From the NCBI RefSeq assembly GCF_002094305.1, contig NZ_LWTX01000004.1, positions 124,001-188,000 of the forward strand: a stretch of 64,000 nucleotides of DNA, given 5' to 3'. Positions 1 through 64,000 of this stretch are shown here, one piece after another. Within the stretch, counting starts at the first letter, position 1. Each line of letters begins with the position of its first letter. This DNA comes from Prescottella equi. Lineage in GTDB: Bacteria; Actinomycetota; Actinomycetes; Mycobacteriales; Mycobacteriaceae. The translations under genes were made by a program, and so were the position numbers. Below the pieces are notes generated by a model. It was not told the DNA's origin. It ran no database searches and saw only the letters and a program-made list of their open reading frames with translations.

Positions 1-43
1 CCTGATCGGCTACTCCGTCGACAGCATGCCTTTCTCCATGTGA
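1..43 (+). CDS. Possible 3' end of an upstream gene (partial)
   Basis: One frame is open from the window edge and stops at TGA 41-43. It would encode a 13-residue C-terminal tail ending SVDSMPFSM. No family can be assigned from so short a tail, and an open frame of this length is expected by chance in GC-rich DNA. It is listed only because no other reading of the first 43 bases is better supported. Confidence 0.2.
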   Translation, partial: LIGYSVDSMPFSM

Positions 44-160
44 GACGGCTCCATGCGAGACGGCCGCCAGCCAGGTGAGCCCCGCAATGTCGAGGATTGA
101 GGATCCGACGCGACGGCAATCGGCTCCGGGTCACCGCCGACCGACCGTAACCTGCAACGC

Positions 161-532
161 ATGGCGTGGTTGGTGCTCGTCGCGATGGGAGTCGTGGTGC
201 TGGTTGCGGTTACGGTGTTGCCGCGGCGCGGGCGGCTCGGTCGCGCGCCCGGGTTCCCCTGGTTCTGGGTGGTGCTCCCCGTCACGTGCATCGCCGTGGC
301 CGCCACCCTGGGCGTACTCTTCCGGCCCGAGATCGTCACCCACGCGTCGAGCATCTGGTGGGATCGACCGGGCACGGGGTCACCCGGGCCTGGATCGCCG
401 CAGGGGCAATTCCTTTCGGCCGAGCAGTTCCAGCGCTACACGATGCTGCGGCGGATGCGATTGATCCTGCCCGCCGTATCCGTCGTAGGAATCGGCCTGG
501 CCGTCGGGGCATGGCGGCGCCGCCGGATATGA
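161..532 (+). CDS. Small three-helix membrane protein, unknown function
   Basis: This 123-residue protein has three clear hydrophobic stretches, at about residues 2-20, 33-52 and 100-118, each bounded by basic residues. A soluble Ser/Gly/Pro-rich loop lies between the second and third. It ends in a cluster of arginines, consistent with a cytoplasmic C-terminus. I do not recognise a family. The ATG at 161 gives a protein that starts directly with a membrane helix, and the ribosome site before it is weak. It converges on acnR with about 95 bases between them. Confidence 0.65.
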   Translation: MAWLVLVAMGVVVLVAVTVLPRRGRLGRAPGFPWFWVVLPVTCIAVAATLGVLFRPEIVTHASSIWWDRPGTGSPGPGSPQGQFLSAEQFQRYTMLRRMRLILPAVSVVGIGLAVGAWRRRRI

Positions 533-628
533 CCGGCTCCGTCCGCCTACTCGCCCGGCTGCACCAGGTCGCTCCCTGCGCCGGCCAAGATGCGCGGTGA
601 ACTAGAAACCGGCGCGGGGGGCCGGTTC

Positions 629-1198
629 TCAGGAATCCTTGCGCCGCACCGATTCTTCGACCAGATCGAGGACGGCCGAGAGATTCTCGGCCCCGTGCCC
701 CGACGCGATGCGGGCGATGAGACCGTCGAGGACCAGGTCGAGGTAGTCGAGCAGGACGTCGGTGGGCAGGTCGTCGCGCAGACGTCCGGCGGACTTCTGG
801 CGCTCGAGCCGGCGCACGGTGGCCTCGGTGAGTTCGGCGCTGCGCTGAGTCCAGTCGCGGGCGAACTCGGGATCGGTGCGCAGGCGCCGGGCGATCTCGA
901 GTCGAGTGCCGAGCCAGTCGAACTGGTCGGGGGACGCGAGCATGTCGCGCATCACCTGGACGAGGCCGCCCTCGGCGACGACGTCGGCCATCCGCTTGGC
1001 GTCCTCGTGGGCGAGCGCGAGGAACAGCCCGTCCTTGTCCTTGAAATGGTGGAAGATCGCACCGCGTGAGAGCCCGGTGGTCTCCTCGAGCCGGCGCACG
1101 GTCGCGCCGTCGTAGCCGTACTGCGCGAAGCACTGGCGGGCGCCGTCGAGGATCTGGCTCCGTCGCGCCGCGAGATGGTCTTCGCTGACCTTGGGCAC
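629..1198 (-). CDS. acnR: TetR-family regulator AcnR
   Basis: The 189-residue protein has an N-terminal TetR helix-turn-helix at about residues 10-55, with the typical GLSRGAIFHHFKDKD recognition-helix segment, followed by a helical ligand-binding domain. It sits directly downstream of acnA on the same strand, the arrangement of acn-acnR in Corynebacterium and of Rv1475c-Rv1474c in M. tuberculosis. AcnR of C. glutamicum represses aconitase. An AcnR-type operator lies upstream of acnA in this window at 4246-4261. The start is GTG 1198, preceded on its strand by AGGAAG at about 7 bases. A 12-base perfect palindrome, TTTCGTACGAAA (1210-1221), lies just upstream and could be an autoregulatory or promoter element. 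Confidence 0.9.
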   Translation of the reverse strand: MPKVSEDHLAARRSQILDGARQCFAQYGYDGATVRRLEETTGLSRGAIFHHFKDKDGLFLALAHEDAKRMADVVAEGGLVQVMRDMLASPDQFDWLGTRLEIARRLRTDPEFARDWTQRSAELTEATVRRLERQKSAGRLRDDLPTDVLLDYLDLVLDGLIARIASGHGAENLSAVLDLVEESVRRKDS

Positions 1199-1226
1199 AG
1201 CCGACTTCCTTTCGTACGAAACTGCA

Positions 1227-1295
1227 ACGGCGGGCCCGAGACTGACGTCCCGAGCCCGCCGTCAGCGCACTGGATGATCCGGAAGGACCCGGATC
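1227..1295 (-). terminator. Tandem hairpins after acnA
   Basis: Two stem-loops follow the acnA stop codon. The first met by the polymerase pairs GATCCGG (1276-1282) with CCGGATC (1289-1295) around a 6-base loop. The second pairs ACGGCGGGC (1227-1235) with GCCCGCCGT (1254-1262). Neither has a U-run, which is usual in high-GC actinobacteria. They lie between acnA and acnR on the same strand, so they may terminate acnA transcripts or attenuate read-through into acnR. Confidence 0.55.
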
Positions 1296-1309
1296 ACACG
1301 ATCAGGTGA

Positions 1310-4111
<2,802 letters not shown>

Positions 4112-4245
4112 GTCAGCTCCACTCGTCTTTGAGGTTCGCCGCCGACGGGGCTGTGTCGACGGCTGAAGCGAGGCACGCGAACAAGGCCAGGTCCGATCGG
4201 CGGACCGAACCCGACGGTTACGCGGGCGTCTCGGATCGAGTCTAA

Positions 4246-4261
4246 CAGTACGCTTGTCCTG
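4246..4261. promoter_or_regulatory. AcnR operator upstream of acnA
   Basis: CAGTACGCTTGTCCTG matches the AcnR operator as I recall it from C. glutamicum (CAGNAC-NNN-c-GTACTG) at all but one of the firmly conserved positions. It lies in the 328-base divergent region (4112-4439) between acnA and the Rv1476-type gene, about 135 bases before the acnA start. The acnR gene is two genes away, so local repression of acnA by AcnR is the natural reading. The rest of this intergenic region shows no small gene. Confidence 0.75.
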
Positions 4262-4381
4262 TGAGACTGCGGGGTCGGGCCCGGATCGGACGTCCGAACG
4301 TCGGACTGCCACGGCGACTCGCGTCGCTCCAATCCTCACGTAGTCGCCACGCGGGTGCAACGGACGGCGCGGCCGGTGGTC

Positions 4382-4398
4382 CGGTACGTCACGTACTG
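4382..4398. promoter_or_regulatory. Possible second, weaker AcnR-like site
   Basis: CGGTAC and CGTACTG half-sites are separated by 4 bases, one more than in the main operator. They also form the odd palindrome GTACGT-C-ACGTAC (4384-4396). The site is about 45 bases before the Rv1476-type start, so it would act on that gene if it is real. The half-site match is good and the spacing is not. Confidence 0.3.
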
Positions 4399-4439
4399 TG
4401 CAGATCAGTCTGCCCGTCGCACCCGACCCCGGATGAGAG

Positions 4440-4997
4440 ATGACTGCCTCAATCGCGCCCGTCCTGCTCCCGAACATCGCCAAGATCCCCGACGACGTCT
4501 CGCTCGACGCGGTGTTCGCGGATCTGTCCGACGACAACGTGTCGGCGCCCGACGCGGATGTGGAGGGACTCCAGGCCGTCGTCGCCCGGGCGCAGGAGGA
4601 CGGTGTGACGCTCCGCATCGTGGTCGTCGACTCGGATCCGCACGGCCCCGAACCTCTCCGGGATCTCGCGACCGAGGTGGGGAAGGTCGAGGGCGGCACA
4701 GTGCTCGTGCTCAGCCCGTCTGCCAACGGCACGTACAGCGACACGATCAGCCGGGTGGTCCTCGAGAACGCGCAGGATCGAACCTTCACCGGTAATCCCG
4801 TCGATTCGGCGAACAATTTCGTCGACGGCATCACCGAGCCGGCGCCGCGTTGGGGACTCGTGACCGCCTTGCTGGTGCTGCTGGTCGCGGCGGTCGCAGG
4901 GGTCTCCTTCGTCGCGAAGGCCCGCCGCGGGCAGGGAGCGCGGCCCGTCGCCGCGGAGTCGACACCGGGGAACGGCGAGCACCCGACCGGAAGCTGA
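4440..4997 (+). CDS. Rv1476-family membrane protein
   Basis: This 185-residue protein has a soluble N-terminal domain of about 140 residues, one transmembrane helix at about residues 141-161 ([20 protein letters not shown]), and a short basic tail. No signal peptide precedes the N-terminal domain. The N-terminal part has alternating strands and helices reminiscent of TPM-type domains, but I cannot confirm that by eye. Its position between acn and ripA is identical to Rv1476 in M. tuberculosis, which is the main basis for the name. ATG 4440 follows GGATGAGAG. Function is unknown; proximity to ripA suggests an envelope role. Confidence 0.85.
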
Positions 4998-5086
4998 TTC
5001 CGGCAGCCCCTCCGCATTTGCGCAGGTCGAATTACGTCGGCGTCATTTGTGACAAGAGTGCACCAGAGCGTGCAAAGTGTCGTACG

Positions 5087-5104
5087 GTGCCAGTGGCACT
5101 TTTT
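5087..5104 (+). terminator. Short hairpin with T5 run
   Basis: GTGCC and GGCAC pair around an AGT loop and are followed directly by five T residues, an unusually classical intrinsic terminator shape for this genome. It lies 90 bases after the Rv1476-type stop and 157 bases before the ripA start. It could end the upstream transcript or attenuate ripA. The stem is only 5 base pairs. Confidence 0.4.
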
Positions 5105-5260
5105 GGGGAAGAAGTGTCGCATGAGTGACGTGACGATTCATGTGACGGCGAGAAACGTCGCGTGATCTGCGCGTCGGCGCGGTTCGTCTCCGCGGTGACG
5201 CTCCTCCCCGCACGGGCCGGGCAGACAGCCGGGTTCGGTCACAGCAGTTGGGAGGGTGTT

Positions 5261-6733
5261 GTGGGGCGAAGGGGCTCACGCGCAGGCGTGCGGCGTCCGG
5301 CATTGGTACGCGCGCGCTCGGCCGGTGCGCGGGCTCTGCTGGGCGCGAGCGTGGTGTGCGCCCTCGTCGCAGGCCCACCCGGCACGGCTGCCGCGGTGCC
5401 GCCACCGCCACCGAACCCGTCCGACGCCGAGATCGAGAGTGGAAACGCCCGAGTCTCCGAGGGTGTCTCGCAGGTCGGCGACCTCATCAATCAGGTCGCG
5501 ACCGCGAACCAGCAGCTCGCGCAGCTCGACGACGAGGTTGCGATCAAACGCGAGGACGTCAACAAGGCCCTCGTCGACCTGCAGAGCGCGCGGGACGAGG
5601 CCGCAGCCGCCGGTGCGCAGGTGGAACAGAGTCAGCAAGCGTTGCGCGACGCCGGCACCCAGATCGAGCAGGCCCGTAAACGGTTCACCGACTACGCGGT
5701 GTCGAGTTACACCAAGGGGCGTAACGTCGCGTCGCTGTCGTCGTTCTTCGGCGCGGACGGACCCGAGGACATCCTCGACCGGGCCCAGATGATGCGGATG
5801 CTGTCGGCGAGCCAGAAGGCGATCCTGGAGAACCTCGAGCGGGCGCGAACCGAGCAGGCCAACCGGGACTCGGCGGCGCGCGAGGCGAAGCAGCGCGCCG
5901 ATGCCGCCGCGGGCGCTGCCGAGAACAAGAAGGCCGAAGCCGAACAGGCGATCGCCGCGGCTCGCAGCGCCCTTCAGGAACAGGCCGCACGCAAGGCGCA
6001 GATCGAGTCCCAGCGAGACGGCGCCCAGGCGCAACTCGACGCGGCGCGCGCCAACGTGACCGGGCTGCAGGGGCAGCGCGACGCCTATCTGGAGTGGGAC
6101 AACCAGCGTCGTGCCGAGGAGGCCGCGGCTGCGGCTGCGGCTGCGGCGGCCGCCGAGGCCGCGCGCCGGGCGGCCGCCGACCAGGCGTCGCGGGAGCGCG
6201 CATCGCAAGTGGCGGACAGCGAGCGGCCGCACACCCAGATCGACGACGACGGCGAATGGTCGGCGCCCGCGCAGTCCGCGCCCAAGCCGATGGCGCCGTC
6301 GGTGACCGGAGCCGGCGCGATCGAGACGGTGATCGACCGCGGCATGTCGCAGCTCGGCCTGCCGTACGCGTGGGGTGGTGGCAACGCGAACGGTCCGACG
6401 CTGGGCATCCGCGACGGCGGCGTCGCGGACAGCTACGGCGACTTCAACAAGGTGGGGTTCGACTGCTCGGGCCTGATGATCTACGCGTTCGCCGGGATCG
6501 GGATCTCGCTCCCGCACTACACGGGTTACCAGTACACCGCCGGTACGCAGGTCCCGTCGTCGCAGATGCGACGCGGAGACATGATCTTCTGGGGCCCCGG
6601 CGCAAGCCAGCACGTCGCGCTGTACCTGGGTGACGGGCAGATGCTCGAGGCCCCGCAGTCCGGTTCGACGGTCCGGGTCTCGCCGGTGCGCTGGGACGGA
6701 ATGACTCCGTACGCTGTCCGTATGGTGTCGTAG
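5261..6733 (+). CDS. ripA: Peptidoglycan endopeptidase RipA (NlpC/P60)
   Basis: This secreted hydrolase cuts peptide stems of peptidoglycan, and in mycobacteria it is needed for daughter-cell separation. The 490-residue protein has a long basic signal peptide (about 1-47, cleavage near TAAAVPPPP), an Ala/Glu/Gln-rich coiled coil (about 60-300) with an alanine run near 290, and a C-terminal NlpC/P60 domain (about 360-490). Catalytic residues are visible: C402 in FDCSG, H451 in QHVAL and E463 in MLEAP. GTG 5261 is chosen because GGAGGG ends 4 bases before it and the product starts with a proper signal peptide. The following gene is moxR. The second endopeptidase ripB, adjacent in M. tuberculosis, is absent here. 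Confidence 0.93.
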   Translation: MGRRGSRAGVRRPALVRARSAGARALLGASVVCALVAGPPGTAAAVPPPPPNPSDAEIESGNARVSEGVSQVGDLINQVATANQQLAQLDDEVAIKREDVNKALVDLQSARDEAAAAGAQVEQSQQALRDAGTQIEQARKRFTDYAVSSYTKGRNVASLSSFFGADGPEDILDRAQMMRMLSASQKAILENLERARTEQANRDSAAREAKQRADAAAGAAENKKAEAEQAIAAARSALQEQAARKAQIESQRDGAQAQLDAARANVTGLQGQRDAYLEWDNQRRAEEAAAAAAAAAAAEAARRAAADQASRERASQVADSERPHTQIDDDGEWSAPAQSAPKPMAPSVTGAGAIETVIDRGMSQLGLPYAWGGGNANGPTLGIRDGGVADSYGDFNKVGFDCSGLMIYAFAGIGISLPHYTGYQYTAGTQVPSSQMRRGDMIFWGPGASQHVALYLGDGQMLEAPQSGSTVRVSPVRWDGMTPYAVRMVS

Positions 6734-6835
6734 CTCGCGCCGGCTTCGTGCGGCGGTGGGGTGACACCTGGAATAGTTGAGCGGGCAAGACTGGCAAGGC
6801 GATGGAACCGATCTAGGTGGAAGCGGGGACTGTTG

Positions 6836-7963
6836 GTGACCTCACGTGACGGCGCGGTGGCTGGGTCGGGTTCGCAGGGGGCGGTCCATCCGGACGCGGG
6901 CTCGGGAACGTCGGACCTGGCGCGGGACGTGCACACGCTCGAGCGCGCGATCTACGAGGTCAAGCGGGTCATCGTCGGCCAGGACCGCCTGGTGGAACGG
7001 ATGCTCGTCGGCGTTCTCGCCAAGGGGCACGTGCTGCTCGAGGGTGTTCCGGGCGTCGCGAAGACCCTTGCGGTGGAGACGTTCGCGAAGGTGGTCGGCG
7101 GATCGTTCTCCCGCGTCCAGTTCACCCCGGACCTCGTGCCGACCGACCTGATCGGCACCCGCATCTACCGGCAGGGGCGCGAGCAGTTCGACACCGAGCT
7201 CGGCCCGGTGGTCGCCAACTTCCTGCTGGCCGACGAGATCAACCGCGCTCCCGCGAAGGTGCAGTCCGCACTGCTCGAGGTCATGGCCGAGCGGCACGTC
7301 TCGATCGGCGGCAAGACCTACGCGATGCCGGAACCGTTCCTGGTGATGGCGACGCAGAACCCCATCGAGAACGAGGGCGTCTACCCGCTGCCCGAGGCGC
7401 AGCGCGACCGCTTCCTGTTCAAGGTGCTCGTCGACTACCCGTCCGTCGAGGAAGAGCGCGAGATCGTCTACCGCATGGGTGTCGCGGCACCCGAACCCAG
7501 CCAGGTTCTCGACCCGCAGGAACTGGTCCGGCTGCAGAAGGTCGCGAGCAACGTCTTCGTGCACCACGCGCTCGTCGACTACGTCGTCCGCGTCATCGCC
7601 GCGACCCGCACGCCGCGCGAGTTCGGTCTCGACGACGTCGCGGGCTGGATCGCGTACGGCGCGTCGCCGCGCGCGACCCTCGGCATCATCTCGGCGTCGC
7701 GTGCGCTCGCGCTGCTCCGCGGCCGCGACTACGTGGTACCGCAGGACGTACTCGAGATCATCCCGGACGTCCTTCGCCACCGGCTGGTGCTGTCGTACGA
7801 CGCCCTCGCCGACGAGGTCACCCCGCAGGACGTGATCACTCGTGTCCTGCAGACCGTCGGGCTGCCGCAGGTCGGTGCACAACCGGTGCCGCAGGCGGCG
7901 CCGCCCGCGCCCCCGGCGTACGACGCCGGGCCGCTGTCCCCGTCGGGCACGCAGCCGCAGTGA
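6836..7963 (+). CDS. moxR1: MoxR-family AAA+ ATPase
   Basis: This 375-residue MoxR ATPase is thought to act as a chaperone for partner VWA/DUF58 proteins. Walker A is GVPGVAKT at about residues 70-77. Walker B is LLADEINRAP at about 130-139, and the sensor region ATQNPIENEG is present. The C-terminal lid domain is followed by a Pro-rich tail. GTG 6836 is preferred because GGGGA lies 6 bases before it and the length matches Rv1479. It overlaps the DUF58 gene by 4 bases (GTGA), so the two are translationally coupled. The trio moxR-DUF58-VWA follows ripA as in M. tuberculosis. Confidence 0.92.
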   Translation: MTSRDGAVAGSGSQGAVHPDAGSGTSDLARDVHTLERAIYEVKRVIVGQDRLVERMLVGVLAKGHVLLEGVPGVAKTLAVETFAKVVGGSFSRVQFTPDLVPTDLIGTRIYRQGREQFDTELGPVVANFLLADEINRAPAKVQSALLEVMAERHVSIGGKTYAMPEPFLVMATQNPIENEGVYPLPEAQRDRFLFKVLVDYPSVEEEREIVYRMGVAAPEPSQVLDPQELVRLQKVASNVFVHHALVDYVVRVIAATRTPREFGLDDVAGWIAYGASPRATLGIISASRALALLRGRDYVVPQDVLEIIPDVLRHRLVLSYDALADEVTPQDVITRVLQTVGLPQVGAQPVPQAAPPAPPAYDAGPLSPSGTQPQ

Positions 7964-8916
7964 CCCGGAAACCGGGTGCGGTTCCGTCGTTCCGGTCCGG
8001 ATCGTTGCGCGATCCGGAACTCACCGCGGCGCTGCGCACGCTCGAACTGACGGTGCGTCGACGCCTCGACGGCGTGCTGCACGGCGATCACCTCGGGCTC
8101 ATCCCGGGCCCGGGTTCCGAGCCCGGCGATGCCCGCGAGTACCAGCCCGGCGACGACGTCCGGCAGATGGACTGGTCGGTCACGGCGCGCACCACGCACC
8201 CGCACGTCCGGCAGACCGTCGCCGACCGCGAGCTGGAGACGTGGCTGGTGGTCGACCTGTCGTCGAGCCTGGACTTCGGCACCGCGCTGTGCGAGAAGCG
8301 CGACCTCGCGGTGGCGGCCGCGTCGGCGGTGACGTATCTGGCGGGTGGCAGCGGCAACCGGATCGGGGCGGTCGTGGCGACGGGCGACCGCATGCTGCGC
8401 ATCCCAGCCCGCGGTGGACGCGTCCACGCGCAGGCGATGCTGCGCCGGATCGCAACCACCCCGCATGCCGCCGAGGGCGTGCGCGGCGATCTGCGGGGTG
8501 CGCTCGAGTCGCTGCGCCGTCCGGAACGTCGACGCGGGCTCGCGGTGGTGATCAGTGACTTCCTCGGCCCGATCGACTGGGAGCGGTCGCTGCGGGCGCT
8601 GTCCGGGCGACACGAACTGCTGGGCATCGAGGTGCTCGACCCGCGGGACCTCGAGCTGCCCGACGCGGGGGACGTCGTACTCTTCGACCCCGAGTCCGGT
8701 CGCACCCGCGAGTTCGCGACCACGCCGCGCCTGCGTGCCGACTTCGCGCAGGCCGCGGCCGCGCACCGTCACGCCGTCGAATCGACGTTGCGGCGCTGTG
8801 GCGCACCGCGGCTGAGTCTGAGCACCGATCGGGACTGGATCGCCGACGTCGTGCGGTTCGTCTCGTCCCGGCGGCACAGCTACGGGGCGCCCACCCGCGG
8901 GGTGACCGGCCGATGA
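7960..8916 (+). CDS. DUF58 domain protein (Rv1480-like)
   Basis: The 318-residue protein carries the DUF58 hallmark [12 protein letters not shown] at about residues 66-77. A VWA-like fold follows, with [11 protein letters not shown] at about 98-108 as a metal-site-like loop. It has no obvious membrane helix. DUF58 proteins are regular partners of MoxR ATPases. The gene starts at GTG 7960 overlapping moxR and ends in an ATGA overlap with the VWA gene, so all three form one operon. The biochemical role of the trio is not settled; an envelope maintenance role is inferred from context. Confidence 0.9.
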
Positions 8917-9893
8917 GTCTGTCCCAGTTCGCATCTCCGTGGTGGCTGCTGTTCCTGGCGGTCGTCGTCGCGCTCACCGCCGGGTACGTGGTGATCCAGC
9001 GGCGCCGGCAGAAGCACGTGCTGCGGTTCGCCAACATGGAGCTGCTCGAGAAGGTCGCACCCAACCGGCCGAACATCACCCGCCACCTGCCGACCGCACT
9101 GCTGCTGGTCGGGTTGGTGTTCCTCACGGTGGCGCTGGCCGGACCCACCGCCGACAAGCGGGTGCCGCGCAACCGCGCGACCGTGGTACTGGTGATCGAC
9201 GTGTCGCTGTCGATGAAGGCGACCGACGTCGAGCCGAGTCGTCTGGCCGCAGCGCAGGAGGCCGCCAAGTCGTTCGCGGACGGGCTCACTCCGGGCATCA
9301 ACCTCGGCCTGGTCGCGTTCGCGGGCACCGCGTCGGTGCTGGTGTCGCCCACCCCGAACCGCGACGAGACGAAGGCCGCGATCGACAACCTGACGCTCAG
9401 CGAACGCACCGCGACCGGTGAGGCGATCTTCACGTCACTGCAGTCGATCGACACCCTCGCGGCGGTACTCGGCGGCAGCGAGCAAGCGCCGCCCGCCCGG
9501 ATCGTGTTGCTGTCGGACGGCAAGCAGACGGTCCCGGAGAGCCCCGACGACCCGCGCGGCGGTTTCACCGCGGCCCGCCAGGCCAAGGACAAGGGCGTGC
9601 CGATCTCGACGATCTCCTTCGGTACCGGTTACGGCACCGTCGAGATCGAGGGCGACCGGATTCCCGTCCCGGTCGACGACCCGTCGCTGCGGGAGATCGC
9701 GAACCTGTCCGGCGGCAACTTCTTCACCGCGTCGAGTCTCGAGGAACTACGTGACGTCTACGACACGCTCGAGGAGCAGATCGGATTCGAGAACGCACGC
9801 GGCGACGCGAGCCGCCCCTGGCTGGTGCTCGGTGTGCTGTTCAGCGCCTCGGGGCTGGCCACCGCGCTGATCCTCCGGCAACGCCTGCCATGA
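8913..9893 (+). CDS. VWA-domain membrane protein (Rv1481-like)
   Basis: The 326-residue protein has two N-terminal transmembrane helices (about 9-27 and 58-76), a VWA domain with the metal-ion site DVSLSM at about residues 95-100 and the supporting Thr in TATGEA, and a final transmembrane helix near residues 301-318. The VWA domain is placed between the membrane anchors, as in BatA-type proteins. It starts in an ATGA overlap with the DUF58 gene and is the last member of the moxR operon. 78 bases separate it from fabG1. Confidence 0.9.
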
Positions 9894-9962
9894 CCGCTGG
9901 GGCGCCCGTCCCGTGCGTCGATTTCGTCCACCTGGACACGTAACCCGCAACCGAACAGATAG

Positions 9963-10694
<732 letters not shown>

Positions 10695-10758
10695 CCGCAC
10701 CCGCTTTTCCCGGAAATCTCACGCACCCACAGACTTTCATCACAGGAGTAGCAACAAC

Positions 10759-11556
10759 ATGGGCGGACTGCTCGCGGGCAAGACCATTCTCGTCACCGGC
10801 ATCATCACCGACGCCTCCATCGCGTTCCACGTCGCGCGAGTGGCGCAGGAGCAGGGCGCGAAGGTGATCATCACGGGCTTCGACCGCCTGCGGCTGATCG
10901 ACCGGATCGCGCAGCGGCTGCCGGAACCGGTGCCGCCGGCAGTCGAACTCGACGTGCAGAACGACGAGCACCTCGCGACCCTGGCCGAGCGGGTCCGCGA
11001 ACTGGCCCCCGAGGGCCTCGACGGTGTCGTCCACTCCATCGCGTACTCGCCGCGCTCGGGTCTCGGCGCGCCGTTCCTCGACGCCCCCTGGTCGGACATC
11101 TCGAACGCGATGGAGATCTCGGCGTACTCGTACGCGTCACTCGCCAAGGCGCTGCTGCCGGTCCTCAACGACAACGCGTCGATCGTCGGCATGGACTTCG
11201 ACCCGTCCCGCGCGATGCCGTTCTACAACTGGATGGGCGTGTCGAAGGCCACCCTCGAGGCCGTGAACCGGTACGTCGCCAAGGAGGTCGGCACTCGCGG
11301 GATCCGCTCGAATCTCGTTGCGGCCGGCCCGGTCAAGACGCTCGCCGCGAAGGCCATCGCGGGCGACGCGACCGGCCCCGGCGCGGAGTTGAACAAGCTG
11401 AACACCGCGTGGGACAGTGCGGCGCCGATCGGCTGGGACGTCGACGACCCGACGCCGGTCGCGAAGAGCGTCTGCACGGTCCTCTCGGACTGGCTGCCCG
11501 GCACCACAGCATCGATCATCTACGTCGACGGCGGCTTCCACGCGGTGGTCGGCTGA
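10759..11556 (+). CDS. inhA: Enoyl-ACP reductase InhA
   Basis: This NADH-dependent FAS-II enoyl reductase is the isoniazid/ethionamide target in mycobacteria. The 265-residue protein has the divergent SDR cofactor loop [11 protein letters not shown] at the N-terminus, the catalytic Y156 in FYNWMGVSK with K163, and S93 in VVHSIAY, which corresponds to M. tuberculosis S94. The substrate-loop region after [10 protein letters not shown] is intact. AGGAG lies 11 bases before ATG 10759. It sits between fabG1 and hemH exactly as in M. tuberculosis. Confidence 0.95.
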
Positions 11557-11599
11557 CCCGTCCCGGGCACCGATGTCGACACTGGGCGAGAATGGACGC

Positions 11600-12670
11600 A
11601 TGAGCGGACAGCGGAATTCGGATTTCGACGCACTTCTCGTGCTCTCCTTCGGGGGGCCGGAGAAGCCGGACGACGTGATGCCGTTCCTCGAGAACGTCAC
11701 CCGCGGTCGAGGCGTTCCGCCCGAGCGTCTCGCCGCGGTTGCCGAGCACTACATGCATTTCGGTGGCGTGTCCCCGATCAACGCTCTCAACCGCGACATC
11801 ATCGCGCGCCTGGAAGCCGAATTGCGTGAGGGCGGAATCGATCTGCCGGTGTACTTCGGCAACCGTAACTGGCATCCGATGGTCGAGGACACCGTCGCGC
11901 GTATGCGTGACGACGGCGTCCGGAACGCGCTCGTGTTTCCCACATCGGCGTGGGGCGGCTACTCCGGGTGTCGTCAGTACGACGAGGACATCGCGCGGGC
12001 CCGGGACGCAGCGGGCCCCGACGCACCGACCCTGGAGAAGCTGCGGCAGTACTACGATCACCCGCTCATGGTTGCCGCCTTCGCCGATGCGATCCGTGCT
12101 GCGCGCGAACAGCTTTCGGAGGATGCGCGGGACCGGGCGCGGCTGGTGTTCACCGCGCACTCGGTACCCCTCGCCGCCGACGAGAACGCCGGTCCGCCGG
12201 CCGAGGGCGGCAACCTCTACAGCCGGCAGGTCGCCGATGCGTCCCGTCTGTGCGCAGAGGCGGCAGGCATCGACGACTTCGACCTGGTGTGGCAGTCGCG
12301 CTCCGGCCCGCCGCAGGTGCCGTGGCTCGACCCCGACATCTGCGATCACCTCGACACGGTTGCGGCGTCGGGCGCGCCCGCGGTGATCGTGTGCCCGGTC
12401 GGATTCGTCTCGGATCACCTCGAGGTGGTGTGGGACCTCGACACGGAGGCCCGCGACAAGGCGGCGGAACTGGGGATCGAATTCGTGCGCGCCGCGACAC
12501 CGGGCACGGATCGCCGCTTCCCGCGGATGATCCGGGAACTCGTGGAGGAACGCCGTGCCGGCGCGGCCCCCGCGCGCCTGGGCCGGGAACCGCTGCTCGG
12601 TGCGACCGTCGACGGGTCGCCGTGCGCGGTGAACTGTTGCGCGCCGGCGCGCCGTCCGGTTGGAAACTAG
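11600..12670 (+). CDS. hemH: Ferrochelatase HemH (coproporphyrin type)
   Basis: This enzyme inserts Fe(II) into a porphyrin at the end of haem synthesis. Actinobacteria use the coproporphyrin-dependent route, so coproporphyrin III is the likely substrate. The 356-residue protein has the catalytic His in FTAHSVPL. It has cysteines at C124 and at C342, C346 and C347 near the end, consistent with the [2Fe-2S] cluster known from mycobacterial ferrochelatase. ATG 11600 is chosen, with an alternative in-frame ATG at 11573. It follows inhA with a 43-base gap. The enzyme supplies haem, while the hmu genes later in the window recover it. Confidence 0.93.
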
Positions 12671-12680
12671 CGAGGGACTC

Positions 12681-12711
12681 TTGACCTCGATCTACGTTGA
12701 GGTTCTAGGTT
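12681..12711 (+). promoter_or_regulatory. SoxR/MerR-type promoter with 19-bp spacer
   Basis: A -35 TTGACC (12681-12686) and a -10 TAGGTT (12706-12711) are separated by 19 bases, the long spacer that MerR-family activators correct. The spacer region carries the inverted elements ACCTC and GAGGT. The 18-base core CCTCGATCTACGTTGAGG matches the E. coli soxS SoxR box at 13 of 18 positions by my count, with identical half-site spacing. The -10 ends 6 bases before ATG 12718, so the transcript is probably leaderless. No soxR-like gene lies in this window. Confidence 0.65.
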
Positions 12712-12717
12712 CGCGGA

Positions 12718-13026
12718 ATGACCGAGATTCTGCGTATCGACAAATTCCACGTCCCCGAGGCGTCCCTGCCCGAGTTCCTGGCGACGGTGGGGCAGACCCA
12801 TGAGGTGCTGGGGCGCCTGGACGGCCTCGTCGCCAACGACGTCGTCCGACTGCAGGAGGGCGAGAGTCACTTCAACGTGGTGACCGTCGTGAAGTGGCGG
12901 GACCGGCATGCTCATGATGCAGCCGGGCGAGTGATGGCCGATCGCGCCCGCGCCACCGGATTCGACAGGACCGCGTTCTGGGACCGCCTCGGCGTCGAAG
13001 CGGATCTGGGGATCTACACGGCCTAG
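12718..13026 (+). CDS. Antibiotic-biosynthesis-monooxygenase (ABM) fold protein
   Basis: The 102-residue protein has the small alpha/beta ABM (dimeric ferredoxin-like) pattern. A strand-helix opening (EILRIDKFHV) is followed by a central DGLVANDVVRLQ strand pair and the FNVVTVVKWRD strand. Family members include quinol monooxygenases and haem-degrading enzymes; the substrate here cannot be read from sequence. The upstream SoxR-like box suggests induction by redox-active compounds, which would fit a quinone-type substrate. It is followed after 69 bases by an HTH gene on the same strand. Confidence 0.75.
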   Translation: MTEILRIDKFHVPEASLPEFLATVGQTHEVLGRLDGLVANDVVRLQEGESHFNVVTVVKWRDRHAHDAAGRVMADRARATGFDRTAFWDRLGVEADLGIYTA

Positions 13027-13095
13027 GCTGTGCTGCCGTCGTTGTCCCTCGGCCTGTTTCCGGATGGAAACCGCCCGGCCGACTATGTTGATCGG

Positions 13096-13578
13096 GTGCA
13101 GGACAGCCTCTATCACCGCTTCGAGTTCACATTCATCGTTCCGCTGCTGACGGTGTCGCGGGAAGCGGCCATCGCGGACGAGTTCGACGTGACCGTGCGT
13201 GATCAGGGCGGGCTGCAGTTGCTGACGGTGACCGCCGAGGGAATGCGCTGCGCCACAGCGGGAATGAGCCTGGTCGATCAGCTCGTCGCGCACGGGGTGA
13301 CTCCTGCGCGCACTCATCCGGACCTCGTCACCCGCCAGGACGTCGCGGATCGCGCCGGAGTGACCCGGCAGGCGGTGGGGCAGTGGGTGCGCGGCGTCCG
13401 GCAACGCGGGACGCCGTTCCCGACGCCGTTCAACACGGTCTCGGGCGGCATCTGGCTGTGGGGCGACGTGTACGCCTGGCTGCGGCAACACGACTACGGC
13501 CGCGACACCGGACTGCTCTACCCGACGCTCGACGAGCACGTGCGAATCGACCGGCACATCGTGATGAACCACCGGTGA
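13096..13578 (+). CDS. Helix-turn-helix DNA-binding protein, unknown target
   Basis: This protein of about 160 residues has an N-terminal domain with alternating strands and a C-terminal helix-turn-helix, TRQDVADRAGVTRQAVGQW, at about residues 81-99. The last part (YAWLRQHDYG) resembles excisionase or MerR-like HTH ends that choose between winged helices. GTG 13096 is favoured because the conserved-looking part begins there; an upstream in-frame GTG at 13030 would add 22 poorly conserved-looking residues. It is probably co-transcribed with the ABM gene. The target is unknown. Confidence 0.65.
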   Translation: MQDSLYHRFEFTFIVPLLTVSREAAIADEFDVTVRDQGGLQLLTVTAEGMRCATAGMSLVDQLVAHGVTPARTHPDLVTRQDVADRAGVTRQAVGQWVRGVRQRGTPFPTPFNTVSGGIWLWGDVYAWLRQHDYGRDTGLLYPTLDEHVRIDRHIVMNHR

Positions 13579-13597
13579 CGCGTCGGGAGATCGGCCG

Positions 13598-14407
13598 TCA
13601 GGCCCGGTGGGCGTCCCTCGCCGAGGCGGACACCGCGGCCACGCGGGCCGTCCGGACCGCGGACCACAACGGGCGCAACAGTTCCTCGCGGGCGGCCGCG
13701 CCAGTCGCGGACGGCGCCTCGGTGGGTGAATCGTGTTCGGCAACGGACAGGATCGCCGCCACCTGATCCGACGAATCCAGGATGCGCAGCGCCCGCGTGG
13801 GCATCGAGTCGGGGTAGCGGTGGTGTGCGCGGTCGTCGAGCGCCTCGGCGATCCGGCGGCGAGGATCGCCGTCGGCTCGGCCCGTCTGCACCGACGACAG
13901 CTGCAGCAGCGCGTCCGCGGCATCGCGGATCGCCTCCCGCATCGCGTACTCGGCCTCACCGAGACCTGTGTGCTCGGCGACCGGCGGCACCGCAGCGATC
14001 GAGTGGACCGTCCAGCGCAGGACGTCCGGGCCCTCCACGACGGGCACCAGTCCGATGCCGGGCTGTCCGGGTTCGCCGACGATCACGCCCTCACCGGCAT
14101 CGAGTGCGGCCCGGGCGAACGGGGAGCCGGCGGGCAGCCCACGCACGTCGCCGGGGGCAGGTAGCACCAGGCGCAGTCCGCCCGGCGTGGCGATGCTCCG
14201 GCGGACGAGGCGCAGCAGGATCGGTGCCCCGCCGTCCTGTACCCCCGGCCACCCGAGATCGGTCGCCAGCGCGGTCTCGGCGTCCGCCGCGCCCACGAGG
14301 TGCATCGGCGCCCACTGCTGCAGAGCGTCGATCACGTCGTCGGGTGCGCTGTCCCCGGCGAGCCAGGAAGCGGCCCACACGGTCAGCGTCGCGCTGGGAG
14401 AACTCAC
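13598..14407 (-). CDS. Conserved hypothetical protein (Rv1486c position)
   Basis: The 269-residue protein is soluble and acidic, without a signal peptide or membrane helix. I recognise no catalytic motif. A gene on the opposite strand in this position, after hemH and before the NfeD/SPFH pair, corresponds to Rv1486c in M. tuberculosis; that synteny is the only evidence of identity. The start is set at GTG 14407, giving VSSPSATLTVWAASWL. The frame is open farther upstream to 14623, but that stretch overlaps the divergent DUF3097 gene. It converges on the HTH gene with 19 bases between stops. Confidence 0.7.
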   Translation of the reverse strand: MSSPSATLTVWAASWLAGDSAPDDVIDALQQWAPMHLVGAADAETALATDLGWPGVQDGGAPILLRLVRRSIATPGGLRLVLPAPGDVRGLPAGSPFARAALDAGEGVIVGEPGQPGIGLVPVVEGPDVLRWTVHSIAAVPPVAEHTGLGEAEYAMREAIRDAADALLQLSSVQTGRADGDPRRRIAEALDDRAHHRYPDSMPTRALRILDSSDQVAAILSVAEHDSPTEAPSATGAAAREELLRPLWSAVRTARVAAVSASARDAHRA

Positions 14408-14474
14408 GGTTACCGAGCATAGGACGGCGTGGCGGTGTCCGCGCGTGCCCCCGTCTGACATAGCGTGAGGTGCC

Positions 14475-15299
14475 GTGAACGCGAGCAACATGTACGGCGA
14501 CATCTTCGCCGGCCACTCCCGGACCCGGAAGCCCAAGACGCCCGAGGTGGCCGCGGAACGCGACCTCGTGGTGGAGGACGCCGCCACCGGATTCTGCGGT
14601 GCGGTGGTCGGTATCGAACGCACCTACGACGGCGATTTCGTGCGGCTCGAGGACGGCGCGCGCCGCACCCGCCTGTTCGCGATGCGCGAGGCCGCGTTTC
14701 TCATCGACGGTCGCCCCGTCACCCTCGTCCGCCCCGTGCCGCGGCAGCAGAAACCGGCGGCGCAGCGGTCGGCCTCGGGTTCGACCAAGGTCGAGGGTCT
14801 GAGAGCGCGTACCGCCCTGCCGAGCCGGATCTGGGTGGAGGGCGTGCACGACGCCGCCCTGGTCGAGCGGGTGTGGGGCCACGATCTGCGGGTCGAGGGT
14901 GTGGTGGTCGAGCACCTCGAAGGGCTCGACAACCTCGGTGATCGGCTCGCGGAGTTCCGGCCCGGCCCGGGACGCAAGGTCGGCGTGCTCGTCGACCACC
15001 TGGTGACCGGATCCAAGGAGGAACGCCTGACGCAGGGCCTGGGGCCGCACGTGATGGTCACCGGCCACCCCTACATCGACGTGTGGGAGGCCGTGCGGCC
15101 CAAGTCGGTCGGCATCGCCGCCTGGCCGAAGATCCCGCGCGGCCAGGACTGGAAGACCGGCGTGTGCACCGCGCTCGGCTGGGGGACTCCGCAGGACGGC
15201 TGGCGCCGCGTCTACGGCGCCGTCGAGAGTTTCCGCGACCTCGAGGCGCCGCTGATCGGCGCGGTGGAGCGACTGGTGGATTTCGTGACCGCCGACTGA
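14475..15299 (+). CDS. DUF3097 family protein
   Basis: The 274-residue protein matches the DUF3097 pattern. An N-terminal small beta domain handles about residues 1-100. The segment IWVEGVHDAALVERVWG (about 115-131) then opens a Toprim-like fold with VLVDHLV at about 172 as a candidate acidic metal site. Toprim-like domains act in nucleic-acid cleavage or primer synthesis, but no activity is established for this family that I know of. It is divergent from the Rv1486c-type gene with a 67-base shared promoter region. Confidence 0.8.
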   Translation: MNASNMYGDIFAGHSRTRKPKTPEVAAERDLVVEDAATGFCGAVVGIERTYDGDFVRLEDGARRTRLFAMREAAFLIDGRPVTLVRPVPRQQKPAAQRSASGSTKVEGLRARTALPSRIWVEGVHDAALVERVWGHDLRVEGVVVEHLEGLDNLGDRLAEFRPGPGRKVGVLVDHLVTGSKEERLTQGLGPHVMVTGHPYIDVWEAVRPKSVGIAAWPKIPRGQDWKTGVCTALGWGTPQDGWRRVYGAVESFRDLEAPLIGAVERLVDFVTAD

Positions 15300-15383
15300 A
15301 CTGTGGTTTCGCCACGGCTGCCGTTTCTCCACAGGGCGTTTCGCGAACATCGCGGTGACGGGTACTTCTGGTTAGATGGTCTT

Positions 15384-15815
15384 GTGGCAGCTTTGATTTG
15401 GCTGGTAGCGGGCGTTCTCCTGGCAGCGGCGGAAGCGCTGGTAGGGGAGTTCTTCCTGCTGATGCTCGCGGGCGGCGCACTGGCGACCGCCGGATTCTCC
15501 GCGGCGACCGACTTTCCGGTCTGGGTCGACGCGGTGGTGTTCGGTGTGGTTTCGCTGGTCCTGGTGCTGGGTGTGCGTCCGGCGCTGCTCCGCCGGTTCG
15601 AGAAGCCGCCACTGAAGCTGATGAACACCGAGGCCCTGCCGGGCAAGCATGCGCTGGTGCTCGAGGAAGTCGGCGAACATGCCGGCCGGGTCAAGCTCGA
15701 CGGTGACGTGTGGACGGCCCGTCCACTCGACGTCAGCGAGGTGTATCCGCCGGGGACGACAGTCACGGTGATGGAGATCGACGGCGCGACCGCCGTCGTA
15801 TGGAGGGGACCGTAG
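15384..15815 (+). CDS. NfeD-like membrane protein (Rv1487-like)
   Basis: The 143-residue protein begins with three or four closely spaced hydrophobic helices (about 3-20, 25-42, 48-66) and ends with an OB-fold-like soluble domain (about 80-143) containing GRVKLDGDVWTAR. This is the architecture of short NfeD proteins, which partner SPFH/stomatin proteins in membrane microdomains. GTG 15384 gives a length equal to Rv1487. The SPFH gene starts 5 bases after the stop, so the two form an operon. Confidence 0.88.
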   Translation: MAALIWLVAGVLLAAAEALVGEFFLLMLAGGALATAGFSAATDFPVWVDAVVFGVVSLVLVLGVRPALLRRFEKPPLKLMNTEALPGKHALVLEEVGEHAGRVKLDGDVWTARPLDVSEVYPPGTTVTVMEIDGATAVVWRGP

Positions 15816-15820
15816 AGAAG

Positions 15821-16990
15821 ATGGCTGCACTGATAGTTCTGGCGGTACTGGTCGTACTCGTCGTCATTCTCGTCGCGAAGTCGGTGGCGTTGGTGCCGCA
15901 GGCCGAGGCGGCTGTGATCGAGCGGCTGGGCCGCTACGCGCGCACGGTGTCGGGTCAGCTCACGTTCCTGGTGCCGTTCGTGGACCGGATCCGGGCGAAG
16001 GTGGACCTGCGCGAGCGGGTTGTGTCGTTCGCGCCGCAGCCGGTCATCACGCAGGACAACCTGACGCTGTCGATCGACACGGTCGTCTACTTCCAGGTCA
16101 CCAACCCGCAGGCCGCCGTCTACGAGATCAGCAACTACATCGCCGCGGTCGAGCAGCTGACCATCACCACGCTCCGCAACGTCGTCGGCGGTATGACGCT
16201 CGAGGAGACGCTGACGTCCCGCGACTCGATCAACGGGCAGCTGCGCGGCGTGCTCGACGAGGCCACCGGACGCTGGGGGCTGCGTGTCGCCCGCGTCGAG
16301 CTCAAGAGCATCGACCCGCCGCCGTCGATCCAGGAGTCGATGGAGAAGCAGATGAAGGCCGACCGCGAGAAGCGGGCGATGATCCTCACCGCCGAGGGCC
16401 ACCGCGAGTCGGCGATCAAGACCGCCGAGGGTGCCAAGCAGAGCCAGATCCTGGCGGCCGAGGGTGCCAAGCAGGCGTCGATCCTCGGGGCCGAGGGTGA
16501 GCGGCAGTCGCGGATCCTGCGCGCGCAGGGTGAGCGTGCCGCCAAGTACCTGCAGGCGCAGGGTCAGGCCAAGGCGATCGAGAAGGTGTTCGCCGCCATC
16601 AAGTCCGGCAAGCCCACCCCGGAACTTCTTGCGTACCAGTACCTTCAGACGCTTCCGCAGATGGCGCAGGGCGACGCCAACAAGGTGTGGCTCGTGCCCA
16701 GCGACTTCGGGGACGCCCTCAAGGGGTTCGCGAAGACACTCGGCGCGCCCGGCGACGACGGCGTCTTCCGCTACGAGCCCAGCCGTACCGAGGACGAGAA
16801 CCTGCCTCGGCCCGAGGACGACTCCGACGAGGTCGCCAGCTGGTTCGAGACGAAGGCCGACCCGGCAGTTGCGCAGGCCGTCCGCGCGGCCGAGGCCGTC
16901 GCGCGGACTCCCGTCGAGAGCCCGCTGTCGCAGGAGCACCTGCTCGGCGGTGGCGAGCAGCCGGAAGGACTTCCGCCGGGTAGGGAGTAG
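15821..16990 (+). CDS. SPFH/stomatin-like protein (Rv1488-like)
   Basis: The 389-residue protein has one N-terminal membrane helix (about 2-20), an SPFH domain (about 25-200) opening with ALVPQAEAAVIERLGRY, and then a charged coiled coil with repeated EGAKQ/EGERQ units at about residues 195-250. A Ser/Asp/Glu-rich tail follows. Such proteins oligomerise at the membrane and act with NfeD partners. ATG 15821 follows GGAGGGG and GAGAAG; an in-frame ATG at 15800 would overlap the NfeD gene. The next gene overlaps its stop by one base. Confidence 0.9.
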   Translation: MAALIVLAVLVVLVVILVAKSVALVPQAEAAVIERLGRYARTVSGQLTFLVPFVDRIRAKVDLRERVVSFAPQPVITQDNLTLSIDTVVYFQVTNPQAAVYEISNYIAAVEQLTITTLRNVVGGMTLEETLTSRDSINGQLRGVLDEATGRWGLRVARVELKSIDPPPSIQESMEKQMKADREKRAMILTAEGHRESAIKTAEGAKQSQILAAEGAKQASILGAEGERQSRILRAQGERAAKYLQAQGQAKAIEKVFAAIKSGKPTPELLAYQYLQTLPQMAQGDANKVWLVPSDFGDALKGFAKTLGAPGDDGVFRYEPSRTEDENLPRPEDDSDEVASWFETKADPAVAQAVRAAEAVARTPVESPLSQEHLLGGGEQPEGLPPGRE

Positions 16991-17376
16991 TGAACGCACC
17001 GTTCGGGCCCGCGACCGGCCGCGTCGAGCGTTGGGCCCGAACGGCGATGCTGATCGCGGCAGTGGTGCTCTTTCCGTCTGCGGTGCGCGCGGTGGTGGTG
17101 AATCCGTCGCTCGGCAATTGGCTCACCGTGGCTTTGGCGGTGATCGTGGTTGGCGGGTCGACCGTGTCGGCATTGTCGGCGTGGCGCCACCGCAACACCG
17201 TTCGGGTGCCGGCGAAGGTCTCGCCGGCAGAGGTCGCACTACCGGACGTGTCTGCGGCGATCGCGTCCTCGTCGGGCCGGATCGATGCGATCAGACGACT
17301 CCGGCAGATGTATCCGGGACTGGGGTTGCTCGACGCGAAGGAACTGGTCGACAGGCAGCTCCCGGGTCCCGGCTGA
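16990..17376 (+). CDS. Two-helix membrane protein with L7/L12-like tail
   Basis: The 128-residue protein has two hydrophobic helices (about 17-35 and 44-62) and a short cytoplasmic tail. The tail segment around residues 96-119 (IDAIRRLRQ then GLGLLDAKELVD) resembles the C-terminal domain of ribosomal protein bL12. Its GTG start shares one base with the SPFH stop codon, so it is the third gene of the NfeD-SPFH operon. By position it corresponds to the small protein after Rv1488. No function is known to me. Confidence 0.75.
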   Translation: MNAPFGPATGRVERWARTAMLIAAVVLFPSAVRAVVVNPSLGNWLTVALAVIVVGGSTVSALSAWRHRNTVRVPAKVSPAEVALPDVSAAIASSSGRIDAIRRLRQMYPGLGLLDAKELVDRQLPGPG

Positions 17377-17394
17377 GGCGGGTGGGACCGGTGG

Positions 17395-17904
17395 TCAGAG
17401 TATGTCGGTGAACAGGTCTTCGACCTCGCTCAGCGGCAGTCCCGTCGCCTCGGCGATGTCGTCCAGCGGCAGCCCCGCCCGGCACAGTTCGGCGGCGCGG
17501 GTGCGGGGACCGTCGAGCCATCCCAGGGACACCAGTGACTGCTCGGCGGCGTGCCTGAGCTCGGCCCGCTGGGAGGGCGACCACGGTGCCGTCCGCGATC
17601 GCGACGCCCTTCCGATCCAGTGGCACAACAGCTCTCCGAGAGTCTCGCGTTGCTGCGCCGTGGGGCGTCCGCCCATCGCTTCCTCGGACACACAGATGTC
17701 GACGAGCATCGCGGGCTCGATCGTCTCGTAGCGGGTGAACGACCGTCGGCCGTAGCTCTCGGGTAGGCAGCGCAGACAGATGACGAGAGCGCCGGGGACC
17801 GACTTCGTGGCGACGGCGAAGTCGACTCCGGCGTCCTGCAACTCGCTCGCCAGCCGGTACACGTCGCCGACCGGCCCGGTGTCCGACGTGACCACGAGAT
17901 CCAT
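17395..17904 (-). CDS. Unknown soluble protein, last gene of SatD-type operon
   Basis: The 169-residue protein has no signal peptide or membrane helix. It begins MDLVVTSDTG, a strand-loop start, and ends with a probable small helical domain in which LPLDDIAEATGLPLSEVEDL (about 146-165) resembles a helix-turn-helix. An internal CLRC motif is present near residues 44-47. I do not recognise a family. It is 40 bases after the 289-residue gene on the same strand and is probably the fourth gene of the operon headed at 19927. Confidence 0.6.
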   Translation of the reverse strand: MDLVVTSDTGPVGDVYRLASELQDAGVDFAVATKSVPGALVICLRCLPESYGRRSFTRYETIEPAMLVDICVSEEAMGGRPTAQQRETLGELLCHWIGRASRSRTAPWSPSQRAELRHAAEQSLVSLGWLDGPRTRAAELCRAGLPLDDIAEATGLPLSEVEDLFTDIL

Positions 17905-17944
17905 TCGCCCGACGATACCTACTTGCGGCGCTGGTAGGCGGAGG

Positions 17945-18814
17945 TCAGAGGCTCAGCAGCTGCTCGGCTCGGGCTTCGTCGAGGCCACCGCGCCAGGAGG
18001 CCAGGGGAACCGGGATGTCCGATCGCGGCCCGCTCTTGACGTTGCGATACGCCGCCCTGCGTTCGGTGTCGGGGACGAACCGATCCCAGCTCGGTACGAG
18101 GGCAGGGCAGGGTAGGACTCCGATCTCCGACAGTCCGATCAGGATTCCGTAGCGCTGATACTTGTCGGTACCCGGAACGATCTTGGACCGTGCGACGGCC
18201 TTTTCGAGTTCGCTCGGAAGTGTCCCCGCGGGCTGCGTGCGGACGAGGTCCAACAGGACACGCAGTCGTTGCCGGTCGTCGCCGGTCGGGATCGGAAGAC
18301 CTTGCGCTACAGCGGCTTCGAGATCGGGAAGATAGTGCTGAGGCAGTTCGTTCCACGCCCATCCGAGCGAGAGCCGCAACAGTCTCTCCGTGACGTCGAC
18401 GGCGTACGAGTCCTCGGTCAGACCGCAGTCGGGGACACCGCGATCGCCCCGACGACCGGTACCGAGATGCCGAGCCCACCCGAACGAGATCGCCGTCTGT
18501 CGGCCACGCGGAGCGCTACCCAGTCCGGCGACGAAGGCGCCCAGTACAGCGTCGACGTCGAGGGCGTCGGCGGCGACGGTCGCGCGTTCGACGATCTCCT
18601 GTGGCGTCCAGCGTTCTGTGCTCCGGACTGGCCACCCGAATCCTTCGGCAGCGGCGATGTCCTCGGGTGCATGCGACGGTTCCGTGCCCTTGACGGTTCC
18701 CGCCCGGGTGAGGCGGTAGCCGTAGCAGAGGAGCAGCGGCTCGAGTTCGGCTCCCTGCGGGATGCGACGCGGCGCGGTGCTCACGATCGGTCCCGAAGCG
18801 CTGTTCTCACCCAT
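17945..18814 (-). CDS. Unknown soluble protein of SatD-type operon
   Basis: The 289-residue protein has no signal peptide or membrane segments and no motif that I recognise. The region after residue 170 is mainly helical. A tyrosine/lysine-rich stretch (KYQRYGILIGLSEIG, about 214-228) precedes a C-terminal part with several Trp and Arg residues. The ATG at 18814 is only 4 bases beyond the stop of the DUF3307-like membrane protein, so co-transcription is nearly certain. Base composition looks slightly less GC-rich than its neighbours, a hint of separate ancestry. Function unknown. Confidence 0.6.
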   Translation of the reverse strand: MGENSASGPIVSTAPRRIPQGAELEPLLLCYGYRLTRAGTVKGTEPSHAPEDIAAAEGFGWPVRSTERWTPQEIVERATVAADALDVDAVLGAFVAGLGSAPRGRQTAISFGWARHLGTGRRGDRGVPDCGLTEDSYAVDVTERLLRLSLGWAWNELPQHYLPDLEAAVAQGLPIPTGDDRQRLRVLLDLVRTQPAGTLPSELEKAVARSKIVPGTDKYQRYGILIGLSEIGVLPCPALVPSWDRFVPDTERRAAYRNVKSGPRSDIPVPLASWRGGLDEARAEQLLSL

Positions 18815-18818
18815 GACG

Positions 18819-19349
18819 CTATGTCACCAGCGCCCGGCCGACGCCCGCCACGGCGATGGCCCACAGCACGCTTGTGAAGGTGCCGATGATGAACTGCTCC
18901 GACGCGTGCGGCTCCCGCAGCTCGGGATAGCGGGCCAGGCCCTTCACCGCGAGGACGATCGCGATGCCCTCCGGCCAGCCCGCGAGGACCGAGACGGCCA
19001 CGGCGGTGCGCTCGAGCAGTCCGATGACGCGGCCGCCGCGCAGCGGGCCGTCGTCGGGTTCGGGTCCTGCGTCGGGCTGGCGGCGGGCGAACCGGAAGGC
19101 GGCCAGCACCATCGGGGCGCCGCCGGTGGCGGCCGCCGCGACGGTCAGGACGTAGGTGGCGCCGAGGGCGAAGCCCTGGACCGGCGGCACAGCGGTCGCC
19201 GCGAGAGCGGACCCCGCTAGTGCCAGGACTGCGACGGCAGGGGCGATGCGAACGACCGTCCCGGCCCGGCTGGACGTCGCACCCAGCCGGCCGGCGACGA
19301 CGCCGACCAGCGCCGCGATCCCCACGAGTGCGAGGCTCAGTGCAGTCAT
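18819..19349 (-). CDS. DUF3307-like multi-pass membrane protein
   Basis: The 176-residue protein has four or five hydrophobic helices (about 3-20, 34-52, 60-82, 112-132 and 153-172). The segment GLLERTAVAVSVLAG followed by IAIVLAVKGLARY and SEQFIIGTFTS is close to the C-terminal signature of DUF3307 membrane proteins as I remember it. DUF3307 proteins are frequent neighbours of SatD. Its ATG overlaps the SatD-like stop by 4 bases (ATGA). The shorter N-terminal half differs from typical DUF3307, so the family call is inferential. Confidence 0.65.
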   Translation of the reverse strand: MTALSLALVGIAALVGVVAGRLGATSSRAGTVVRIAPAVAVLALAGSALAATAVPPVQGFALGATYVLTVAAAATGGAPMVLAAFRFARRQPDAGPEPDDGPLRGGRVIGLLERTAVAVSVLAGWPEGIAIVLAVKGLARYPELREPHASEQFIIGTFTSVLWAIAVAGVGRALVT

Positions 19350-19927
19350 CGGTCGGCCCTCGCGAGGAGTCGAGCCGCCAGTTGCCTGCCGGCGGACTCG
19401 GCGTGCCAGCCGGCTGCGATGAGGCGCTGCGAGACGGCTTGCTTGCTGATGCCGAGTTCGGCGGCGGACTCGGCCTGGTTGAGGCCGCGTCGCGCCAGAT
19501 CGACGGCGGCGTGGCCCTGCGGTGTCCGGCGCGAGACCAGCAGCGCGAGCAGTGTGAGGGCGGCATCGGCATCGGCTGCCGCCAGGGCGTCCGTAGCCTC
19601 GACCGCTACCCCGGACGGACTCCTCTTGGCGCGTTCGACGGCGTCGCGTGCGGCCTCGAAGGCGGGTCCGCGGCCGGCGCGGGTCTGAGCGGGGAGGGGT
19701 TCCTCGACCTCGCCCACTCCGATGCCGACACTCCAGTGTTCGCGGCGCACGAGGTCGAGTGCGAGATCGACGACGATGTCGGCGTCGTCGGCCACGGCCT
19801 GGACCTCGTCTCCGGCGGTCCGCTCGAACGGGCGGAGCAGGGGAGTCGAGGCGAGGTCGTCGAGCAGTGGTCCGACGCGGTCGATGTCTCGCCTGCTGCC
19901 TCGCTGGTCGACGGTCAGTACGAACAT
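19346..19927 (-). CDS. SatD-like domain fused to a C-terminal HTH
   Basis: The 193-residue protein has an N-terminal SatD-type domain (about 1-115) with TAGDEVQ at about 40-46, GIGVGEVE at about 68-75 and GPAFEAARDAV at about 86-96. It continues into a C-terminal helix-turn-helix, NQAESAAELGISKQAVSQRL, at about 150-169. The GDE and GIG motifs recall palm-domain nucleotide cyclases (GGDEF class), but catalytic competence cannot be read from sequence. ATG 19927 lies at the expected start point of a strong promoter, so translation is probably leaderless. It heads a four-gene operon with the DUF3307-like protein. Confidence 0.7.
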   Translation of the reverse strand: MFVLTVDQRGSRRDIDRVGPLLDDLASTPLLRPFERTAGDEVQAVADDADIVVDLALDLVRREHWSVGIGVGEVEEPLPAQTRAGRGPAFEAARDAVERAKRSPSGVAVEATDALAAADADAALTLLALLVSRRTPQGHAAVDLARRGLNQAESAAELGISKQAVSQRLIAAGWHAESAGRQLAARLLARADR

Positions 19928-19966
19928 GATGCAAGGTTATGAGCTTGATTCTGCAAGATCAAGCTC
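19928..19966 (-). promoter_or_regulatory. Leaderless promoter with overlapping palindromic operator
   Basis: Reading the minus strand, -35 TTGATC (19962-19957) and -10 TAACCT (19939-19934) are 17 bases apart. The -10 ends 6 bases before ATG 19927, so the RNA should begin at or next to the start codon. The perfect 9-base inverted repeat GAGCTTGAT / ATCAAGCTC (19941-19949 and 19958-19966, 8-base centre) covers the -35 and most of the spacer. A protein bound there would block polymerase; the HTH of the first gene is the obvious candidate for autoregulation. Confidence 0.65.
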
Positions 19967-19979
19967 CTGGGCCTTACTT

Positions 19980-20660
19980 TTAGGAATCCAGGTCTCGAGC
20001 TTGACCAACTGTGGGCGTCGGGGAGAGCGGGGTGCGGGCGTCGACGAACAGGCCCAGCATCCCCACTGCGATGCAGATGCCCGACACCACCAGCAGTCGC
20101 GGATCGGTCTCCCCGGTCAATGCGTCGCCGAGAAGCACCACGCCCACCGTGCCGGGCAGAATCCCGGCCACCGTGGCGAGCGTGTAGGGCAGCACCCGGA
20201 CGGAGGAGACGCCGCAGCAGTAGTTCACCACCGAGAACGGGATCATCGCGATCAGGCGCATGGAGCCGACGGCCAGCCAGCCGCGCCGCTCGAGCCGGGC
20301 GTCCACCGAGCGGACTGCGGGATGGGTCAGATGCGCGGCGACGGCGTCTCGGCCGATCGCGCGCACGATCAACAGGGCGAGGACCGCGCTGATCGTCGTG
20401 GCCGCCATCGTCACCGCGATGCCGGTAGCCGCACCGAACAGCACACCGGCGCTGACCGTGAACAGCGTCCGCGGGACGGGCGCGATCGTCACCACGACGT
20501 GAACCAACAGGAACACCAGAGGGAACAGCGGTCCCACCGATTCCGCCCACGACCGAATCTGCTCGATCGACGGGTGCGGGACCATCGCCGCGGCGACGAA
20601 CAACACCGCCAATCCGACGAGCGCGCCGAGCACACGGGGATCCCTCAGTCGCGCAATCAC
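19980..20660 (-). CDS. TVP38/TMEM64 (DedA-like) membrane protein
   Basis: The 226-residue protein has about six hydrophobic segments. The family signature runs through the middle: PVPRTLFTVSAGVLFG (about 61-76), then a re-entrant region and the basic loop RLERRGWLAV, then RLIAMIPFSVVNYCCG (about 130-145). This corresponds to Rv1491c. DedA/TVP38 relatives are linked to lipid-carrier or phospholipid translocation. ATG 20660 is used. It is followed at the 3' side by the SatD promoter region and is preceded by the hotdog gene with 38 bases between. Confidence 0.88.
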   Translation of the reverse strand: MIARLRDPRVLGALVGLAVLFVAAAMVPHPSIEQIRSWAESVGPLFPLVFLLVHVVVTIAPVPRTLFTVSAGVLFGAATGIAVTMAATTISAVLALLIVRAIGRDAVAAHLTHPAVRSVDARLERRGWLAVGSMRLIAMIPFSVVNYCCGVSSVRVLPYTLATVAGILPGTVGVVLLGDALTGETDPRLLVVSGICIAVGMLGLFVDARTPLSPTPTVGQARDLDS

Positions 20661-20698
20661 AATCGTTCAGACTACCTGCGAGGCCGGTGCCGACGCGG

Positions 20699-21520
20699 CT
20701 ACCGGCTGGGGCGCCGGCACGTGACGGTGGCAACGGCACACTCCCGGCCGTCGCTGCCGGTGCTCGTGACACGTGCGACCGCAACCGACCGGCCGGCGCG
20801 CACGACCTCCGCGGTGAACGTGACATCGGCGTCGACGGGGGCGGGGCGGAAGAAGTTGATGCGCATGGATGCGGTGTACATGGGTGCGTCCGGCCTGCTC
20901 AGGGCGGCGGCGCCGACCAGATCGACGGCACAGGCCTGGATGCCGCCGTGCATGACGCCGAGCTTGTTGGCCAGGGCCGGGTTCGCGGGTACGACGAGGC
21001 GCGCGCCCGCGTCGTGGTCCTCGAACCGCGCACCGATCCGCGTCAGTGAGGACACGGAGGCGTCCGGAATCGAGCCGGGTGCGGACGAGGGACGCACGAC
21101 ACTCATGCTGCGATCGGCGTTGCCGTCGACGAAGTTGCCCCACGCGGTCGCGGTGGCGAGCAGCGTCCCGGCCCCGTCCCGAAGTTCGGTCGAAGCGATA
21201 CCGCCGTCGGCGGTGATCGCGACGGCGCGACCGTCGGCTACCACTTCGGGACCGACCCAACCGGTCGGTGTGACGAAATCCACGGACAGATCGGCGGTCA
21301 CGACGCCGGCACGGTCCCCGCGCCGGTCCCAGAGCGTGAAGCCGAGGATGTCGTCGATCAGAATGCCCAGCGTGGCGGTGGGGGAGGCGCCGTGCGCGGC
21401 GTGCCCGTCGATGTCCATCGTGAGGCGGTTGACCCCGTCGAGTCGCTGCGGGCGACTCATTCGGAAAAGCCGCTGGGGGGTGATCGAGACACCTTCTTCC
21501 AGCACGTTCGCAACGCTCAT
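20699..21520 (-). CDS. Double-hotdog thioesterase-like protein (PaaI type)
   Basis: The 273-residue protein contains two hotdog domains in tandem. The first has HGASPTATLGILIDDILG at about 43-60. The second has KLGVMHGGIQACAVDLVGA at about 187-205, where MHGG is the PaaI-type acyl-CoA thioesterase motif. The first copy lacks the HGG triplet, so only the second is likely to be catalytic. The substrate is unknown. It is divergent from mutA and in line with the TVP38 gene. Confidence 0.8.
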   Translation of the reverse strand: MSVANVLEEGVSITPQRLFRMSRPQRLDGVNRLTMDIDGHAAHGASPTATLGILIDDILGFTLWDRRGDRAGVVTADLSVDFVTPTGWVGPEVVADGRAVAITADGGIASTELRDGAGTLLATATAWGNFVDGNADRSMSVVRPSSAPGSIPDASVSSLTRIGARFEDHDAGARLVVPANPALANKLGVMHGGIQACAVDLVGAAALSRPDAPMYTASMRINFFRPAPVDADVTFTAEVVRAGRSVAVARVTSTGSDGRECAVATVTCRRPSR

Positions 21521-21607
21521 GAAAAGAGGCTAGCGAACCGTGGGTGGCCTGACGTCGGGAGCCGGACCGGTGCGGTTAGCATCACAGGTCGAGGGGACGA
21601 GAATCGT

Positions 21608-21639
21608 CCGATTTGTTTGCCCGATTGTTTGTCCGATTG
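21608..21639 (+). repeat. Iterated CCGATTG motif before mutA
   Basis: CCGATTTGTTTG (21608-21619), CCGATTGTTTG (21621-21631) and CCGATTG (21633-21639) form a run of two and a half near-identical 11-12-base units. They lie 52-83 bases before the mutA start and about 90-120 bases from the divergent hotdog gene start. Spacing of about one helical turn suggests a phased binding site for a regulator, though slippage-derived repetition without function is possible. Confidence 0.45.
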
Positions 21640-21690
21640 GAAGACCGCTCGCACGAGCGATCATGCACGAGAGTGAGAGGGAGCCGCCCC

Positions 21691-23604
21691 GTGTCACCAG
21701 CTTCACAAGCCGAGGACGCCGCGCGCGCCTACTCGGAATGGCAGCAGGCCGTCGCCGGCGTGCTTGCCAAGTCGCGTCGAGTCGACGCCGCCGAGCTGGG
21801 CCCGGAGCCGCAGAAGCTTCTCGATACCACCACGTACGACGGCGTGACCGTATCGCCGCTGTACTCCGGTCGCGACGAGCTTCCCGAGGCACCGCTGCCC
21901 GGTCAGTTCCCGTTCGTCCGTGGCGCCGACGCGAGCCGTGACGTCAACTCCGGCTGGCTCGTCAACGCCCGCTTCGGGCAGGACACCCAGGACGCCGCCG
22001 CGGTCAACCGCACCGTCCTCGACGGTCTGGAGAACGGCGTCAGCGCGCTCACCCTGTCGGTCGGTGGCAAGAACCTGCCGGTCGCCGAACTCGAGGCCGC
22101 GCTGGCCGGTGTGCTGCTCGACCTCGCCCCGTTGACCCTCGACGCCGGCGCGGACGTCGCCGCCGCCGCGCAGCAGCTCTACTCGCTGCTCGACGCGCGC
22201 GCCGCTGCCGGTGACGGCGTCTCCGACCGGGCGCAGGTCCGCATCGGCCTCGCTGCCTCGCCGCTGACCGACGCCTTCTCGGGCGCCTCCGGTGTGGAGC
22301 TGGACGACGCCGTCGCGCTCGCCACGGCCGCCGCGGCCCGTACCGAGACGGTCCGCGCCCTCATGGTGGACGGCACCGACTTCCATAACGCCGGTGCCGG
22401 TGACGCCGAGGAACTCGGCGCCGCGATCGCCGCCGGTGTCGAGTACCTGCGCGCGCTCACCGCGCAGGGCCTGACCATCTCGGAGGCCCTGGGCCAGCTC
22501 GAGTTCCGTCTCGCCGCGACCGACGACCAGTTCCAGACCCTCGCGAAGTTCCGGGCCGGCCGCCAGGTGTGGGCGCGCGTCGCGCAGGTGTGCGGCGCCT
22601 CCGAGTTCGGTGGCGCAGTGCAGCACGCGGTCACCTCCGCCGCGATGATGTCGCAGCGTGACCCGTGGGTGAACATGCTCCGCACCACGCTCGCCGCGTT
22701 CGGTGCGGGTGTCGGCGGCGCCGACTCGGTGACGGTGCTGCCGTTCGACGTCGCGCTGCCCGCGGGCGCTGCGGGAGTGTCCAAGTCGTTCTCCGAGCGC
22801 ATCGCGCGCAACACCCAACTGCTGCTGCTCGAGGAGTCCCACCTCGGCCGCGTCCTCGATCCGGGTGCCGGCTCGTGGTACGTCGAGCAGCTCACCGAAG
22901 AGATCGCGGCGAAGGCGTGGGAGTTCTTCCAGCAGATCGAGGCCGCCGGTGGCTACCGCGCCGCGCTCGCCGCCGGTGTCGTCGCCGACCGGATCGCCGC
23001 CACGAAGGCCGCCCGAGACGCCGACATCGCGCATCGCCGGACCGCTGTCACCGGCATCAACGAGTTCCCGAACCTGAGCGAGGCGCCGCTGCCCGCGGGG
23101 GCCGCCGAGGCCGGAGCCGCCGTCTCCGGCACTCCCGTCGCCCGTTACGCGTCGGCGTTCGAGGCGCTGCGCGACCGTTCGGATGCCTACCTGGCCGCGA
23201 ACGGGGCTCGCCCGCAGGTGCTTCTGGCGCCGCTGGGCTCGGTCGCCGAACACAACGTGCGCACCACGTTCGCCGCGAACCTGCTCGCCTCCGGCGGCAT
23301 CGAGGCCGTCAACCCGGGCCCGCTGGATCCGGCGGACGGCGGCATCGCCACGGCTGTCAAGGAGTCGGGTACGAAGATCGCGGTGCTGTGCGGCACCGAC
23401 AAGCGTTACGGCGAGCAGGGCGCGGCGGCCGTCACGGCACTCCGCGAAGCCGGTATCGAGCAGGTTCTGCTGGCGGGGCCCGAGAAGATCTTTGCCGACG
23501 TCGAGGACGGCGCCGCGCGTCCCGACGGATTCCTCACCGCCCGCATCGACGCAGTCGCGGCACTGACCGAACTGCTCGGCGCGATCGCCGGTGACAACGA
23601 GTGA
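21691..23604 (+). CDS. mutA: Methylmalonyl-CoA mutase small subunit MutA
   Basis: This is the non-catalytic subunit of adenosylcobalamin-dependent methylmalonyl-CoA mutase, which links propionyl-CoA breakdown to succinyl-CoA. The 637-residue protein has the mutase barrel domain (about 60-480) and a C-terminal Rossmann-like domain that lacks the DxHxxG cobalamin motif, as expected for the small subunit. GTG 21691 is chosen because GAGAGGGAG precedes it by 7 bases; the frame is open further up to 21613. It overlaps mutB by 4 bases (GTGA). Confidence 0.94.
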
Positions 23605-25880
23605 GTGGGAGCACCGAAGTGACAACGAACGAGGTCAAGCACCTCATCGGCAGCTTTGCCGACGTCGCCTTGACGGACCCGGACTTCCCGCAGCCGCCTG
23701 CCCCCACCGCGGAGCAGGCCGATGCGCTGGTCGAGAACCTCGCGGCCGCGAACGGCTACACCGCCGAGCAGGTCGTGTGGTCGACGCCCGAGGGTATCGA
23801 CGTCAAGCCCGTCTACACCAAGGCCGACCGGGACGCCGCCGAGGCGGCCGGCTACCCGCTCGACAGCTATCCGGGCGCGGCCCCGTTCCTGCGCGGCCCG
23901 TACCCGACGATGTACGTCAACCAGCCGTGGACCATCCGTCAGTACGCGGGCTTCTCCACCGCGGCCGAGTCCAACGCGTTCTACCGCCGCAACCTCGCGT
24001 CCGGTCAGAAGGGCCTGTCGGTCGCGTTCGACCTGGCGACTCACCGCGGATACGACTCCGATCACCCGCGCGTGCAGGGTGACGTCGGCATGGCCGGTGT
24101 CGCGATCGACTCGATCCTCGACATGCGTCAGCTGTTCGACGGCATCGACCTGTCGCAGGTGTCGGTGTCGATGACCATGAACGGCGCCGTGCTGCCGATC
24201 CTGGCGCTGTACGTCGTGGCCGCGGAGGAGCAGGGCGTCGCTCCCGAGCAGCTGGCCGGAACCATTCAGAACGACATTCTGAAGGAGTTCATGGTCCGCA
24301 ACACCTACATCTACCCGCCGAAGCCGTCGATGCGGATCATCTCCGACATCTTCGCGTACACGTCGGCGAAGATGCCGAAGTTCAACTCGATCTCCATCTC
24401 GGGCTACCACATCCAGGAGGCTGGTGCGACCGCCGACCTGGAGCTGGCGTACACGCTCGCCGACGGCATCGAGTACATCCGCGCCGGTCTCGACGCGGGC
24501 ATGGACATCGACAAGTTCGCGCCGCGGCTGTCGTTCTTCTGGGCGATCGGCATGAACTTCTTCATGGAGGTCGCCAAGCTCCGCGCCGGGCGTCTGCTGT
24601 GGGCGGAGCTCGTCGAGAAGTTCGCGCCGAAGAACGCCAAGTCGCTGTCGCTGCGTACCCACTCGCAGACCTCCGGCTGGTCGCTCACCGCGCAGGACGT
24701 GTTCAACAACGTCGGCCGCACGTGTGTCGAGGCGATGGCCGCGACGCAGGGCCACACGCAGTCGCTGCACACCAACGCGCTCGACGAGGCGATCGCGCTG
24801 CCGACCGACTTCTCGGCCCGCATCGCCCGCAACACTCAGCTGCTGATCCAGCAGGAGTCGAACACGGTCCGGCCGATCGACCCGTGGGGCGGCTCGCACT
24901 ATGTCGAGTGGCTCACCAACGAGCTCGCGAACCGTGCCCGCGCGCACATCGCCGAGGTCGAGGAGGCCGGCGGCATGGCGCAGGCCATCGGTGAGGGCAT
25001 CCCGAAGCTCCGCATCGAGGAGGCCGCGGCTCGCACCCAGGCCCGTATCGACTCCGGCCGGCAGCCGCTGATCGGCGTCAACAAGTACGTGCCGGACGAG
25101 CCGGACAGCATCGAGGTTCTCAAGGTCGACAACACCAAGGTGCGCGCCGAGCAGATCGCGAAGCTGCAGCAGTTGCGCGCCGAGCGCGACGAGGCCGCCA
25201 CCCAGGCGGCGCTGGCCGAGCTGACCCGCGCCGCGGCCTCGAACGAGGGCGGCATGGAGAACAACCTGCTGGCCCTCGCCATCGACGCTGCGCGTGCGAA
25301 GGCGACCGGCGGCGAGATCTCGGACGCGCTCGAGAAGGTGTACGGGCGCCATCAGGCCGAGATCCGGACCATCAGTGGTGTGTACCGGGACGAGGCAGGC
25401 AAGGTGAGCAACATCTCGAACGCAATCGCACTGGTCGAGAAGTTCGCCGAGGAGGAGGGACGCCGTCCCCGCATCCTCGTCGCGAAGATGGGCCAGGACG
25501 GTCACGACCGCGGCCAGAAGGTGATCTCCACCGGCTTCGCGGACCTCGGCTTCGACGTCGACGTGGGACCGCTGTTCCAGACCCCCGAGGAGGTCGCCCA
25601 GCAGGCGGCCGACGCCGACGTCCACATCGTCGGCGTGTCCTCCCTCGCCGCAGGTCACCTCACGCTGGTGCCGGCGCTGCGGGAGGCGCTCGCCGCGGCG
25701 GGCCGCCCCGACATCATGGTCGTGGTCGGCGGCGTCATCCCGCCGGGTGACTTCGAGGAGCTGTACCAGGCCGGTGCCGCGGCGATCTTCCCGCCCGGCA
25801 CGGTCCTCGCGGACGCGGCGATCGGTCTGCTGCAGAAGCTGTCGGAGCAGTTGGGACACGATCCGATTGCCGCCGACTAA
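23601..25880 (+). CDS. mutB: Methylmalonyl-CoA mutase large subunit MutB
   Basis: This is the catalytic subunit that isomerises (R)-methylmalonyl-CoA to succinyl-CoA. The 759-residue protein has the substrate barrel (about 60-560), with the active-site region [17 protein letters not shown] near residue 100, and a C-terminal B12-binding domain. The axial histidine is H635 in QDGHDRG. The following [10 protein letters not shown] segment completes the cobalamin site. Its last 14 bases overlap the meaB start. Length and order match MutB/Rv1493. Confidence 0.96.
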
Positions 25881-26868
25881 CCGTCCGCCGCTCGATCTGG
25901 CTGCGCTCGGTGACGCGGTCCTCGAGGGCCGGCGAAGTGATGTGTCCAAGGCGATCACGCTCGTCGAGTCCACCCGGGCCGATCACCGGGAGCAGGCGCA
26001 GCAGTTGCTGCTGCGCCTGCTCCCGCACGCCGGAAGCGCGATCCGCGTAGGCATCACGGGTGTGCCCGGCGTCGGCAAGTCGACGACCATCGAAGCCCTC
26101 GGGATGCACCTGATCTCGTTGGGCCACAAGGTCGCCGTCCTCGCGGTCGATCCGTCCTCGACCCGCACCGGTGGCTCGATCCTCGGCGACAAGACCCGGA
26201 TGCAGAACCTGTCGGTGGAACCGAACGCCTTCATCCGGCCGTCCCCGACGTCGGGCACGCTCGGCGGCGTCGCGAAGGCGACCCGCGAGACGATGGTGCT
26301 CCTCGAGGCCGCCGGCTACGACGTGATCCTCGTCGAGACGGTCGGCGTCGGGCAGTCGGAGGTGACGGTCGCCAACATGGTCGACACGTTCACCTTCCTC
26401 ACCCTCGCCCGCACCGGTGACCAGTTGCAGGGCATCAAGAAAGGTGTCCTCGAACTCGCCGACATCGTCAGCGTCAACAAGGCCGACGGCAAGCACGAGA
26501 CCGAGGCGCGCGTCGCGGCCCGCGAGCTGAGCGGTGCTCTGCGGTTGATCTACCCGCACGACGCGCTGTGGAAGCCGCCCGTGCTCACGATGAGCGCGCT
26601 CGAGAACATCGGTGTCGACAAGTTCTGGGGCGAAGTGCTCCGGCATCGGCAGGTCCTCGGTGATGCGGGCGAACTCGAACGCAAGCGGCAGAAGCAGCAG
26701 GTGGACTGGACGTGGTCGATGGTGCACGACCAGTTGTTGCGTCGCCTCGACTCGAACGAGCGCGTCCGGAAGATCCGCAGTGAGGTCGAGGACCAGGTTC
26801 GGGAGGGCTCGCTCACTGCGGCACTGGCGGCGAACCGGATCCTCGACGCGTTCGACGGCGCCGAATAG
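25867..26868 (+). CDS. meaB: MeaB G-protein chaperone of methylmalonyl-CoA mutase
   Basis: This P-loop GTPase (ArgK/MeaB family) protects and reloads the cobalamin of MutAB. The 333-residue protein has Walker [10 protein letters not shown] at about residues 65-73, the family motif [18 protein letters not shown], the switch ETVGVGQSE and base-recognition NKAD. TTG 25867 is the best start: it gives the usual length and an N-terminus ([13 protein letters not shown]) typical of the family. The next candidate, GTG 25942, would remove that helix. The start overlaps mutB by 14 bases. The mazEF4 pair that separates the genes in M. tuberculosis is absent. Confidence 0.92.
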
Positions 26869-26886
26869 CGCAGTCTCGCAGCAGGC

Positions 26887-26932
26887 ACGACGCGAGGGCC
26901 CCGCACCGTACGGTGCGGGGCCCTCGCGTCGT
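26887..26932. terminator. 46-base perfect palindrome, bidirectional terminator
   Basis: Two arms of 22 bases (26887-26908 and 26911-26932) are exactly complementary around a central TA; each arm contains GCGAGGGCCCCGCACC or its complement. It lies 18 bases after the meaB stop and 7 bases before the stop of the convergent VOC gene, so it serves as a shared terminator for both. The minimal loop also gives cruciform potential. Confidence 0.85.
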
Positions 26933-26939
26933 TCGGCTC

Positions 26940-27377
26940 TCAGATGTCCGTCGTCAACCGCACCCGTCCGTCGGCGTCGACGCTCCAGCCCGGGTTGTGG
27001 CAGATCTCCCAGATCACGCCGTTCGGATCGGCGAAATGCCCGTGATAGCCGCCGAACGCGGCCTGCTGCGGATGCTTGACCAGCGCGGCGCCCGCCCGCA
27101 CCGCAGCGGCGACCAGGGCGTCGACTGCCTCGGCGCTGTCGACGTTGTGGGAGAAGGTAATTCCCGACGTCGCGACGTGTGTGCCGGGCCGTCCGATGTC
27201 CTCACGGAACTTCTCGGCATCGAACAGGCCCAACACCGTGCCGGGCGCAGTCTGGAAGAAGATGATCTCCCCGGGCACGTCGAGTAGGGCTTCCCACCCG
27301 AGCCCGCCGCAGTAGAACGCGCGCGCTGCATCGAGATCCGGCGTCGCAAGCGTCACGAAGTGGATGTGCTGGTCCAT
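26940..27377 (-). CDS. VOC-superfamily (glyoxalase/bleomycin-resistance fold) protein
   Basis: The 145-residue protein has two beta-alpha-beta-beta-beta modules. The first opens HFVTLATPDLDAARAFYCGGLGW; a middle ITFSHNVDS strand follows, and it ends with GYHGHFADPNGVIWEICHNP. Candidate metal ligands are the N-terminal His, His in FSHNV, and Glu in WEICH. The substrate is not predictable. ATG 27377 gives a complete VOC domain; the open frame upstream is not conserved-looking. It converges on meaB across the palindromic terminator. Confidence 0.82.
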   Translation of the reverse strand: MDQHIHFVTLATPDLDAARAFYCGGLGWEALLDVPGEIIFFQTAPGTVLGLFDAEKFREDIGRPGTHVATSGITFSHNVDSAEAVDALVAAAVRAGAALVKHPQQAAFGGYHGHFADPNGVIWEICHNPGWSVDADGRVRLTTDI

Positions 27378-27444
27378 GCTCGGCAGTCTCGCACCGTTCC
27401 CTGCGGTGTGCAGGAAACAGCGGAAACCCCCGGAACCCCGGAAA

Positions 27445-27473
27445 CCCCCGTGCCCTGAGTGCGGGCACGGGGG
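27445..27473 (-). terminator. Hairpin after TetR gene
   Basis: CCCCCGTGCCC (27445-27455) pairs perfectly with GGGCACGGGGG (27463-27473) around a 7-base loop. It lies 12 bases after the stop of the TetR gene on its strand. Just beyond it, positions 27419-27449 hold three near-copies of CGGAAACCCCC in tandem, which may be slippage debris. Confidence 0.65.
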
Positions 27474-27484
27474 ACTGAATGGAT

Positions 27485-28156
27485 TCAGGCCTCGGGGTCC
27501 GATGCCTGGGGATCCGCCTCGGCAGGCGGGGTCCACCGTGCCGCACGAATCGCCGAGAGTTCCGCGGCGTCCTCGGTGGTGGCGATCGCGGGAAGTAGGT
27601 ACTCCCACATGTCGTCGACGCGTTGCTCGATGTCGGCGCGCAGCGTGAGGACCTGCGACACGAGTTGCACGCCGGTGAACGACCCGATCACGAACCGCGC
27701 GAGGGAAGCTGGATCGACGGTGCTCGTGATCTCACCCAGCTCGATTCCGTGCTCGACGATCTGCTGCGCATTCGCGATCCACTCGACGTAGGGCTGGGCA
27801 GGTTCACTCGAACCACCGAACTCGAGGGTGAGCCGCATGCCGGCGCGCACGACCGGATCGTGAATGATCTGGCGCGCCATTTCGTGGCACAGCATCACGA
27901 GTTGCCGCAGCGGGCTCGCACCCGTCTCGGTCACCGCGCGAACCGATTCGATCGATGTACGGTGTTGCTCCTCGATGACGACGCGAGCCAGCTCGTCCTT
28001 CGAGCGGAAGTGGAAATAGAGCGCGCCCTTGGTTGTTCCCGAACCGTCGACGATGTCGCCGAGGCTCGCTCCTTCGAATCCGGATTGCTCGAACATTCGA
28101 GCCGCACCGGTGATGATCTGCTGCCGTGTTGCCACGGCGCGTGCCTGTCGTGCCAC
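27485..28156 (-). CDS. TetR-family regulator, ScbR-like
   Basis: The 223-residue protein has an N-terminal TetR HTH (about 10-55) with GASLGDIVDGSGTTKGALY and FHFRSKDELA, the pattern of gamma-butyrolactone-receptor-type (ScbR/CprB) regulators, though many such proteins have other ligands. GTG 28156 is preferred because GGCGG lies 5 bases before it. A purported earlier ATG at 28207 lacks such a site. An inverted repeat upstream (28236-28261) may be its operator. The regulated genes are not evident; nucleoside hydrolase and OsmC genes lie upstream on the same strand. Confidence 0.8.
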   Translation of the reverse strand: MARQARAVATRQQIITGAARMFEQSGFEGASLGDIVDGSGTTKGALYFHFRSKDELARVVIEEQHRTSIESVRAVTETGASPLRQLVMLCHEMARQIIHDPVVRAGMRLTLEFGGSSEPAQPYVEWIANAQQIVEHGIELGEITSTVDPASLARFVIGSFTGVQLVSQVLTLRADIEQRVDDMWEYLLPAIATTEDAAELSAIRAARWTPPAEADPQASDPEA

Positions 28157-28235
28157 GTGTACCGCCTTTTTTCCCGACTGAACAACCTGTCTGGCCGTAG
28201 CCGGCATGCCGACTGGACGCCCATCCAGATCACGA

Positions 28236-28261
28236 AACGGTACCAGTGTCGAGCTACCGTT
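28236..28261. promoter_or_regulatory. Inverted repeat upstream of TetR gene
   Basis: AACGGTA (28236-28242) and TACCGTT (28255-28261) are separated by 12 bases. The repeat lies 80-105 bases before the TetR start and touches the last codons of the nucleoside hydrolase gene. It could be a TetR-type operator. It does not match the butyrolactone-receptor box as I remember it. Confidence 0.35.
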
Positions 28262-29312
28262 CGGTTCGCTCCGATTGCTGTCCGAAGGGCCGCGCGAAGG
28301 CGGCCAGCCGGGTGATCAGGTCTTCGAGAAAAACGGACTCATCGGTATCCCACGCAATCCGGGCATTGGGTGATCTTCCCCACAGTCCGTGACGATCGGC
28401 GACCGTCTGTCCTCGCGTGATCCGCCCCTCGGTTTCGACATCGACAGTGGCGGCTCGGTAGGTGGCGATCGACGGATCGAGGGCGACCGCCGCCGCGAAG
28501 GGATCGTGCAGATGCGCGATGAACCCTTGCGCATGGTCGCGGTGGAACTCGAAGTAGAAGCGCACCGCGTCGCAGACGTGCCGGACCAGGGGGTTCGATG
28601 CAGCGGACCGGAGTCCGGGCGGGTCGGTCGGCTCGATGTCCTCGATCGGGGCGCTGCCGGCGAGTTCCGCGAACCGTCGAACGTGGTCCGGGGTCAGCAC
28701 GATCCGCTCGGTCAGGTTGAGCCCGCAGACGATGGGCGCCCGCTCGGGCGGGACGGCGGAGAACGCCGCGAACACCTCTGCCGCGGCCTCGGGGTCGACG
28801 GAGATGTTCCATTCGGCGACGGGTGTGGTGTTCCCGGGATACTCGAAGGCGCCGCCCATCACGACCAGCCCCCTCAGCCGATGGGGGAGTTCGGGGTCCG
28901 CGCGGATCGCGAGCGCCAGGTTCGTCAACGGACCGGTCACGAGGCCGACCAGTTCACCGGGCCGCTCGCGCGTGAGCTCCACCCAGGCGTCGGCTGCAGA
29001 ACGCCCGGACGGGCGCAGTTCGGGGGCGGGCAGCTCGGCGTATCCGATGCCTTGCGGCCCGTGGGTGTCCTCGGTGGTGCGCAGCGGGACGGACAGTGGT
29101 CCGTCGGCGCCCACGGCGACCTCGATGCCGGTGCGCCCGCACAGCTCCAGCCACGCCAGATTGTTGGCGGCGACCTGCGCGGTGGGTACGTTGCCGGCGG
29201 TCGAGAGAACCGCGACGATGTCCGCGTCCTCGCGGGCGAGCAGGTACAACAGGGCGATCGAGTCGTCGATTCCGGTGTCCACGTCGACGATGAGCGAGGT
29301 GCGGTCGATCAT
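28254..29312 (-). CDS. Inosine/uridine-preferring nucleoside hydrolase
   Basis: The enzyme cleaves the N-glycosidic bond of ribonucleosides. The 352-residue protein carries the Ca-binding signature DVDTGIDDSIALLYL at about residues 9-23, the middle motifs LVTGPLTNLALAI and VVMGGAF with AEWNISVDPEAA, and the late HDPFAAAVAL motif containing the last calcium-ligand Asp. All key residues are present, so it should be active. It starts in an ATGA overlap with the OsmC gene. Salvage of nucleosides is the likely role. Confidence 0.9.
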   Translation of the reverse strand: MIDRTSLIVDVDTGIDDSIALLYLLAREDADIVAVLSTAGNVPTAQVAANNLAWLELCGRTGIEVAVGADGPLSVPLRTTEDTHGPQGIGYAELPAPELRPSGRSAADAWVELTRERPGELVGLVTGPLTNLALAIRADPELPHRLRGLVVMGGAFEYPGNTTPVAEWNISVDPEAAAEVFAAFSAVPPERAPIVCGLNLTERIVLTPDHVRRFAELAGSAPIEDIEPTDPPGLRSAASNPLVRHVCDAVRFYFEFHRDHAQGFIAHLHDPFAAAVALDPSIATYRAATVDVETEGRITRGQTVADRHGLWGRSPNARIAWDTDESVFLEDLITRLAAFARPFGQQSERTER

Positions 29313-29788
29313 CGCGGACCGCCGTCTGCGGTGACCGTGGAGCGGTGCCCGACGGCGAAGTTCACCGAACGAGCGATGAAACACATGTCGTGTGCGTCGG
29401 CATGCAAGCGCTCGGCACGCGCGACCATCGACGGCTCGGCCACCACCACCTGCGGTGCCAGCACCACCTCCGAGAACTGGCCGGAGCCATCGGGGTTCGT
29501 TTCCATTTGGCCGGTGGGGTGGTCGGTGTACCGCGTGACGACGATGCCGGCGTTTGCGGCCAGCCCGAGATACCAGAGCATGTGGCACTGGGACAGCGCA
29601 GCGACCAACAGTTCCTCGGGATTCCACGCTTCCGGAACGCCTCGGAACGCGGCATCCGCGCTTCCCGCCAGCGTCGGTTTTCCTGGAGCCGACACCGTGT
29701 GTTCGCGGTCGTACTCGCGGTAGCCGCTCGTTCCGGAACCGCGGTTCCCGGTCCACTCGACTTCGAGGCTGTAGGTGTGGTCGGCCAT
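29309..29788 (-). CDS. OsmC-family peroxiredoxin-like protein
   Basis: The 159-residue protein has the OsmC fold with two redox cysteines: one in LSQCHMLWYL (about residue 67) and one in HDMCFIARS (about residue 134). Such proteins reduce organic hydroperoxides with thiol reductants. ATG 29788 is used. It overlaps the nucleoside hydrolase by 4 bases and so leads a two-gene operon. The functional link between these two is unclear. Confidence 0.85.
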   Translation of the reverse strand: MADHTYSLEVEWTGNRGSGTSGYREYDREHTVSAPGKPTLAGSADAAFRGVPEAWNPEELLVAALSQCHMLWYLGLAANAGIVVTRYTDHPTGQMETNPDGSGQFSEVVLAPQVVVAEPSMVARAERLHADAHDMCFIARSVNFAVGHRSTVTADGGPR

Positions 29789-29852
29789 GCAAGCATCATG
29801 GCTCGAGCCGGGGTTCGGCGGCGCCGCGGCGTCCCGGTCCTACCATGTGACG

Positions 29853-30563
29853 ATGAACTCGCAGCGGAGCCGTTCGGTTCGGGTCGCCTGGACGGTTTTC
29901 GGGCTCCTCGGGGTCGCACATCTCGCCGCCCAACTAGTCGATGCCGACGCGGTCGCGAACGCCACCCAGTGGTTCCTCATGCCTGTGCTGGCGGCAATCG
30001 TGTGGCTGTCGACCGAGACGCCGCGCACGCGGCTGGTGATTCTGGTCCTGATCGCGCTGGGCTTCTCGTGGCTCGGCGACACCGCCCCCGACCTCGCCGA
30101 CGGGGACACGGCGTTCCTGCTGATGGTGGGCTTCTTCCTGGCGGCTCAAGCGACGTATATCGCCGCTTTCGTGCCGTTCAACGGGCGCGGGGTGATACGC
30201 CGACACGCCGGCCTGGTCGCGGTGTACGCCGTCGCCGTCGTACTGCTCGTCGCCGCGTGCGCGCCGGGCGCCGGGGCCCTACTGGTTCCCGCACTGGTCT
30301 ACGGGACAGCGCTCGGGGCCATGGCGGTGCTGTCGGCGGGACTCGGGCGCACCGCGGCGATCGGCGGCGGTCTGTTCCTGGTCTCGGACGGCATGATCGC
30401 GCTCGGCGCCTTCGCCGATTGGTTCGAGCCCCCGGCGGAAGGATTCTGGATCATGGCGACGTACATCGCTGCGCAGGTGCTGATCGTGCTGGGAGTGCTC
30501 GCGCGAGACCGGGGTCACCACTCGGCCGTGTCCGCGCCCCAGGCTCTCGCCGGAAAGGGATAG
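29853..30563 (+). CDS. YhhN/TMEM86-family membrane protein (lysoplasmalogenase-like)
   Basis: The 236-residue protein has eight hydrophobic segments. The family signature is visible as GFSWLGDTAPDL (about 69-80) with the acidic pair needed by lysoplasmalogenases, and FLVSDGMIAL (about 173-182). The eukaryotic relative TMEM86 hydrolyses vinyl-ether lysolipids; whether this protein does is unknown. ATG 29853 is preferred, with GTG 29847 two codons upstream as alternative. Its last 49 bases overlap the end of the convergent CoA-transferase-like gene. Confidence 0.8.
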   Translation: MNSQRSRSVRVAWTVFGLLGVAHLAAQLVDADAVANATQWFLMPVLAAIVWLSTETPRTRLVILVLIALGFSWLGDTAPDLADGDTAFLLMVGFFLAAQATYIAAFVPFNGRGVIRRHAGLVAVYAVAVVLLVAACAPGAGALLVPALVYGTALGAMAVLSAGLGRTAAIGGGLFLVSDGMIALGAFADWFEPPAEGFWIMATYIAAQVLIVLGVLARDRGHHSAVSAPQALAGKG

Positions 30564-31777
30564 TCGGGGAACTCCGGCAGCGGTGGCCGTGCCGTGGTGA
30601 TCCCGTCACGGGTGACGACCGTGGCCGGTCCCGGCGCCGCCGCGACCGGCGGTTCGGCGCGCCGACCGGGAGCGGCGAGCAGCCAGGCTGCGGTGCGCGC
30701 GAGGGAGACGTCGACGTCGTGTCCGCCGCCGTCGTGGTGGCGGCGGGCGAGGGCGTCCAGCACGCCGGAGGCCAGCAGGTAACCCGACGCGTGGTCGAGG
30801 ATCTGCGCGGGCAGCGCGCCGGGCCGTCCGTCGCCCTCGACCAGCGCGATGCCCGACGCGGCCTGCACGATGCTGTCGAAGCCGCGGCGGCCGGCCCAGG
30901 GGCCGCGGTGACCCCAGGCGCAGACCCGGCCGTGGATCAACCCGGGACGGTACCCGGCGGCGTCGCCGATCAGGGACTCGACGGCGCCCGGCCGGTACCC
31001 GGTGAGCAGGATGTCGGAGCGGGTGAGCAGTGTCCGGAACCGTTCGAGTCCACCGGCGTCCCGCAGGTCGAGCAGCGCCGTCCGCTTTCCCTGCCCGTTC
31101 TCGAGATGCTGCCACGCGATCTCGGGCAGGGCCGGTGGATCGATCCGCAACACGTCGGCCCCGAGCAACGCGAGCGCGCGCGACGCGACCGGGCCGGCGA
31201 TCACGCGGGTGAGATCCAGAACGCGCACCCCGGTCAGCGGTTGCAAGGCGGTACCCGTCGCTCGGTGCGACGACCGGTCGCTGCGGGCGTGAACGCTCAC
31301 GAGTGCGCCCGACGCTGCCGCGACACCGGCGGCACTCGATGCCCACTCCTGCTCGGTGCGGACGCGGACCGCGATCGCCTCGCCCGCGGCCGCCCGCTCC
31401 TCCACTTCTGCGCCGGACAGGGTCGCGACACGTCGGGCGAATTCTGCTCGCGAGCAGTCCGCGGGCAGGTCGACGATGTCGGTCAGTCGGGCGCGGTGGT
31501 GGGGATAGTTCGCATGCGTGCGGATCCAGCCGTCCGCGACGTCGAAGAAGCCCGACAGCTCCGCGAACCCCGCGACCGGTCGGCCGTCTCGGCGGAACAT
31601 CCGGTCACCGGCGAACGAGGCGGCGATCCGCTCCGGAGCGATGGTCACCCCGTGCGGTGCGTGCCCGGTCGCGACCCGCATCGCGTCGGCTGCCGTCGCG
31701 AATGCGGACACCGCGTGCACCGCGAGGTCGAAGGCGGGCAACCGGGCCGCCAGGAACGCATGAGTCGGGGGAGTCAC
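30515..31777 (-). CDS. CaiB/BaiF family (class III) CoA transferase-like protein
   Basis: The 420-residue protein is a variant of family III CoA transferases. The hallmark LTGVRVLDLTRVIAGPVASRALALLGADVLRIDPP comes in the middle (from about residue 190), not at the N-terminus, so a domain of about 185 residues precedes it; the N-terminal part itself resembles a degenerate second copy (AERIAASFAGDRMFRRDGRPVAGF). The usual catalytic Asp position lies in FDSIVQAASGIAL. Two-copy forms are known in this superfamily. GTG 31777 is chosen. It is divergent from the DinB gene with a palindrome between. Confidence 0.75.
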   Translation of the reverse strand: MTPPTHAFLAARLPAFDLAVHAVSAFATAADAMRVATGHAPHGVTIAPERIAASFAGDRMFRRDGRPVAGFAELSGFFDVADGWIRTHANYPHHRARLTDIVDLPADCSRAEFARRVATLSGAEVEERAAAGEAIAVRVRTEQEWASSAAGVAAASGALVSVHARSDRSSHRATGTALQPLTGVRVLDLTRVIAGPVASRALALLGADVLRIDPPALPEIAWQHLENGQGKRTALLDLRDAGGLERFRTLLTRSDILLTGYRPGAVESLIGDAAGYRPGLIHGRVCAWGHRGPWAGRRGFDSIVQAASGIALVEGDGRPGALPAQILDHASGYLLASGVLDALARRHHDGGGHDVDVSLARTAAWLLAAPGRRAEPPVAAAPGPATVVTRDGITTARPPLPEFPDYPFPARAWGADTAEW

Positions 31778-31841
31778 CTCGTGAAGGCTAGGGCCCGGCC
31801 GAGGATCCGCCTGCCGCCGACACCCGAGTTTCGCCCGCCTC

Positions 31842-31872
31842 GCTATTGCGGACCGAATGTGTCCGCAATAGC
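31842..31872. promoter_or_regulatory. 12-base perfect inverted repeat in divergent promoter region
   Basis: GCTATTGCGGAC (31842-31853) and GTCCGCAATAGC (31861-31872) are exact inverse copies with a 7-base centre. The element lies 65 bases before the CoA-transferase-like gene and 54 bases before the DinB gene, in their shared upstream region. It is too far from any stop codon to be a terminator. It is a good operator candidate, but no regulator gene is adjacent. Confidence 0.6.
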
Positions 31873-31926
31873 TCGTAGCGTGGTCTTCATCGAGCTCGAC
31901 CCACACCGACCGAAGGACGAAACACC

Positions 31927-32454
31927 ATGAGTGGAATCGACAGCGGACGCGCCGACATCCTTGCGCTGCTCGACGATCAGCGCCACAACTTCCTGATCAC
32001 CGTGCGGGGGATCGACGACGAGCAGGCCCGGACGCGTTCGACCGTGAGCGACCTCACGCTCGGGGGTCTGGTCAAGCACGTGACCCACACCGAGCGGGAC
32101 TGGGTGCGCAAGATCGTCGAGCGCGACGAGACCGCGGAGTTCGACATGGAGACTGCGATGGCGACGTACACGATGACCGAGGACGAGACCCTCGCCGGTC
32201 TGCTCGACGACTATCGGGCAACCGCGCAGGAGACCGCGCGGGTGGTCGCGTCGCTCGACGACCTCGACCTGCTCGTCCCGCTGCCGACCGCACCGTGGGC
32301 ACCGGAACGGCAGTGGTGGACCGCACGCCGGGTGCTGCTGCACGTGCTGCGCGAGACTTCGCACCATTCGGGCCACGCGGACATCATCCGCGAGTCGTTG
32401 GACGGGGCGAACACGACGATGCAGATGGGCGCCGACGCCGGTATGGAGTTCTGA
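31927..32454 (+). CDS. DinB-family metalloenzyme
   Basis: The 175-residue four-helix-bundle protein has the DinB histidines visible: HVTHTERDW at about 51-59 and ETSHHSGHADI at about 144-154. Family members are metal-dependent, and several are bacillithiol/mycothiol S-transferases. A mycothiol-dependent role would fit a genome with mshC, but is inferred. AGGA precedes ATG 31927. A strong hairpin follows the stop. Confidence 0.82.
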   Translation: MSGIDSGRADILALLDDQRHNFLITVRGIDDEQARTRSTVSDLTLGGLVKHVTHTERDWVRKIVERDETAEFDMETAMATYTMTEDETLAGLLDDYRATAQETARVVASLDDLDLLVPLPTAPWAPERQWWTARRVLLHVLRETSHHSGHADIIRESLDGANTTMQMGADAGMEF

Positions 32455-32461
32455 CGGCGGC

Positions 32462-32492
32462 GAACGCGCACACCGGGAGGGTGTGCGCGTTC
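32462..32492 (+). terminator. Hairpin after DinB gene
   Basis: GAACGCGCACACC (32462-32474) and GGTGTGCGCGTTC (32480-32492) form a perfect 13-base stem with a 5-base loop, starting 8 bases after the stop codon. It separates the DinB gene from the amidotransferase gene 43 bases on. Confidence 0.75.
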
Positions 32493-32535
32493 ATACTGGT
32501 GCGAGACCGGCCTCGACGTCAGGAGGACGACGACC

Positions 32536-33411
32536 ATGTGTCGACTGTTCGGAATGTCAGCCGCCCCGCACCGCGTGCACGCCACCTTCTGGTTGCTCGA
32601 TGCGCAGGACAGCCTCGCCCAGCAGAGCCGGCGGATGCCGGACGGGACCGGTTTGGGCACGTTCACCGAGGACGGGACTCCACGGCTCGAGAAACAGCCC
32701 GTCGCCGCGTACGAGGACAGCCGGTTCGCGTGGGAGGCCAAGGAACGCGAGTCGGCCACGTTCGTCGCGCACGTGCGGTACGCGACCACGGGCGCGAACA
32801 ACCTCGCCGACACCCACCCGTTCGAGCAGAGGGGCCGACTGTTCGCGCACAACGGGGTGATCGAGGACCTGCCGAAGCTGGAGGCGGAACTGGGGGACTA
32901 CCGCGATCTGGTGCAGGGGGACACCGACTCCGAGCGCTACTTCGCGCTCATCACCCGGCACATCGACGAGAACGACGGCGACGTGGCTGCCGGGATCACG
33001 GCCGCGGTCGGCTGGATCGCCGACAACCTGCGGATGCTCTCGATCAATTTCGTCCTGATCGAGGCGGAACAGATGTGGGCGTTCCGCTACCCGGACACCG
33101 ACGACCTCATGGTGCTGCGGCGCCGTCCCGGAGGCCCCAGCGGGCGGCGACACCTCGACCACGCGAGCACTGCGGGCACCGTCCGGGCCAGGTCGGGTGC
33201 GCTCGCAACCCTGCCGGCGGTCGTGGTCGCGACCGAACCGATGGACGAGGATCCCGACTGGGAGTCGTTGTGCCCGGGCGAGCTTCTGCACGTGGGGCCG
33301 AACCACGAAGTGACCCGCACGATGATCCGCGAGCGACCGCCGAACCATCGGTTGACACTCGCGGATCTGTCCGAGCACGCCGCGTCGTCGCAGGGGCAGA
33401 GCGGCGCCTGA
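32536..33411 (+). CDS. Class II glutamine amidotransferase (YafJ/EgtC type)
   Basis: The 291-residue Ntn-hydrolase begins MCRLFGMS; Cys2 is the nucleophile exposed after removal of Met. Supporting motifs are HVRYATTG (about 79-86), HPFEQRGRLFAHNG (about 94-107) and GDTDSERYFAL. No synthase domain follows, so it is a stand-alone glutaminase-like enzyme whose acceptor is unknown. It is not next to egt genes, which argues against ergothioneine synthesis. AGGAGG lies 9 bases before ATG 32536. Confidence 0.85.
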   Translation: MCRLFGMSAAPHRVHATFWLLDAQDSLAQQSRRMPDGTGLGTFTEDGTPRLEKQPVAAYEDSRFAWEAKERESATFVAHVRYATTGANNLADTHPFEQRGRLFAHNGVIEDLPKLEAELGDYRDLVQGDTDSERYFALITRHIDENDGDVAAGITAAVGWIADNLRMLSINFVLIEAEQMWAFRYPDTDDLMVLRRRPGGPSGRRHLDHASTAGTVRARSGALATLPAVVVATEPMDEDPDWESLCPGELLHVGPNHEVTRTMIRERPPNHRLTLADLSEHAASSQGQSGA

Positions 33412-33414
33412 CGG

Positions 33415-34665
33415 TCAGGCCGGTTCGGCGTGGATCTCGAATCCCGCAGCGCGCAGGCGGTCGGCCAGCACGTCGCCCATCGCGGTCGCGGGGGTGAGGA
33501 CGCCGGCACGATCGGGTAGCTCGTCGCGCTGCAACGCCAACGCCAGCGCCGACTCGCCGAACATGACCGCCGTCGCCGCGTACCCGGGGTCGCCCTGCGC
33601 GGCGATTCGGCTGGTGTAGCGGGCGCCGGACGTCGTGTCGCCGTACAGGTCGATCGTGAAGTGGCCGCTGCGCCGCGCCTTCTCGCTCGGTCCCTCTCCC
33701 GGCTTGGGCAGCACACGGTCGAGCACCCAACGGGTCGGCGGGAACAGCAATCCGCCGACCAACGCACCCATGCCCGCGGCCACGGCTCCGGCCAGCACGG
33801 GGGACGCGAACGACGACCCGACGTTCATCACCTCGCGGTACCGGAAGTGTTTGCCGTATGCGTAGCCGGAGAGGGCGTTGGAGCGGCGGACCACCCGCGT
33901 GTTGTACGGGCCCATGAAGAAGGGTGCCTTCCATCCCGCCATCCCCGGCCTGATGTCCGACCCGCGCACGAGGGCCATGTCGGGCTGGCGGCCGAGATCC
34001 GGTTCCGCCGCCCGATCCGGGCTGAGCGAGTACGGCGAGACGGTGATCCGGCGCAGCTCGGCATCGCGCTTGGTGGCATCGAGTTGGGTCCGCAACGAAT
34101 CGATGGTGCCGCCGCTGACGCCGCCACGCATCGAGGTGACCACCAGCGTGGTGTCGGTGAGGTCACCGGCACCGTCCGCCTGGACGCGCCGGTGCAGCAC
34201 GTGTACGCCGAGATCCGAAGGGATCGAGTCGAATCCGCACGAGTGGACGATTCGGGCGCCACTCGCGACGGCCTTGTCGTGGAAGCGGTCGATGCTCTCC
34301 CGCGCGAAGGGCGTCTCCCCGGTGAGGTCGACGTAATCGGTTCCCGCTTCCGCGCACGCTGCGACGAGCGGCAGCCCGTACTTGGCGTACGGCCCGACGG
34401 TGGTCGCGACCACGTGGGTGGCGGCGGCGAGATCTCGCAACGACTGCTCGTCCTTCGCGTCCGCCCGCAGAAGCGGCCAATCCGCCGCGGTCGGACCCAG
34501 TTCCGCCCGGACGCGTTCGAGCCGGTCGATCGAGCGGCCCGCCAGGCCGATGCGGGTACCGCCCGGCGCGCTGCGTGCGAGGTACTCGGCGACCAGGCGC
34601 CCGACGAATCCGGTGGCGCCATAGACGACGACGTCGAGCGTGCGGGTGCGCTGTTCAGAGGTCAT
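33415..34665 (-). CDS. Saccharopine-dehydrogenase-like / trans-acting enoyl reductase family
   Basis: The 416-residue protein has an N-terminal Rossmann domain (VVYGATGFVGRLVAEYL at about 12-28). The family motif DYVDLTGE at about 110-117 and CGFDSIPSDLG at about 142-152 follow. A membrane-inserting helix pair near 290-310 (PVLAGAVAAGMGALVGGLLF) is also typical. The M. tuberculosis relatives Rv2449c and Rv2953 act in lipid metabolism; Rv2953 is the trans-acting enoyl reductase of phthiocerol synthesis. The substrate here is unknown. It converges on the amidotransferase gene with 3 bases between stops. Confidence 0.82.
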   Translation of the reverse strand: MTSEQRTRTLDVVVYGATGFVGRLVAEYLARSAPGGTRIGLAGRSIDRLERVRAELGPTAADWPLLRADAKDEQSLRDLAAATHVVATTVGPYAKYGLPLVAACAEAGTDYVDLTGETPFARESIDRFHDKAVASGARIVHSCGFDSIPSDLGVHVLHRRVQADGAGDLTDTTLVVTSMRGGVSGGTIDSLRTQLDATKRDAELRRITVSPYSLSPDRAAEPDLGRQPDMALVRGSDIRPGMAGWKAPFFMGPYNTRVVRRSNALSGYAYGKHFRYREVMNVGSSFASPVLAGAVAAGMGALVGGLLFPPTRWVLDRVLPKPGEGPSEKARRSGHFTIDLYGDTTSGARYTSRIAAQGDPGYAATAVMFGESALALALQRDELPDRAGVLTPATAMGDVLADRLRAAGFEIHAEPA

Positions 34666-34706
34666 ACGACGACCCTACTAGCGGGTAAGAAATCGTGCGA
34701 GGAAAG

Positions 34707-35084
34707 TCACACGGGGGCGCGGCGGCCGCTACCGCGATGCCGGAGCGTCACGAAACCGATCCACGACGCCACCACGCACAGCGCGACGAGTGCCCGGACC
34801 ACGTCGAGGGCGTCGGTCGGGTAGAGCACACCGGTCAGGTAGTGCGCGATGAATCCGTCCGACGGCAGTTGCTGCTCCCCGGCCTTGCCCCGGGCCCAGT
34901 TCTCGAGGTGCGTGAGAGGGCAGTCGAATCCGACGACCACCGTGGCGGATCCCCATGCCACCGCCGCGACGTGCAGCCAGATCGTCCGACGCCATCGCCA
35001 CGCGAGAAGGCCACCCGCCACCACGTACCCGAGGAACGCCAGGTGGACGAGGACCGTGGCGTCCACGAGAAACCCATACGGCAC
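34707..35084 (-). CDS. DUF2784 membrane protein
   Basis: The 125-residue protein has four hydrophobic helices (about 7-27, 35-51, 75-90 and 98-115). The DUF2784 hallmark FDCPLTHLENWAR lies at about 53-65, and a GFIAHYL segment follows. The function of the family is unknown. It is preceded by the UspA gene with 57 bases between, and the two may be co-transcribed. ATG 35084 is used. Confidence 0.82.
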   Translation of the reverse strand: MPYGFLVDATVLVHLAFLGYVVAGGLLAWRWRRTIWLHVAAVAWGSATVVVGFDCPLTHLENWARGKAGEQQLPSDGFIAHYLTGVLYPTDALDVVRALVALCVVASWIGFVTLRHRGSGRRAPV

Positions 35085-35141
35085 CGCGCCACCTCCCCGG
35101 CGAATCGGGACGGGTCTTCGGGAGTGGGACCTGGGTCCAGG

Positions 35142-35537
35142 CTACTGCGGTTCCTTCACCACCAGCACCGGAACGTCGACCTCGAGCAGGATGCGTTGCA
35201 GCGACCGTTCGAGCAGGAACTTGCCGATGGGAGACATCCGTTTGCTGCCCGCCACGAACAGTCCGGCGCCGCTGTCGGCGACGAGGTCGACGAGAGCGCC
35301 GACGCGGTCCCCGCTGTGCTCGCACGTCCGCAGTTCCCACGGGGATTCGCCGACTCCGCCGGCGTCGAGCACGGTCTGTACCTCCGCGCGCAGGGCCTCG
35401 CGGTCGGCGTCGCTGCCGGCATCGTCGAGCACCTGCAACACGAGCAGCTGTTCGCGACGCTGCATGGCTTCCCGCGCGGCGTACACCATGGCCACGCGGC
35501 CTTCCGGGCTGTCGCTGTGTGCAACGGCAATCGCCAT
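35142..35537 (-). CDS. Universal stress protein (UspA family), single domain
   Basis: The 131-residue protein has one Usp domain starting MAIAVAHSDSPEG and ending VDVPVLVVKEPQ. The usual ATP-binding loop G-x2-G-x9-G-S is degenerate (GSKRMSPIGKFLLERS), so it may not bind ATP. GGAGG lies 4 bases before ATG 35537. It is in line with the DUF2784 gene downstream and the SDR gene upstream. Confidence 0.82.
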   Translation of the reverse strand: MAIAVAHSDSPEGRVAMVYAAREAMQRREQLLVLQVLDDAGSDADREALRAEVQTVLDAGGVGESPWELRTCEHSGDRVGALVDLVADSGAGLFVAGSKRMSPIGKFLLERSLQRILLEVDVPVLVVKEPQ

Positions 35538-35628
35538 CAGGCCTCCAGAGCAGGGAGTGATCGGTACGCCCACCCAGTATCCCCGCTCCGCGGCGGAATG
35601 CCGGTGTGGCACACGTCGCTCTCCGCGC

Positions 35629-37083
35629 TCACCAGGGTGACGGCCGGTAGTCCTTGAGGAAGCACCCGTAGAGATCCACGCCCGCCTCGCCCTGCACGAT
35701 CGGGTCGTAGACCCGGGCCGCGCCGTCCACCAGGTCGAGCGGGGCGTGGAAACCTTCGTCGGCCAGGCGCAGCTTCGTGTAGTGCGGGCGCTCGTCGGTG
35801 ATCCAGCCGGTGTCGACGGCCGTCATGAGGATGCCGTCGTCGAGCATCTCCTTGGCGCTCGTGCGGGTGAGCATGTTCAGCGCGGCCTTGGCCATGTTGG
35901 TGTGGGGGTGGCCCGGGCCCTTGTAGGCGCGGCTGAACTGGCCCTCCATCGCCGAGACGTTCACCACGTACTTCCGCCGAGCCGCGGCCGCCGCCATCGA
36001 CGGACGCAGCCGCGAGACGAGGATGAACGGCGCGACCGAGTTGCACAGCTGCACCTCGAGCAACTCGATGGGATCGACCTCGCTCACCGTCTGGACCCAG
36101 CTGTTGGTGTGCGCCAGATCGGGCAGCAGCCCGCCGGCGTCGATCGCGACACCCTGTTCGATCCGGGCCGGGGTTGCGGAACCGGCGACGAGAGCGAGGG
36201 AACTCACCTCTTCGGCGGTCAGATTCGCGGACGCGGCCAGCGCGGACGTGGACAGCGAACCGGCCAGCGCGGCCGGGTGCGCGTCGCTGGTCTTGCCGAA
36301 CGTCACGACGTCGGGCAGCTCGCCGGCCGGCAGCGGCCCGGACTCGGCGTCGGCCAGCGCGCTGTACGCCCCGGGGGAGCGGCGCACCGTCTGCGCAGCG
36401 TTGTTGATCAGGATGTCGAGGGGCCCCTGCGCCGCAACGGAATCGGCCAGCGCGACCACCTGCGCGGGATCGCGCAGGTCGATGCCGACCACCCTCAGGC
36501 GGTGGATCCAGTCGGCGCTGTCCTCCATGGCCTTGAAACGCCGGATGGCGTCGTTCGGGAACCGGGTGGTGATCGTCAGGTGGGCGCCGTCGCGCAGCAG
36601 CCGCAACGCGATGTACATGCCGATCTTGGCGCGGCCTCCGGTGAGCAGGGCCCGGCGCCCGGTCAGATCGGTGCGCTGGTCCCGCTTCGCGTGACTGGCG
36701 GCCGCGCAGTCGGGGCACAGCTGGTGGTAGAACGCGTCCACCTGGGTGTACCGCTGCTTGCAGATGTAGCACGGGCGCGGCCGGATGAGCGTTCCCGCGG
36801 TGGCGCCGACCGTGTTCGACGTCAGCGGGATTCCGGCGGTCTCGTCGTCGATGCGGTCGGGCGAACCCGTCGCGGTTGCGGCGACGACGGCGCGATCGGC
36901 CTCGGAGACCGCGTCGCGCGTCTCGTTGCGGCGACGACGCTTGAGCTTCTTGAACAGGTTGCCGACGGCGCGCTGCAGTGCGACGGAGTCGGGGTGGTCG
37001 GCGTCGAGCGAGGATGCCTCCGACAGCACTCGCAGGCAGACGTCGAGGTCGGTGGGGTCGATCCCGGTCATCGGTTGTGCCAT
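35629..37083 (-). CDS. Divergent SDR with Cys4 zinc-ribbon-like insertion
   Basis: The 484-residue protein has a variable N-terminal region of about 100 residues and a basic segment (KKLKRRRR). A Cys4 ribbon-like module follows (CYIC, then CPDC 16 residues later, about 104-127). A short-chain dehydrogenase domain occupies about 138-484. The SDR core is atypical: the cofactor loop reads TGGRAKIG, and the YxxxK motif reads TNMAK, so the catalytic Tyr is replaced. NNAAQ and the Ser of VSAMEG are kept. It may bind NAD(P) without standard reductase chemistry. ATG 37083 is a tentative start; ATG 37071 is possible. Confidence 0.75.
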   Translation of the reverse strand: MAQPMTGIDPTDLDVCLRVLSEASSLDADHPDSVALQRAVGNLFKKLKRRRRNETRDAVSEADRAVVAATATGSPDRIDDETAGIPLTSNTVGATAGTLIRPRPCYICKQRYTQVDAFYHQLCPDCAAASHAKRDQRTDLTGRRALLTGGRAKIGMYIALRLLRDGAHLTITTRFPNDAIRRFKAMEDSADWIHRLRVVGIDLRDPAQVVALADSVAAQGPLDILINNAAQTVRRSPGAYSALADAESGPLPAGELPDVVTFGKTSDAHPAALAGSLSTSALAASANLTAEEVSSLALVAGSATPARIEQGVAIDAGGLLPDLAHTNSWVQTVSEVDPIELLEVQLCNSVAPFILVSRLRPSMAAAAARRKYVVNVSAMEGQFSRAYKGPGHPHTNMAKAALNMLTRTSAKEMLDDGILMTAVDTGWITDERPHYTKLRLADEGFHAPLDLVDGAARVYDPIVQGEAGVDLYGCFLKDYRPSPW

Positions 37084-37235
37084 CGGTGGGTAACTCAGTC
37101 CTGATCTCGAGTGGAGGCCGCTCGCCCCGGATGTGGGTGGGCCGACCGGACATTCTACCGACCGCACGAGTCGCCGATTCACGCTCGCCGGGCTGGTGAC
37201 ACGGCAGCCCCGCCGGAGGAGCATGTGAGCTACCA

Positions 37236-37260
37236 GGGGGACTGCCCCCGGGCAGCCCCC
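37236..37260. other. Strong GC hairpin in divergent leader region
   Basis: GGGGG plus CTGCCC (37236-37247, with one bulged A) pairs with GGGCAG plus CCCCC (37250-37260). The two flanking genes diverge from this 211-base region, so it is not a terminator of either. It would sit in the 5' leader of the subtilase mRNA, about 35 bases before the start codon. Confidence 0.45.
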
Positions 37261-37294
37261 GCTCGAGAGATGACCCTCGAGGAGGGTGAGGACA

Positions 37295-38509
37295 ATGAAC
37301 GAGTCGAACGGTTCCTCCGGACGATCCGCGACGGACCGGTCGGGGTCGGGCGCCGTCGTCGGTACCTTCGAGGCGCTGCACGGCGAGGCCGTCGTACCGG
37401 TCGAAGCGCCGCTCCAGAAGGACGGGCCGTTTCTTCCGGAACTGACCGAGGTGGACCTGCTGGTGCGGGCGCCGGATGCGCGCCGCGACTTCAACGTGTC
37501 GGGATCCGGAATCACCGTCGCGGTCCTCGACACGGGCCTGCGGTCGACGCACGTCGACTTCGCGGGACGTGTCGTGCCGGGCCGCAACTTCACGTCCGAC
37601 TACGGAGGTGACCCGTCGGAGGTGACCGACGGCCACGGCCACGGCACGTCCGTCGCGGGGATCGCCTGCGCCGGGCGGATCCACACCGGGATCGCACCGA
37701 ACGCGCGGATCGTGCCCGTGAAGGTCCTGTCGAACGCCGGCACCGGGCGGTTCGCCGACGTCCGTGACGCGCTCGACTGGCTCCTCGACCGCCGCTCCAT
37801 GCTGGGGATCTCGGCGCTGTGCCTGGCCACCGGCGCGGCCGACAACCGGACCACCGACACCGACATGCCCGGTGACGCGATCGGGGCGCTGCTGCAGGAG
37901 CTGACGGACGAGGGCGTGTGCTGTTGCCTCGCGGCCGGCAACGACTACTACGCGCACGGCGGAATGCAGGGAATGTGTTACCCGGCGATCTTCCGGCAGA
38001 CCATCAGTGTCGGTGCGGTGTACGACGCCGACGAGGGCAGCTTCCGGTACCGCGACGGCGCCAAGGCGTTCGCATCGGACTCCGACAGGCTGACGCCGTT
38101 CACGCAGCGCCTGCACCGGACGATCGGAGGGCCTTGCGCGACGGACACATTCGCACCGGGCTCGCCGATCACGTCGTCGGGCATCCTCAACGACACCGGT
38201 GAGTCGATCCAGTACGGCGCGAGCCAGGCGACACCCGTCGTGCTGGGCGTGGTGGCGTTGCTGCAGTCGTTCCACCTGCGGACGACGGGGCATCTGCCGA
38301 CGGTCGCGGACGTCAAGCGGTGGCTGGCCCGAGGCTCGACCGTCGTGTACGACGGTGCGGACGACCACGACAACGTCAATCACACCGAGTCGACGTTTCC
38401 TCGCGTGAGCGCGCTGGGCTCGCTGTTGGTGTGTGCCAAGGATCTCGCGGTGCGGGAACTGGCGGAGGCGCACCGCGTGGATCGGAGAGCCGGGACCATG
38501 CGCTCCTGA
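37295..38509 (+). CDS. Subtilisin-like S8 serine peptidase without signal peptide
   Basis: The 404-residue protein has a complete S8 triad: Asp in VAVLDTG (about 74), His in DGHGHGTSVAG (about 114) and Ser in YGASQATPV (about 307), with oxyanion Asn in LAAGND. The Ser motif is GAS instead of the usual GTS. No signal peptide or prosequence is visible, so the enzyme is probably cytoplasmic or exported by another route. A CCC triplet precedes the AAGN strand. GGAGGG lies 8 bases before ATG 37295. That ribosome site is inside a 6-base-pair hairpin, ACCCTC/GAGGGT (37273-37287), which may limit translation. Confidence 0.85.
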   Translation: MNESNGSSGRSATDRSGSGAVVGTFEALHGEAVVPVEAPLQKDGPFLPELTEVDLLVRAPDARRDFNVSGSGITVAVLDTGLRSTHVDFAGRVVPGRNFTSDYGGDPSEVTDGHGHGTSVAGIACAGRIHTGIAPNARIVPVKVLSNAGTGRFADVRDALDWLLDRRSMLGISALCLATGAADNRTTDTDMPGDAIGALLQELTDEGVCCCLAAGNDYYAHGGMQGMCYPAIFRQTISVGAVYDADEGSFRYRDGAKAFASDSDRLTPFTQRLHRTIGGPCATDTFAPGSPITSSGILNDTGESIQYGASQATPVVLGVVALLQSFHLRTTGHLPTVADVKRWLARGSTVVYDGADDHDNVNHTESTFPRVSALGSLLVCAKDLAVRELAEAHRVDRRAGTMRS

Positions 38510-38546
38510 CGACGAGAGCGGACCGATCTCGGGGGGTGGATGGAGA

Positions 38547-38587
38547 ACGACGAAGACCCCGGTTCGATGAACCGGGGTCTTCGTCGT
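38547..38587. terminator. 19-bp perfect stem terminator
   Basis: Arms at 38547-38565 and 38569-38587 pair over all 19 bases around a GAT loop; the arm core is GAAGACCCCGGTTC. It lies 38 bases after the subtilase stop and 17 bases past the 3' end of the tRNA-Leu gene on the other strand, so it can end both transcripts. Confidence 0.85.
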
Positions 38588-38603
38588 CTGTCTCAACTCA
38601 GAG

Positions 38604-38689
38604 TGTCCGAGGGGGGACTTGAACCCCCACGTCCGTTAATAGGACACTAGCACCTCAAGCTAGCGCGTCTGCCATTCCGCCACTCGGAC
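38604..38689 (-). tRNA. tRNA-Leu (anticodon GAG)
   Basis: The minus strand folds as a class II tRNA. The acceptor stem is GTCCGAG/CTCGGAC. The anticodon stem CTAGC/GCTAG encloses the loop TTGAGGT with anticodon GAG. There is a long variable arm (about TGTCCTATTAACGGAC) as required for tRNA-Leu, and a T-arm with the GTTCAAG loop on a GGGGG/CCCCC stem. The discriminator is A and CCA is not encoded. It reads CUC (and CUU) codons. Confidence 0.96.
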
Positions 38690-38761
38690 TCGTTGCTTTC
38701 CCGCCTGTTCGCGGGGCCTTCAGTTGTTTTTCGTCTGCCCCCGTTCTCCGGGTGCCTGGAA

Positions 38762-38789
38762 AGATTATCCGATATTGCGCCAGGTCCAA
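38762..38789 (-). promoter_or_regulatory. Promoter of tRNA-Leu
   Basis: On the minus strand, TTGGAC (38789-38784) and TAATCT (38767-38762) are 16 bases apart, a good housekeeping-type promoter. The predicted start is about 65 bases before the tRNA 5' end, allowing a processed leader. Confidence 0.6.
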
Positions 38790-38796
38790 AATCGGC

Positions 38797-38826
38797 TGGT
38801 CAGGGGTGGTTTTTGCGGCTTATATG
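38797..38826 (+). promoter_or_regulatory. Possible promoter of M20 peptidase
   Basis: TGGTCA (38797-38802) and TATATG (38821-38826) are 18 bases apart and about 50 bases before the peptidase start. The -35 is weak. Confidence 0.35.
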
Positions 38827-38876
38827 TGGGCTTGTCGGTTCATCGGTGGGGCGCCCGACGGTGGTAGGAAAGTGGG

Positions 38877-40253
38877 GTGGCAGCAAATGGAGAAGCAGTG
38901 ACGTCGGATCGGTCGTCGGAGGGGTCCCCGGGCCGCGCCGAATCCGAGGTCGTCGAGCTCGTCAGTTCCCTGATCCGGTTCGACACGTCGAACACCGGTG
39001 AGCTCGAGACGACCAAGGGGGAGCGAGAGTGCGCCCTGTGGGTGCAGGCGAGGCTCGAGGAGGTCGGCTACGAGACCGAGTACGTCGAGTCGGGCGCCCC
39101 CGGGCGCGGAAACGTCTTCGCGCGACTGAAGGGCGCGGACCCGGCGCGGGGGACGCTGCTGATGCACGGCCACCTCGACGTCGTCCCCGCGGAGCCCGCC
39201 GACTGGAGCGTGCATCCGTTCTCGGGTGCAGTCGAGGACGGCTACGTGTGGGGCCGCGGCGCGGTCGACATGAAGGACATGTGCGGCATGATGCTCGCGC
39301 TCGCCCGGCAGTTCAAGGCCGAGGGCACGGTGCCCCCGCGCGACATCCTGTTCGCGTTCGTCGCGGACGAGGAGGCCGGCGGCAAGTACGGGTGCCAGTG
39401 GCTCGTCGACCACCGGCCCGATCTGTTCGAGGGTGTCACCGAGGCCGTGGGCGAAGTAGGCGGCTTCTCGCTGACCGTCCCGCGCGCGGACGGCACGGAG
39501 AAGCGCCTCTATCTCGTCGAGACGGCCGAGAAGGGACTCGGGTGGATGCGACTGACCGCGAAGGCCACGGCGGGCCACGGATCGTTCCTGCACGAGGACA
39601 ACGCGGTGACGATCCTCGCGGACGCGGTATCCCGGCTGGGCAACCACACCTTCCCGCTCGTGATGTCCGACTCGGTTGCCGAATTCCTCACCGTCCTGGC
39701 GGAGGAGACCGGTGTCGACTTCGATCCGCACTCCCCGGACATCGACGGCACCCTCGCGAAGCTGGGCAGCATCGCGCGCATCATCGGTGCGACACTGCGC
39801 GACACCGCGAACCCGACGATGCTGAAGGCGGGCTACAAGGCCAACGTCATCCCGCAGACGGCCGAGGCCGTGTTCGACTGCCGCGTACTGCCGGGGCGGC
39901 AGGCCGCGTTCGAGCGGGAAGTGGACGCGCTGATCGGCCCGAACGTCACTCGCGAATGGATCACCAAGCTGGACTCGTACGAGACGACGTTCGACGGGGA
40001 TCTGGTCGACGCCATGAACGACGCGATCCTCGCGCACGATCCGAACGGGCGCACCGTGCCGTACATGTTGTCGGCAGGAACCGACGCAAAGGCATTCGCG
40101 CGCCTGGGAATCCGCTGCTTCGGCTTCGCGCCGCTGCGGCTGCCGCCGGACCTGGACTTCGCGGCGCTCTTCCACGGTGTGGACGAGCGTGTGCCCGTCG
40201 ACGCCCTGCGCTTCGGCACCCGGGTGATGGAACATTTCCTGATGCACAGCTGA
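38877..40253 (+). CDS. M20-family metallopeptidase (Rv2141c-like)
   Basis: The 458-residue di-zinc hydrolase has [13 protein letters not shown] (about 88-100; metal His and Asp), the bridging Asp in [11 protein letters not shown], the catalytic Glu pair in VADEEAGG (about 162-169), and GTDAKAFAR with a final His in [10 protein letters not shown] dimerisation domain with [11 protein letters not shown] fits M20A/D dipeptidase types. GTG 38877 has AGGAA 6 bases before it; GTG 38898 has GGAG 5 bases before it and is an equally good start. The PEBP gene follows at 20 bases. Gene order matches Rv2141c-Rv2140c. Confidence 0.88.
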
Positions 40254-40273
40254 TCGAGAGAGAGGACTCCCAC

Positions 40274-40804
40274 ATGTCGCACAACCCGTACGACGACCTT
40301 CCCGCCCTGCCGTCCTTCACGCTGACGTCCGACGACGTGACGGACGGTGCGCCGCTGAAGAACGATCAGGTCAGCGGGATCTTCGGGGCGGGCGGCCACG
40401 ACGTGTCCCCGCAGTTGTCGTGGTCGGGATTCCCGCCCGAGACCAAGAGCTTCGCCGTCACGATGTTCGACCCGGACGCCCCGACCGCATCCGGTTTCTG
40501 GCACTGGGCGGTCGCGAACATCCCGGTCGGCACGACGTCGCTGGCCGCGGACGCCGGAGACGAGAACGGATCCGGGCTGCCCGCCGGCGCCGTGACGCTG
40601 GAGAACGACGGCGGTCTCGCCCGGTACCTGGGTGCATGCCCGCCCAAGGGGCACGGGCCGCACCGCTACATGTTCGCGGTCCACGCGGTGGACGTCGATC
40701 ACCTCGACATCACCGCGGACTCGAAGCCGGCATTCCTCGGCTTCAACCTGTTCTCGCACGCGATCGGGCGCGCGGTGATCACCGGAACCTACGAGCAGAA
40801 GTAG
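40274..40804 (+). CDS. PEBP / YbhB-YbcL family protein (Rv2140c-like)
   Basis: The 176-residue protein has the phosphatidylethanolamine-binding-protein fold. The DPDAP motif is seen in [15 protein letters not shown] (about 70-84), and [14 protein letters not shown] at about 127-140 provides the second half of the ligand pocket. Bacterial members are small soluble proteins of uncertain role. A GAGAGAGAGGA site precedes ATG 40274. It is co-transcribed with the M20 peptidase and ends at a terminator shared with pyrD. Confidence 0.92.
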
Positions 40805-40812
40805 CTTTCCAC

Positions 40813-40856
40813 CGTCGAGGGCCCGCCACCGGATCAACGGTGACGGGCCCTCGACG
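40813..40856. terminator. Bidirectional terminator between PEBP gene and pyrD
   Basis: Two 19-base arms (40813-40831 and 40838-40856) pair with a single mismatch around a 6-base loop; the core is CGTCGAGGGCCCG. The element starts 9 bases after the PEBP stop and ends 10 bases before the pyrD stop. Confidence 0.8.
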
Positions 40857-40865
40857 CGTGCGGGG

Positions 40866-41936
40866 CTACGTTCGTGCCCCGGCGCCCACGGCATCGGCGA
40901 TGGACCGGAAACCGGCCTCGCGAACCTTGCGGGCCAGGCCCTTGTGCAGCTTCTTGGCGTAGAAGGGGCCGCCGTAGATGAAGCCGGTGTAGCCCTGCAC
41001 GAGCGTCGCGCCCGCGAGGATTCGCTCCCACGCCTGGTCCGCTGTCTCGATACCGCCCACCGAGATCAGAACCAACTTGTCGCCCACCCGGCCGTGCAGG
41101 CGGCGCAGCACCTCGAGTGAACGCGCGGCCACCGGCGCACCGGACAGTCCGCCCGCACCGATCTCCTCGATCCTGGACTGCGGGGTGTTCAGCCCCGTCC
41201 GCGAGATCGTGGTGTTGGTGGCGACGATGCCGGCCAGCCCCAGCTCCACCGCGAGATCGGCGACCGCGTCGACGTCCTCGTCGGACAGGTCCGGCGCGAT
41301 CTTCACGAGCACCGGGATGTGCACGGTGTCGAGCACAGCCTGCAGCAGCGGGCGCAGCGATTCGACGGCCTGCAGATCACGCAGGCCCGGCGTGTTGGGG
41401 GAACTGACGTTGACGACGAGGAAGTCGGCCAGCGGGCCCAGCAACCGGGCGCTCGCGGTGTAGTCGCCCGGTGCGTCCTCGGCCGGGACGATCTTCGTCT
41501 TGCCGATGTTGGCGCCGATCGGCACGTCGCCGCGACGGTGACGGAGGTGGTTGGCGGCATTGCCGGCGCCGTGGTTGTTGAAGCCCATCCGGTTGACCAG
41601 GGCCCGGTCGTCGGGCAGCCGGAACAGTCGCGGGGCCGGGTTTCCGGGCTGCGCCTGCGCGGTGACGGTGCCGACCTCGGCGAAGCCGAAGCCCAGTGGA
41701 CCCCACGTGTCGACACCCGTCGCGTCCTTGTCGAAGCCGGCGGCCAGGCCCACCGGGGCCGGGAAGTCGACGCCGAACGCCGTGGTGCGCAGCGCGGGAT
41801 CGTCCACGACGAGCACCTTCGCGACCAGCGCGCGGATCGGCGCGAAGCGCGTGACGAGCCGCATCGCCGCGAACGCGAGATGGTGGATGCGTTCCGGGGG
41901 GACCCGGAACATCAGACGAAGAAGCAGGTAGTACAC
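40866..41936 (-). CDS. pyrD: Dihydroorotate dehydrogenase (quinone), class 2
   Basis: This FMN enzyme oxidises dihydroorotate to orotate in pyrimidine synthesis and passes electrons to quinones. The 356-residue protein has the N-terminal hydrophobic helix pair ([20 protein letters not shown]) that marks membrane-associated class 2 enzymes. The catalytic Ser is in [12 protein letters not shown] (about 180), with substrate/FMN motifs [19 protein letters not shown] and [17 protein letters not shown] lies 4 bases before GTG 41936. It is downstream of lppL on the same strand. Confidence 0.95.
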
Positions 41937-41982
41937 GAATCTCCTCGAGGCAGGATGCCGGAAACGTGATGGGTGGTGTCGA

Positions 41983-42978
41983 TCAGCCCGCGAGCGGGAT
42001 GCGCTGCAGGCCGTCGCCGGTGGCCGACCCGACGACGAGCGTGCCCGTCGCGGTGTCGACCGTGACCGAGTTCGGCTGACGGACGGTGTCGAAACGGTTC
42101 TTCTCCACGGGCACGCCGGTGGACAGGTCGTAGCCGACGACCTTGTTGTTGCCCGTGAGTGTCACCCACACCAGGTCGGTGCGATTGTCGTACGCGAGCG
42201 CGTAGGGGGCGTGCGGGACGGGGTAGCGCTGGCGCATCATCAGCGGATCGGTCGTGAAGACCAGCAGTTCGTCCCCCGCGGTGTCGGTGACGAGGATCCG
42301 CTCGTGCTCGTCGGTGACGAGTTGCGTGGCGCCCTCGCCGGCGCGCAACGCCATGCCGAGCGACGAGTCACCCAGATCGATTTCGGTGAGCGACGTCTGA
42401 CGGCGGTCCAGGGCGCTCAGATCTCCGTCGGTGAGGGCGAGTTCGTCGACCGATGCGAGCCCGGAGATCGTCTCGGTGACCTCGCTCGTGGTGGGGTCGA
42501 CGAGCTGAACCTTGCCGCCGGCAAGACCCACGGCGAGCTTGCCGTCGGGCAGGAAGACAGCGGACCGGGCGTCGCCGTCGACGGTGACTGCCGACTTCTC
42601 CCCGGAGGCCGCGTCCACGATCTGCACCTGGCCGTCCATCGGGAGCAGCAATCGGCCCTCGGCGGCGACGGTCATGTCGACGGCCCGGCCGTCGAGCGTG
42701 ACGGAGCGCGGCTCACCCGCACCTCGCAGCAGCAGGTTCGCGCCGCCGTCGGTGAGAATCGCCGTGGTGTCGGTGGCCGGGTCGAACGCGAGAGCGTCCA
42801 CCGGGCGACCGAGGGACTCGACCGATCCGGACGGTATGGCGGCGGCCGGGGCGACTGCAGCGGTGGCCGGTTCGATCGTCTGGAGATCGTCACCGTCCTT
42901 CTCGCTCGAGCACCCGGTGAGCAACAGCAGCGCGGCCCCGATCGTGCAAGCGGTGATGCGCGGTGCGGTTACTCGCAT
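41983..42978 (-). CDS. lppL: Lipoprotein LppL-like, beta-propeller repeats
   Basis: The 331-residue protein has a signal peptide ending in the lipobox LLTGCSS (lipidated Cys at about residue 23). After a short linker, the rest shows repeated strands of the YVTN/NHL beta-propeller kind (for example [50 protein letters not shown]). It is probably anchored on the outer face of the cytoplasmic membrane. Position before pyrD matches lppL (Rv2138). GGAG precedes ATG 42978. A 46-base gap suggests co-transcription with pyrD. Confidence 0.87.
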
Positions 42979-43102
42979 GGGTGTGCTCCTCGGAGATGAT
43001 GCAGGGGTGCTGCGTGGTCGCTCGCCTCTAGCATCCATGATCGACACCGACCGTCGGAATCCGAGTCGGCCTGTTCGTGAGGCGCGCGACACCCACACGC
43101 GG

Positions 43103-43969
43103 TCAGTGCGGCGTGGCAGTACCGTCGTCGCGGCGCGGAAGGACCAGCGTGGCGCCCGAACGGGGATGCTCGAACACTTCGACCGGATGCCCGTACACGC
43201 GGCTGAGCAGTTCCTCGGTGAAGACCTCGGCGGGTGTGCCGTCGGCTGCGGCACGCCCATCCTCGAGGATGCAGATGCGGTCGGCGTAGGCAGCGGCCAA
43301 CCCCAGGTCGTGCAGCACGACGACGACAGCGGTGCCGTTCGCGGCCCGGGCCCGTGCGATCGTCATCACCGACTCCTGATGACCCAGGTCCAGCGCCGCA
43401 GTGGGCTCGTCGAGGAGGACCGTCTCGGTGTCCTGCGCGAGGACCCGGGCCAGGGCGACGCGGGCCCGTTCCCCGCCGGACAGGACGCTGAACGGTCGAT
43501 CGGCGAGGTGCGCGACGTCACAGATCGCCAGGCTCTCGTCGACGACCGTCTCGTCGTCGGCGCTGCGATCGGTGCGCTGCCACGGGGCGCGTCCCATGCG
43601 CACCACGTCGCGAGCGGTGAACGAGAATCCGACGGTGTGCTGCTGCGGCAGCACCGCGCGGCGACGCGACATCTCGGCCGGTGTCCACGCGGAGAGCGGC
43701 CGGCCGTCGAGTTCCACGGTGCCATTCGCGACGGGCTGGTCCCCGGACAGTGCGGCCAGCAGCGTCGACTTGCCGGCGCCGTTCGGCCCGACGAGGGCGA
43801 GGACCTCGCCCGCGCGAACCGTGATGTCGACGCCGTCGAGGACGATGCGGCCGCCGCGTTCGACGCTGATGCCGGCGGCCCGCATGGTGACGGCGCCCGG
43901 CTCGGTACGTCCCGGTCCCGTGACCTCGCGACCGAACAGGTTGCGGGCCCGGTCGAGCAGCGATGCCAT
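43103..43969 (-). CDS. hmuV: Haemin ABC transporter ATPase HmuV
   Basis: The 288-residue ABC ATPase has Walker A GPNGAGKST (about 62-70), Q-loop LPQQHTVGF, signature LSGGERARVALARVL (about 168-182) and Walker B TVLLDEPTAALD. It couples ATP hydrolysis to haem import through HmuU. An N-terminal extension of about 30 residues precedes the domain. Its ATG shares one base with the hmuU stop (TGATG), so it is the last gene of hmuO-T-U-V. Confidence 0.92.
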   Translation of the reverse strand: MASLLDRARNLFGREVTGPGRTEPGAVTMRAAGISVERGGRIVLDGVDITVRAGEVLALVGPNGAGKSTLLAALSGDQPVANGTVELDGRPLSAWTPAEMSRRRAVLPQQHTVGFSFTARDVVRMGRAPWQRTDRSADDETVVDESLAICDVAHLADRPFSVLSGGERARVALARVLAQDTETVLLDEPTAALDLGHQESVMTIARARAANGTAVVVVLHDLGLAAAYADRICILEDGRAAADGTPAEVFTEELLSRVYGHPVEVFEHPRSGATLVLPRRDDGTATPH

Positions 43970-45027
43970 CAGGCCCACCCTCCCTGCCGGGACCGGGTGC
44001 GGCGGAGGAGCCAGAAGAAGAAGGGCCCGCCGACGAGCGAGGTGAGCATGCCGAGCGGCAGATCGGCGTTCTCCACGAGGGTGCGCGAACCGAGGTCGGC
44101 GGCGAGGAGGACCACCGCGCCGCCGAGCACGCTGGCGGGTAGCAGCAGACGGTGTCCGGGGCCGACCAGCATGCGCATCACGTGCGGGACGACCAGGCCG
44201 ACGAACAGGATGATGCCGGTGAACGCGACGCCGGACGAGACCAGCACCGCGACGATGACGATGGCGATCAGGCGCAGCTTCTCGACATCGACGCCGAGAT
44301 GCCGGGCCGCGCTCTCGCCGAGGGCGAGCAGGTCCAGCTTGGGGGCGATCAGCATCGACGCCGCGATACCGGCGATCGCCATGGGAGCGACGATCGCGAC
44401 GGCATTCCAGGTGGCGCCGTTGAGACTGCCGAGTTGCCAGAAGACGATCTGGTCGCGGGCCGCGGGGCTGGCCACGAACGTGAAGAACGCGATGAGACCA
44501 CCCGCGAAGGCGTTGATCGCGACGCCGGTGAGCACGAGCGTGACGACCTCGGTGCGGCCGTCCGAGCGGGCGAGCAGGTAGACCAATGTCGTGGTGACGA
44601 GGCCGGCCACGAACGCCGCGCCCGCCACCGCGGGGCCCGCGGTGAACGCGCCGCCCAGGACGATGGCCGCGCTGGCGCCGACGGCCGCGCCCGCGGAGAC
44701 GCCGATGACGCCGGGTTCCGCGAGCGGATTGGAGAACACGCCCTGCAGGAGAGCGCCCGAACAGCCCAACGCCGCCCCGACGAGGATCGCGAGGATCACC
44801 CGCGGGAAGCGCACCTGCCACAGCGTCACCTCGCCGCTGGGATGCGACGGCAGGGGTCCGATGTCGAGTCCGACGCGGTGCGCGATGCTGCCGAGGACCT
44901 CGGCGGGGCTGGTGGGCACCTGGCCGATGCATGCCGACGCGAGCGCCAGCAGGGCCAGCAGGACCACCAGCCCGACGACGACTGCGCCGGGCCGCACTCT
45001 CGGCCGGCTGGCGACGGCGGTGCTCAT
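43969..45027 (-). CDS. hmuU: Haemin ABC transporter permease HmuU (FecCD)
   Basis: The 352-residue permease has about ten membrane helices and the FecCD-family markers: RFPRVILAILVGAALGCSGALLQG near residue 73, NPLAEPGVIGVSAGA, and the coupling-helix region LGESAARHLGVDV. It forms the haem channel with HmuV as motor. It overlaps hmuT by 4 bases and hmuV by 1 base. Confidence 0.92.
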   Translation of the reverse strand: MSTAVASRPRVRPGAVVVGLVVLLALLALASACIGQVPTSPAEVLGSIAHRVGLDIGPLPSHPSGEVTLWQVRFPRVILAILVGAALGCSGALLQGVFSNPLAEPGVIGVSAGAAVGASAAIVLGGAFTAGPAVAGAAFVAGLVTTTLVYLLARSDGRTEVVTLVLTGVAINAFAGGLIAFFTFVASPAARDQIVFWQLGSLNGATWNAVAIVAPMAIAGIAASMLIAPKLDLLALGESAARHLGVDVEKLRLIAIVIVAVLVSSGVAFTGIILFVGLVVPHVMRMLVGPGHRLLLPASVLGGAVVLLAADLGSRTLVENADLPLGMLTSLVGGPFFFWLLRRTRSRQGGWA

Positions 45028-46043
45028 TCCGCGTCGGGGTGGTAGATCGCCTCGGCCAGTGCCGCCAGAACCTGGCCGGTGTTGGAACCGAAGCTGAGCA
45101 GCATGGTGTCGGCCATGTCGACGACACGTTCGTTGCGGCCCGCGGGTGTCTGTGCGATGCCCGGGATCTTCTCGAGCCCGTCGACGCCGCCGATCGACTG
45201 GAGGCCACCGCTCATCATCAGGATGACGTCCGGGGCCGACGCGATCATGGCCTCACTCGTGATGGGAACGAACTCACTGGTCAGTCCGGACGCGGTCCCG
45301 GCGTCGGTGGCCCCGAGCGCGGCGATCAGCGAATCGGCTCCCGAACCGGGGCCGGCGAGCATGGTGATCGACGGCCCACGCATGTAGAGGAAGGCGATCT
45401 TCAAGTTCTCGGACCCGGCCGGGACCATGGCCTTCGCGTCCGCGATCTCCTGTTCGGTGCGCGCGACGAGCTGCTCTCCCTGGCCCGGCACGCCCAGCGC
45501 CTGCGCCACGGCGGTTATCTGCCCCGGGACGCCCGCGAGGGTGCGCGTCGGATCGAAGAAGATCACCGGGACACCGGCCGCACGCAACTGGTCCTGGACG
45601 GACTTGGGGCCGATGCTGGTGTCGGTCAGCACGACGGTGGGTGCGAGGTTCAGGATCGCTTCCGCGTTCATCGCCTGGCCGCCGGGGGTGACGTTCGGGA
45701 TGTCCTTCGCAGCCGGGAACGCCGACGCCGTGTCGCGGCCGACGACGTTGTCGCCGAGTCCGAGGGCGAACACCGTCTCCGTCAGCGTGCCGTAGCGGTC
45801 CGCGGTGACGATGCGACTGGCATCGGTCACGGTGACGTCGACGCCGTCGAAGCTGCGCACCGTGACCGGCAGTTGGGGCACGGGGTCGTTCGAGACGGGT
45901 CGCGGATCGGCGTCGGCGACCACCGCGGTGGTCCGGCCGCGCTGCTCGGTGTCGCCGGTGGGGACCGACGTACACGCGGCGAGCGAGACCACGGTCGCGG
46001 CCGAGGCGGCCACGACGAGGAGCCGGGAGAGCACAGATCTCAT
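45024..46043 (-). CDS. hmuT: Haem-binding lipoprotein HmuT
   Basis: The 339-residue substrate-binding protein has a signal peptide with lipobox LAAC (Cys at about residue 24) and a class III periplasmic-binding-protein body. Motifs VGRDTASAFP and PTVVLTDTSIGPKSV in the first lobe, the long linking helix, and LYMRGPSITMLAG in the second lobe fit HmuT. His/Tyr residues that bind haem cannot be assigned firmly by eye. It overlaps hmuO and hmuU by 4 bases each. Confidence 0.9.
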   Translation of the reverse strand: MRSVLSRLLVVAASAATVVSLAACTSVPTGDTEQRGRTTAVVADADPRPVSNDPVPQLPVTVRSFDGVDVTVTDASRIVTADRYGTLTETVFALGLGDNVVGRDTASAFPAAKDIPNVTPGGQAMNAEAILNLAPTVVLTDTSIGPKSVQDQLRAAGVPVIFFDPTRTLAGVPGQITAVAQALGVPGQGEQLVARTEQEIADAKAMVPAGSENLKIAFLYMRGPSITMLAGPGSGADSLIAALGATDAGTASGLTSEFVPITSEAMIASAPDVILMMSGGLQSIGGVDGLEKIPGIAQTPAGRNERVVDMADTMLLSFGSNTGQVLAALAEAIYHPDAE

Positions 46044-46723
46044 TTCACAAGGTAACGATCGATGTCGGCTTCGAGGTCCGCGAAGAGGGCACCGTTGAGA
46101 CCGTAGGCGAGGTTGACCTCGGCGATGAAGCGAGCCTGTTCCTCGGGGGAGAGCGGTGCTGCGTCGAGGTTGGCGCGGTACTCGTCCTTGAAGACCTTCG
46201 GCTTGGCGATCCGGTCGAAGATGTAGAAGCGCAGTCCGTCGACCTCGTAGCCGTAGGCGCGCTCGAGCATGCGGCGGATGATCTGGCCGCCCGAGAGGTC
46301 GCCCATGTAGCGCAGGTAGTGGTGCGCCACGAAATCGGCGGCAGAGTCGAACGCCACCTCCTCGAGGCGGGCGACGTATGCGGCGGTCGCGGGAGTCGCG
46401 ACGACCTGGTCGCGCCAGCCGGGTCCGAGGAGGAATTCGAGGTCCGCGGCGAGGGACGGCAGCCGGACGAGATCGTCGGTGATGAAGGGCGCGGCGATGG
46501 GGTCGGCGACGTGCGCCTCGGCAGCGCGCTCGAGTGCTTCGTACACCAGGTACGTCTGCGCCAGCAGGGCCGCGTAGCCCTCCTCGGTGAGCTTGCCCGC
46601 GAGGAGATCACCCACGAATCGGGACTGCTCGGTGGCGCGGTGAGCAGCATCGGTCTCGCTCTTGATGCGCTCGGCGAAACCGGCGAGTTCGCCGGCTTCG
46701 GTACCCTGGTCCAGCACGTCCAT
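46040..46723 (-). CDS. hmuO: Haem oxygenase HmuO
   Basis: The enzyme opens haem to biliverdin, CO and Fe(II), releasing iron from imported haem. The 227-residue helical protein has the proximal histidine H28 in DAAHRATEQ, and the distal-helix motif YMGDLSGGQ (about 140-148) with the flexible glycines. GGAG lies 6 bases before ATG 46723. It heads the haem operon (uptake genes follow with 4-base overlaps) and has an iron box 42 bases upstream. Confidence 0.94.
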   Translation of the reverse strand: MDVLDQGTEAGELAGFAERIKSETDAAHRATEQSRFVGDLLAGKLTEEGYAALLAQTYLVYEALERAAEAHVADPIAAPFITDDLVRLPSLAADLEFLLGPGWRDQVVATPATAAYVARLEEVAFDSAADFVAHHYLRYMGDLSGGQIIRRMLERAYGYEVDGLRFYIFDRIAKPKVFKDEYRANLDAAPLSPEEQARFIAEVNLAYGLNGALFADLEADIDRYLVK

Positions 46724-46764
46724 GTGATCTCCTTCACGTCGACATCCGTCGAACTCAACGGACA

Positions 46765-46783
46765 CGAGGTTAGCCTATCCTCG
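46765..46783. promoter_or_regulatory. DtxR/IdeR-type iron box upstream of hmuO
   Basis: The 19-base element CGAGGTTAGCCTATCCTCG is a near-perfect palindrome and shares the AGGTTAGCCTA-CCT core of the DtxR/IdeR consensus. It lies 42 bases before the hmuO start. Iron-loaded regulator bound here would repress the haem operon; low iron would release it. Confidence 0.85.
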
Positions 46784-46839
46784 CATGGTTGTCGTCGCTA
46801 AATACCGGGAATCAATCGAAAGTTGGACGCGCGCCCGAT

Positions 46840-47775
46840 TCACGCGCTCACGTCGTCCAACGCCGCAGCGATTGCCGGGGGAAGCCGGAGGTCTTCGGCG
46901 GACAGCACGCCCGTCAGCTGGGCCAGATCCCGAGCGCCGACCACGGCACTCGCGATACCGGGACGGTCGCGCGCCCACGCGAGCGCGACCGCGAGCGGTG
47001 ACGTGCCGAGCCCGTCCGCGGCGGTGAGGACGGCGTCGACGACCCGGATCGACGACTCGGTGAGGTAGCTGCGCACCTCCGAGGCATGGGCGGGGTCCGC
47101 GCCGCGGGAATCGGCCGGGATGCCGTCCCGGTACTTGCCGGTCAGTACGCCGCCTGCGAGCGGCACCGCTGCGAAGACGCCGATGCCGTGGTGTGCCGCC
47201 GCCGGCAGCAACTCTTCCTCGACCCCCCGCGCGAGCAGCGAGTACTCGGCCTGGGTGGCGACCAGTCGCCCCGGCCCCGAGCGGCCCGCGGCGGTGGCCA
47301 GCTGCCAGCCGAGGTAGCCCCGGGCGCCGGTGTAGCGCACCCGTCCGCTGGTGACCGCGAAGTCGAGGGTGTCGGCGATCTCGTCGACGGGCGTCAGCCG
47401 ATCCCACGTCGCGACCTGCCACATGTCGAGGTGGTCGGTGCCGAGTTCCCGCAGCGTCGCGTCGAGTTGCGTGAGCAGTCCGCGGCGCGAGCAGTCCACC
47501 CGCTGCTCGGGCGGCGCGAAGGGGTTGATCCCGGCGCTGCCGCCGAGGATGAGGTAGTCGCGCGGCACGACGTCGTCGAGGAGTTCGGCGAGTAGGCGCT
47601 GCGCCTTGCCGTCGCCGTAGGCGGGGGAGGTGTCGACGAGGGTGCCGCCCGCGTCGACGAAAGCGGACAGCTGTGCGGCAGCCTCGTCGCCGTCGGTGTC
47701 CCTGCCCCAGTGCAGGGTGCCCAGACCGAGCCTCGACACTCGCAGCCCGCTCGTTCCCACTGCTCTGTATTCCAT
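46840..47775 (-). CDS. Aldo/keto reductase family protein
   Basis: The 311-residue TIM-barrel protein opens YRAVGTSGLRVSRLGLGTLHWG and has DTSPAYGDGKAQ (catalytic Asp and Tyr, about 48-59). The catalytic Lys/His positions are atypical: the strand that usually carries Lys reads LILGGSAGI, and the usual His strand reads HLDMWQVATWD. This suggests reduced or altered activity, or a regulatory role. NADPH-end motif SAVVGARDLAQL is present. ATG 47775 is used. It is divergent from uppP and in the position of Rv2137c, which is a different kind of gene, so it is probably a local insertion. Confidence 0.8.
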   Translation of the reverse strand: MEYRAVGTSGLRVSRLGLGTLHWGRDTDGDEAAAQLSAFVDAGGTLVDTSPAYGDGKAQRLLAELLDDVVPRDYLILGGSAGINPFAPPEQRVDCSRRGLLTQLDATLRELGTDHLDMWQVATWDRLTPVDEIADTLDFAVTSGRVRYTGARGYLGWQLATAAGRSGPGRLVATQAEYSLLARGVEEELLPAAAHHGIGVFAAVPLAGGVLTGKYRDGIPADSRGADPAHASEVRSYLTESSIRVVDAVLTAADGLGTSPLAVALAWARDRPGIASAVVGARDLAQLTGVLSAEDLRLPPAIAAALDDVSA

Positions 47776-47994
47776 AACCGCCCACGCCTCGACACCGGAT
47801 GAATTCGTCGGCGGGTGGCACCCGCCGATCAAGAACACTAGTAGCGCGCACGGCGCGCCGAGTACAGCCACGCCGGGTACCGTCTGAGCCGTGAAAATTG
47901 GACTACATGCGTGTAATCCGGATGCCCCCAATCTCATCCGCGGTACTGCCCGTTTCTCGAGTGGCTCGGGGTGCCGCGCGTGATCGGCGAGGCC

Positions 47995-48828
47995 ATGACC
48001 TGGCTACAGGCGATCGTCCTGGGGGCGGTGCAGGGTCTGACGGAGTTCCTGCCGATCTCCTCGTCCGGACATTTGCGCATCGTGTCCGAGATCTTCTTCG
48101 GCACCGACGCCGGCGCGTCCTTCACCGCCGTGACCCAGTTGGGCACGGAAGCTGCTGTGCTGCTGTACTTCGCGCGCGACATCGGGCGCATCGTCGTCGC
48201 GTGGTTCCGGGGCCTGCTGCATGCCGAGCACCGCTCGGACCTCGACTACCGCATGGGCTGGTATGTGATTCTCGGCACGATCCCGGTGGGCGTGCTGGGC
48301 TTTCTGTTCAAGGACCAGATTCGTACCGGCGCAAGGAATCTCTGGCTGATCGCGACCATGCTGATCGTGTTCGCGATGGTGATCGCCGCAGCCGAGTACT
48401 ACGGCCGCAAGACCCGTCCGATCGAGGACCTGCGGGCCCGGGACGGCATCATCATGGGTTCGGCGCAGGCGCTCGCACTCATTCCGGGTGTCTCCCGCTC
48501 GGGCGGCACCATCAGCGCGGGCCTGTTCCTGGGGCTGACCCGTGAGGCCGCCGCCAGGTACTCGTTCCTGCTGGCGATCCCGGCGGTCGTGGCGTCCGGG
48601 TTGTTCAGTCTCCCGGATGCATTCGAGCCCGCAGGCGAGGGACTCAACGCCTCCGGTCCGCAGCTGCTGGTCGCGACGCTCATCGCGTTCGCCATCGGCT
48701 ACGCCTCGATCGCGTGGCTGCTCCGCTTCGTCGTCAACCACTCGATGTACTGGTTCGTCGGATACCGCATCGCGCTCGGGACGCTCGTGCTCGTGTTGCT
48801 CGCGACCGGCGTGGTCTCGGCGACGTGA
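47995..48828 (+). CDS. uppP: Undecaprenyl-diphosphatase UppP (BacA)
   Basis: This integral membrane phosphatase recycles the lipid carrier of peptidoglycan synthesis and gives bacitracin tolerance. The 277-residue protein has eight helices and both catalytic motifs: [15 protein letters not shown] near the N-terminus and PGVSRSGGT at about 164-172. ATG 47995 matches the length of Rv2136c; in-frame GTGs at 47971 and 47980 are alternatives. The histidine phosphatase gene follows. Confidence 0.95.
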
Positions 48829-48864
48829 CCGGCGTCCGAGCCCGATCCCACTAGGCTGTGACGC

Positions 48865-49554
48865 ATGACGGTGATCCTGCTCCGACACGGACGTTCGACC
48901 GCGAACACGGCCCGCACACTGGCCGGTCGCTCGTCGGGCGTCGCACTCGACGAGTTGGGTGTGGAGCAGGCGAAGAGGGTGGTCGAGCGTTTGGCCGGAC
49001 TCTCGGTGGTGGAGATCGTCCATTCGCCGCTGCTGCGCTGCGAACAGACGGTCGCTCCGTTGGCCGTCGATCGTGGCCTCACCCCCCGAGTCGACGACCG
49101 ATTGGTCGAAGTCGACTACGGACAGTGGACCGGGCGTGAGCTGAAGGAACTCGTCGAGGAACCGCTCTGGAAGGTCGTCCAGCAGCACGCCTCCGCGGCT
49201 GTCTTCCCCGGCGGGGAAGGCCTGGCCCAGGTTCAGGCACGTGCCGTCGTCGCGGTGCGGGAGCACGATCGGCGACTCGCCGAGGAACACGGCGGCGACG
49301 TGCTGTGGGTGGCCTGCAGTCACGGCGACGTGATCAAGGCGGTGCTCGCCGACGCGGTCGGCACGCACCTGGACGGATTCCAGCGAATCGTCACCGAGCC
49401 CGCCTCGATCAGCGTGATCCGGTACACGGACACCAGACCGTACGTCCTGCGTATGAACGACACCGGCGGAGACTTGACCGGCCTCGACGGGCAGGGGCAC
49501 AAGCCCGACGCGCGCGAGCCCGTTCCCGGAGGTGAGGTCGGTAACGGCGACTAG
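48865..49554 (+). CDS. Histidine phosphatase superfamily protein (Rv2135c-like)
   Basis: The 229-residue protein has the phosphohistidine motif LLRHGRST at residues 5-12. The RLVEVDYGQWTG motif lies at about 77-88, and the second catalytic His is in ACSHGDVIKAVL (about 153). It is annotated as a phosphoglycerate-mutase-like enzyme, but the true substrate is unknown. Its order after uppP and before DUF3090 is the conserved actinobacterial arrangement. Confidence 0.9.
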   Translation: MTVILLRHGRSTANTARTLAGRSSGVALDELGVEQAKRVVERLAGLSVVEIVHSPLLRCEQTVAPLAVDRGLTPRVDDRLVEVDYGQWTGRELKELVEEPLWKVVQQHASAAVFPGGEGLAQVQARAVVAVREHDRRLAEEHGGDVLWVACSHGDVIKAVLADAVGTHLDGFQRIVTEPASISVIRYTDTRPYVLRMNDTGGDLTGLDGQGHKPDAREPVPGGEVGNGD

Positions 49555-49593
49555 GCGGATAATGAGGCGGTACGAAGAATTCGAGGAGGTGCA

Positions 49594-50187
49594 ATGCCGC
49601 GCGCGATACACGTTTTCCGCACCCCTGATCGATTCGTAGCGGGGACGGTCGGCGAGCCGGGCGACCGGTCCTTCTTTCTCCAGGCCGTGCACGACGCCCG
49701 GGTGGTGAGCGTGCTGCTCGAGAAGCAGCAGGTGCAGGTGCTCGCGGACAGGATGGGTCTGCTCCTCGAGGAGGTTCATCGCCGGTTCGGCACGGCGGTG
49801 CCGCCCGAGACCGGCGAGCTGGACGATCTGAGCCCGTTGGTGACGCCGCTGGACGTGGAGTTCCGGGTGGGCACGATGGGACTCGGCTGGGACGCCGAGG
49901 CGGAGTCGGTCGTGGTCGAGTTGCTCGCGGTGAGCGAGACCGAGTTCGACGAGTCGGTGGTTCTCGACGACACGGAAGAAGGCCCCGACGCCGTTCGGGT
50001 GTTCCTGACCCCGTTGCAGGCCCGCGAGTTCGCGTTGCGGTCCGAGCGGGTCGTCGCGGCCGGGCGCGCCCCGTGTCCCCTGTGCGGGGAACCGCTCGGT
50101 GCGGACGGACACGTGTGCATCCGCACCAACGGCTATCGCCGGATCGCCGGGTTCGATTCCTCCGTCGAGTTCGGGGAAGAGCTCTGA
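49594..50187 (+). CDS. DUF3090 family protein (Rv2134c-like)
   Basis: The 197-residue soluble protein starts PRAIHVFRTPDRFVAGTVG and ends with a probable metal-binding knuckle, CPLCGEPLGADGHVC at about 170-184. GAGGAGG precedes ATG 49594. DUF3090 genes nearly always sit beside the SCO1664-type gene that follows here after 5 bases. No activity is known to me. Confidence 0.9.
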   Translation: MPRAIHVFRTPDRFVAGTVGEPGDRSFFLQAVHDARVVSVLLEKQQVQVLADRMGLLLEEVHRRFGTAVPPETGELDDLSPLVTPLDVEFRVGTMGLGWDAEAESVVVELLAVSETEFDESVVLDDTEEGPDAVRVFLTPLQAREFALRSERVVAAGRAPCPLCGEPLGADGHVCIRTNGYRRIAGFDSSVEFGEEL

Positions 50188-50192
50188 CCGCG

Positions 50193-51014
50193 GTGCCGAT
50201 CGAGCCCCTCGATCCCGCCGACGGTGCACTGCTCGCGGAGGGCGAGCTGACCCTGGTCGGCCGGATCGTGCACGCCAGCAACGCGACCCTCGTGTGTGAT
50301 GCGTCGACGGACGGGCGATCGGTGCGGTGTGTGTACAAGCCGATTCGCGGCGAGCAGCCGCTGTGGGACTTTCCGGACGGGACCCTCGCCGGGCGCGAGG
50401 TGGCCTCGTACCTGATTTCCGAGGAACTCGGCTGGGGCGTCATCCCGCCCACCATCCTGCGGGACGGTCCGTTCGGTCCGGGCATGGTCCAACGGTGGAT
50501 CGAGACCCCGGAGCGCCGTCCCGAGGAGGGCGGCCAACCCGATCTGGTGGACATCTGCCCGCCCGAGGAGGTGCCACCGGGCTGGCTCGAGGTGCTGCGG
50601 GCGCTCGACGTCCAGGGTGCAGAGGTCTCGCTGATCCATGCCGACGACCCGCGGCTGCAGCGGATGGCCGTGCTCGACGTGGTGCTGAACAACGCGGACC
50701 GCAAGGGTGGCCACGCGCTCGAGGGCGTCGACGGCTGGGTGTACGGCGTGGATCACGGCATCTGCCTGCACGAGGAGAACAAGCTCCGGACGGTGCTGTG
50801 GGGATGGGCGGGCACGTCGATCGCGGACGACCTCGTGGCCGACCTGGCTGCGCTCGCCGAGCGCCTCTCCGGCGACGAACTGCCCGCGGTGCTGGCCGAG
50901 CACATCACGCTCCGGGAGATCGACGCATTGCGCGACCGCGTGCGGATGCTGGTCCGGGATCCGGTCATGCCGCATCCGTCGGGCTCCCGGCCCATTCCGT
51001 GGCCGGCGTTCTAA
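50193..51014 (+). CDS. SCO1664-family protein, HipA/PI-kinase-like fold
   Basis: The 273-residue protein has kinase-like landmarks. YKPIRGEQPLWDFP (about 46-59) holds a candidate nucleotide-binding Lys, VVLNNADRKGGHAL a catalytic loop (about 166-179), and GVDHGICLH a metal-binding DxG-like segment. These resemble phosphatidylinositol-kinase/HipA folds. The substrate is unknown. GTG 50193 is used. It forms an operon with DUF3090 and overlaps the convergent MarR gene by 4 bases at the stop. Confidence 0.85.
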   Translation: MPIEPLDPADGALLAEGELTLVGRIVHASNATLVCDASTDGRSVRCVYKPIRGEQPLWDFPDGTLAGREVASYLISEELGWGVIPPTILRDGPFGPGMVQRWIETPERRPEEGGQPDLVDICPPEEVPPGWLEVLRALDVQGAEVSLIHADDPRLQRMAVLDVVLNNADRKGGHALEGVDGWVYGVDHGICLHEENKLRTVLWGWAGTSIADDLVADLAALAERLSGDELPAVLAEHITLREIDALRDRVRMLVRDPVMPHPSGSRPIPWPAF

Positions 51015-51469
51015 TCCGCCGGTTCGTGGCGGGCGCGGATCAGTTCGATCAGGAGCGCGCGTAACGCGGGGGGATCGGAAACACCCGAGGTGAGCGAGTC
51101 GTCGTCCTGTTCGAAGGCGAGCAGTCGGGTGTAGATGTCGCGGCCCGACGCGGTGATCGTGACGCGCTGTCGACGTTCGTCGCCGGGATCGGTGGCGCGG
51201 GTGACGAAGCCGCCGCGCTCGAGCCGCTCGACGGTGCGGCTCATCGTCTGGTCGGTGACCCGGCATGCGCGCGCCATGTCGCGCTGGGAGCGAGGTCCGT
51301 CGGTGAGACTGTGCAACGCGATCAATCCGGCGTGGGTGGTGCCGTGTGCGCGCAGCACCTGTTCCCACGAGTGCTCGACCAGGCGAGCCGCGGTCGACAG
51401 CAACCGCCCCGTGGGCCAGGTGTCGAAGCCTCCGGTCTCCGGCGGACGGTTCGGGGCGGGCTCGGTCAA
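51011..51469 (-). CDS. MarR-family regulator
   Basis: The 152-residue winged-helix protein has the MarR core: SQRDMARACRVTDQTMSRTVERLERGGFV at about 62-90 and RATDPGDERRQRVTITASG for the wing. TTG 51469 is chosen because GGAG lies 6-7 bases before it and no ATG or GTG fits. It is divergent from the MMPL transporter, the common arrangement of a MarR repressor with an exporter it controls. A palindrome lies in the 88-base region between them. Confidence 0.82.
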   Translation of the reverse strand: MTEPAPNRPPETGGFDTWPTGRLLSTAARLVEHSWEQVLRAHGTTHAGLIALHSLTDGPRSQRDMARACRVTDQTMSRTVERLERGGFVTRATDPGDERRQRVTITASGRDIYTRLLAFEQDDDSLTSGVSDPPALRALLIELIRARHEPAD

Positions 51470-51484
51470 GGGCGTCTCCGTGCA

Positions 51485-51506
51485 ATTGTTCAGTGGGCTG
51501 AATAAA
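51485..51506. promoter_or_regulatory. MarR-type operator between marR and mmpL genes
   Basis: ATTGTTCAG and CTGAATAAA flank a TGGG centre; the inner TTCAG/CTGAA arms are perfect and the outer bases nearly so. The element is 16 bases before the MarR start and 52 bases before the MMPL start. It is in the right position to repress both genes. Confidence 0.6.
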
Positions 51507-51557
51507 CTCCGAGGGGAAGTGTTCCGAGAGTAGCCGTCCACCGACCCCGGAGGCCCC

Positions 51558-53705
51558 GTGAGCAAGCCGGCAACCAGCAACTCCACAACGCGCCGCACCT
51601 CCCGGTGGCGGTGGCTGCTCCCGGCGGTCCTGGTCCTGGTGTGGCTGGGCGTCGGCGGTTTCGGCGGGCCGTTCGCCGGCAAGCTCGGTGAGGTCCAGCA
51701 GAACGACAACACCGCCTTCCTGCCGTCGTCCGCGGAGGCCACCGAGGCGGGTGCCCGCTACGACGGCTTCACCGACACCCGTTTCGTACCGGCCATCGTC
51801 GTCGCCGAACGCGATTCGGGGACAACGCCGTCGGACTCGGATTTCCTCGCACGGGTGGGCGCCTCGGTCGCGGGGCAGCCGGGATTCGGTGACGAGACCT
51901 CACCGCCGATCCCGTCGCAGGACGGCCGCGCGCTGCAGATGATCGTGCCGATCGATTCGACGGTCGACGTCGGCGACAGTGTCGAGACGTTGCGGACGGA
52001 TCTGAGCAGCCCGCCGGACGGTCTGACGGTTCTGGTGACCGGTCCGGCCGGGCAGGTCGCCGACCTCTCGACGGCGTTCAAGGGCATCGACGGGTTGCTG
52101 CTGCTGGTGGCGGCCGCGGTGGTCCTGCTGATCCTCGTGATCGTCTACCGCAGTCCGCTGCTGCCGTTCCTGGTGCTCTCGTCCGCAGTGTTCGCGCTGG
52201 GACTCGCGAGCCTGCTCGTCTATCTGCTGGCCGATGCCGGTGCGATCGCACTGAACGGGCAGAGCCAGGGCATCCTGTTCATCCTGGTGTTCGGTGCCGC
52301 AACCGACTACGCACTGCTGTTGGTGGCGCGCTACCGCGAGGAGCTCCACAACGCGCCGGACCGGTTCGACGCGATGAAGCGGGCGTGGCGCGCCACCCTC
52401 GAACCGGTCGCTGCCTCCGCCGGCACGGTGATCGCGGGCGTGCTGTGCCTGCTGCTGTCCGACCTCAACTCCAACCGCGGTCTCGGTCCCGTCGCCGCCC
52501 TGGGTATCGCGGCGTCCTTCGTGGCGTCGATGACGTACCTGCCTGCGGTGCTCGTGCTGTTCGGGCGGGTCGCCTTCTGGCCCAAGCGACCGGCGTACGA
52601 CCCCGAGCACGCCGACCGGGACGAGGCTGCCGACCACCGGTTCTGGGGCGCGCTGGCGCGCAAGGTGGGCGCGCACCCGCGACGGTTCTGGGTTGCGTCC
52701 ACGCTCGTGCTCGCCGCGTTCGCGTTGCTGCTGCCGACCTTCAAGGCGAGTGGCGTGGCGCAGTCCGACATCTTCCTGCTCGACGTCGATTCCGTGGCCG
52801 GCCAGCAGATCCTCGGGGAACACTTCGATGCGGGCTCGGGGTCGCCCGCGGTCGTGATCGCCGACGCCGGCGCTCTGGACGGAGTCCTCGCGGCGTCCCG
52901 CGTCGACGGGGTGAGTGACGCGCGAGCGGTCACGGCGCCGGGGGAGGCGACCCCACTGGTCGTCGACGGCCGGGTCGCGATCCAGGCGACACTCACCGAT
53001 CCGGCCGATTCGCTGGCCGCTGCGCGCACGATCGAGCGACTGCGCGAGTCGGTGCATGCGGTTCCGGGTGCCGACGCGCTGGTGGGCGGTCCGACCGCGA
53101 CGGACCTGGACACCAAGAACACGTCCACCCGGGACCGGACGGTCATCATCCCGGTCGTGATCGCGGTGGTGTTCGCGATCCTCGCGCTGCTCCTTCGATC
53201 GCTGCTGGCGCCGCTGCTGCTGATGGGCACCGTCGTGCTCTCGTTCGCCGCAACCCTCGGGGTGTCGTCGCTGGTGTTCGACCACCTGCTCGGCTTCCCG
53301 GGCGCGGACCCGGTGGTTCCGCTGTTCGCGTTCGTGTTCCTCGTGGCGCTGGGGATCGACTACAACATCTTCCTCATGACCCGGGTGCGGGAGGAGTCGC
53401 TGCGCGTCGGCACTCGGCGCGGCGCCCTCCGGGCGCTGACCGTGACCGGTGGAGTGATCACGTCGGCCGGTGTGGTGCTCGCGGCCACGTTCTCGGCGCT
53501 CGCGGTGATCCCGCTGCTGTTCCTCGCGCAGCTCGCGTTCATCGTGGCGTTCGGTGTGCTGCTCGACGCACTGCTGGTGCGGTCGCTGCTGGTGCCCGCG
53601 CTCACCGTCGACATCGGACAGCGGATCTGGTGGCCGAGCCGTCTGGCGTCGGCGCCGGAGCCGTCGGACACGCCGCCCGCGAGGGCGGAATCGACTCTCC
53701 ACTAG
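51558..53705 (+). CDS. MMPL-family RND-type transporter
   Basis: The 715-residue membrane protein has two six-helix halves, each with a soluble loop before it. The first half carries the [22 protein letters not shown] signature (about 232-253) and the second [20 protein letters not shown] (about 592-611). The paired Asp-Tyr residues there form the proton-relay site of MMPL proteins. It is probably an exporter of lipids or drugs; with the MarR neighbour, efflux is likely. mshC follows at 10 bases but is probably transcribed separately too. Confidence 0.9.
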
Positions 53706-53715
53706 GCTCGTTCCC

Positions 53716-54957
53716 ATGCAGTCTTGGTCCGACACCGCTGTCCCGTCCGTGCCCGGTCAGGGGCCTGCCCTCCGGCTCTACGACACCGCGGATCGGCAGG
53801 TGCGGCCGGTCACTCCGGGCGCGACGGCGAAGATGTACGTGTGCGGCATCACGCCGTACGACGCGACCCACCTCGGTCACGCCGCCACCTATCTGACGTT
53901 CGACCTGGTGAACCGGCTGCTGCGGGACGCCGGTCACGCGGTGCACTACGTGCAGAACGTCACCGACGTCGACGACCCGCTGTTCGAGCGCGCCGACCGC
54001 GACGGCGAGGACTGGGTGGTGCTCGGCATGCGGGAGACGGCGCTCTTCCGTGAGGACATGGAGGCGCTGCGGGTGCTCCCGCCGCAGGACTACATCGGGG
54101 CTGTGGAGTCGATCGGCGAGGTCGTCGAGTTGGTCGAGAAGTTCGTCGCGTCCGGTGCGGCGTACGTGGTCGACGACCCCGAGTACCCCGACGTCTACTT
54201 CCGCGCGGATGCGACCGCGCAGTTCGGTTACGAGTCGGGCTACGACCGGGCGACCATGGTCCACTTCTTCGCCGAGCGCGGCGGCGATCCGAACCGGCCC
54301 GGCAAGCGGGATCCGCTCGATGCTCTGGTGTGGCGGGCGCAGCGTCCGGGCGAGCCGTCGTGGCCGTCGCCGTTCGGCCCGGGCCGTCCCGGCTGGCACA
54401 TCGAGTGCGCCGCGATCGCGCTCAACCGCATCGGCTCGGGTTTCGACATCCAGGGCGGCGGTAGCGACCTGATCTTCCCGCACCACGAGTTCTCGGCGGC
54501 GCACGCCGAATCTGCCACCGGCACCGATCGTTTCGCCCGCCACTACGTGCACACCGGCATGATCGGTCTGGACGGCGAGAAGATGTCCAAGAGTCGCGGC
54601 AACCTCGTGTTCGTCTCGAAGCTGCGCGGCGAGGGTGTCGATCCTGCCGCGATCCGGCTCGGTCTGCTCTCGGGGCACTACCGGGTCGACCGTCCGTGGA
54701 CCGATCAGGTGCTGGCAGACGCGCAGGAGCGGCTCGCGTTGTGGCGCAAGGCCGCCGCGCTCGAGTCCGCCCCGTCGGCCGAGGACACCGTGGCGCGGCT
54801 GCGGCAGCATCTCGCGGACGACCTGGACACCCCCAAGGCCCTCGACGCGCTCGACGGCTGGGCCCGGCGTGCCGTCGATCACGGGGGACCGGACGCGGGG
54901 GCGCCCGGTGCCTTCGCGGACGCGGTGGATGCGCTGCTGGGCGTCGAACTGCGCTGA
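53716..54957 (+). CDS. mshC: Mycothiol synthesis ligase MshC
   Basis: This ATP-dependent enzyme joins cysteine to GlcN-Ins in mycothiol synthesis. The 413-residue cysteinyl-tRNA-synthetase paralogue has the zinc ligand C43 in [16 protein letters not shown], with the HLGH nucleotide motif, WHIECAA as second zinc Cys, and KMSKS at about 282-286. It lacks the anticodon-binding domain of CysS, and its length matches MshC. Order beside the Rv2133c-2136c group agrees with Rv2130c. The convergent GNAT-AAA gene ends 1 base away. Confidence 0.95.
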
Positions 54958-54958
54958 C

Positions 54959-56236
54959 CTACAGCCGGGTGAACTTCTCGCTGTCCGCCTCGAATTCGGT
55001 GAGCAGTTCGGTGGTGAGGGTCGGTCGGGTGTCGGCGATCGCCGTGAGGTAGTCGTCGGTGGTGGCCGGTCTGCCCGATCGCTCGGTGACCTCGCGTTCA
55101 AAAGCGGCCTGAGAACCCTTCCGGGACGCGAACTCGATGTCGGCCGGGGTGAACAGCTCGCTCGCCTCGACGAGTCGATCGAGATCGACGTGCGCAGCCG
55201 ATGCGCCGAGATACCGGTGCCAGACGGCCTTGCGGGCCGGCTCGTCGGGCGGCCCCACGGGGATCACGTAGTCGAAGCGCCCCGGCCGCAGGAAAGCGGA
55301 GTCGAGGGCATGCACCGAGTTGGTGGCACAGACCATCAGTCGGCGCTCGCCCTCCCGGAACGCGGGAATGAGTTTGAGCAGTTCGTTCGTGACGCCGTGC
55401 GCGGGGTTGGTGGCGACTCCGGTTCGGGCGCTTGCGATCTCCTCGACTTCGTCGATGAACAACACCACCTCGTCGAGTTCGGCCAGATCCGCGAACACCT
55501 CGCGCAGGGACGCGGCGAGCCCGCCCTCGGACGATGCGGCGAGGCGGGACGGGAACAGTTCGACGAACGGCCAGTCGAGGCGTGACGCGATGGCCTTGGC
55601 GAAGCTGGTCTTGCCCGTGCCGGGCGGGCCGAACAGGATCACCGCCTTGGGCGGCTGAACGCCGTAGCGGTCGGCGAGGTCGGGGTTCTCGAGCGGCGAG
55701 ACGATGCGGCGCTCGATGACCTCCTTGACTCCCTCCATGCCGGACATGGTGTGCCACAGTCCTTCCGGCATCACCCGGCCGCCGAGCTCACTGAGCAGAG
55801 TCTTGTCCGGGCCCAACGGTTCGAGCAGTTCGTAATAGACCAGGCCGTCGCGACGGAGGTATCCCGAGTGCTCGAACGCCGCGGATCCGGTGGCGGCATC
55901 GGGCATCACCGCCGAGATGCGGTGGGCGCCCGCGCTGCGCAGTCGTCGCTCGAGGTTCGCGAGCAGGGCGCTCCCGATGCCACGGTTGCGCCAGCGTGAG
56001 CCGAGCGCGACGAGCAGGATCCACGCCCGTTCGCCGTGCACCTGTGCGACCGCCATGCCCACCAGTTCGTCCCCGACGGTTGCGACCACCGCGGGCTGGC
56101 CGGCGCGGGCCGCCGCCATCACCTCCGCGAGTGTGAACACCGGTTCGGACGAGCCCGGGATGCGACTCTGGTCCCAGATCTGGATGGCCTGGTCCAGGTC
56201 GTCGTTCTGGAAGTCGCGCAATCGCCACACCGGCAT
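54959..56236 (-). CDS. GNAT acetyltransferase domain fused to AAA+ ATPase
   Basis: The 425-residue protein combines two domains. Residues about 1-145 are a GNAT fold with the acetyl-CoA loop SRWRNRGIGSALL (about 80-92). Residues about 175-425 are an AAA+ module with Walker A GPPGTGKTS (about 204-212), Walker B VVLFIDEVEEI, sensor ATNSVHALD and arginine finger region FLRPGRFDY, closest to FtsH/Cdc48-type AAA domains. No protease domain follows. The fusion suggests an ATP-driven remodelling factor whose activity depends on, or performs, acetylation. Function is unknown. Confidence 0.85.
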   Translation of the reverse strand: MPVWRLRDFQNDDLDQAIQIWDQSRIPGSSEPVFTLAEVMAAARAGQPAVVATVGDELVGMAVAQVHGERAWILLVALGSRWRNRGIGSALLANLERRLRSAGAHRISAVMPDAATGSAAFEHSGYLRRDGLVYYELLEPLGPDKTLLSELGGRVMPEGLWHTMSGMEGVKEVIERRIVSPLENPDLADRYGVQPPKAVILFGPPGTGKTSFAKAIASRLDWPFVELFPSRLAASSEGGLAASLREVFADLAELDEVVLFIDEVEEIASARTGVATNPAHGVTNELLKLIPAFREGERRLMVCATNSVHALDSAFLRPGRFDYVIPVGPPDEPARKAVWHRYLGASAAHVDLDRLVEASELFTPADIEFASRKGSQAAFEREVTERSGRPATTDDYLTAIADTRPTLTTELLTEFEADSEKFTRL

Positions 56237-56452
56237 GTGCGGTCACCTCGATCCGATCGGGTCGGTCACGTCGTCGGGTCCTACGAGTAGACACCGCGCT
56301 CTCGGGGCTGTCAGCCCGAGGCGGGAATTGCAACGACCCTGATATGCGGCAAATCCCCTGGTCATCTGCATGTTCGACGCCAAACCGCTGTGGTGCGCCT
56401 CACCTGGTCGTTAGATTGTGGGGGTCCCTGCGACGTGTGGAGGCGGTCGGCC

Positions 56453-57019
56453 ATGACACCGGACGAGCTCATGAACGAGGCGTGCCGACTCGCGATCGAG
56501 TCGGTCGAGAACAACTGGGGTGGTCCGTTCGGGGCGGTGATCGCCCGTGACGGGGACATCGTCGCGCGCGGCCAGAACCGCGTCCTGCTCACCGGCGACG
56601 TCACGGCCCACGGCGAGATCGAGGCCATCCGCAAGGCCGTCCAGGTACTCAACGCGGCGGCGCCGAGCATCTCGCGCGAGCATGTCGACGAGTCCACCCT
56701 GAAGCTGGTGCCGCGGCCGGAGGGCTCGCCGGATCGGGTACCCGAACGGGCACGGATGCTGATGGGGATGGAGATCTACACGTGCGGGGCGCCGTGTCCG
56801 ATGTGTATGAGTGCGATCTACTGGTCACGGCTCGACGCGGTGTACTTCGCGAGTGATCTGGCGGCCACGAGCCACATCGGCTTCGACGACGCGTTCCAGT
56901 ACGAGGATTTCACCCGTCCGCTCGCGGAGCGGTCCATCAAGGTCGAGCAACTGCGCGCCGACCTGGGCGCCGCTGCGTACGCGACGTGGGCCGAGAAGCC
57001 CGACAAACATCCGTACTGA
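56453..57019 (+). CDS. Zinc-dependent deaminase (guanine/nucleoside type)
   Basis: The 188-residue CDA-fold protein has the zinc site HGEIEAI (about 52-58; catalytic Glu) and PCPMCMSAI (about 114-122). An insertion of about 30 residues lies between them. It resembles guanine deaminase GuaD and tRNA/nucleoside deaminases; the substrate cannot be fixed. GGAGG lies 9 bases before ATG 56453. The next gene starts 1 base after its stop. Confidence 0.82.
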   Translation: MTPDELMNEACRLAIESVENNWGGPFGAVIARDGDIVARGQNRVLLTGDVTAHGEIEAIRKAVQVLNAAAPSISREHVDESTLKLVPRPEGSPDRVPERARMLMGMEIYTCGAPCPMCMSAIYWSRLDAVYFASDLAATSHIGFDDAFQYEDFTRPLAERSIKVEQLRADLGAAAYATWAEKPDKHPY

Positions 57020-57020
57020 C

Positions 57021-57983
57021 ATGGCGCCCGAGCCGCCTGCGAGCAATCCTCGACCCGCGACGGTCGTCGTCACCCATCGGCTCCGCCCGGGGGCCGACGC
57101 CGACTTCCGGCGATGGCAGGGCGAAGTGGATTCGGCCGCAGCGACGTTCGTCGGTTTCCTCGGTTCGGAGATGGTGCCGCCGTCGATGGGCGGCTCCGAG
57201 TGGTCGGTGGTGTACAGCTTCGATTCGCTCGATCACCTCCGCGCCTGGCTCGACAGCGGCCGGCGGCGGAAACTGGTGGACGGCGGCGCCGCTCTGTTCG
57301 CCGAGACACCCACCCAGAACGTGCTGCCCGAGAACGCTTCGGAGGCGGTGACCGTCGTGGTGTCGCATCCGCCGGTGCCGGGCCGCGAGCCCGAGTTCGT
57401 GGCGTGGCAGCACCGAATCACCGACGCGGAGAAGACGTTCCCGGGCTTTCGGGGCTCAGAGTGGCACCCTCCGATACCGGGGGTGCAGGAGGACTGGACG
57501 ATCCTGTTCACGTTCGATTCCCAGGCGGACCTCGACCGGTGGCTCGGGTCACCGGAACGGGCGGCGCTGCTCGCTGAGGGACAGGAGTTCAGGGACTTCA
57601 CCGTGCGGCCGATCCCGAGTCCGTACGGATCGTGGTTCTCGGCGGGCGGGGCCGGGGAGGCGAAGGTGCCGTCGTGGAAGACCGCGTTGTCGGTGCTGGT
57701 GGGGCTGTACCCGCTGGTCGTGGTTCTCACCATCACCATCGACGAGTTGTGGCCGGACGCGCCCCTGTGGGCGAGTCTGCTGATCGGCAACATCGCCTCG
57801 GTGTGTCTTCTGACGTGGGTGGTGATGCCCGTGGTCACCCGAGTCCTGTGTTTCTGGCTCGAACCGGGCGACGCGTCGAGCGGGCGCTGCGACACGATCG
57901 GGCTGGTGGTCTCGGTGGGATTCCTCGCAGTGGCGGCAGTCGTGTTCTGGCTCGCGACCACGGTGGTGTGGTCCCTGCCCTGA
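57021..57983 (+). CDS. Double ABM-domain membrane protein
   Basis: The 320-residue protein has two ABM-like domains in tandem: about 10-100 (ATVVVTHRLRPGADADFRRW) and about 110-200 (VTVVVSHPPVPGREPEFVAW). Three hydrophobic helices follow, at about 225-243, 250-272 and 294-318. The N-terminal domains face the cytoplasm because no signal peptide is present. Such proteins are annotated as antibiotic biosynthesis monooxygenases without known substrate. It begins 1 base after the deaminase stop and is likely co-transcribed. Confidence 0.8.
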   Translation: MAPEPPASNPRPATVVVTHRLRPGADADFRRWQGEVDSAAATFVGFLGSEMVPPSMGGSEWSVVYSFDSLDHLRAWLDSGRRRKLVDGGAALFAETPTQNVLPENASEAVTVVVSHPPVPGREPEFVAWQHRITDAEKTFPGFRGSEWHPPIPGVQEDWTILFTFDSQADLDRWLGSPERAALLAEGQEFRDFTVRPIPSPYGSWFSAGGAGEAKVPSWKTALSVLVGLYPLVVVLTITIDELWPDAPLWASLLIGNIASVCLLTWVVMPVVTRVLCFWLEPGDASSGRCDTIGLVVSVGFLAVAAVVFWLATTVVWSLP

Positions 57984-57997
57984 TCGCGGACCTCCCG

Positions 57998-59254
57998 CTA
58001 CCCCGACCCCGTCACGGTCAGCCACAACAGCGCGATGTTCAGCGCCGTGACGAGTCCGACACAGATCCACGCGACGGCGGTGGTGGCGGGGGCGTTCCGT
58101 TCGGGACCCATCAACTCGGGATCCGACGTCATCCGCACGAGTGGGACCAGTGCGAACGGGATGCACAGGCTCAGCACGACCTGACTGATCACGAGCGCGT
58201 ACGTCGGATCGACGCCGATCCCGAGCACGATCAGAGCGGGGATGAGGGTGACTACTCGTCGGGTGAGTACCGGGATCCGCATGTTCAGCAGGCCGTGCAT
58301 GATCTCGGACCCGGCGGCGCACCCCACCGATGTTGACGCCAGGCCGGATGCGAGCAGGCCGACGGCGAAGACGACCGCTATGCCGGGGCCGAGCGACGCC
58401 TGGATGGCGGCGTGGGCGCCCTCGATGCTGTCGGTGCCCGGGACCCCGCGCAACGCCGACGCGGCGAGGAGCAGCATGCCGATGTTGACTCCGCCTGCCA
58501 CGACGAGTGCCGCCGTGACGTCCCATCGCGTGACCCGCAACAGACGGTGCAGGCGAGGGCCGTGCCCTGCCGCGCCGTGCCGATCGCGGGCGAGTGCGGA
58601 GTGCACGTAGATGGCGTGCGGCATGACGGTGGCCCCGAGCATGCCGGCCGCGAGCAGCACGGTCTCGGTGCCCTCGAAGCGCGGCAGCAGGCCGGTCGCC
58701 GCCTCGCCGACCGCGACATCGGTGAAGAACAGTCCGGCGAGGAAGCCGATCGTGATGATCGCCAGCAGTCCCATCACCACGAATTCGAAGGTTCGTTGGC
58801 CGCGGCGCGACTGGACGGACAGGATGACCATCGACACCACGCCGGTGACCAGGCCGCCGACGAACAGAGGCAGGCCGAACAGTAGATGCAGCGCGATGGC
58901 GCCGCCGATCACTTCTGCGAGGTCGGTCGCGGCGGCCATCGCCTCCGCTTGCAGCCAGAACGCGCGGCGGTTGCCCTTCCGCAGTCGCCGGCCCAGCATC
59001 TCCGGCAGGGATCGCCCGGTGACCAGGCCGAGCTTCGCCGAGAGGTACTGGATCAGGACCGCCATCGCGTTTGCGAGCACGAGTACCCACACGAGGAGGT
59101 AGCCGTACTTGGCGCCGGCGGTGAGATTGGCCGCGACGTTGCCCGGGTCGACGTATGCGATTGCGGCGACGAAAGCGGGACCCATGAGGGCTACGGAGCG
59201 CAGACCCCCACCGCGCCGTCGGAGCGGGGTGGGGGCGTCGATCTCGGTGCTCAC
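57998..59254 (-). CDS. mntH: Nramp divalent-metal transporter MntH
   Basis: The 418-residue protein is a proton-coupled Mn(II)/Fe(II) importer with eleven hydrophobic helices. The helix-1 metal site YVDPGNVAANL lies at about 34-44, and the helix-6 metal site ATVMPHAIYVHSAL at about 203-216; both are intact. ATG 59254 starts 62 bases after the expected transcription start of a strong promoter whose spacer holds a palindrome. It converges on the ABM membrane gene with 14 bases between stops. Confidence 0.93.
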   Translation of the reverse strand: MSTEIDAPTPLRRRGGGLRSVALMGPAFVAAIAYVDPGNVAANLTAGAKYGYLLVWVLVLANAMAVLIQYLSAKLGLVTGRSLPEMLGRRLRKGNRRAFWLQAEAMAAATDLAEVIGGAIALHLLFGLPLFVGGLVTGVVSMVILSVQSRRGQRTFEFVVMGLLAIITIGFLAGLFFTDVAVGEAATGLLPRFEGTETVLLAAGMLGATVMPHAIYVHSALARDRHGAAGHGPRLHRLLRVTRWDVTAALVVAGGVNIGMLLLAASALRGVPGTDSIEGAHAAIQASLGPGIAVVFAVGLLASGLASTSVGCAAGSEIMHGLLNMRIPVLTRRVVTLIPALIVLGIGVDPTYALVISQVVLSLCIPFALVPLVRMTSDPELMGPERNAPATTAVAWICVGLVTALNIALLWLTVTGSG

Positions 59255-59324
59255 GGGACTCCGCTCGTCGAACTTGCCGGGTACGGGCAGCGAGCACCGA
59301 ACGCGCGGTGATTCGCTTATTCGT

Positions 59325-59354
59325 ACTATAGAGTTCGGGGAGCCGAACTTTCAA
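59325..59354 (-). promoter_or_regulatory. mntH promoter with operator palindrome in its spacer
   Basis: On the minus strand, TTGAAA (59354-59349) and TATAGT (59330-59325) are 18 bases apart, among the best promoter matches in the window. The spacer contains the 7-base inverted repeat AGTTCGG / CCGAACT (59332-59338 and 59343-59349; GGAG centre on the plus strand). A repressor bound there would exclude polymerase. A manganese-responsive MntR-type protein is the likely ligand; none is encoded here. Confidence 0.7.
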
Positions 59355-59375
59355 TCGACGCGGGTTCAACGCGAA

Positions 59376-59412
59376 TCGCCCCCTGCCGGACGGGGTGTCC
59401 GGCAGGGGGCGA
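59376..59412 (-). terminator. Hairpin after GH19 gene
   Basis: TCGCCCCCTGCCGGAC (59376-59391) pairs perfectly with GTCCGGCAGGGGGCGA (59397-59412) around a 5-base loop. It lies 12 bases beyond the GH19 stop on that strand and just before the mntH promoter, insulating the two. Confidence 0.8.
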
Positions 59413-59424
59413 CGAGGTGGGCCG

Positions 59425-60261
59425 TCAGTGGAAGACGGAGAGCGCGCGCTGGAAGCTGTCGATGCGCTGCGGCAGGCCGTGGGTCCCGCCGTTGACGATG
59501 CGGGAGACGTTCTCGATGCTGCCGGAGTCCGACACGGCATTGAGGTTGCGGGACTGCCAGTACCAGGCGGCGGTCTCGAAGGCGTTCTCCGGTGTCGCCA
59601 TCAGCTCGGGGTTCGCGACGAAGTCGATCCCGAGGTACTGGCTCACACTCTCGTAGTTGTGGCGTCCGGTCACCTGGATTGCGCCGCGACCCTTGAACCG
59701 CTCGCCGTCGCCGGGTGCGAAGTTGCCGAGATCCGAGCGGCCCTCGTAGGCGCGACCGGACGCGTACTCCTCGAACGTGCGGAACGAGTCGGATTCGACC
59801 ACGAGCTGGGCGATGAATGCGGCCTTGCGGAGCGGGGTGTCGATCGCGGCCTTCGCGAGTGCCTCGTTGAGCGGTGCGACGTACTGTGCCAAGCGGTCGG
59901 GCGCCACCTGCGGGACGATGTTGACGAGCTCGTCCAGGGTGACGGACGCGGGGGCCGGCGGGGGCGGGGGTGCCGGCAGTGCAGGTTCCGGCACGACGCG
60001 CGCCTGCGGGACGGGTGCGGGAGCGGTCGAGGACTGGGGCAGCTCCAGCGCCTTCAGCAGGCCGGCGGTGTCGAGGAACTGGGCGGGCGCGGTGGGTAAC
60101 GAAGGCGTGACGCTCGCGGAGGCGACCGGTCCGGTCGCGAGGTTGCCGGCGCAGAGCCCGGCGACGGTGGCGGTTGCGAGGACGGCGACACGGGCTCGCG
60201 ACAGGAGTCCGCGCTGGGTGCCGCTCTTGCGATCGGTCGTGCAGTCAGGAGTGTTGTGCAA
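59425..60261 (-). CDS. Secreted GH19-family hydrolase (chitinase/lysozyme-like)
   Basis: The 278-residue protein has a signal peptide (about 20-50: basic start, then VAVLATATVAGLCAG). A Pro/Ala-rich linker with a run of prolines (about 95-105) follows, then a GH19 catalytic domain (about 110-278). The domain shows AAFIAQLVVESDSF with the candidate catalytic Glu, EYASGRAYEGRSDLGN, and the substrate-cleft motif RFKGRGAIQVTGRHNY. It is exported and probably acts on peptidoglycan or chitin. The upstream region carries a CRP-like site. Confidence 0.87.
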   Translation of the reverse strand: MHNTPDCTTDRKSGTQRGLLSRARVAVLATATVAGLCAGNLATGPVASASVTPSLPTAPAQFLDTAGLLKALELPQSSTAPAPVPQARVVPEPALPAPPPPPAPASVTLDELVNIVPQVAPDRLAQYVAPLNEALAKAAIDTPLRKAAFIAQLVVESDSFRTFEEYASGRAYEGRSDLGNFAPGDGERFKGRGAIQVTGRHNYESVSQYLGIDFVANPELMATPENAFETAAWYWQSRNLNAVSDSGSIENVSRIVNGGTHGLPQRIDSFQRALSVFH

Positions 60262-60447
60262 GGCTCATGCTCCGGCTGGGGGCTGCGGGTGCAGCCGCGT
60301 CGGGCGTGAACACCGGTATCATCGGAAGTGGTCCTCGGGATCGAGACCGTCGGATCACCGGGTGGTCACGGCAATGTCACAACCAGATAACAGGCCGTTA
60401 CCAAAGATCTTCAAGTGATCGAGACGAGCGCCACTCTGGGCACCGAA

Positions 60448-60463
60448 AGTGATTCAGATCACA
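60448..60463. promoter_or_regulatory. CRP/GlxR-type binding site
   Basis: AGTGATTCAGATCACA fits the CRP-family consensus TGTGA-N6-TCACA at nine of the ten fixed positions. It lies 187 bases before the GH19 start, so it may control that gene by cAMP-dependent regulation. GlxR/CRP proteins with this specificity are common in Mycobacteriales. Confidence 0.65.
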
Positions 60464-60624
60464 AATCTGTCGGCGTGTCGTTGCGGGTTTTGTGCCCTCA
60501 GCCCTGGTAGGTGAGCTTTTCGTCGTGGCTCGGGTGGGGAGGGAAACCCCTCGTCGTGACCTTCCAGCCCCGCAATCGGCTCCGCATCAGCGCGAAGATG
60601 AACCGCGATCGGCGCCCACGGGAC

Positions 60625-60650
60625 CGGTTCGTGACATCGGTTCGTGACAT
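60625..60650 (+). repeat. 13-base perfect tandem repeat
   Basis: CGGTTCGTGACAT occurs twice without gap (60625-60637 and 60638-60650). It lies 92 bases past the stop codon of the TIGR02680 gene and far from the GH19 start. Each copy contains GTGACAT, also present near 60370 on the other strand, so a shared binding motif is possible. Confidence 0.55.
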
Positions 60651-60741
60651 CACCGCCGCCGACCGATACATGTCTGCGACCCCGTGCCTCGACCCGTCGG
60701 CCTCCTCGGGTGGGGGCAACGAACGGCGCCGCCCGGCGTCC

Positions 60742-63700
60742 CTACGCGTCCGCGAACTCCAGACCACCGTCCGCCGTGGCGGGGACGCGGCGGCGCAGCG
60801 GTGACCCCAGGGCCCGGGCGAGATCGCTGCCGTCGTGCTCGGCGAGCAGGTCGCCGCCGGACCAGACGAGCAGTGCCGCGCTGACGCTCTGTTCGGCTGT
60901 CGAGTGCGCCAGGTCGTAATGCGCGCACCCCGGAACGCCCGGGTACGTGATCCAGAGGTCGTAGCCGGTCATGAACAGGTCGAGATCGAACTGGACACTC
61001 AGACCCAGCAATTCGCTGCGCCCGTTGTCGTCGACACCAGCGAAGGCCTCGTCGAGGCCCAGCAGGCGGGGCGAGTGCGGATCGGCCGACGAGAGCATCA
61101 CGTGCGCGGCAGCGAACAGCGGAAGGTGCAGGGATACCGACTGCTCGCCACCGGACAGCGCGCTGTGCCGCGCCACGGTGAGACGGTCCTCGCTGCCGTC
61201 CCCGCCGATCAATGTGAACGAGAACACCCGCCACCGGCGGTAGTCGAGCGCCGACGCGAGGATCTCGGGGTACGAGCGCTCCGGGTGCGCAGCCCGGGCG
61301 ATGCGCACCTGCGCCGCGAAGTGGGCGCGGATGGTCGCCAGCTCGTCGGCACTCAACGCCGCGGGCGCGCGGTCCAACAGCTTGGACACTGCACGGGAGG
61401 TGTCGTCGAGGTTGTCGGCGAGTACCCAGTGCACGCCGATCGTGCTGCCCGACGACATGCGCCGCTCGCGCATCTCGGCACCCATCTGGGCGATCAGGTC
61501 ACGGGCGTCCGCGGTGCGCTCGTGGATCTGCTGGGCGAGGCCGGTCAGCAGCGCGTCCTCGAGGATGCGCCGCTCGGAGTCGGTGAGCAGGACCTCCTGG
61601 TCCTGACGTGCCGCCGCGATCCGCGTCGAGAACTCGCCGATCGACGAGTAGCCCTGATCGTCCTGGACTCGGACGACGGTCAGCCCGTCCGGCGCGTCCC
61701 ACTGCAGGCGGTAGTCCTGACCAGCCGCGGCCAGTTGCGCGTCGAAGTCCTGCAGTGCCGCGGTGAGCGCCGACCGGGTCGACTTCTTCGCGTTCTCGCT
61801 GGTCCGGACGGACGCGGTCGCGGCGTCCATCGCGCGATAGAGCGCCGCGACCTCGGCCGGCAGGATCGGTGCGTCCGGATCGCCCTCGGTGACGATCCGG
61901 TAGACGAGCTGGTCCGGGGTGAGCCACGCGGCCGCACTCTGCGGCCAGGTGTGCTCGCCCTCGACCCGCAGCAGGTCGAGGAGGTCACGTCGCGCGTACG
62001 GTGCCAGTCGGTCGGCGTCGGTCCGGGTCTCGGTGAGCGCGCTGCGCAGTCCTTCGACGGCTGCGTTGTGCGCACCCTCGGCCTTGCCGATCTGCTCGAC
62101 CGCCGCGTCGTAGGCCTTGCGTGCCGCCCGCTGTTCGGTCTTGCATACCTCGATCCGCGCCCGCGCTTCCTCGAGATCGGCATCGATCTGTTCGGCGCTC
62201 GCTCCCAACGCCTCGCGCAGCGTCTCGAGGCGCGAGACCTGCTGCGCGTAGTTCTCCTCGGCGACCGCTGCCTCCTCGACGAACTCCTCGGTGTTGCCGC
62301 GGGCCTCCTCGAGCCGGTCCTCGGCCTCACGGTGGAGTTCCAGTTCCTTCTCGTGCTCCCGGCGGCAGCGCAACAGCTGTTCGCCCTGGCTCTCGAAGTG
62401 CCGGATCGACGCGGCGAGGGCATCGACGTCACGGGCGTGGTGCGACACCCGATGCGCGACCGCGACGGCGCGAAGTTGCTTCTCCTTCGCCGTGTGATCG
62501 GCGATGGCCTGGTCGAGTTCCTGGCCGGAAGACTCGGTCGACTCCGACCGGGTTCGCAGCGCTCCGGCCGCTTCGGTCAGCTTCTTGAGCGCGGCGAGGA
62601 CGGCACCGGTGCGCGGAAGCGACTTCGCGGCGCCCGCGAGCGTGTCGAGCAGTGCCTTCGCGTCGCCTTCGACCGCGCGGGCGGCGGTCCGGGCGTCCTC
62701 CGCCGCGGTGATCTCGGCGTCGAGTTCGTCGATGCGCTGGGCGCGGCGACGTTCGCGCGCCGTGGTGCCGATGTACTCGGCGTCGGCCTTGACGTGCCGG
62801 CCCCGCGCTATGCCCTGCCAGAACCGTCCGTCGACTCCGATCCCGACGTGCGTGTCGCGGGCGCTGCCGTCGCGGTCCAGCGAGACCGAGTCGAGGATCG
62901 CCCGGACCCGATCTTCGGGCACTCCGGTATCGCTTTCCACGGCGAGCACGTCGGCGAGGGTCGCGCCCTGCGGGCGGCGGTCTTCCGGCAGCGGCTCGAG
63001 GAACTGCTCGGACTCGATGTCGGCCGGCGCATCGTCGGTGGGAAGCACCCACCCGTCGAGGAGGTTCGCGGCAGCGAGCGCGGACTCGACGCCTGCAGCG
63101 ATGACGGGTTCGACGTCGTCGGCGAAGCGCACGAGACGCCACAGCGGAGCTCCGGGCAGCTCGCTGCGGTCCCCGGTGCGGGACGCGAATCGGGCAGGGG
63201 CGTCGTCCTTCTCGGCGGCGACGTGCTTGCGGTCGGTCTGCAGTTCCGCGATCCGGGCGGTCGCGGCCGCCTGCGCGGCGGCGGCCTCGCGGCGGCGGGC
63301 CCGCTGCTCGTCGAGCGCGGATTCGACGTGCTCGTGCAGCACGGTGCTCAGGCTGGGGGAGTCGTCGTCGCCGGCCTGCGCGAGCGCCTTGTCCAGTGCC
63401 GCGAACAGGTCCGCGGTCACGCCGATCGCGGCGTAGTCGGCGGAATGCTCGGTCCACCAGGAGCGCAACGCCGCCGCGCAATCCGCCCGGGCCAGCTCCA
63501 CCGTCGCCTCGGCTTCGGCGACCGCGGCCTGTGCGGCCTCGAGCAGTTCGCGCCCCTTGTCGGCGGCCCGGTCCGCGCGTTCGCGTTCGGTGTTCGCCTT
63601 CTCGACGGTGGCGAGGGCGGCGCGCACGGCGCGGACGTCGCCGTCGCGTTCCTCGGCGTGCCCGCGGACCGCGGCGATGATCTGATCCGATCGCGAGCCC

Positions 63701-64000
63701 TCCGGCAGCGGGGTCCACGCGATGCCGGCCTGCTCGGCGGCCTCGGCCAGTTCGGTCTCGGCGCGTACCAGTGCCGCGGTGGCGGTCCGCACCGATTCGG
63801 TGGCGCGCGTTGCCTCGCCGGTGCGCTGTTCGAGCGTGGCCTGCGCCTTGCGGGCCTTGTCTGCCTGCTGCTCGGTCGACAGCTTCAGCTGTGCCACGGC
63901 GGCCGCGAGGTCGTCGAGCTGCTGTTTGCCCTCGTAGGCACCCGAGCGTTGCAGGGTGTCGAGGTCGGCGCGGGCCTGCTCGAGGGCGCGCTCGGCGGCG
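60742..64000 (-). CDS. jetC: TIGR02680-type SMC ATPase, Wadjet JetC (5' end outside window)
   Basis: About 1085 residues are visible, the frame remaining open to the window edge. Most of it is Ala/Glu/Arg-rich coiled coil (two long arms). Between them, at roughly 63100-62700, is a hinge-like globular segment with FASRTGDRSELPGAPLWRLV, EFLEPLPE-type and DGRFWQG motifs, typical of TIGR02680 as I remember it. Near the C-terminus are the ABC signature SALSGGEQSVSL (about 133 residues from the end) and Walker B LLGLDEAFAGVDD (about 105 from the end). The Walker A half, about 270 residues, lies beyond 64000. In Wadjet systems this SMC subunit, with JetA, JetB and nuclease JetD, cleaves plasmid DNA. 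No JetD follows downstream. Confidence 0.85.
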   Translation of the reverse strand, partial: AAERALEQARADLDTLQRSGAYEGKQQLDDLAAAVAQLKLSTEQQADKARKAQATLEQRTGEATRATESVRTATAALVRAETELAEAAEQAGIAWTPLPEGSRSDQIIAAVRGHAEERDGDVRAVRAALATVEKANTERERADRAADKGRELLEAAQAAVAEAEATVELARADCAAALRSWWTEHSADYAAIGVTADLFAALDKALAQAGDDDSPSLSTVLHEHVESALDEQRARRREAAAAQAAATARIAELQTDRKHVAAEKDDAPARFASRTGDRSELPGAPLWRLVRFADDVEPVIAAGVESALAAANLLDGWVLPTDDAPADIESEQFLEPLPEDRRPQGATLADVLAVESDTGVPEDRVRAILDSVSLDRDGSARDTHVGIGVDGRFWQGIARGRHVKADAEYIGTTARERRRAQRIDELDAEITAAEDARTAARAVEGDAKALLDTLAGAAKSLPRTGAVLAALKKLTEAAGALRTRSESTESSGQELDQAIADHTAKEKQLRAVAVAHRVSHHARDVDALAASIRHFESQGEQLLRCRREHEKELELHREAEDRLEEARGNTEEFVEEAAVAEENYAQQVSRLETLREALGASAEQIDADLEEARARIEVCKTEQRAARKAYDAAVEQIGKAEGAHNAAVEGLRSALTETRTDADRLAPYARRDLLDLLRVEGEHTWPQSAAAWLTPDQLVYRIVTEGDPDAPILPAEVAALYRAMDAATASVRTSENAKKSTRSALTAALQDFDAQLAAAGQDYRLQWDAPDGLTVVRVQDDQGYSSIGEFSTRIAAARQDQEVLLTDSERRILEDALLTGLAQQIHERTADARDLIAQMGAEMRERRMSSGSTIGVHWVLADNLDDTSRAVSKLLDRAPAALSADELATIRAHFAAQVRIARAAHPERSYPEILASALDYRRWRVFSFTLIGGDGSEDRLTVARHSALSGGEQSVSLHLPLFAAAHVMLSSADPHSPRLLGLDEAFAGVDDNGRSELLGLSVQFDLDLFMTGYDLWITYPGVPGCAHYDLAHSTAEQSVSAALLVWSGGDLLAEHDGSDLARALGSPLRRRVPATADGGLEFADA

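Follow-up and report, generated by a model that had tools for sequence, protein, structure and literature searches.

A Wadjet type II JetABC motor lacking JetD in Prescottella equi and many of its relatives suggests a defence machine retained for a job other than plasmid cutting

The window considered here is a 64,000-nucleotide stretch of Prescottella equi DNA (G000:C4:124001-188000, from a genome of 5.2 Mb). Its last feature is a minus-strand open reading frame at 60742-64000, with its stop at 60742 and still open at the right edge, leaving 1085 amino acids visible. The complete product, read from the neighbouring stretch L002 (G000:C4:184001-203000), has 1390 amino acids, and the window therefore shows its C-terminal three quarters or so. 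The features of the locus are as follows.

Window 60742-64000, gene continuing to about 64914 (L002:742-4914), minus strand: jetC, type II (TIGR02680), from the open reading frame and profiles
Window 61144-61158, minus strand: ABC signature LSGGE, JetC residues 1253-1257, position computed from the gene start
Window 61042-61071, minus strand: Walker B PRLLGLDEAF, JetC residues 1282-1291, position computed from the gene start
Window 62845-63201, minus strand: central hinge-like segment, JetC residues about 572-690, by eye from the translation, limits approximate
L002:4936-6348, minus strand: jetB (TIGR02678 / DUF2398, KITE), profile match
L002:6345-7859, minus strand: jetA (TIGR02677 / DUF2397, kleisin), profile match
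L002:7909-8988, minus strand: HTH-like gene of 359 amino acids, 49 bp upstream of jetA, weak sub-threshold Pfam HTH match
Window 60262-60741, minus strand: stretch from the 3′ end of jetC to the next minus-strand open reading frame, without a JetD reading frame
Window 53554-54957: mshC-like open reading frame, about 6 kb from jetC on its other side, recognised by eye

The visible part of JetC matches TIGR02680 with 391.9 bits (E 6.7e-117), which is under the cut-off of 462.85 because the window edge cuts the gene; it also matches PADLOC JetC2 (E 3.5e-281) and Pfam SbcC_Walker_B. The full-length protein scores 712 bits against TIGR02680, above the cut-off, and the identification as the TIGR02680 SMC subunit of type II Wadjet, made in the original prediction from the visible part, is borne out. 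Its match to the chromosomal SMC profile TIGR02168 is far weaker (21.5 bits, cut-off 567), and it scores only 39 bits with the type I JetC1 profile as against 1435.9 with JetC2. Walker A (GPNGSGKT) is at residues 35-42, and the C-terminal ABC signature and Walker B that had been pointed out are present at the positions listed above. The putative hinge is a central segment without coiled coil, as judged by eye from the translation. Among solved structures, JetC and JetA of 9qe0 come nearest; a reference list indicates 9qe0 to be the Neobacillus vireti Wadjet complex (9qe0/9qe1).

The remainder of the operon had been expected past 64000, and it is there. JetB scores 136.4 bits against TIGR02678 (cut-off 124.65) and 231.4 against PF09661, and JetA 244.3 against TIGR02677 (cut-off 165.85). 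The jetA and jetB frames share 4 bp and a gap of 21 bp separates jetB from jetC, which makes a single jetABC operon likely. The best match of JetC is thus not SbcC, RecN or a chromosomal SMC, and Jet partners lie nearby, the two points on which the prediction had been staked beforehand. By its sequence, the window-edge gene is part of a three-gene Wadjet-type motor, JetA/JetB/JetC. The fourth gene is another matter. Nothing JetD-like lies 3′ of jetC, as had already been seen, and the next 8 kb hold TIGR02677 and TIGR02678 matches and none to TIGR02679. Altered gene order, a JetD upstream and a missing JetD had been offered as explanations; the order is A-B-C as in type II, the upstream side has no JetD, and it is the last of the three that stands.

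Past jetA, on the same strand, come the HTH-like gene, an MFS transporter, PAC2 and metH. A scan for promoters and terminators gave a result near chance. On the other side, the window at 54959-56236 (minus strand) has an open reading frame resembling, by eye, a fusion of a GNAT acetyltransferase with an AAA+ ATPase.

In Wadjet, DNA is extruded by JetABC and JetD cuts after extrusion completes (PMC12647877, PMC10586767); JetABC senses and JetD cuts (PMC10586767). The P. equi genome has no match to TIGR02679 or to PF09664 (DUF2399) at E≤10. Among the 14 genomes examined of the genus (the Prescottella / Rhodococcus hoagii group), none matches TIGR02679, none matches the type I JetD_C profile PF09983 (with which Corynebacterium glutamicum is positive), and none matches a profile for which nine JetDs from the same JetABC clade were used. 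No JetD was found upstream, in trans or fused to another protein in the P. equi genome, the genus or the loci read. JetA is over its cut-off in all 14. With no JetD found in this genome or in 13 others of the genus, the label "anti-plasmid defence operon" that the locus had been given is not supported. A chromosomal SMC is likewise present in 14/14, and JetABC has therefore not replaced it.

The TIGR02679 search of the 14 genomes had by itself no positive control; the family sample supplies one, as 27 of its 251 genomes have JetD and TIGR02679 and the clade-JetD profile pick the identical 27. JetA is present in 106 of the 251, including all 27 with JetD, and 79 of the 106 are without it. At class level (296 genomes) JetA was found in 66 and JetD in 58. 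Outside the family, JetD is within 16 kb of JetA at 48 of 66 JetA places (only places over about 107 bits being counted, and second fragments left out), and eight of the other 18 are in genomes without any JetD match. JetA places with no JetD match at all are seen in the class-level genus g65 (e.g. G425, G433, G456, G496), perhaps another JetD-less lineage, outside the family. In the family, JetD is absent from 98 of the 124 loci examined. Absence of JetD is, then, not unique to the family, but is far commoner there.

The 124 JetA loci are the P. equi one, 13 from the rest of the genus and 110 from the family, with genes called by a home-made codon model and with the G230 JetA pieces and secondary fragments left out. 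Genera are given by code, with apparent assignments: g1, Prescottella / R. hoagii group; g23, Rhodococcus in the narrow sense; g21, R. maanshanensis group; g6, Rhodococcoides; g27, R. coprophilus group; g22, Nocardia; g15, Antrihabitans; g25, Speluncibacter. In a tree of concatenated JetA, JetB and JetC (2309 columns), one clade holds 96 JetABC loci, 78 without jetD and 18 with it (14 in g6, two in g23 and one each in g15 and g27). At 71 of the 96 (55 JetD-less, 16 with JetD) the operon has metH/PAC2 on its upstream side or mshC with its neighbour on its downstream side. The other 25 are in part at contig ends and in part have the operon elsewhere; the latter is so for 14 of the 15 JetD-less g27 loci of the clade, where the common neighbourhood was not seen. 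Two further, separate clades are JetD-less, one in g13 (4/4) and a second g27 family (15/15).

The four g13 genomes (L027-L030) have a canonical-type JetA of over 530 bits. The second g27 family (L119, L120, L122-L126, L128-L135) is divergent and at another conserved site; its JetC has ISQGE and LDD motifs, and Walker A deviates in L135. The HTH-like protein is conserved and belongs to no named family, and it adjoins jetABC only in g1, g23 and two g27 loci. It is perhaps a regulator. A role for it as replacement effector is ruled out, as it neighbours operons with and without jetD alike and is limited to these groups.

Could a JetD be present and simply be too divergent for the profiles used? 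The first-look profile filters do score only part of the candidates (7 of 19 in G000, for example). However, the profiles recovered several distant JetD kinds within the same family, 24–34% identical to one another, and the operons have no extra conserved open reading frame. A six-frame search at E≤10 gave no JetD trace in any of the 98 loci classed as JetD-less, with a model that detects 26/26 JetD loci, 22 of these being its training set. The spacing at the expected site is also telling. In L064 (R. tibetensis) jetC, jetD and mshC follow one another; its sister L057 has 65 bp from the end of jetC to mshC, and 38–65 bp is common for this gap in JetD-less g23 loci. A divergent JetD is accordingly improbable.

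Whether JetD was lost or gained is less simply read. Equal-weight parsimony on the 96-locus clade needs six changes and places an ancestor without JetD at the root, which means gains; loss-only parsimony needs 19, or 15 when weak branches are merged. Yet the JetDs of the clade form a single branch (support 0.99), none of them grouping with other family JetDs, and the gene is always 3′ of jetC. Between genera JetD identity is 0.39–0.50 and JetC identity 0.61–0.69, with JetD divergence tracking that of JetC. Because there is one JetD branch, always after jetC, with identities falling with those of JetC, we prefer repeated loss as the probable course, though simple parsimony alone favours gains. 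Some JetD-containing operons may be whole-operon replacements, a possibility in g6 because its operons with and without JetD are in different sub-clades.

Loss of an effector is a usual first step of decay, and the motor could be what is left of a defence system on its way out. The state of the genes argues strongly against this. At 72 of the 78 JetD-less clade loci A, B and C are full-length and in single frame, with Walker A, LSGGE and an LDE Walker B (coverage of at least 0.85 for A, 0.60 for B and 0.95 for C, the JetB threshold being low to allow for an over-long home-made model, with which no JetB exceeds 0.66 among the matches listed). The remaining six give no clear case of decay: five are truncated at the ends of contigs and one, L007, is in an error-rich assembly, 79% complete, in which all three jet genes are broken and the chromosomal SMC is also in pieces. 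Median dN/dS in the genus is 0.096 for jetA, 0.182 for jetB and 0.125 for jetC, compared with 0.081 for metH and 0.072 for PAC2 (Nei-Gojobori, pairs with dS of 0.1–1.2, 78 non-independent pairs per gene, L007 left out). In other genera the jetABC values are 0.12 to 0.26. These low ratios, and the JetA found in all 14 genomes of the genus, leave the decay reading largely refuted and its probability very small indeed.

Conservation of JetABC is overall equal without and with JetD, the pairwise identities being 0.69 and 0.68 for A, 0.60 and 0.56 for B and 0.65 and 0.66 for C, respectively. Sliding windows show few and mild differences, the largest at JetC residues 572-596 (0.77 with JetD, 0.59 without). 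The JetB N-terminus has the reverse trend, being more alike without JetD, of which start-codon errors may be the cause. A search for sites changed upon JetD loss was dropped, since the differences are too weak among so many windows.

JetABC without JetD suggests a defence machine that is retained for a job other than plasmid cutting. With the cutting subunit missing, Wadjet cannot act by the mechanism described for it. A type II Wadjet core has probably lost JetD and been maintained as a non-cutting auxiliary SMC complex, this function being a prediction. JetABC would still load onto DNA and would extrude loops with ATP, with no cutting to follow. It might then be an auxiliary chromosomal (or plasmid-compacting) complex beside Smc-ScpAB, by analogy with MksBEF of Pseudomonas aeruginosa, a JetD-less type I relative for which a non-cutting role has been proposed in review (PMC10586767). 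A chromosomal role should not be taken for granted, because C. glutamicum MksBEFG acts on plasmids and is without effect on chromosome folding (PMC7083940).

The motor may instead have stayed anti-plasmid, compacting and silencing small circles itself or delivering them to some unrelated nuclease whose gene lies elsewhere. JetABC is, after all, the circle-sensing part of Wadjet, silencing of viral circles has been proposed for Smc5/6 (PMC10586767) and would be a precedent, and strong retention of jetABC is compatible with any useful function. The neighbouring genes do not favour it. The families within two genes of JetD-less operons in at least three genera are mshC, its neighbour (c6), PAC2 and the MFS gene, and among genes so shared there is no substitute nuclease, nor any that resembles a substitute effector. 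A persisting anti-plasmid action is therefore rather unlikely, though it deserves to be kept in mind alongside the predicted auxiliary complex.

The auxiliary complex, if such it is, could mark a second path, independent of the first, by which a plasmid-defence system becomes an SMC complex that does not cut, and this conversion would be still under way: a type II clade, often at one core site, with repeated loss of JetD, a motor under purifying selection and sister species differing only in the nuclease. The chances of this broader reading are about even. Whether defence systems gave rise to MukBEF and MksBEF is a question that has been raised (PMC10586767), and JetD-less JetABC bears on this origin of chromosome-organising SMC complexes. 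Since close relatives exist with and without JetD, action of JetABC without cutting is directly testable. There is also a consequence for defence surveys. Three-protein matches in Rhodococcus erythropolis are tabulated as Wadjet_II (PMC12915292) and Wadjet is said to be encoded by 73% of Rhodococcus genomes (PMC10482375); the available portions of these two surveys have no remark on an absent nuclease, and some of the Rhodococcus Wadjet entries may have no anti-plasmid effector. A literature search, with subscription papers mostly outside its reach, found no report of a JetD-less type II Wadjet.

Set beside known systems, the P. equi operon is closest to type II Wadjet (JetABCD), sharing the jetA, jetB and jetC families, the A-B-C order and overlapping frames, and differing in that JetD was not found and that most clade loci are in a common core-genome neighbourhood. 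Like P. aeruginosa MksBEF it has an SMC, a kleisin and a KITE protein and no nuclease; MksBEF, however, is type I, whereas the present complex is type II by the JetC profiles, is actinobacterial and has relatives with and without JetD within one clade. C. glutamicum MksBEFG is likewise an actinobacterial Wadjet alongside a normal Smc-ScpAB, but retains its nuclease, MksG, whose JetD_C profile has no match in the 14 genomes of the genus. With Smc-ScpAB itself JetC shares the SMC ATPase architecture, while being a weak match to the SMC profile and encoded by a separate gene, additional to the chromosomal SMC in all 14 genomes of the genus.
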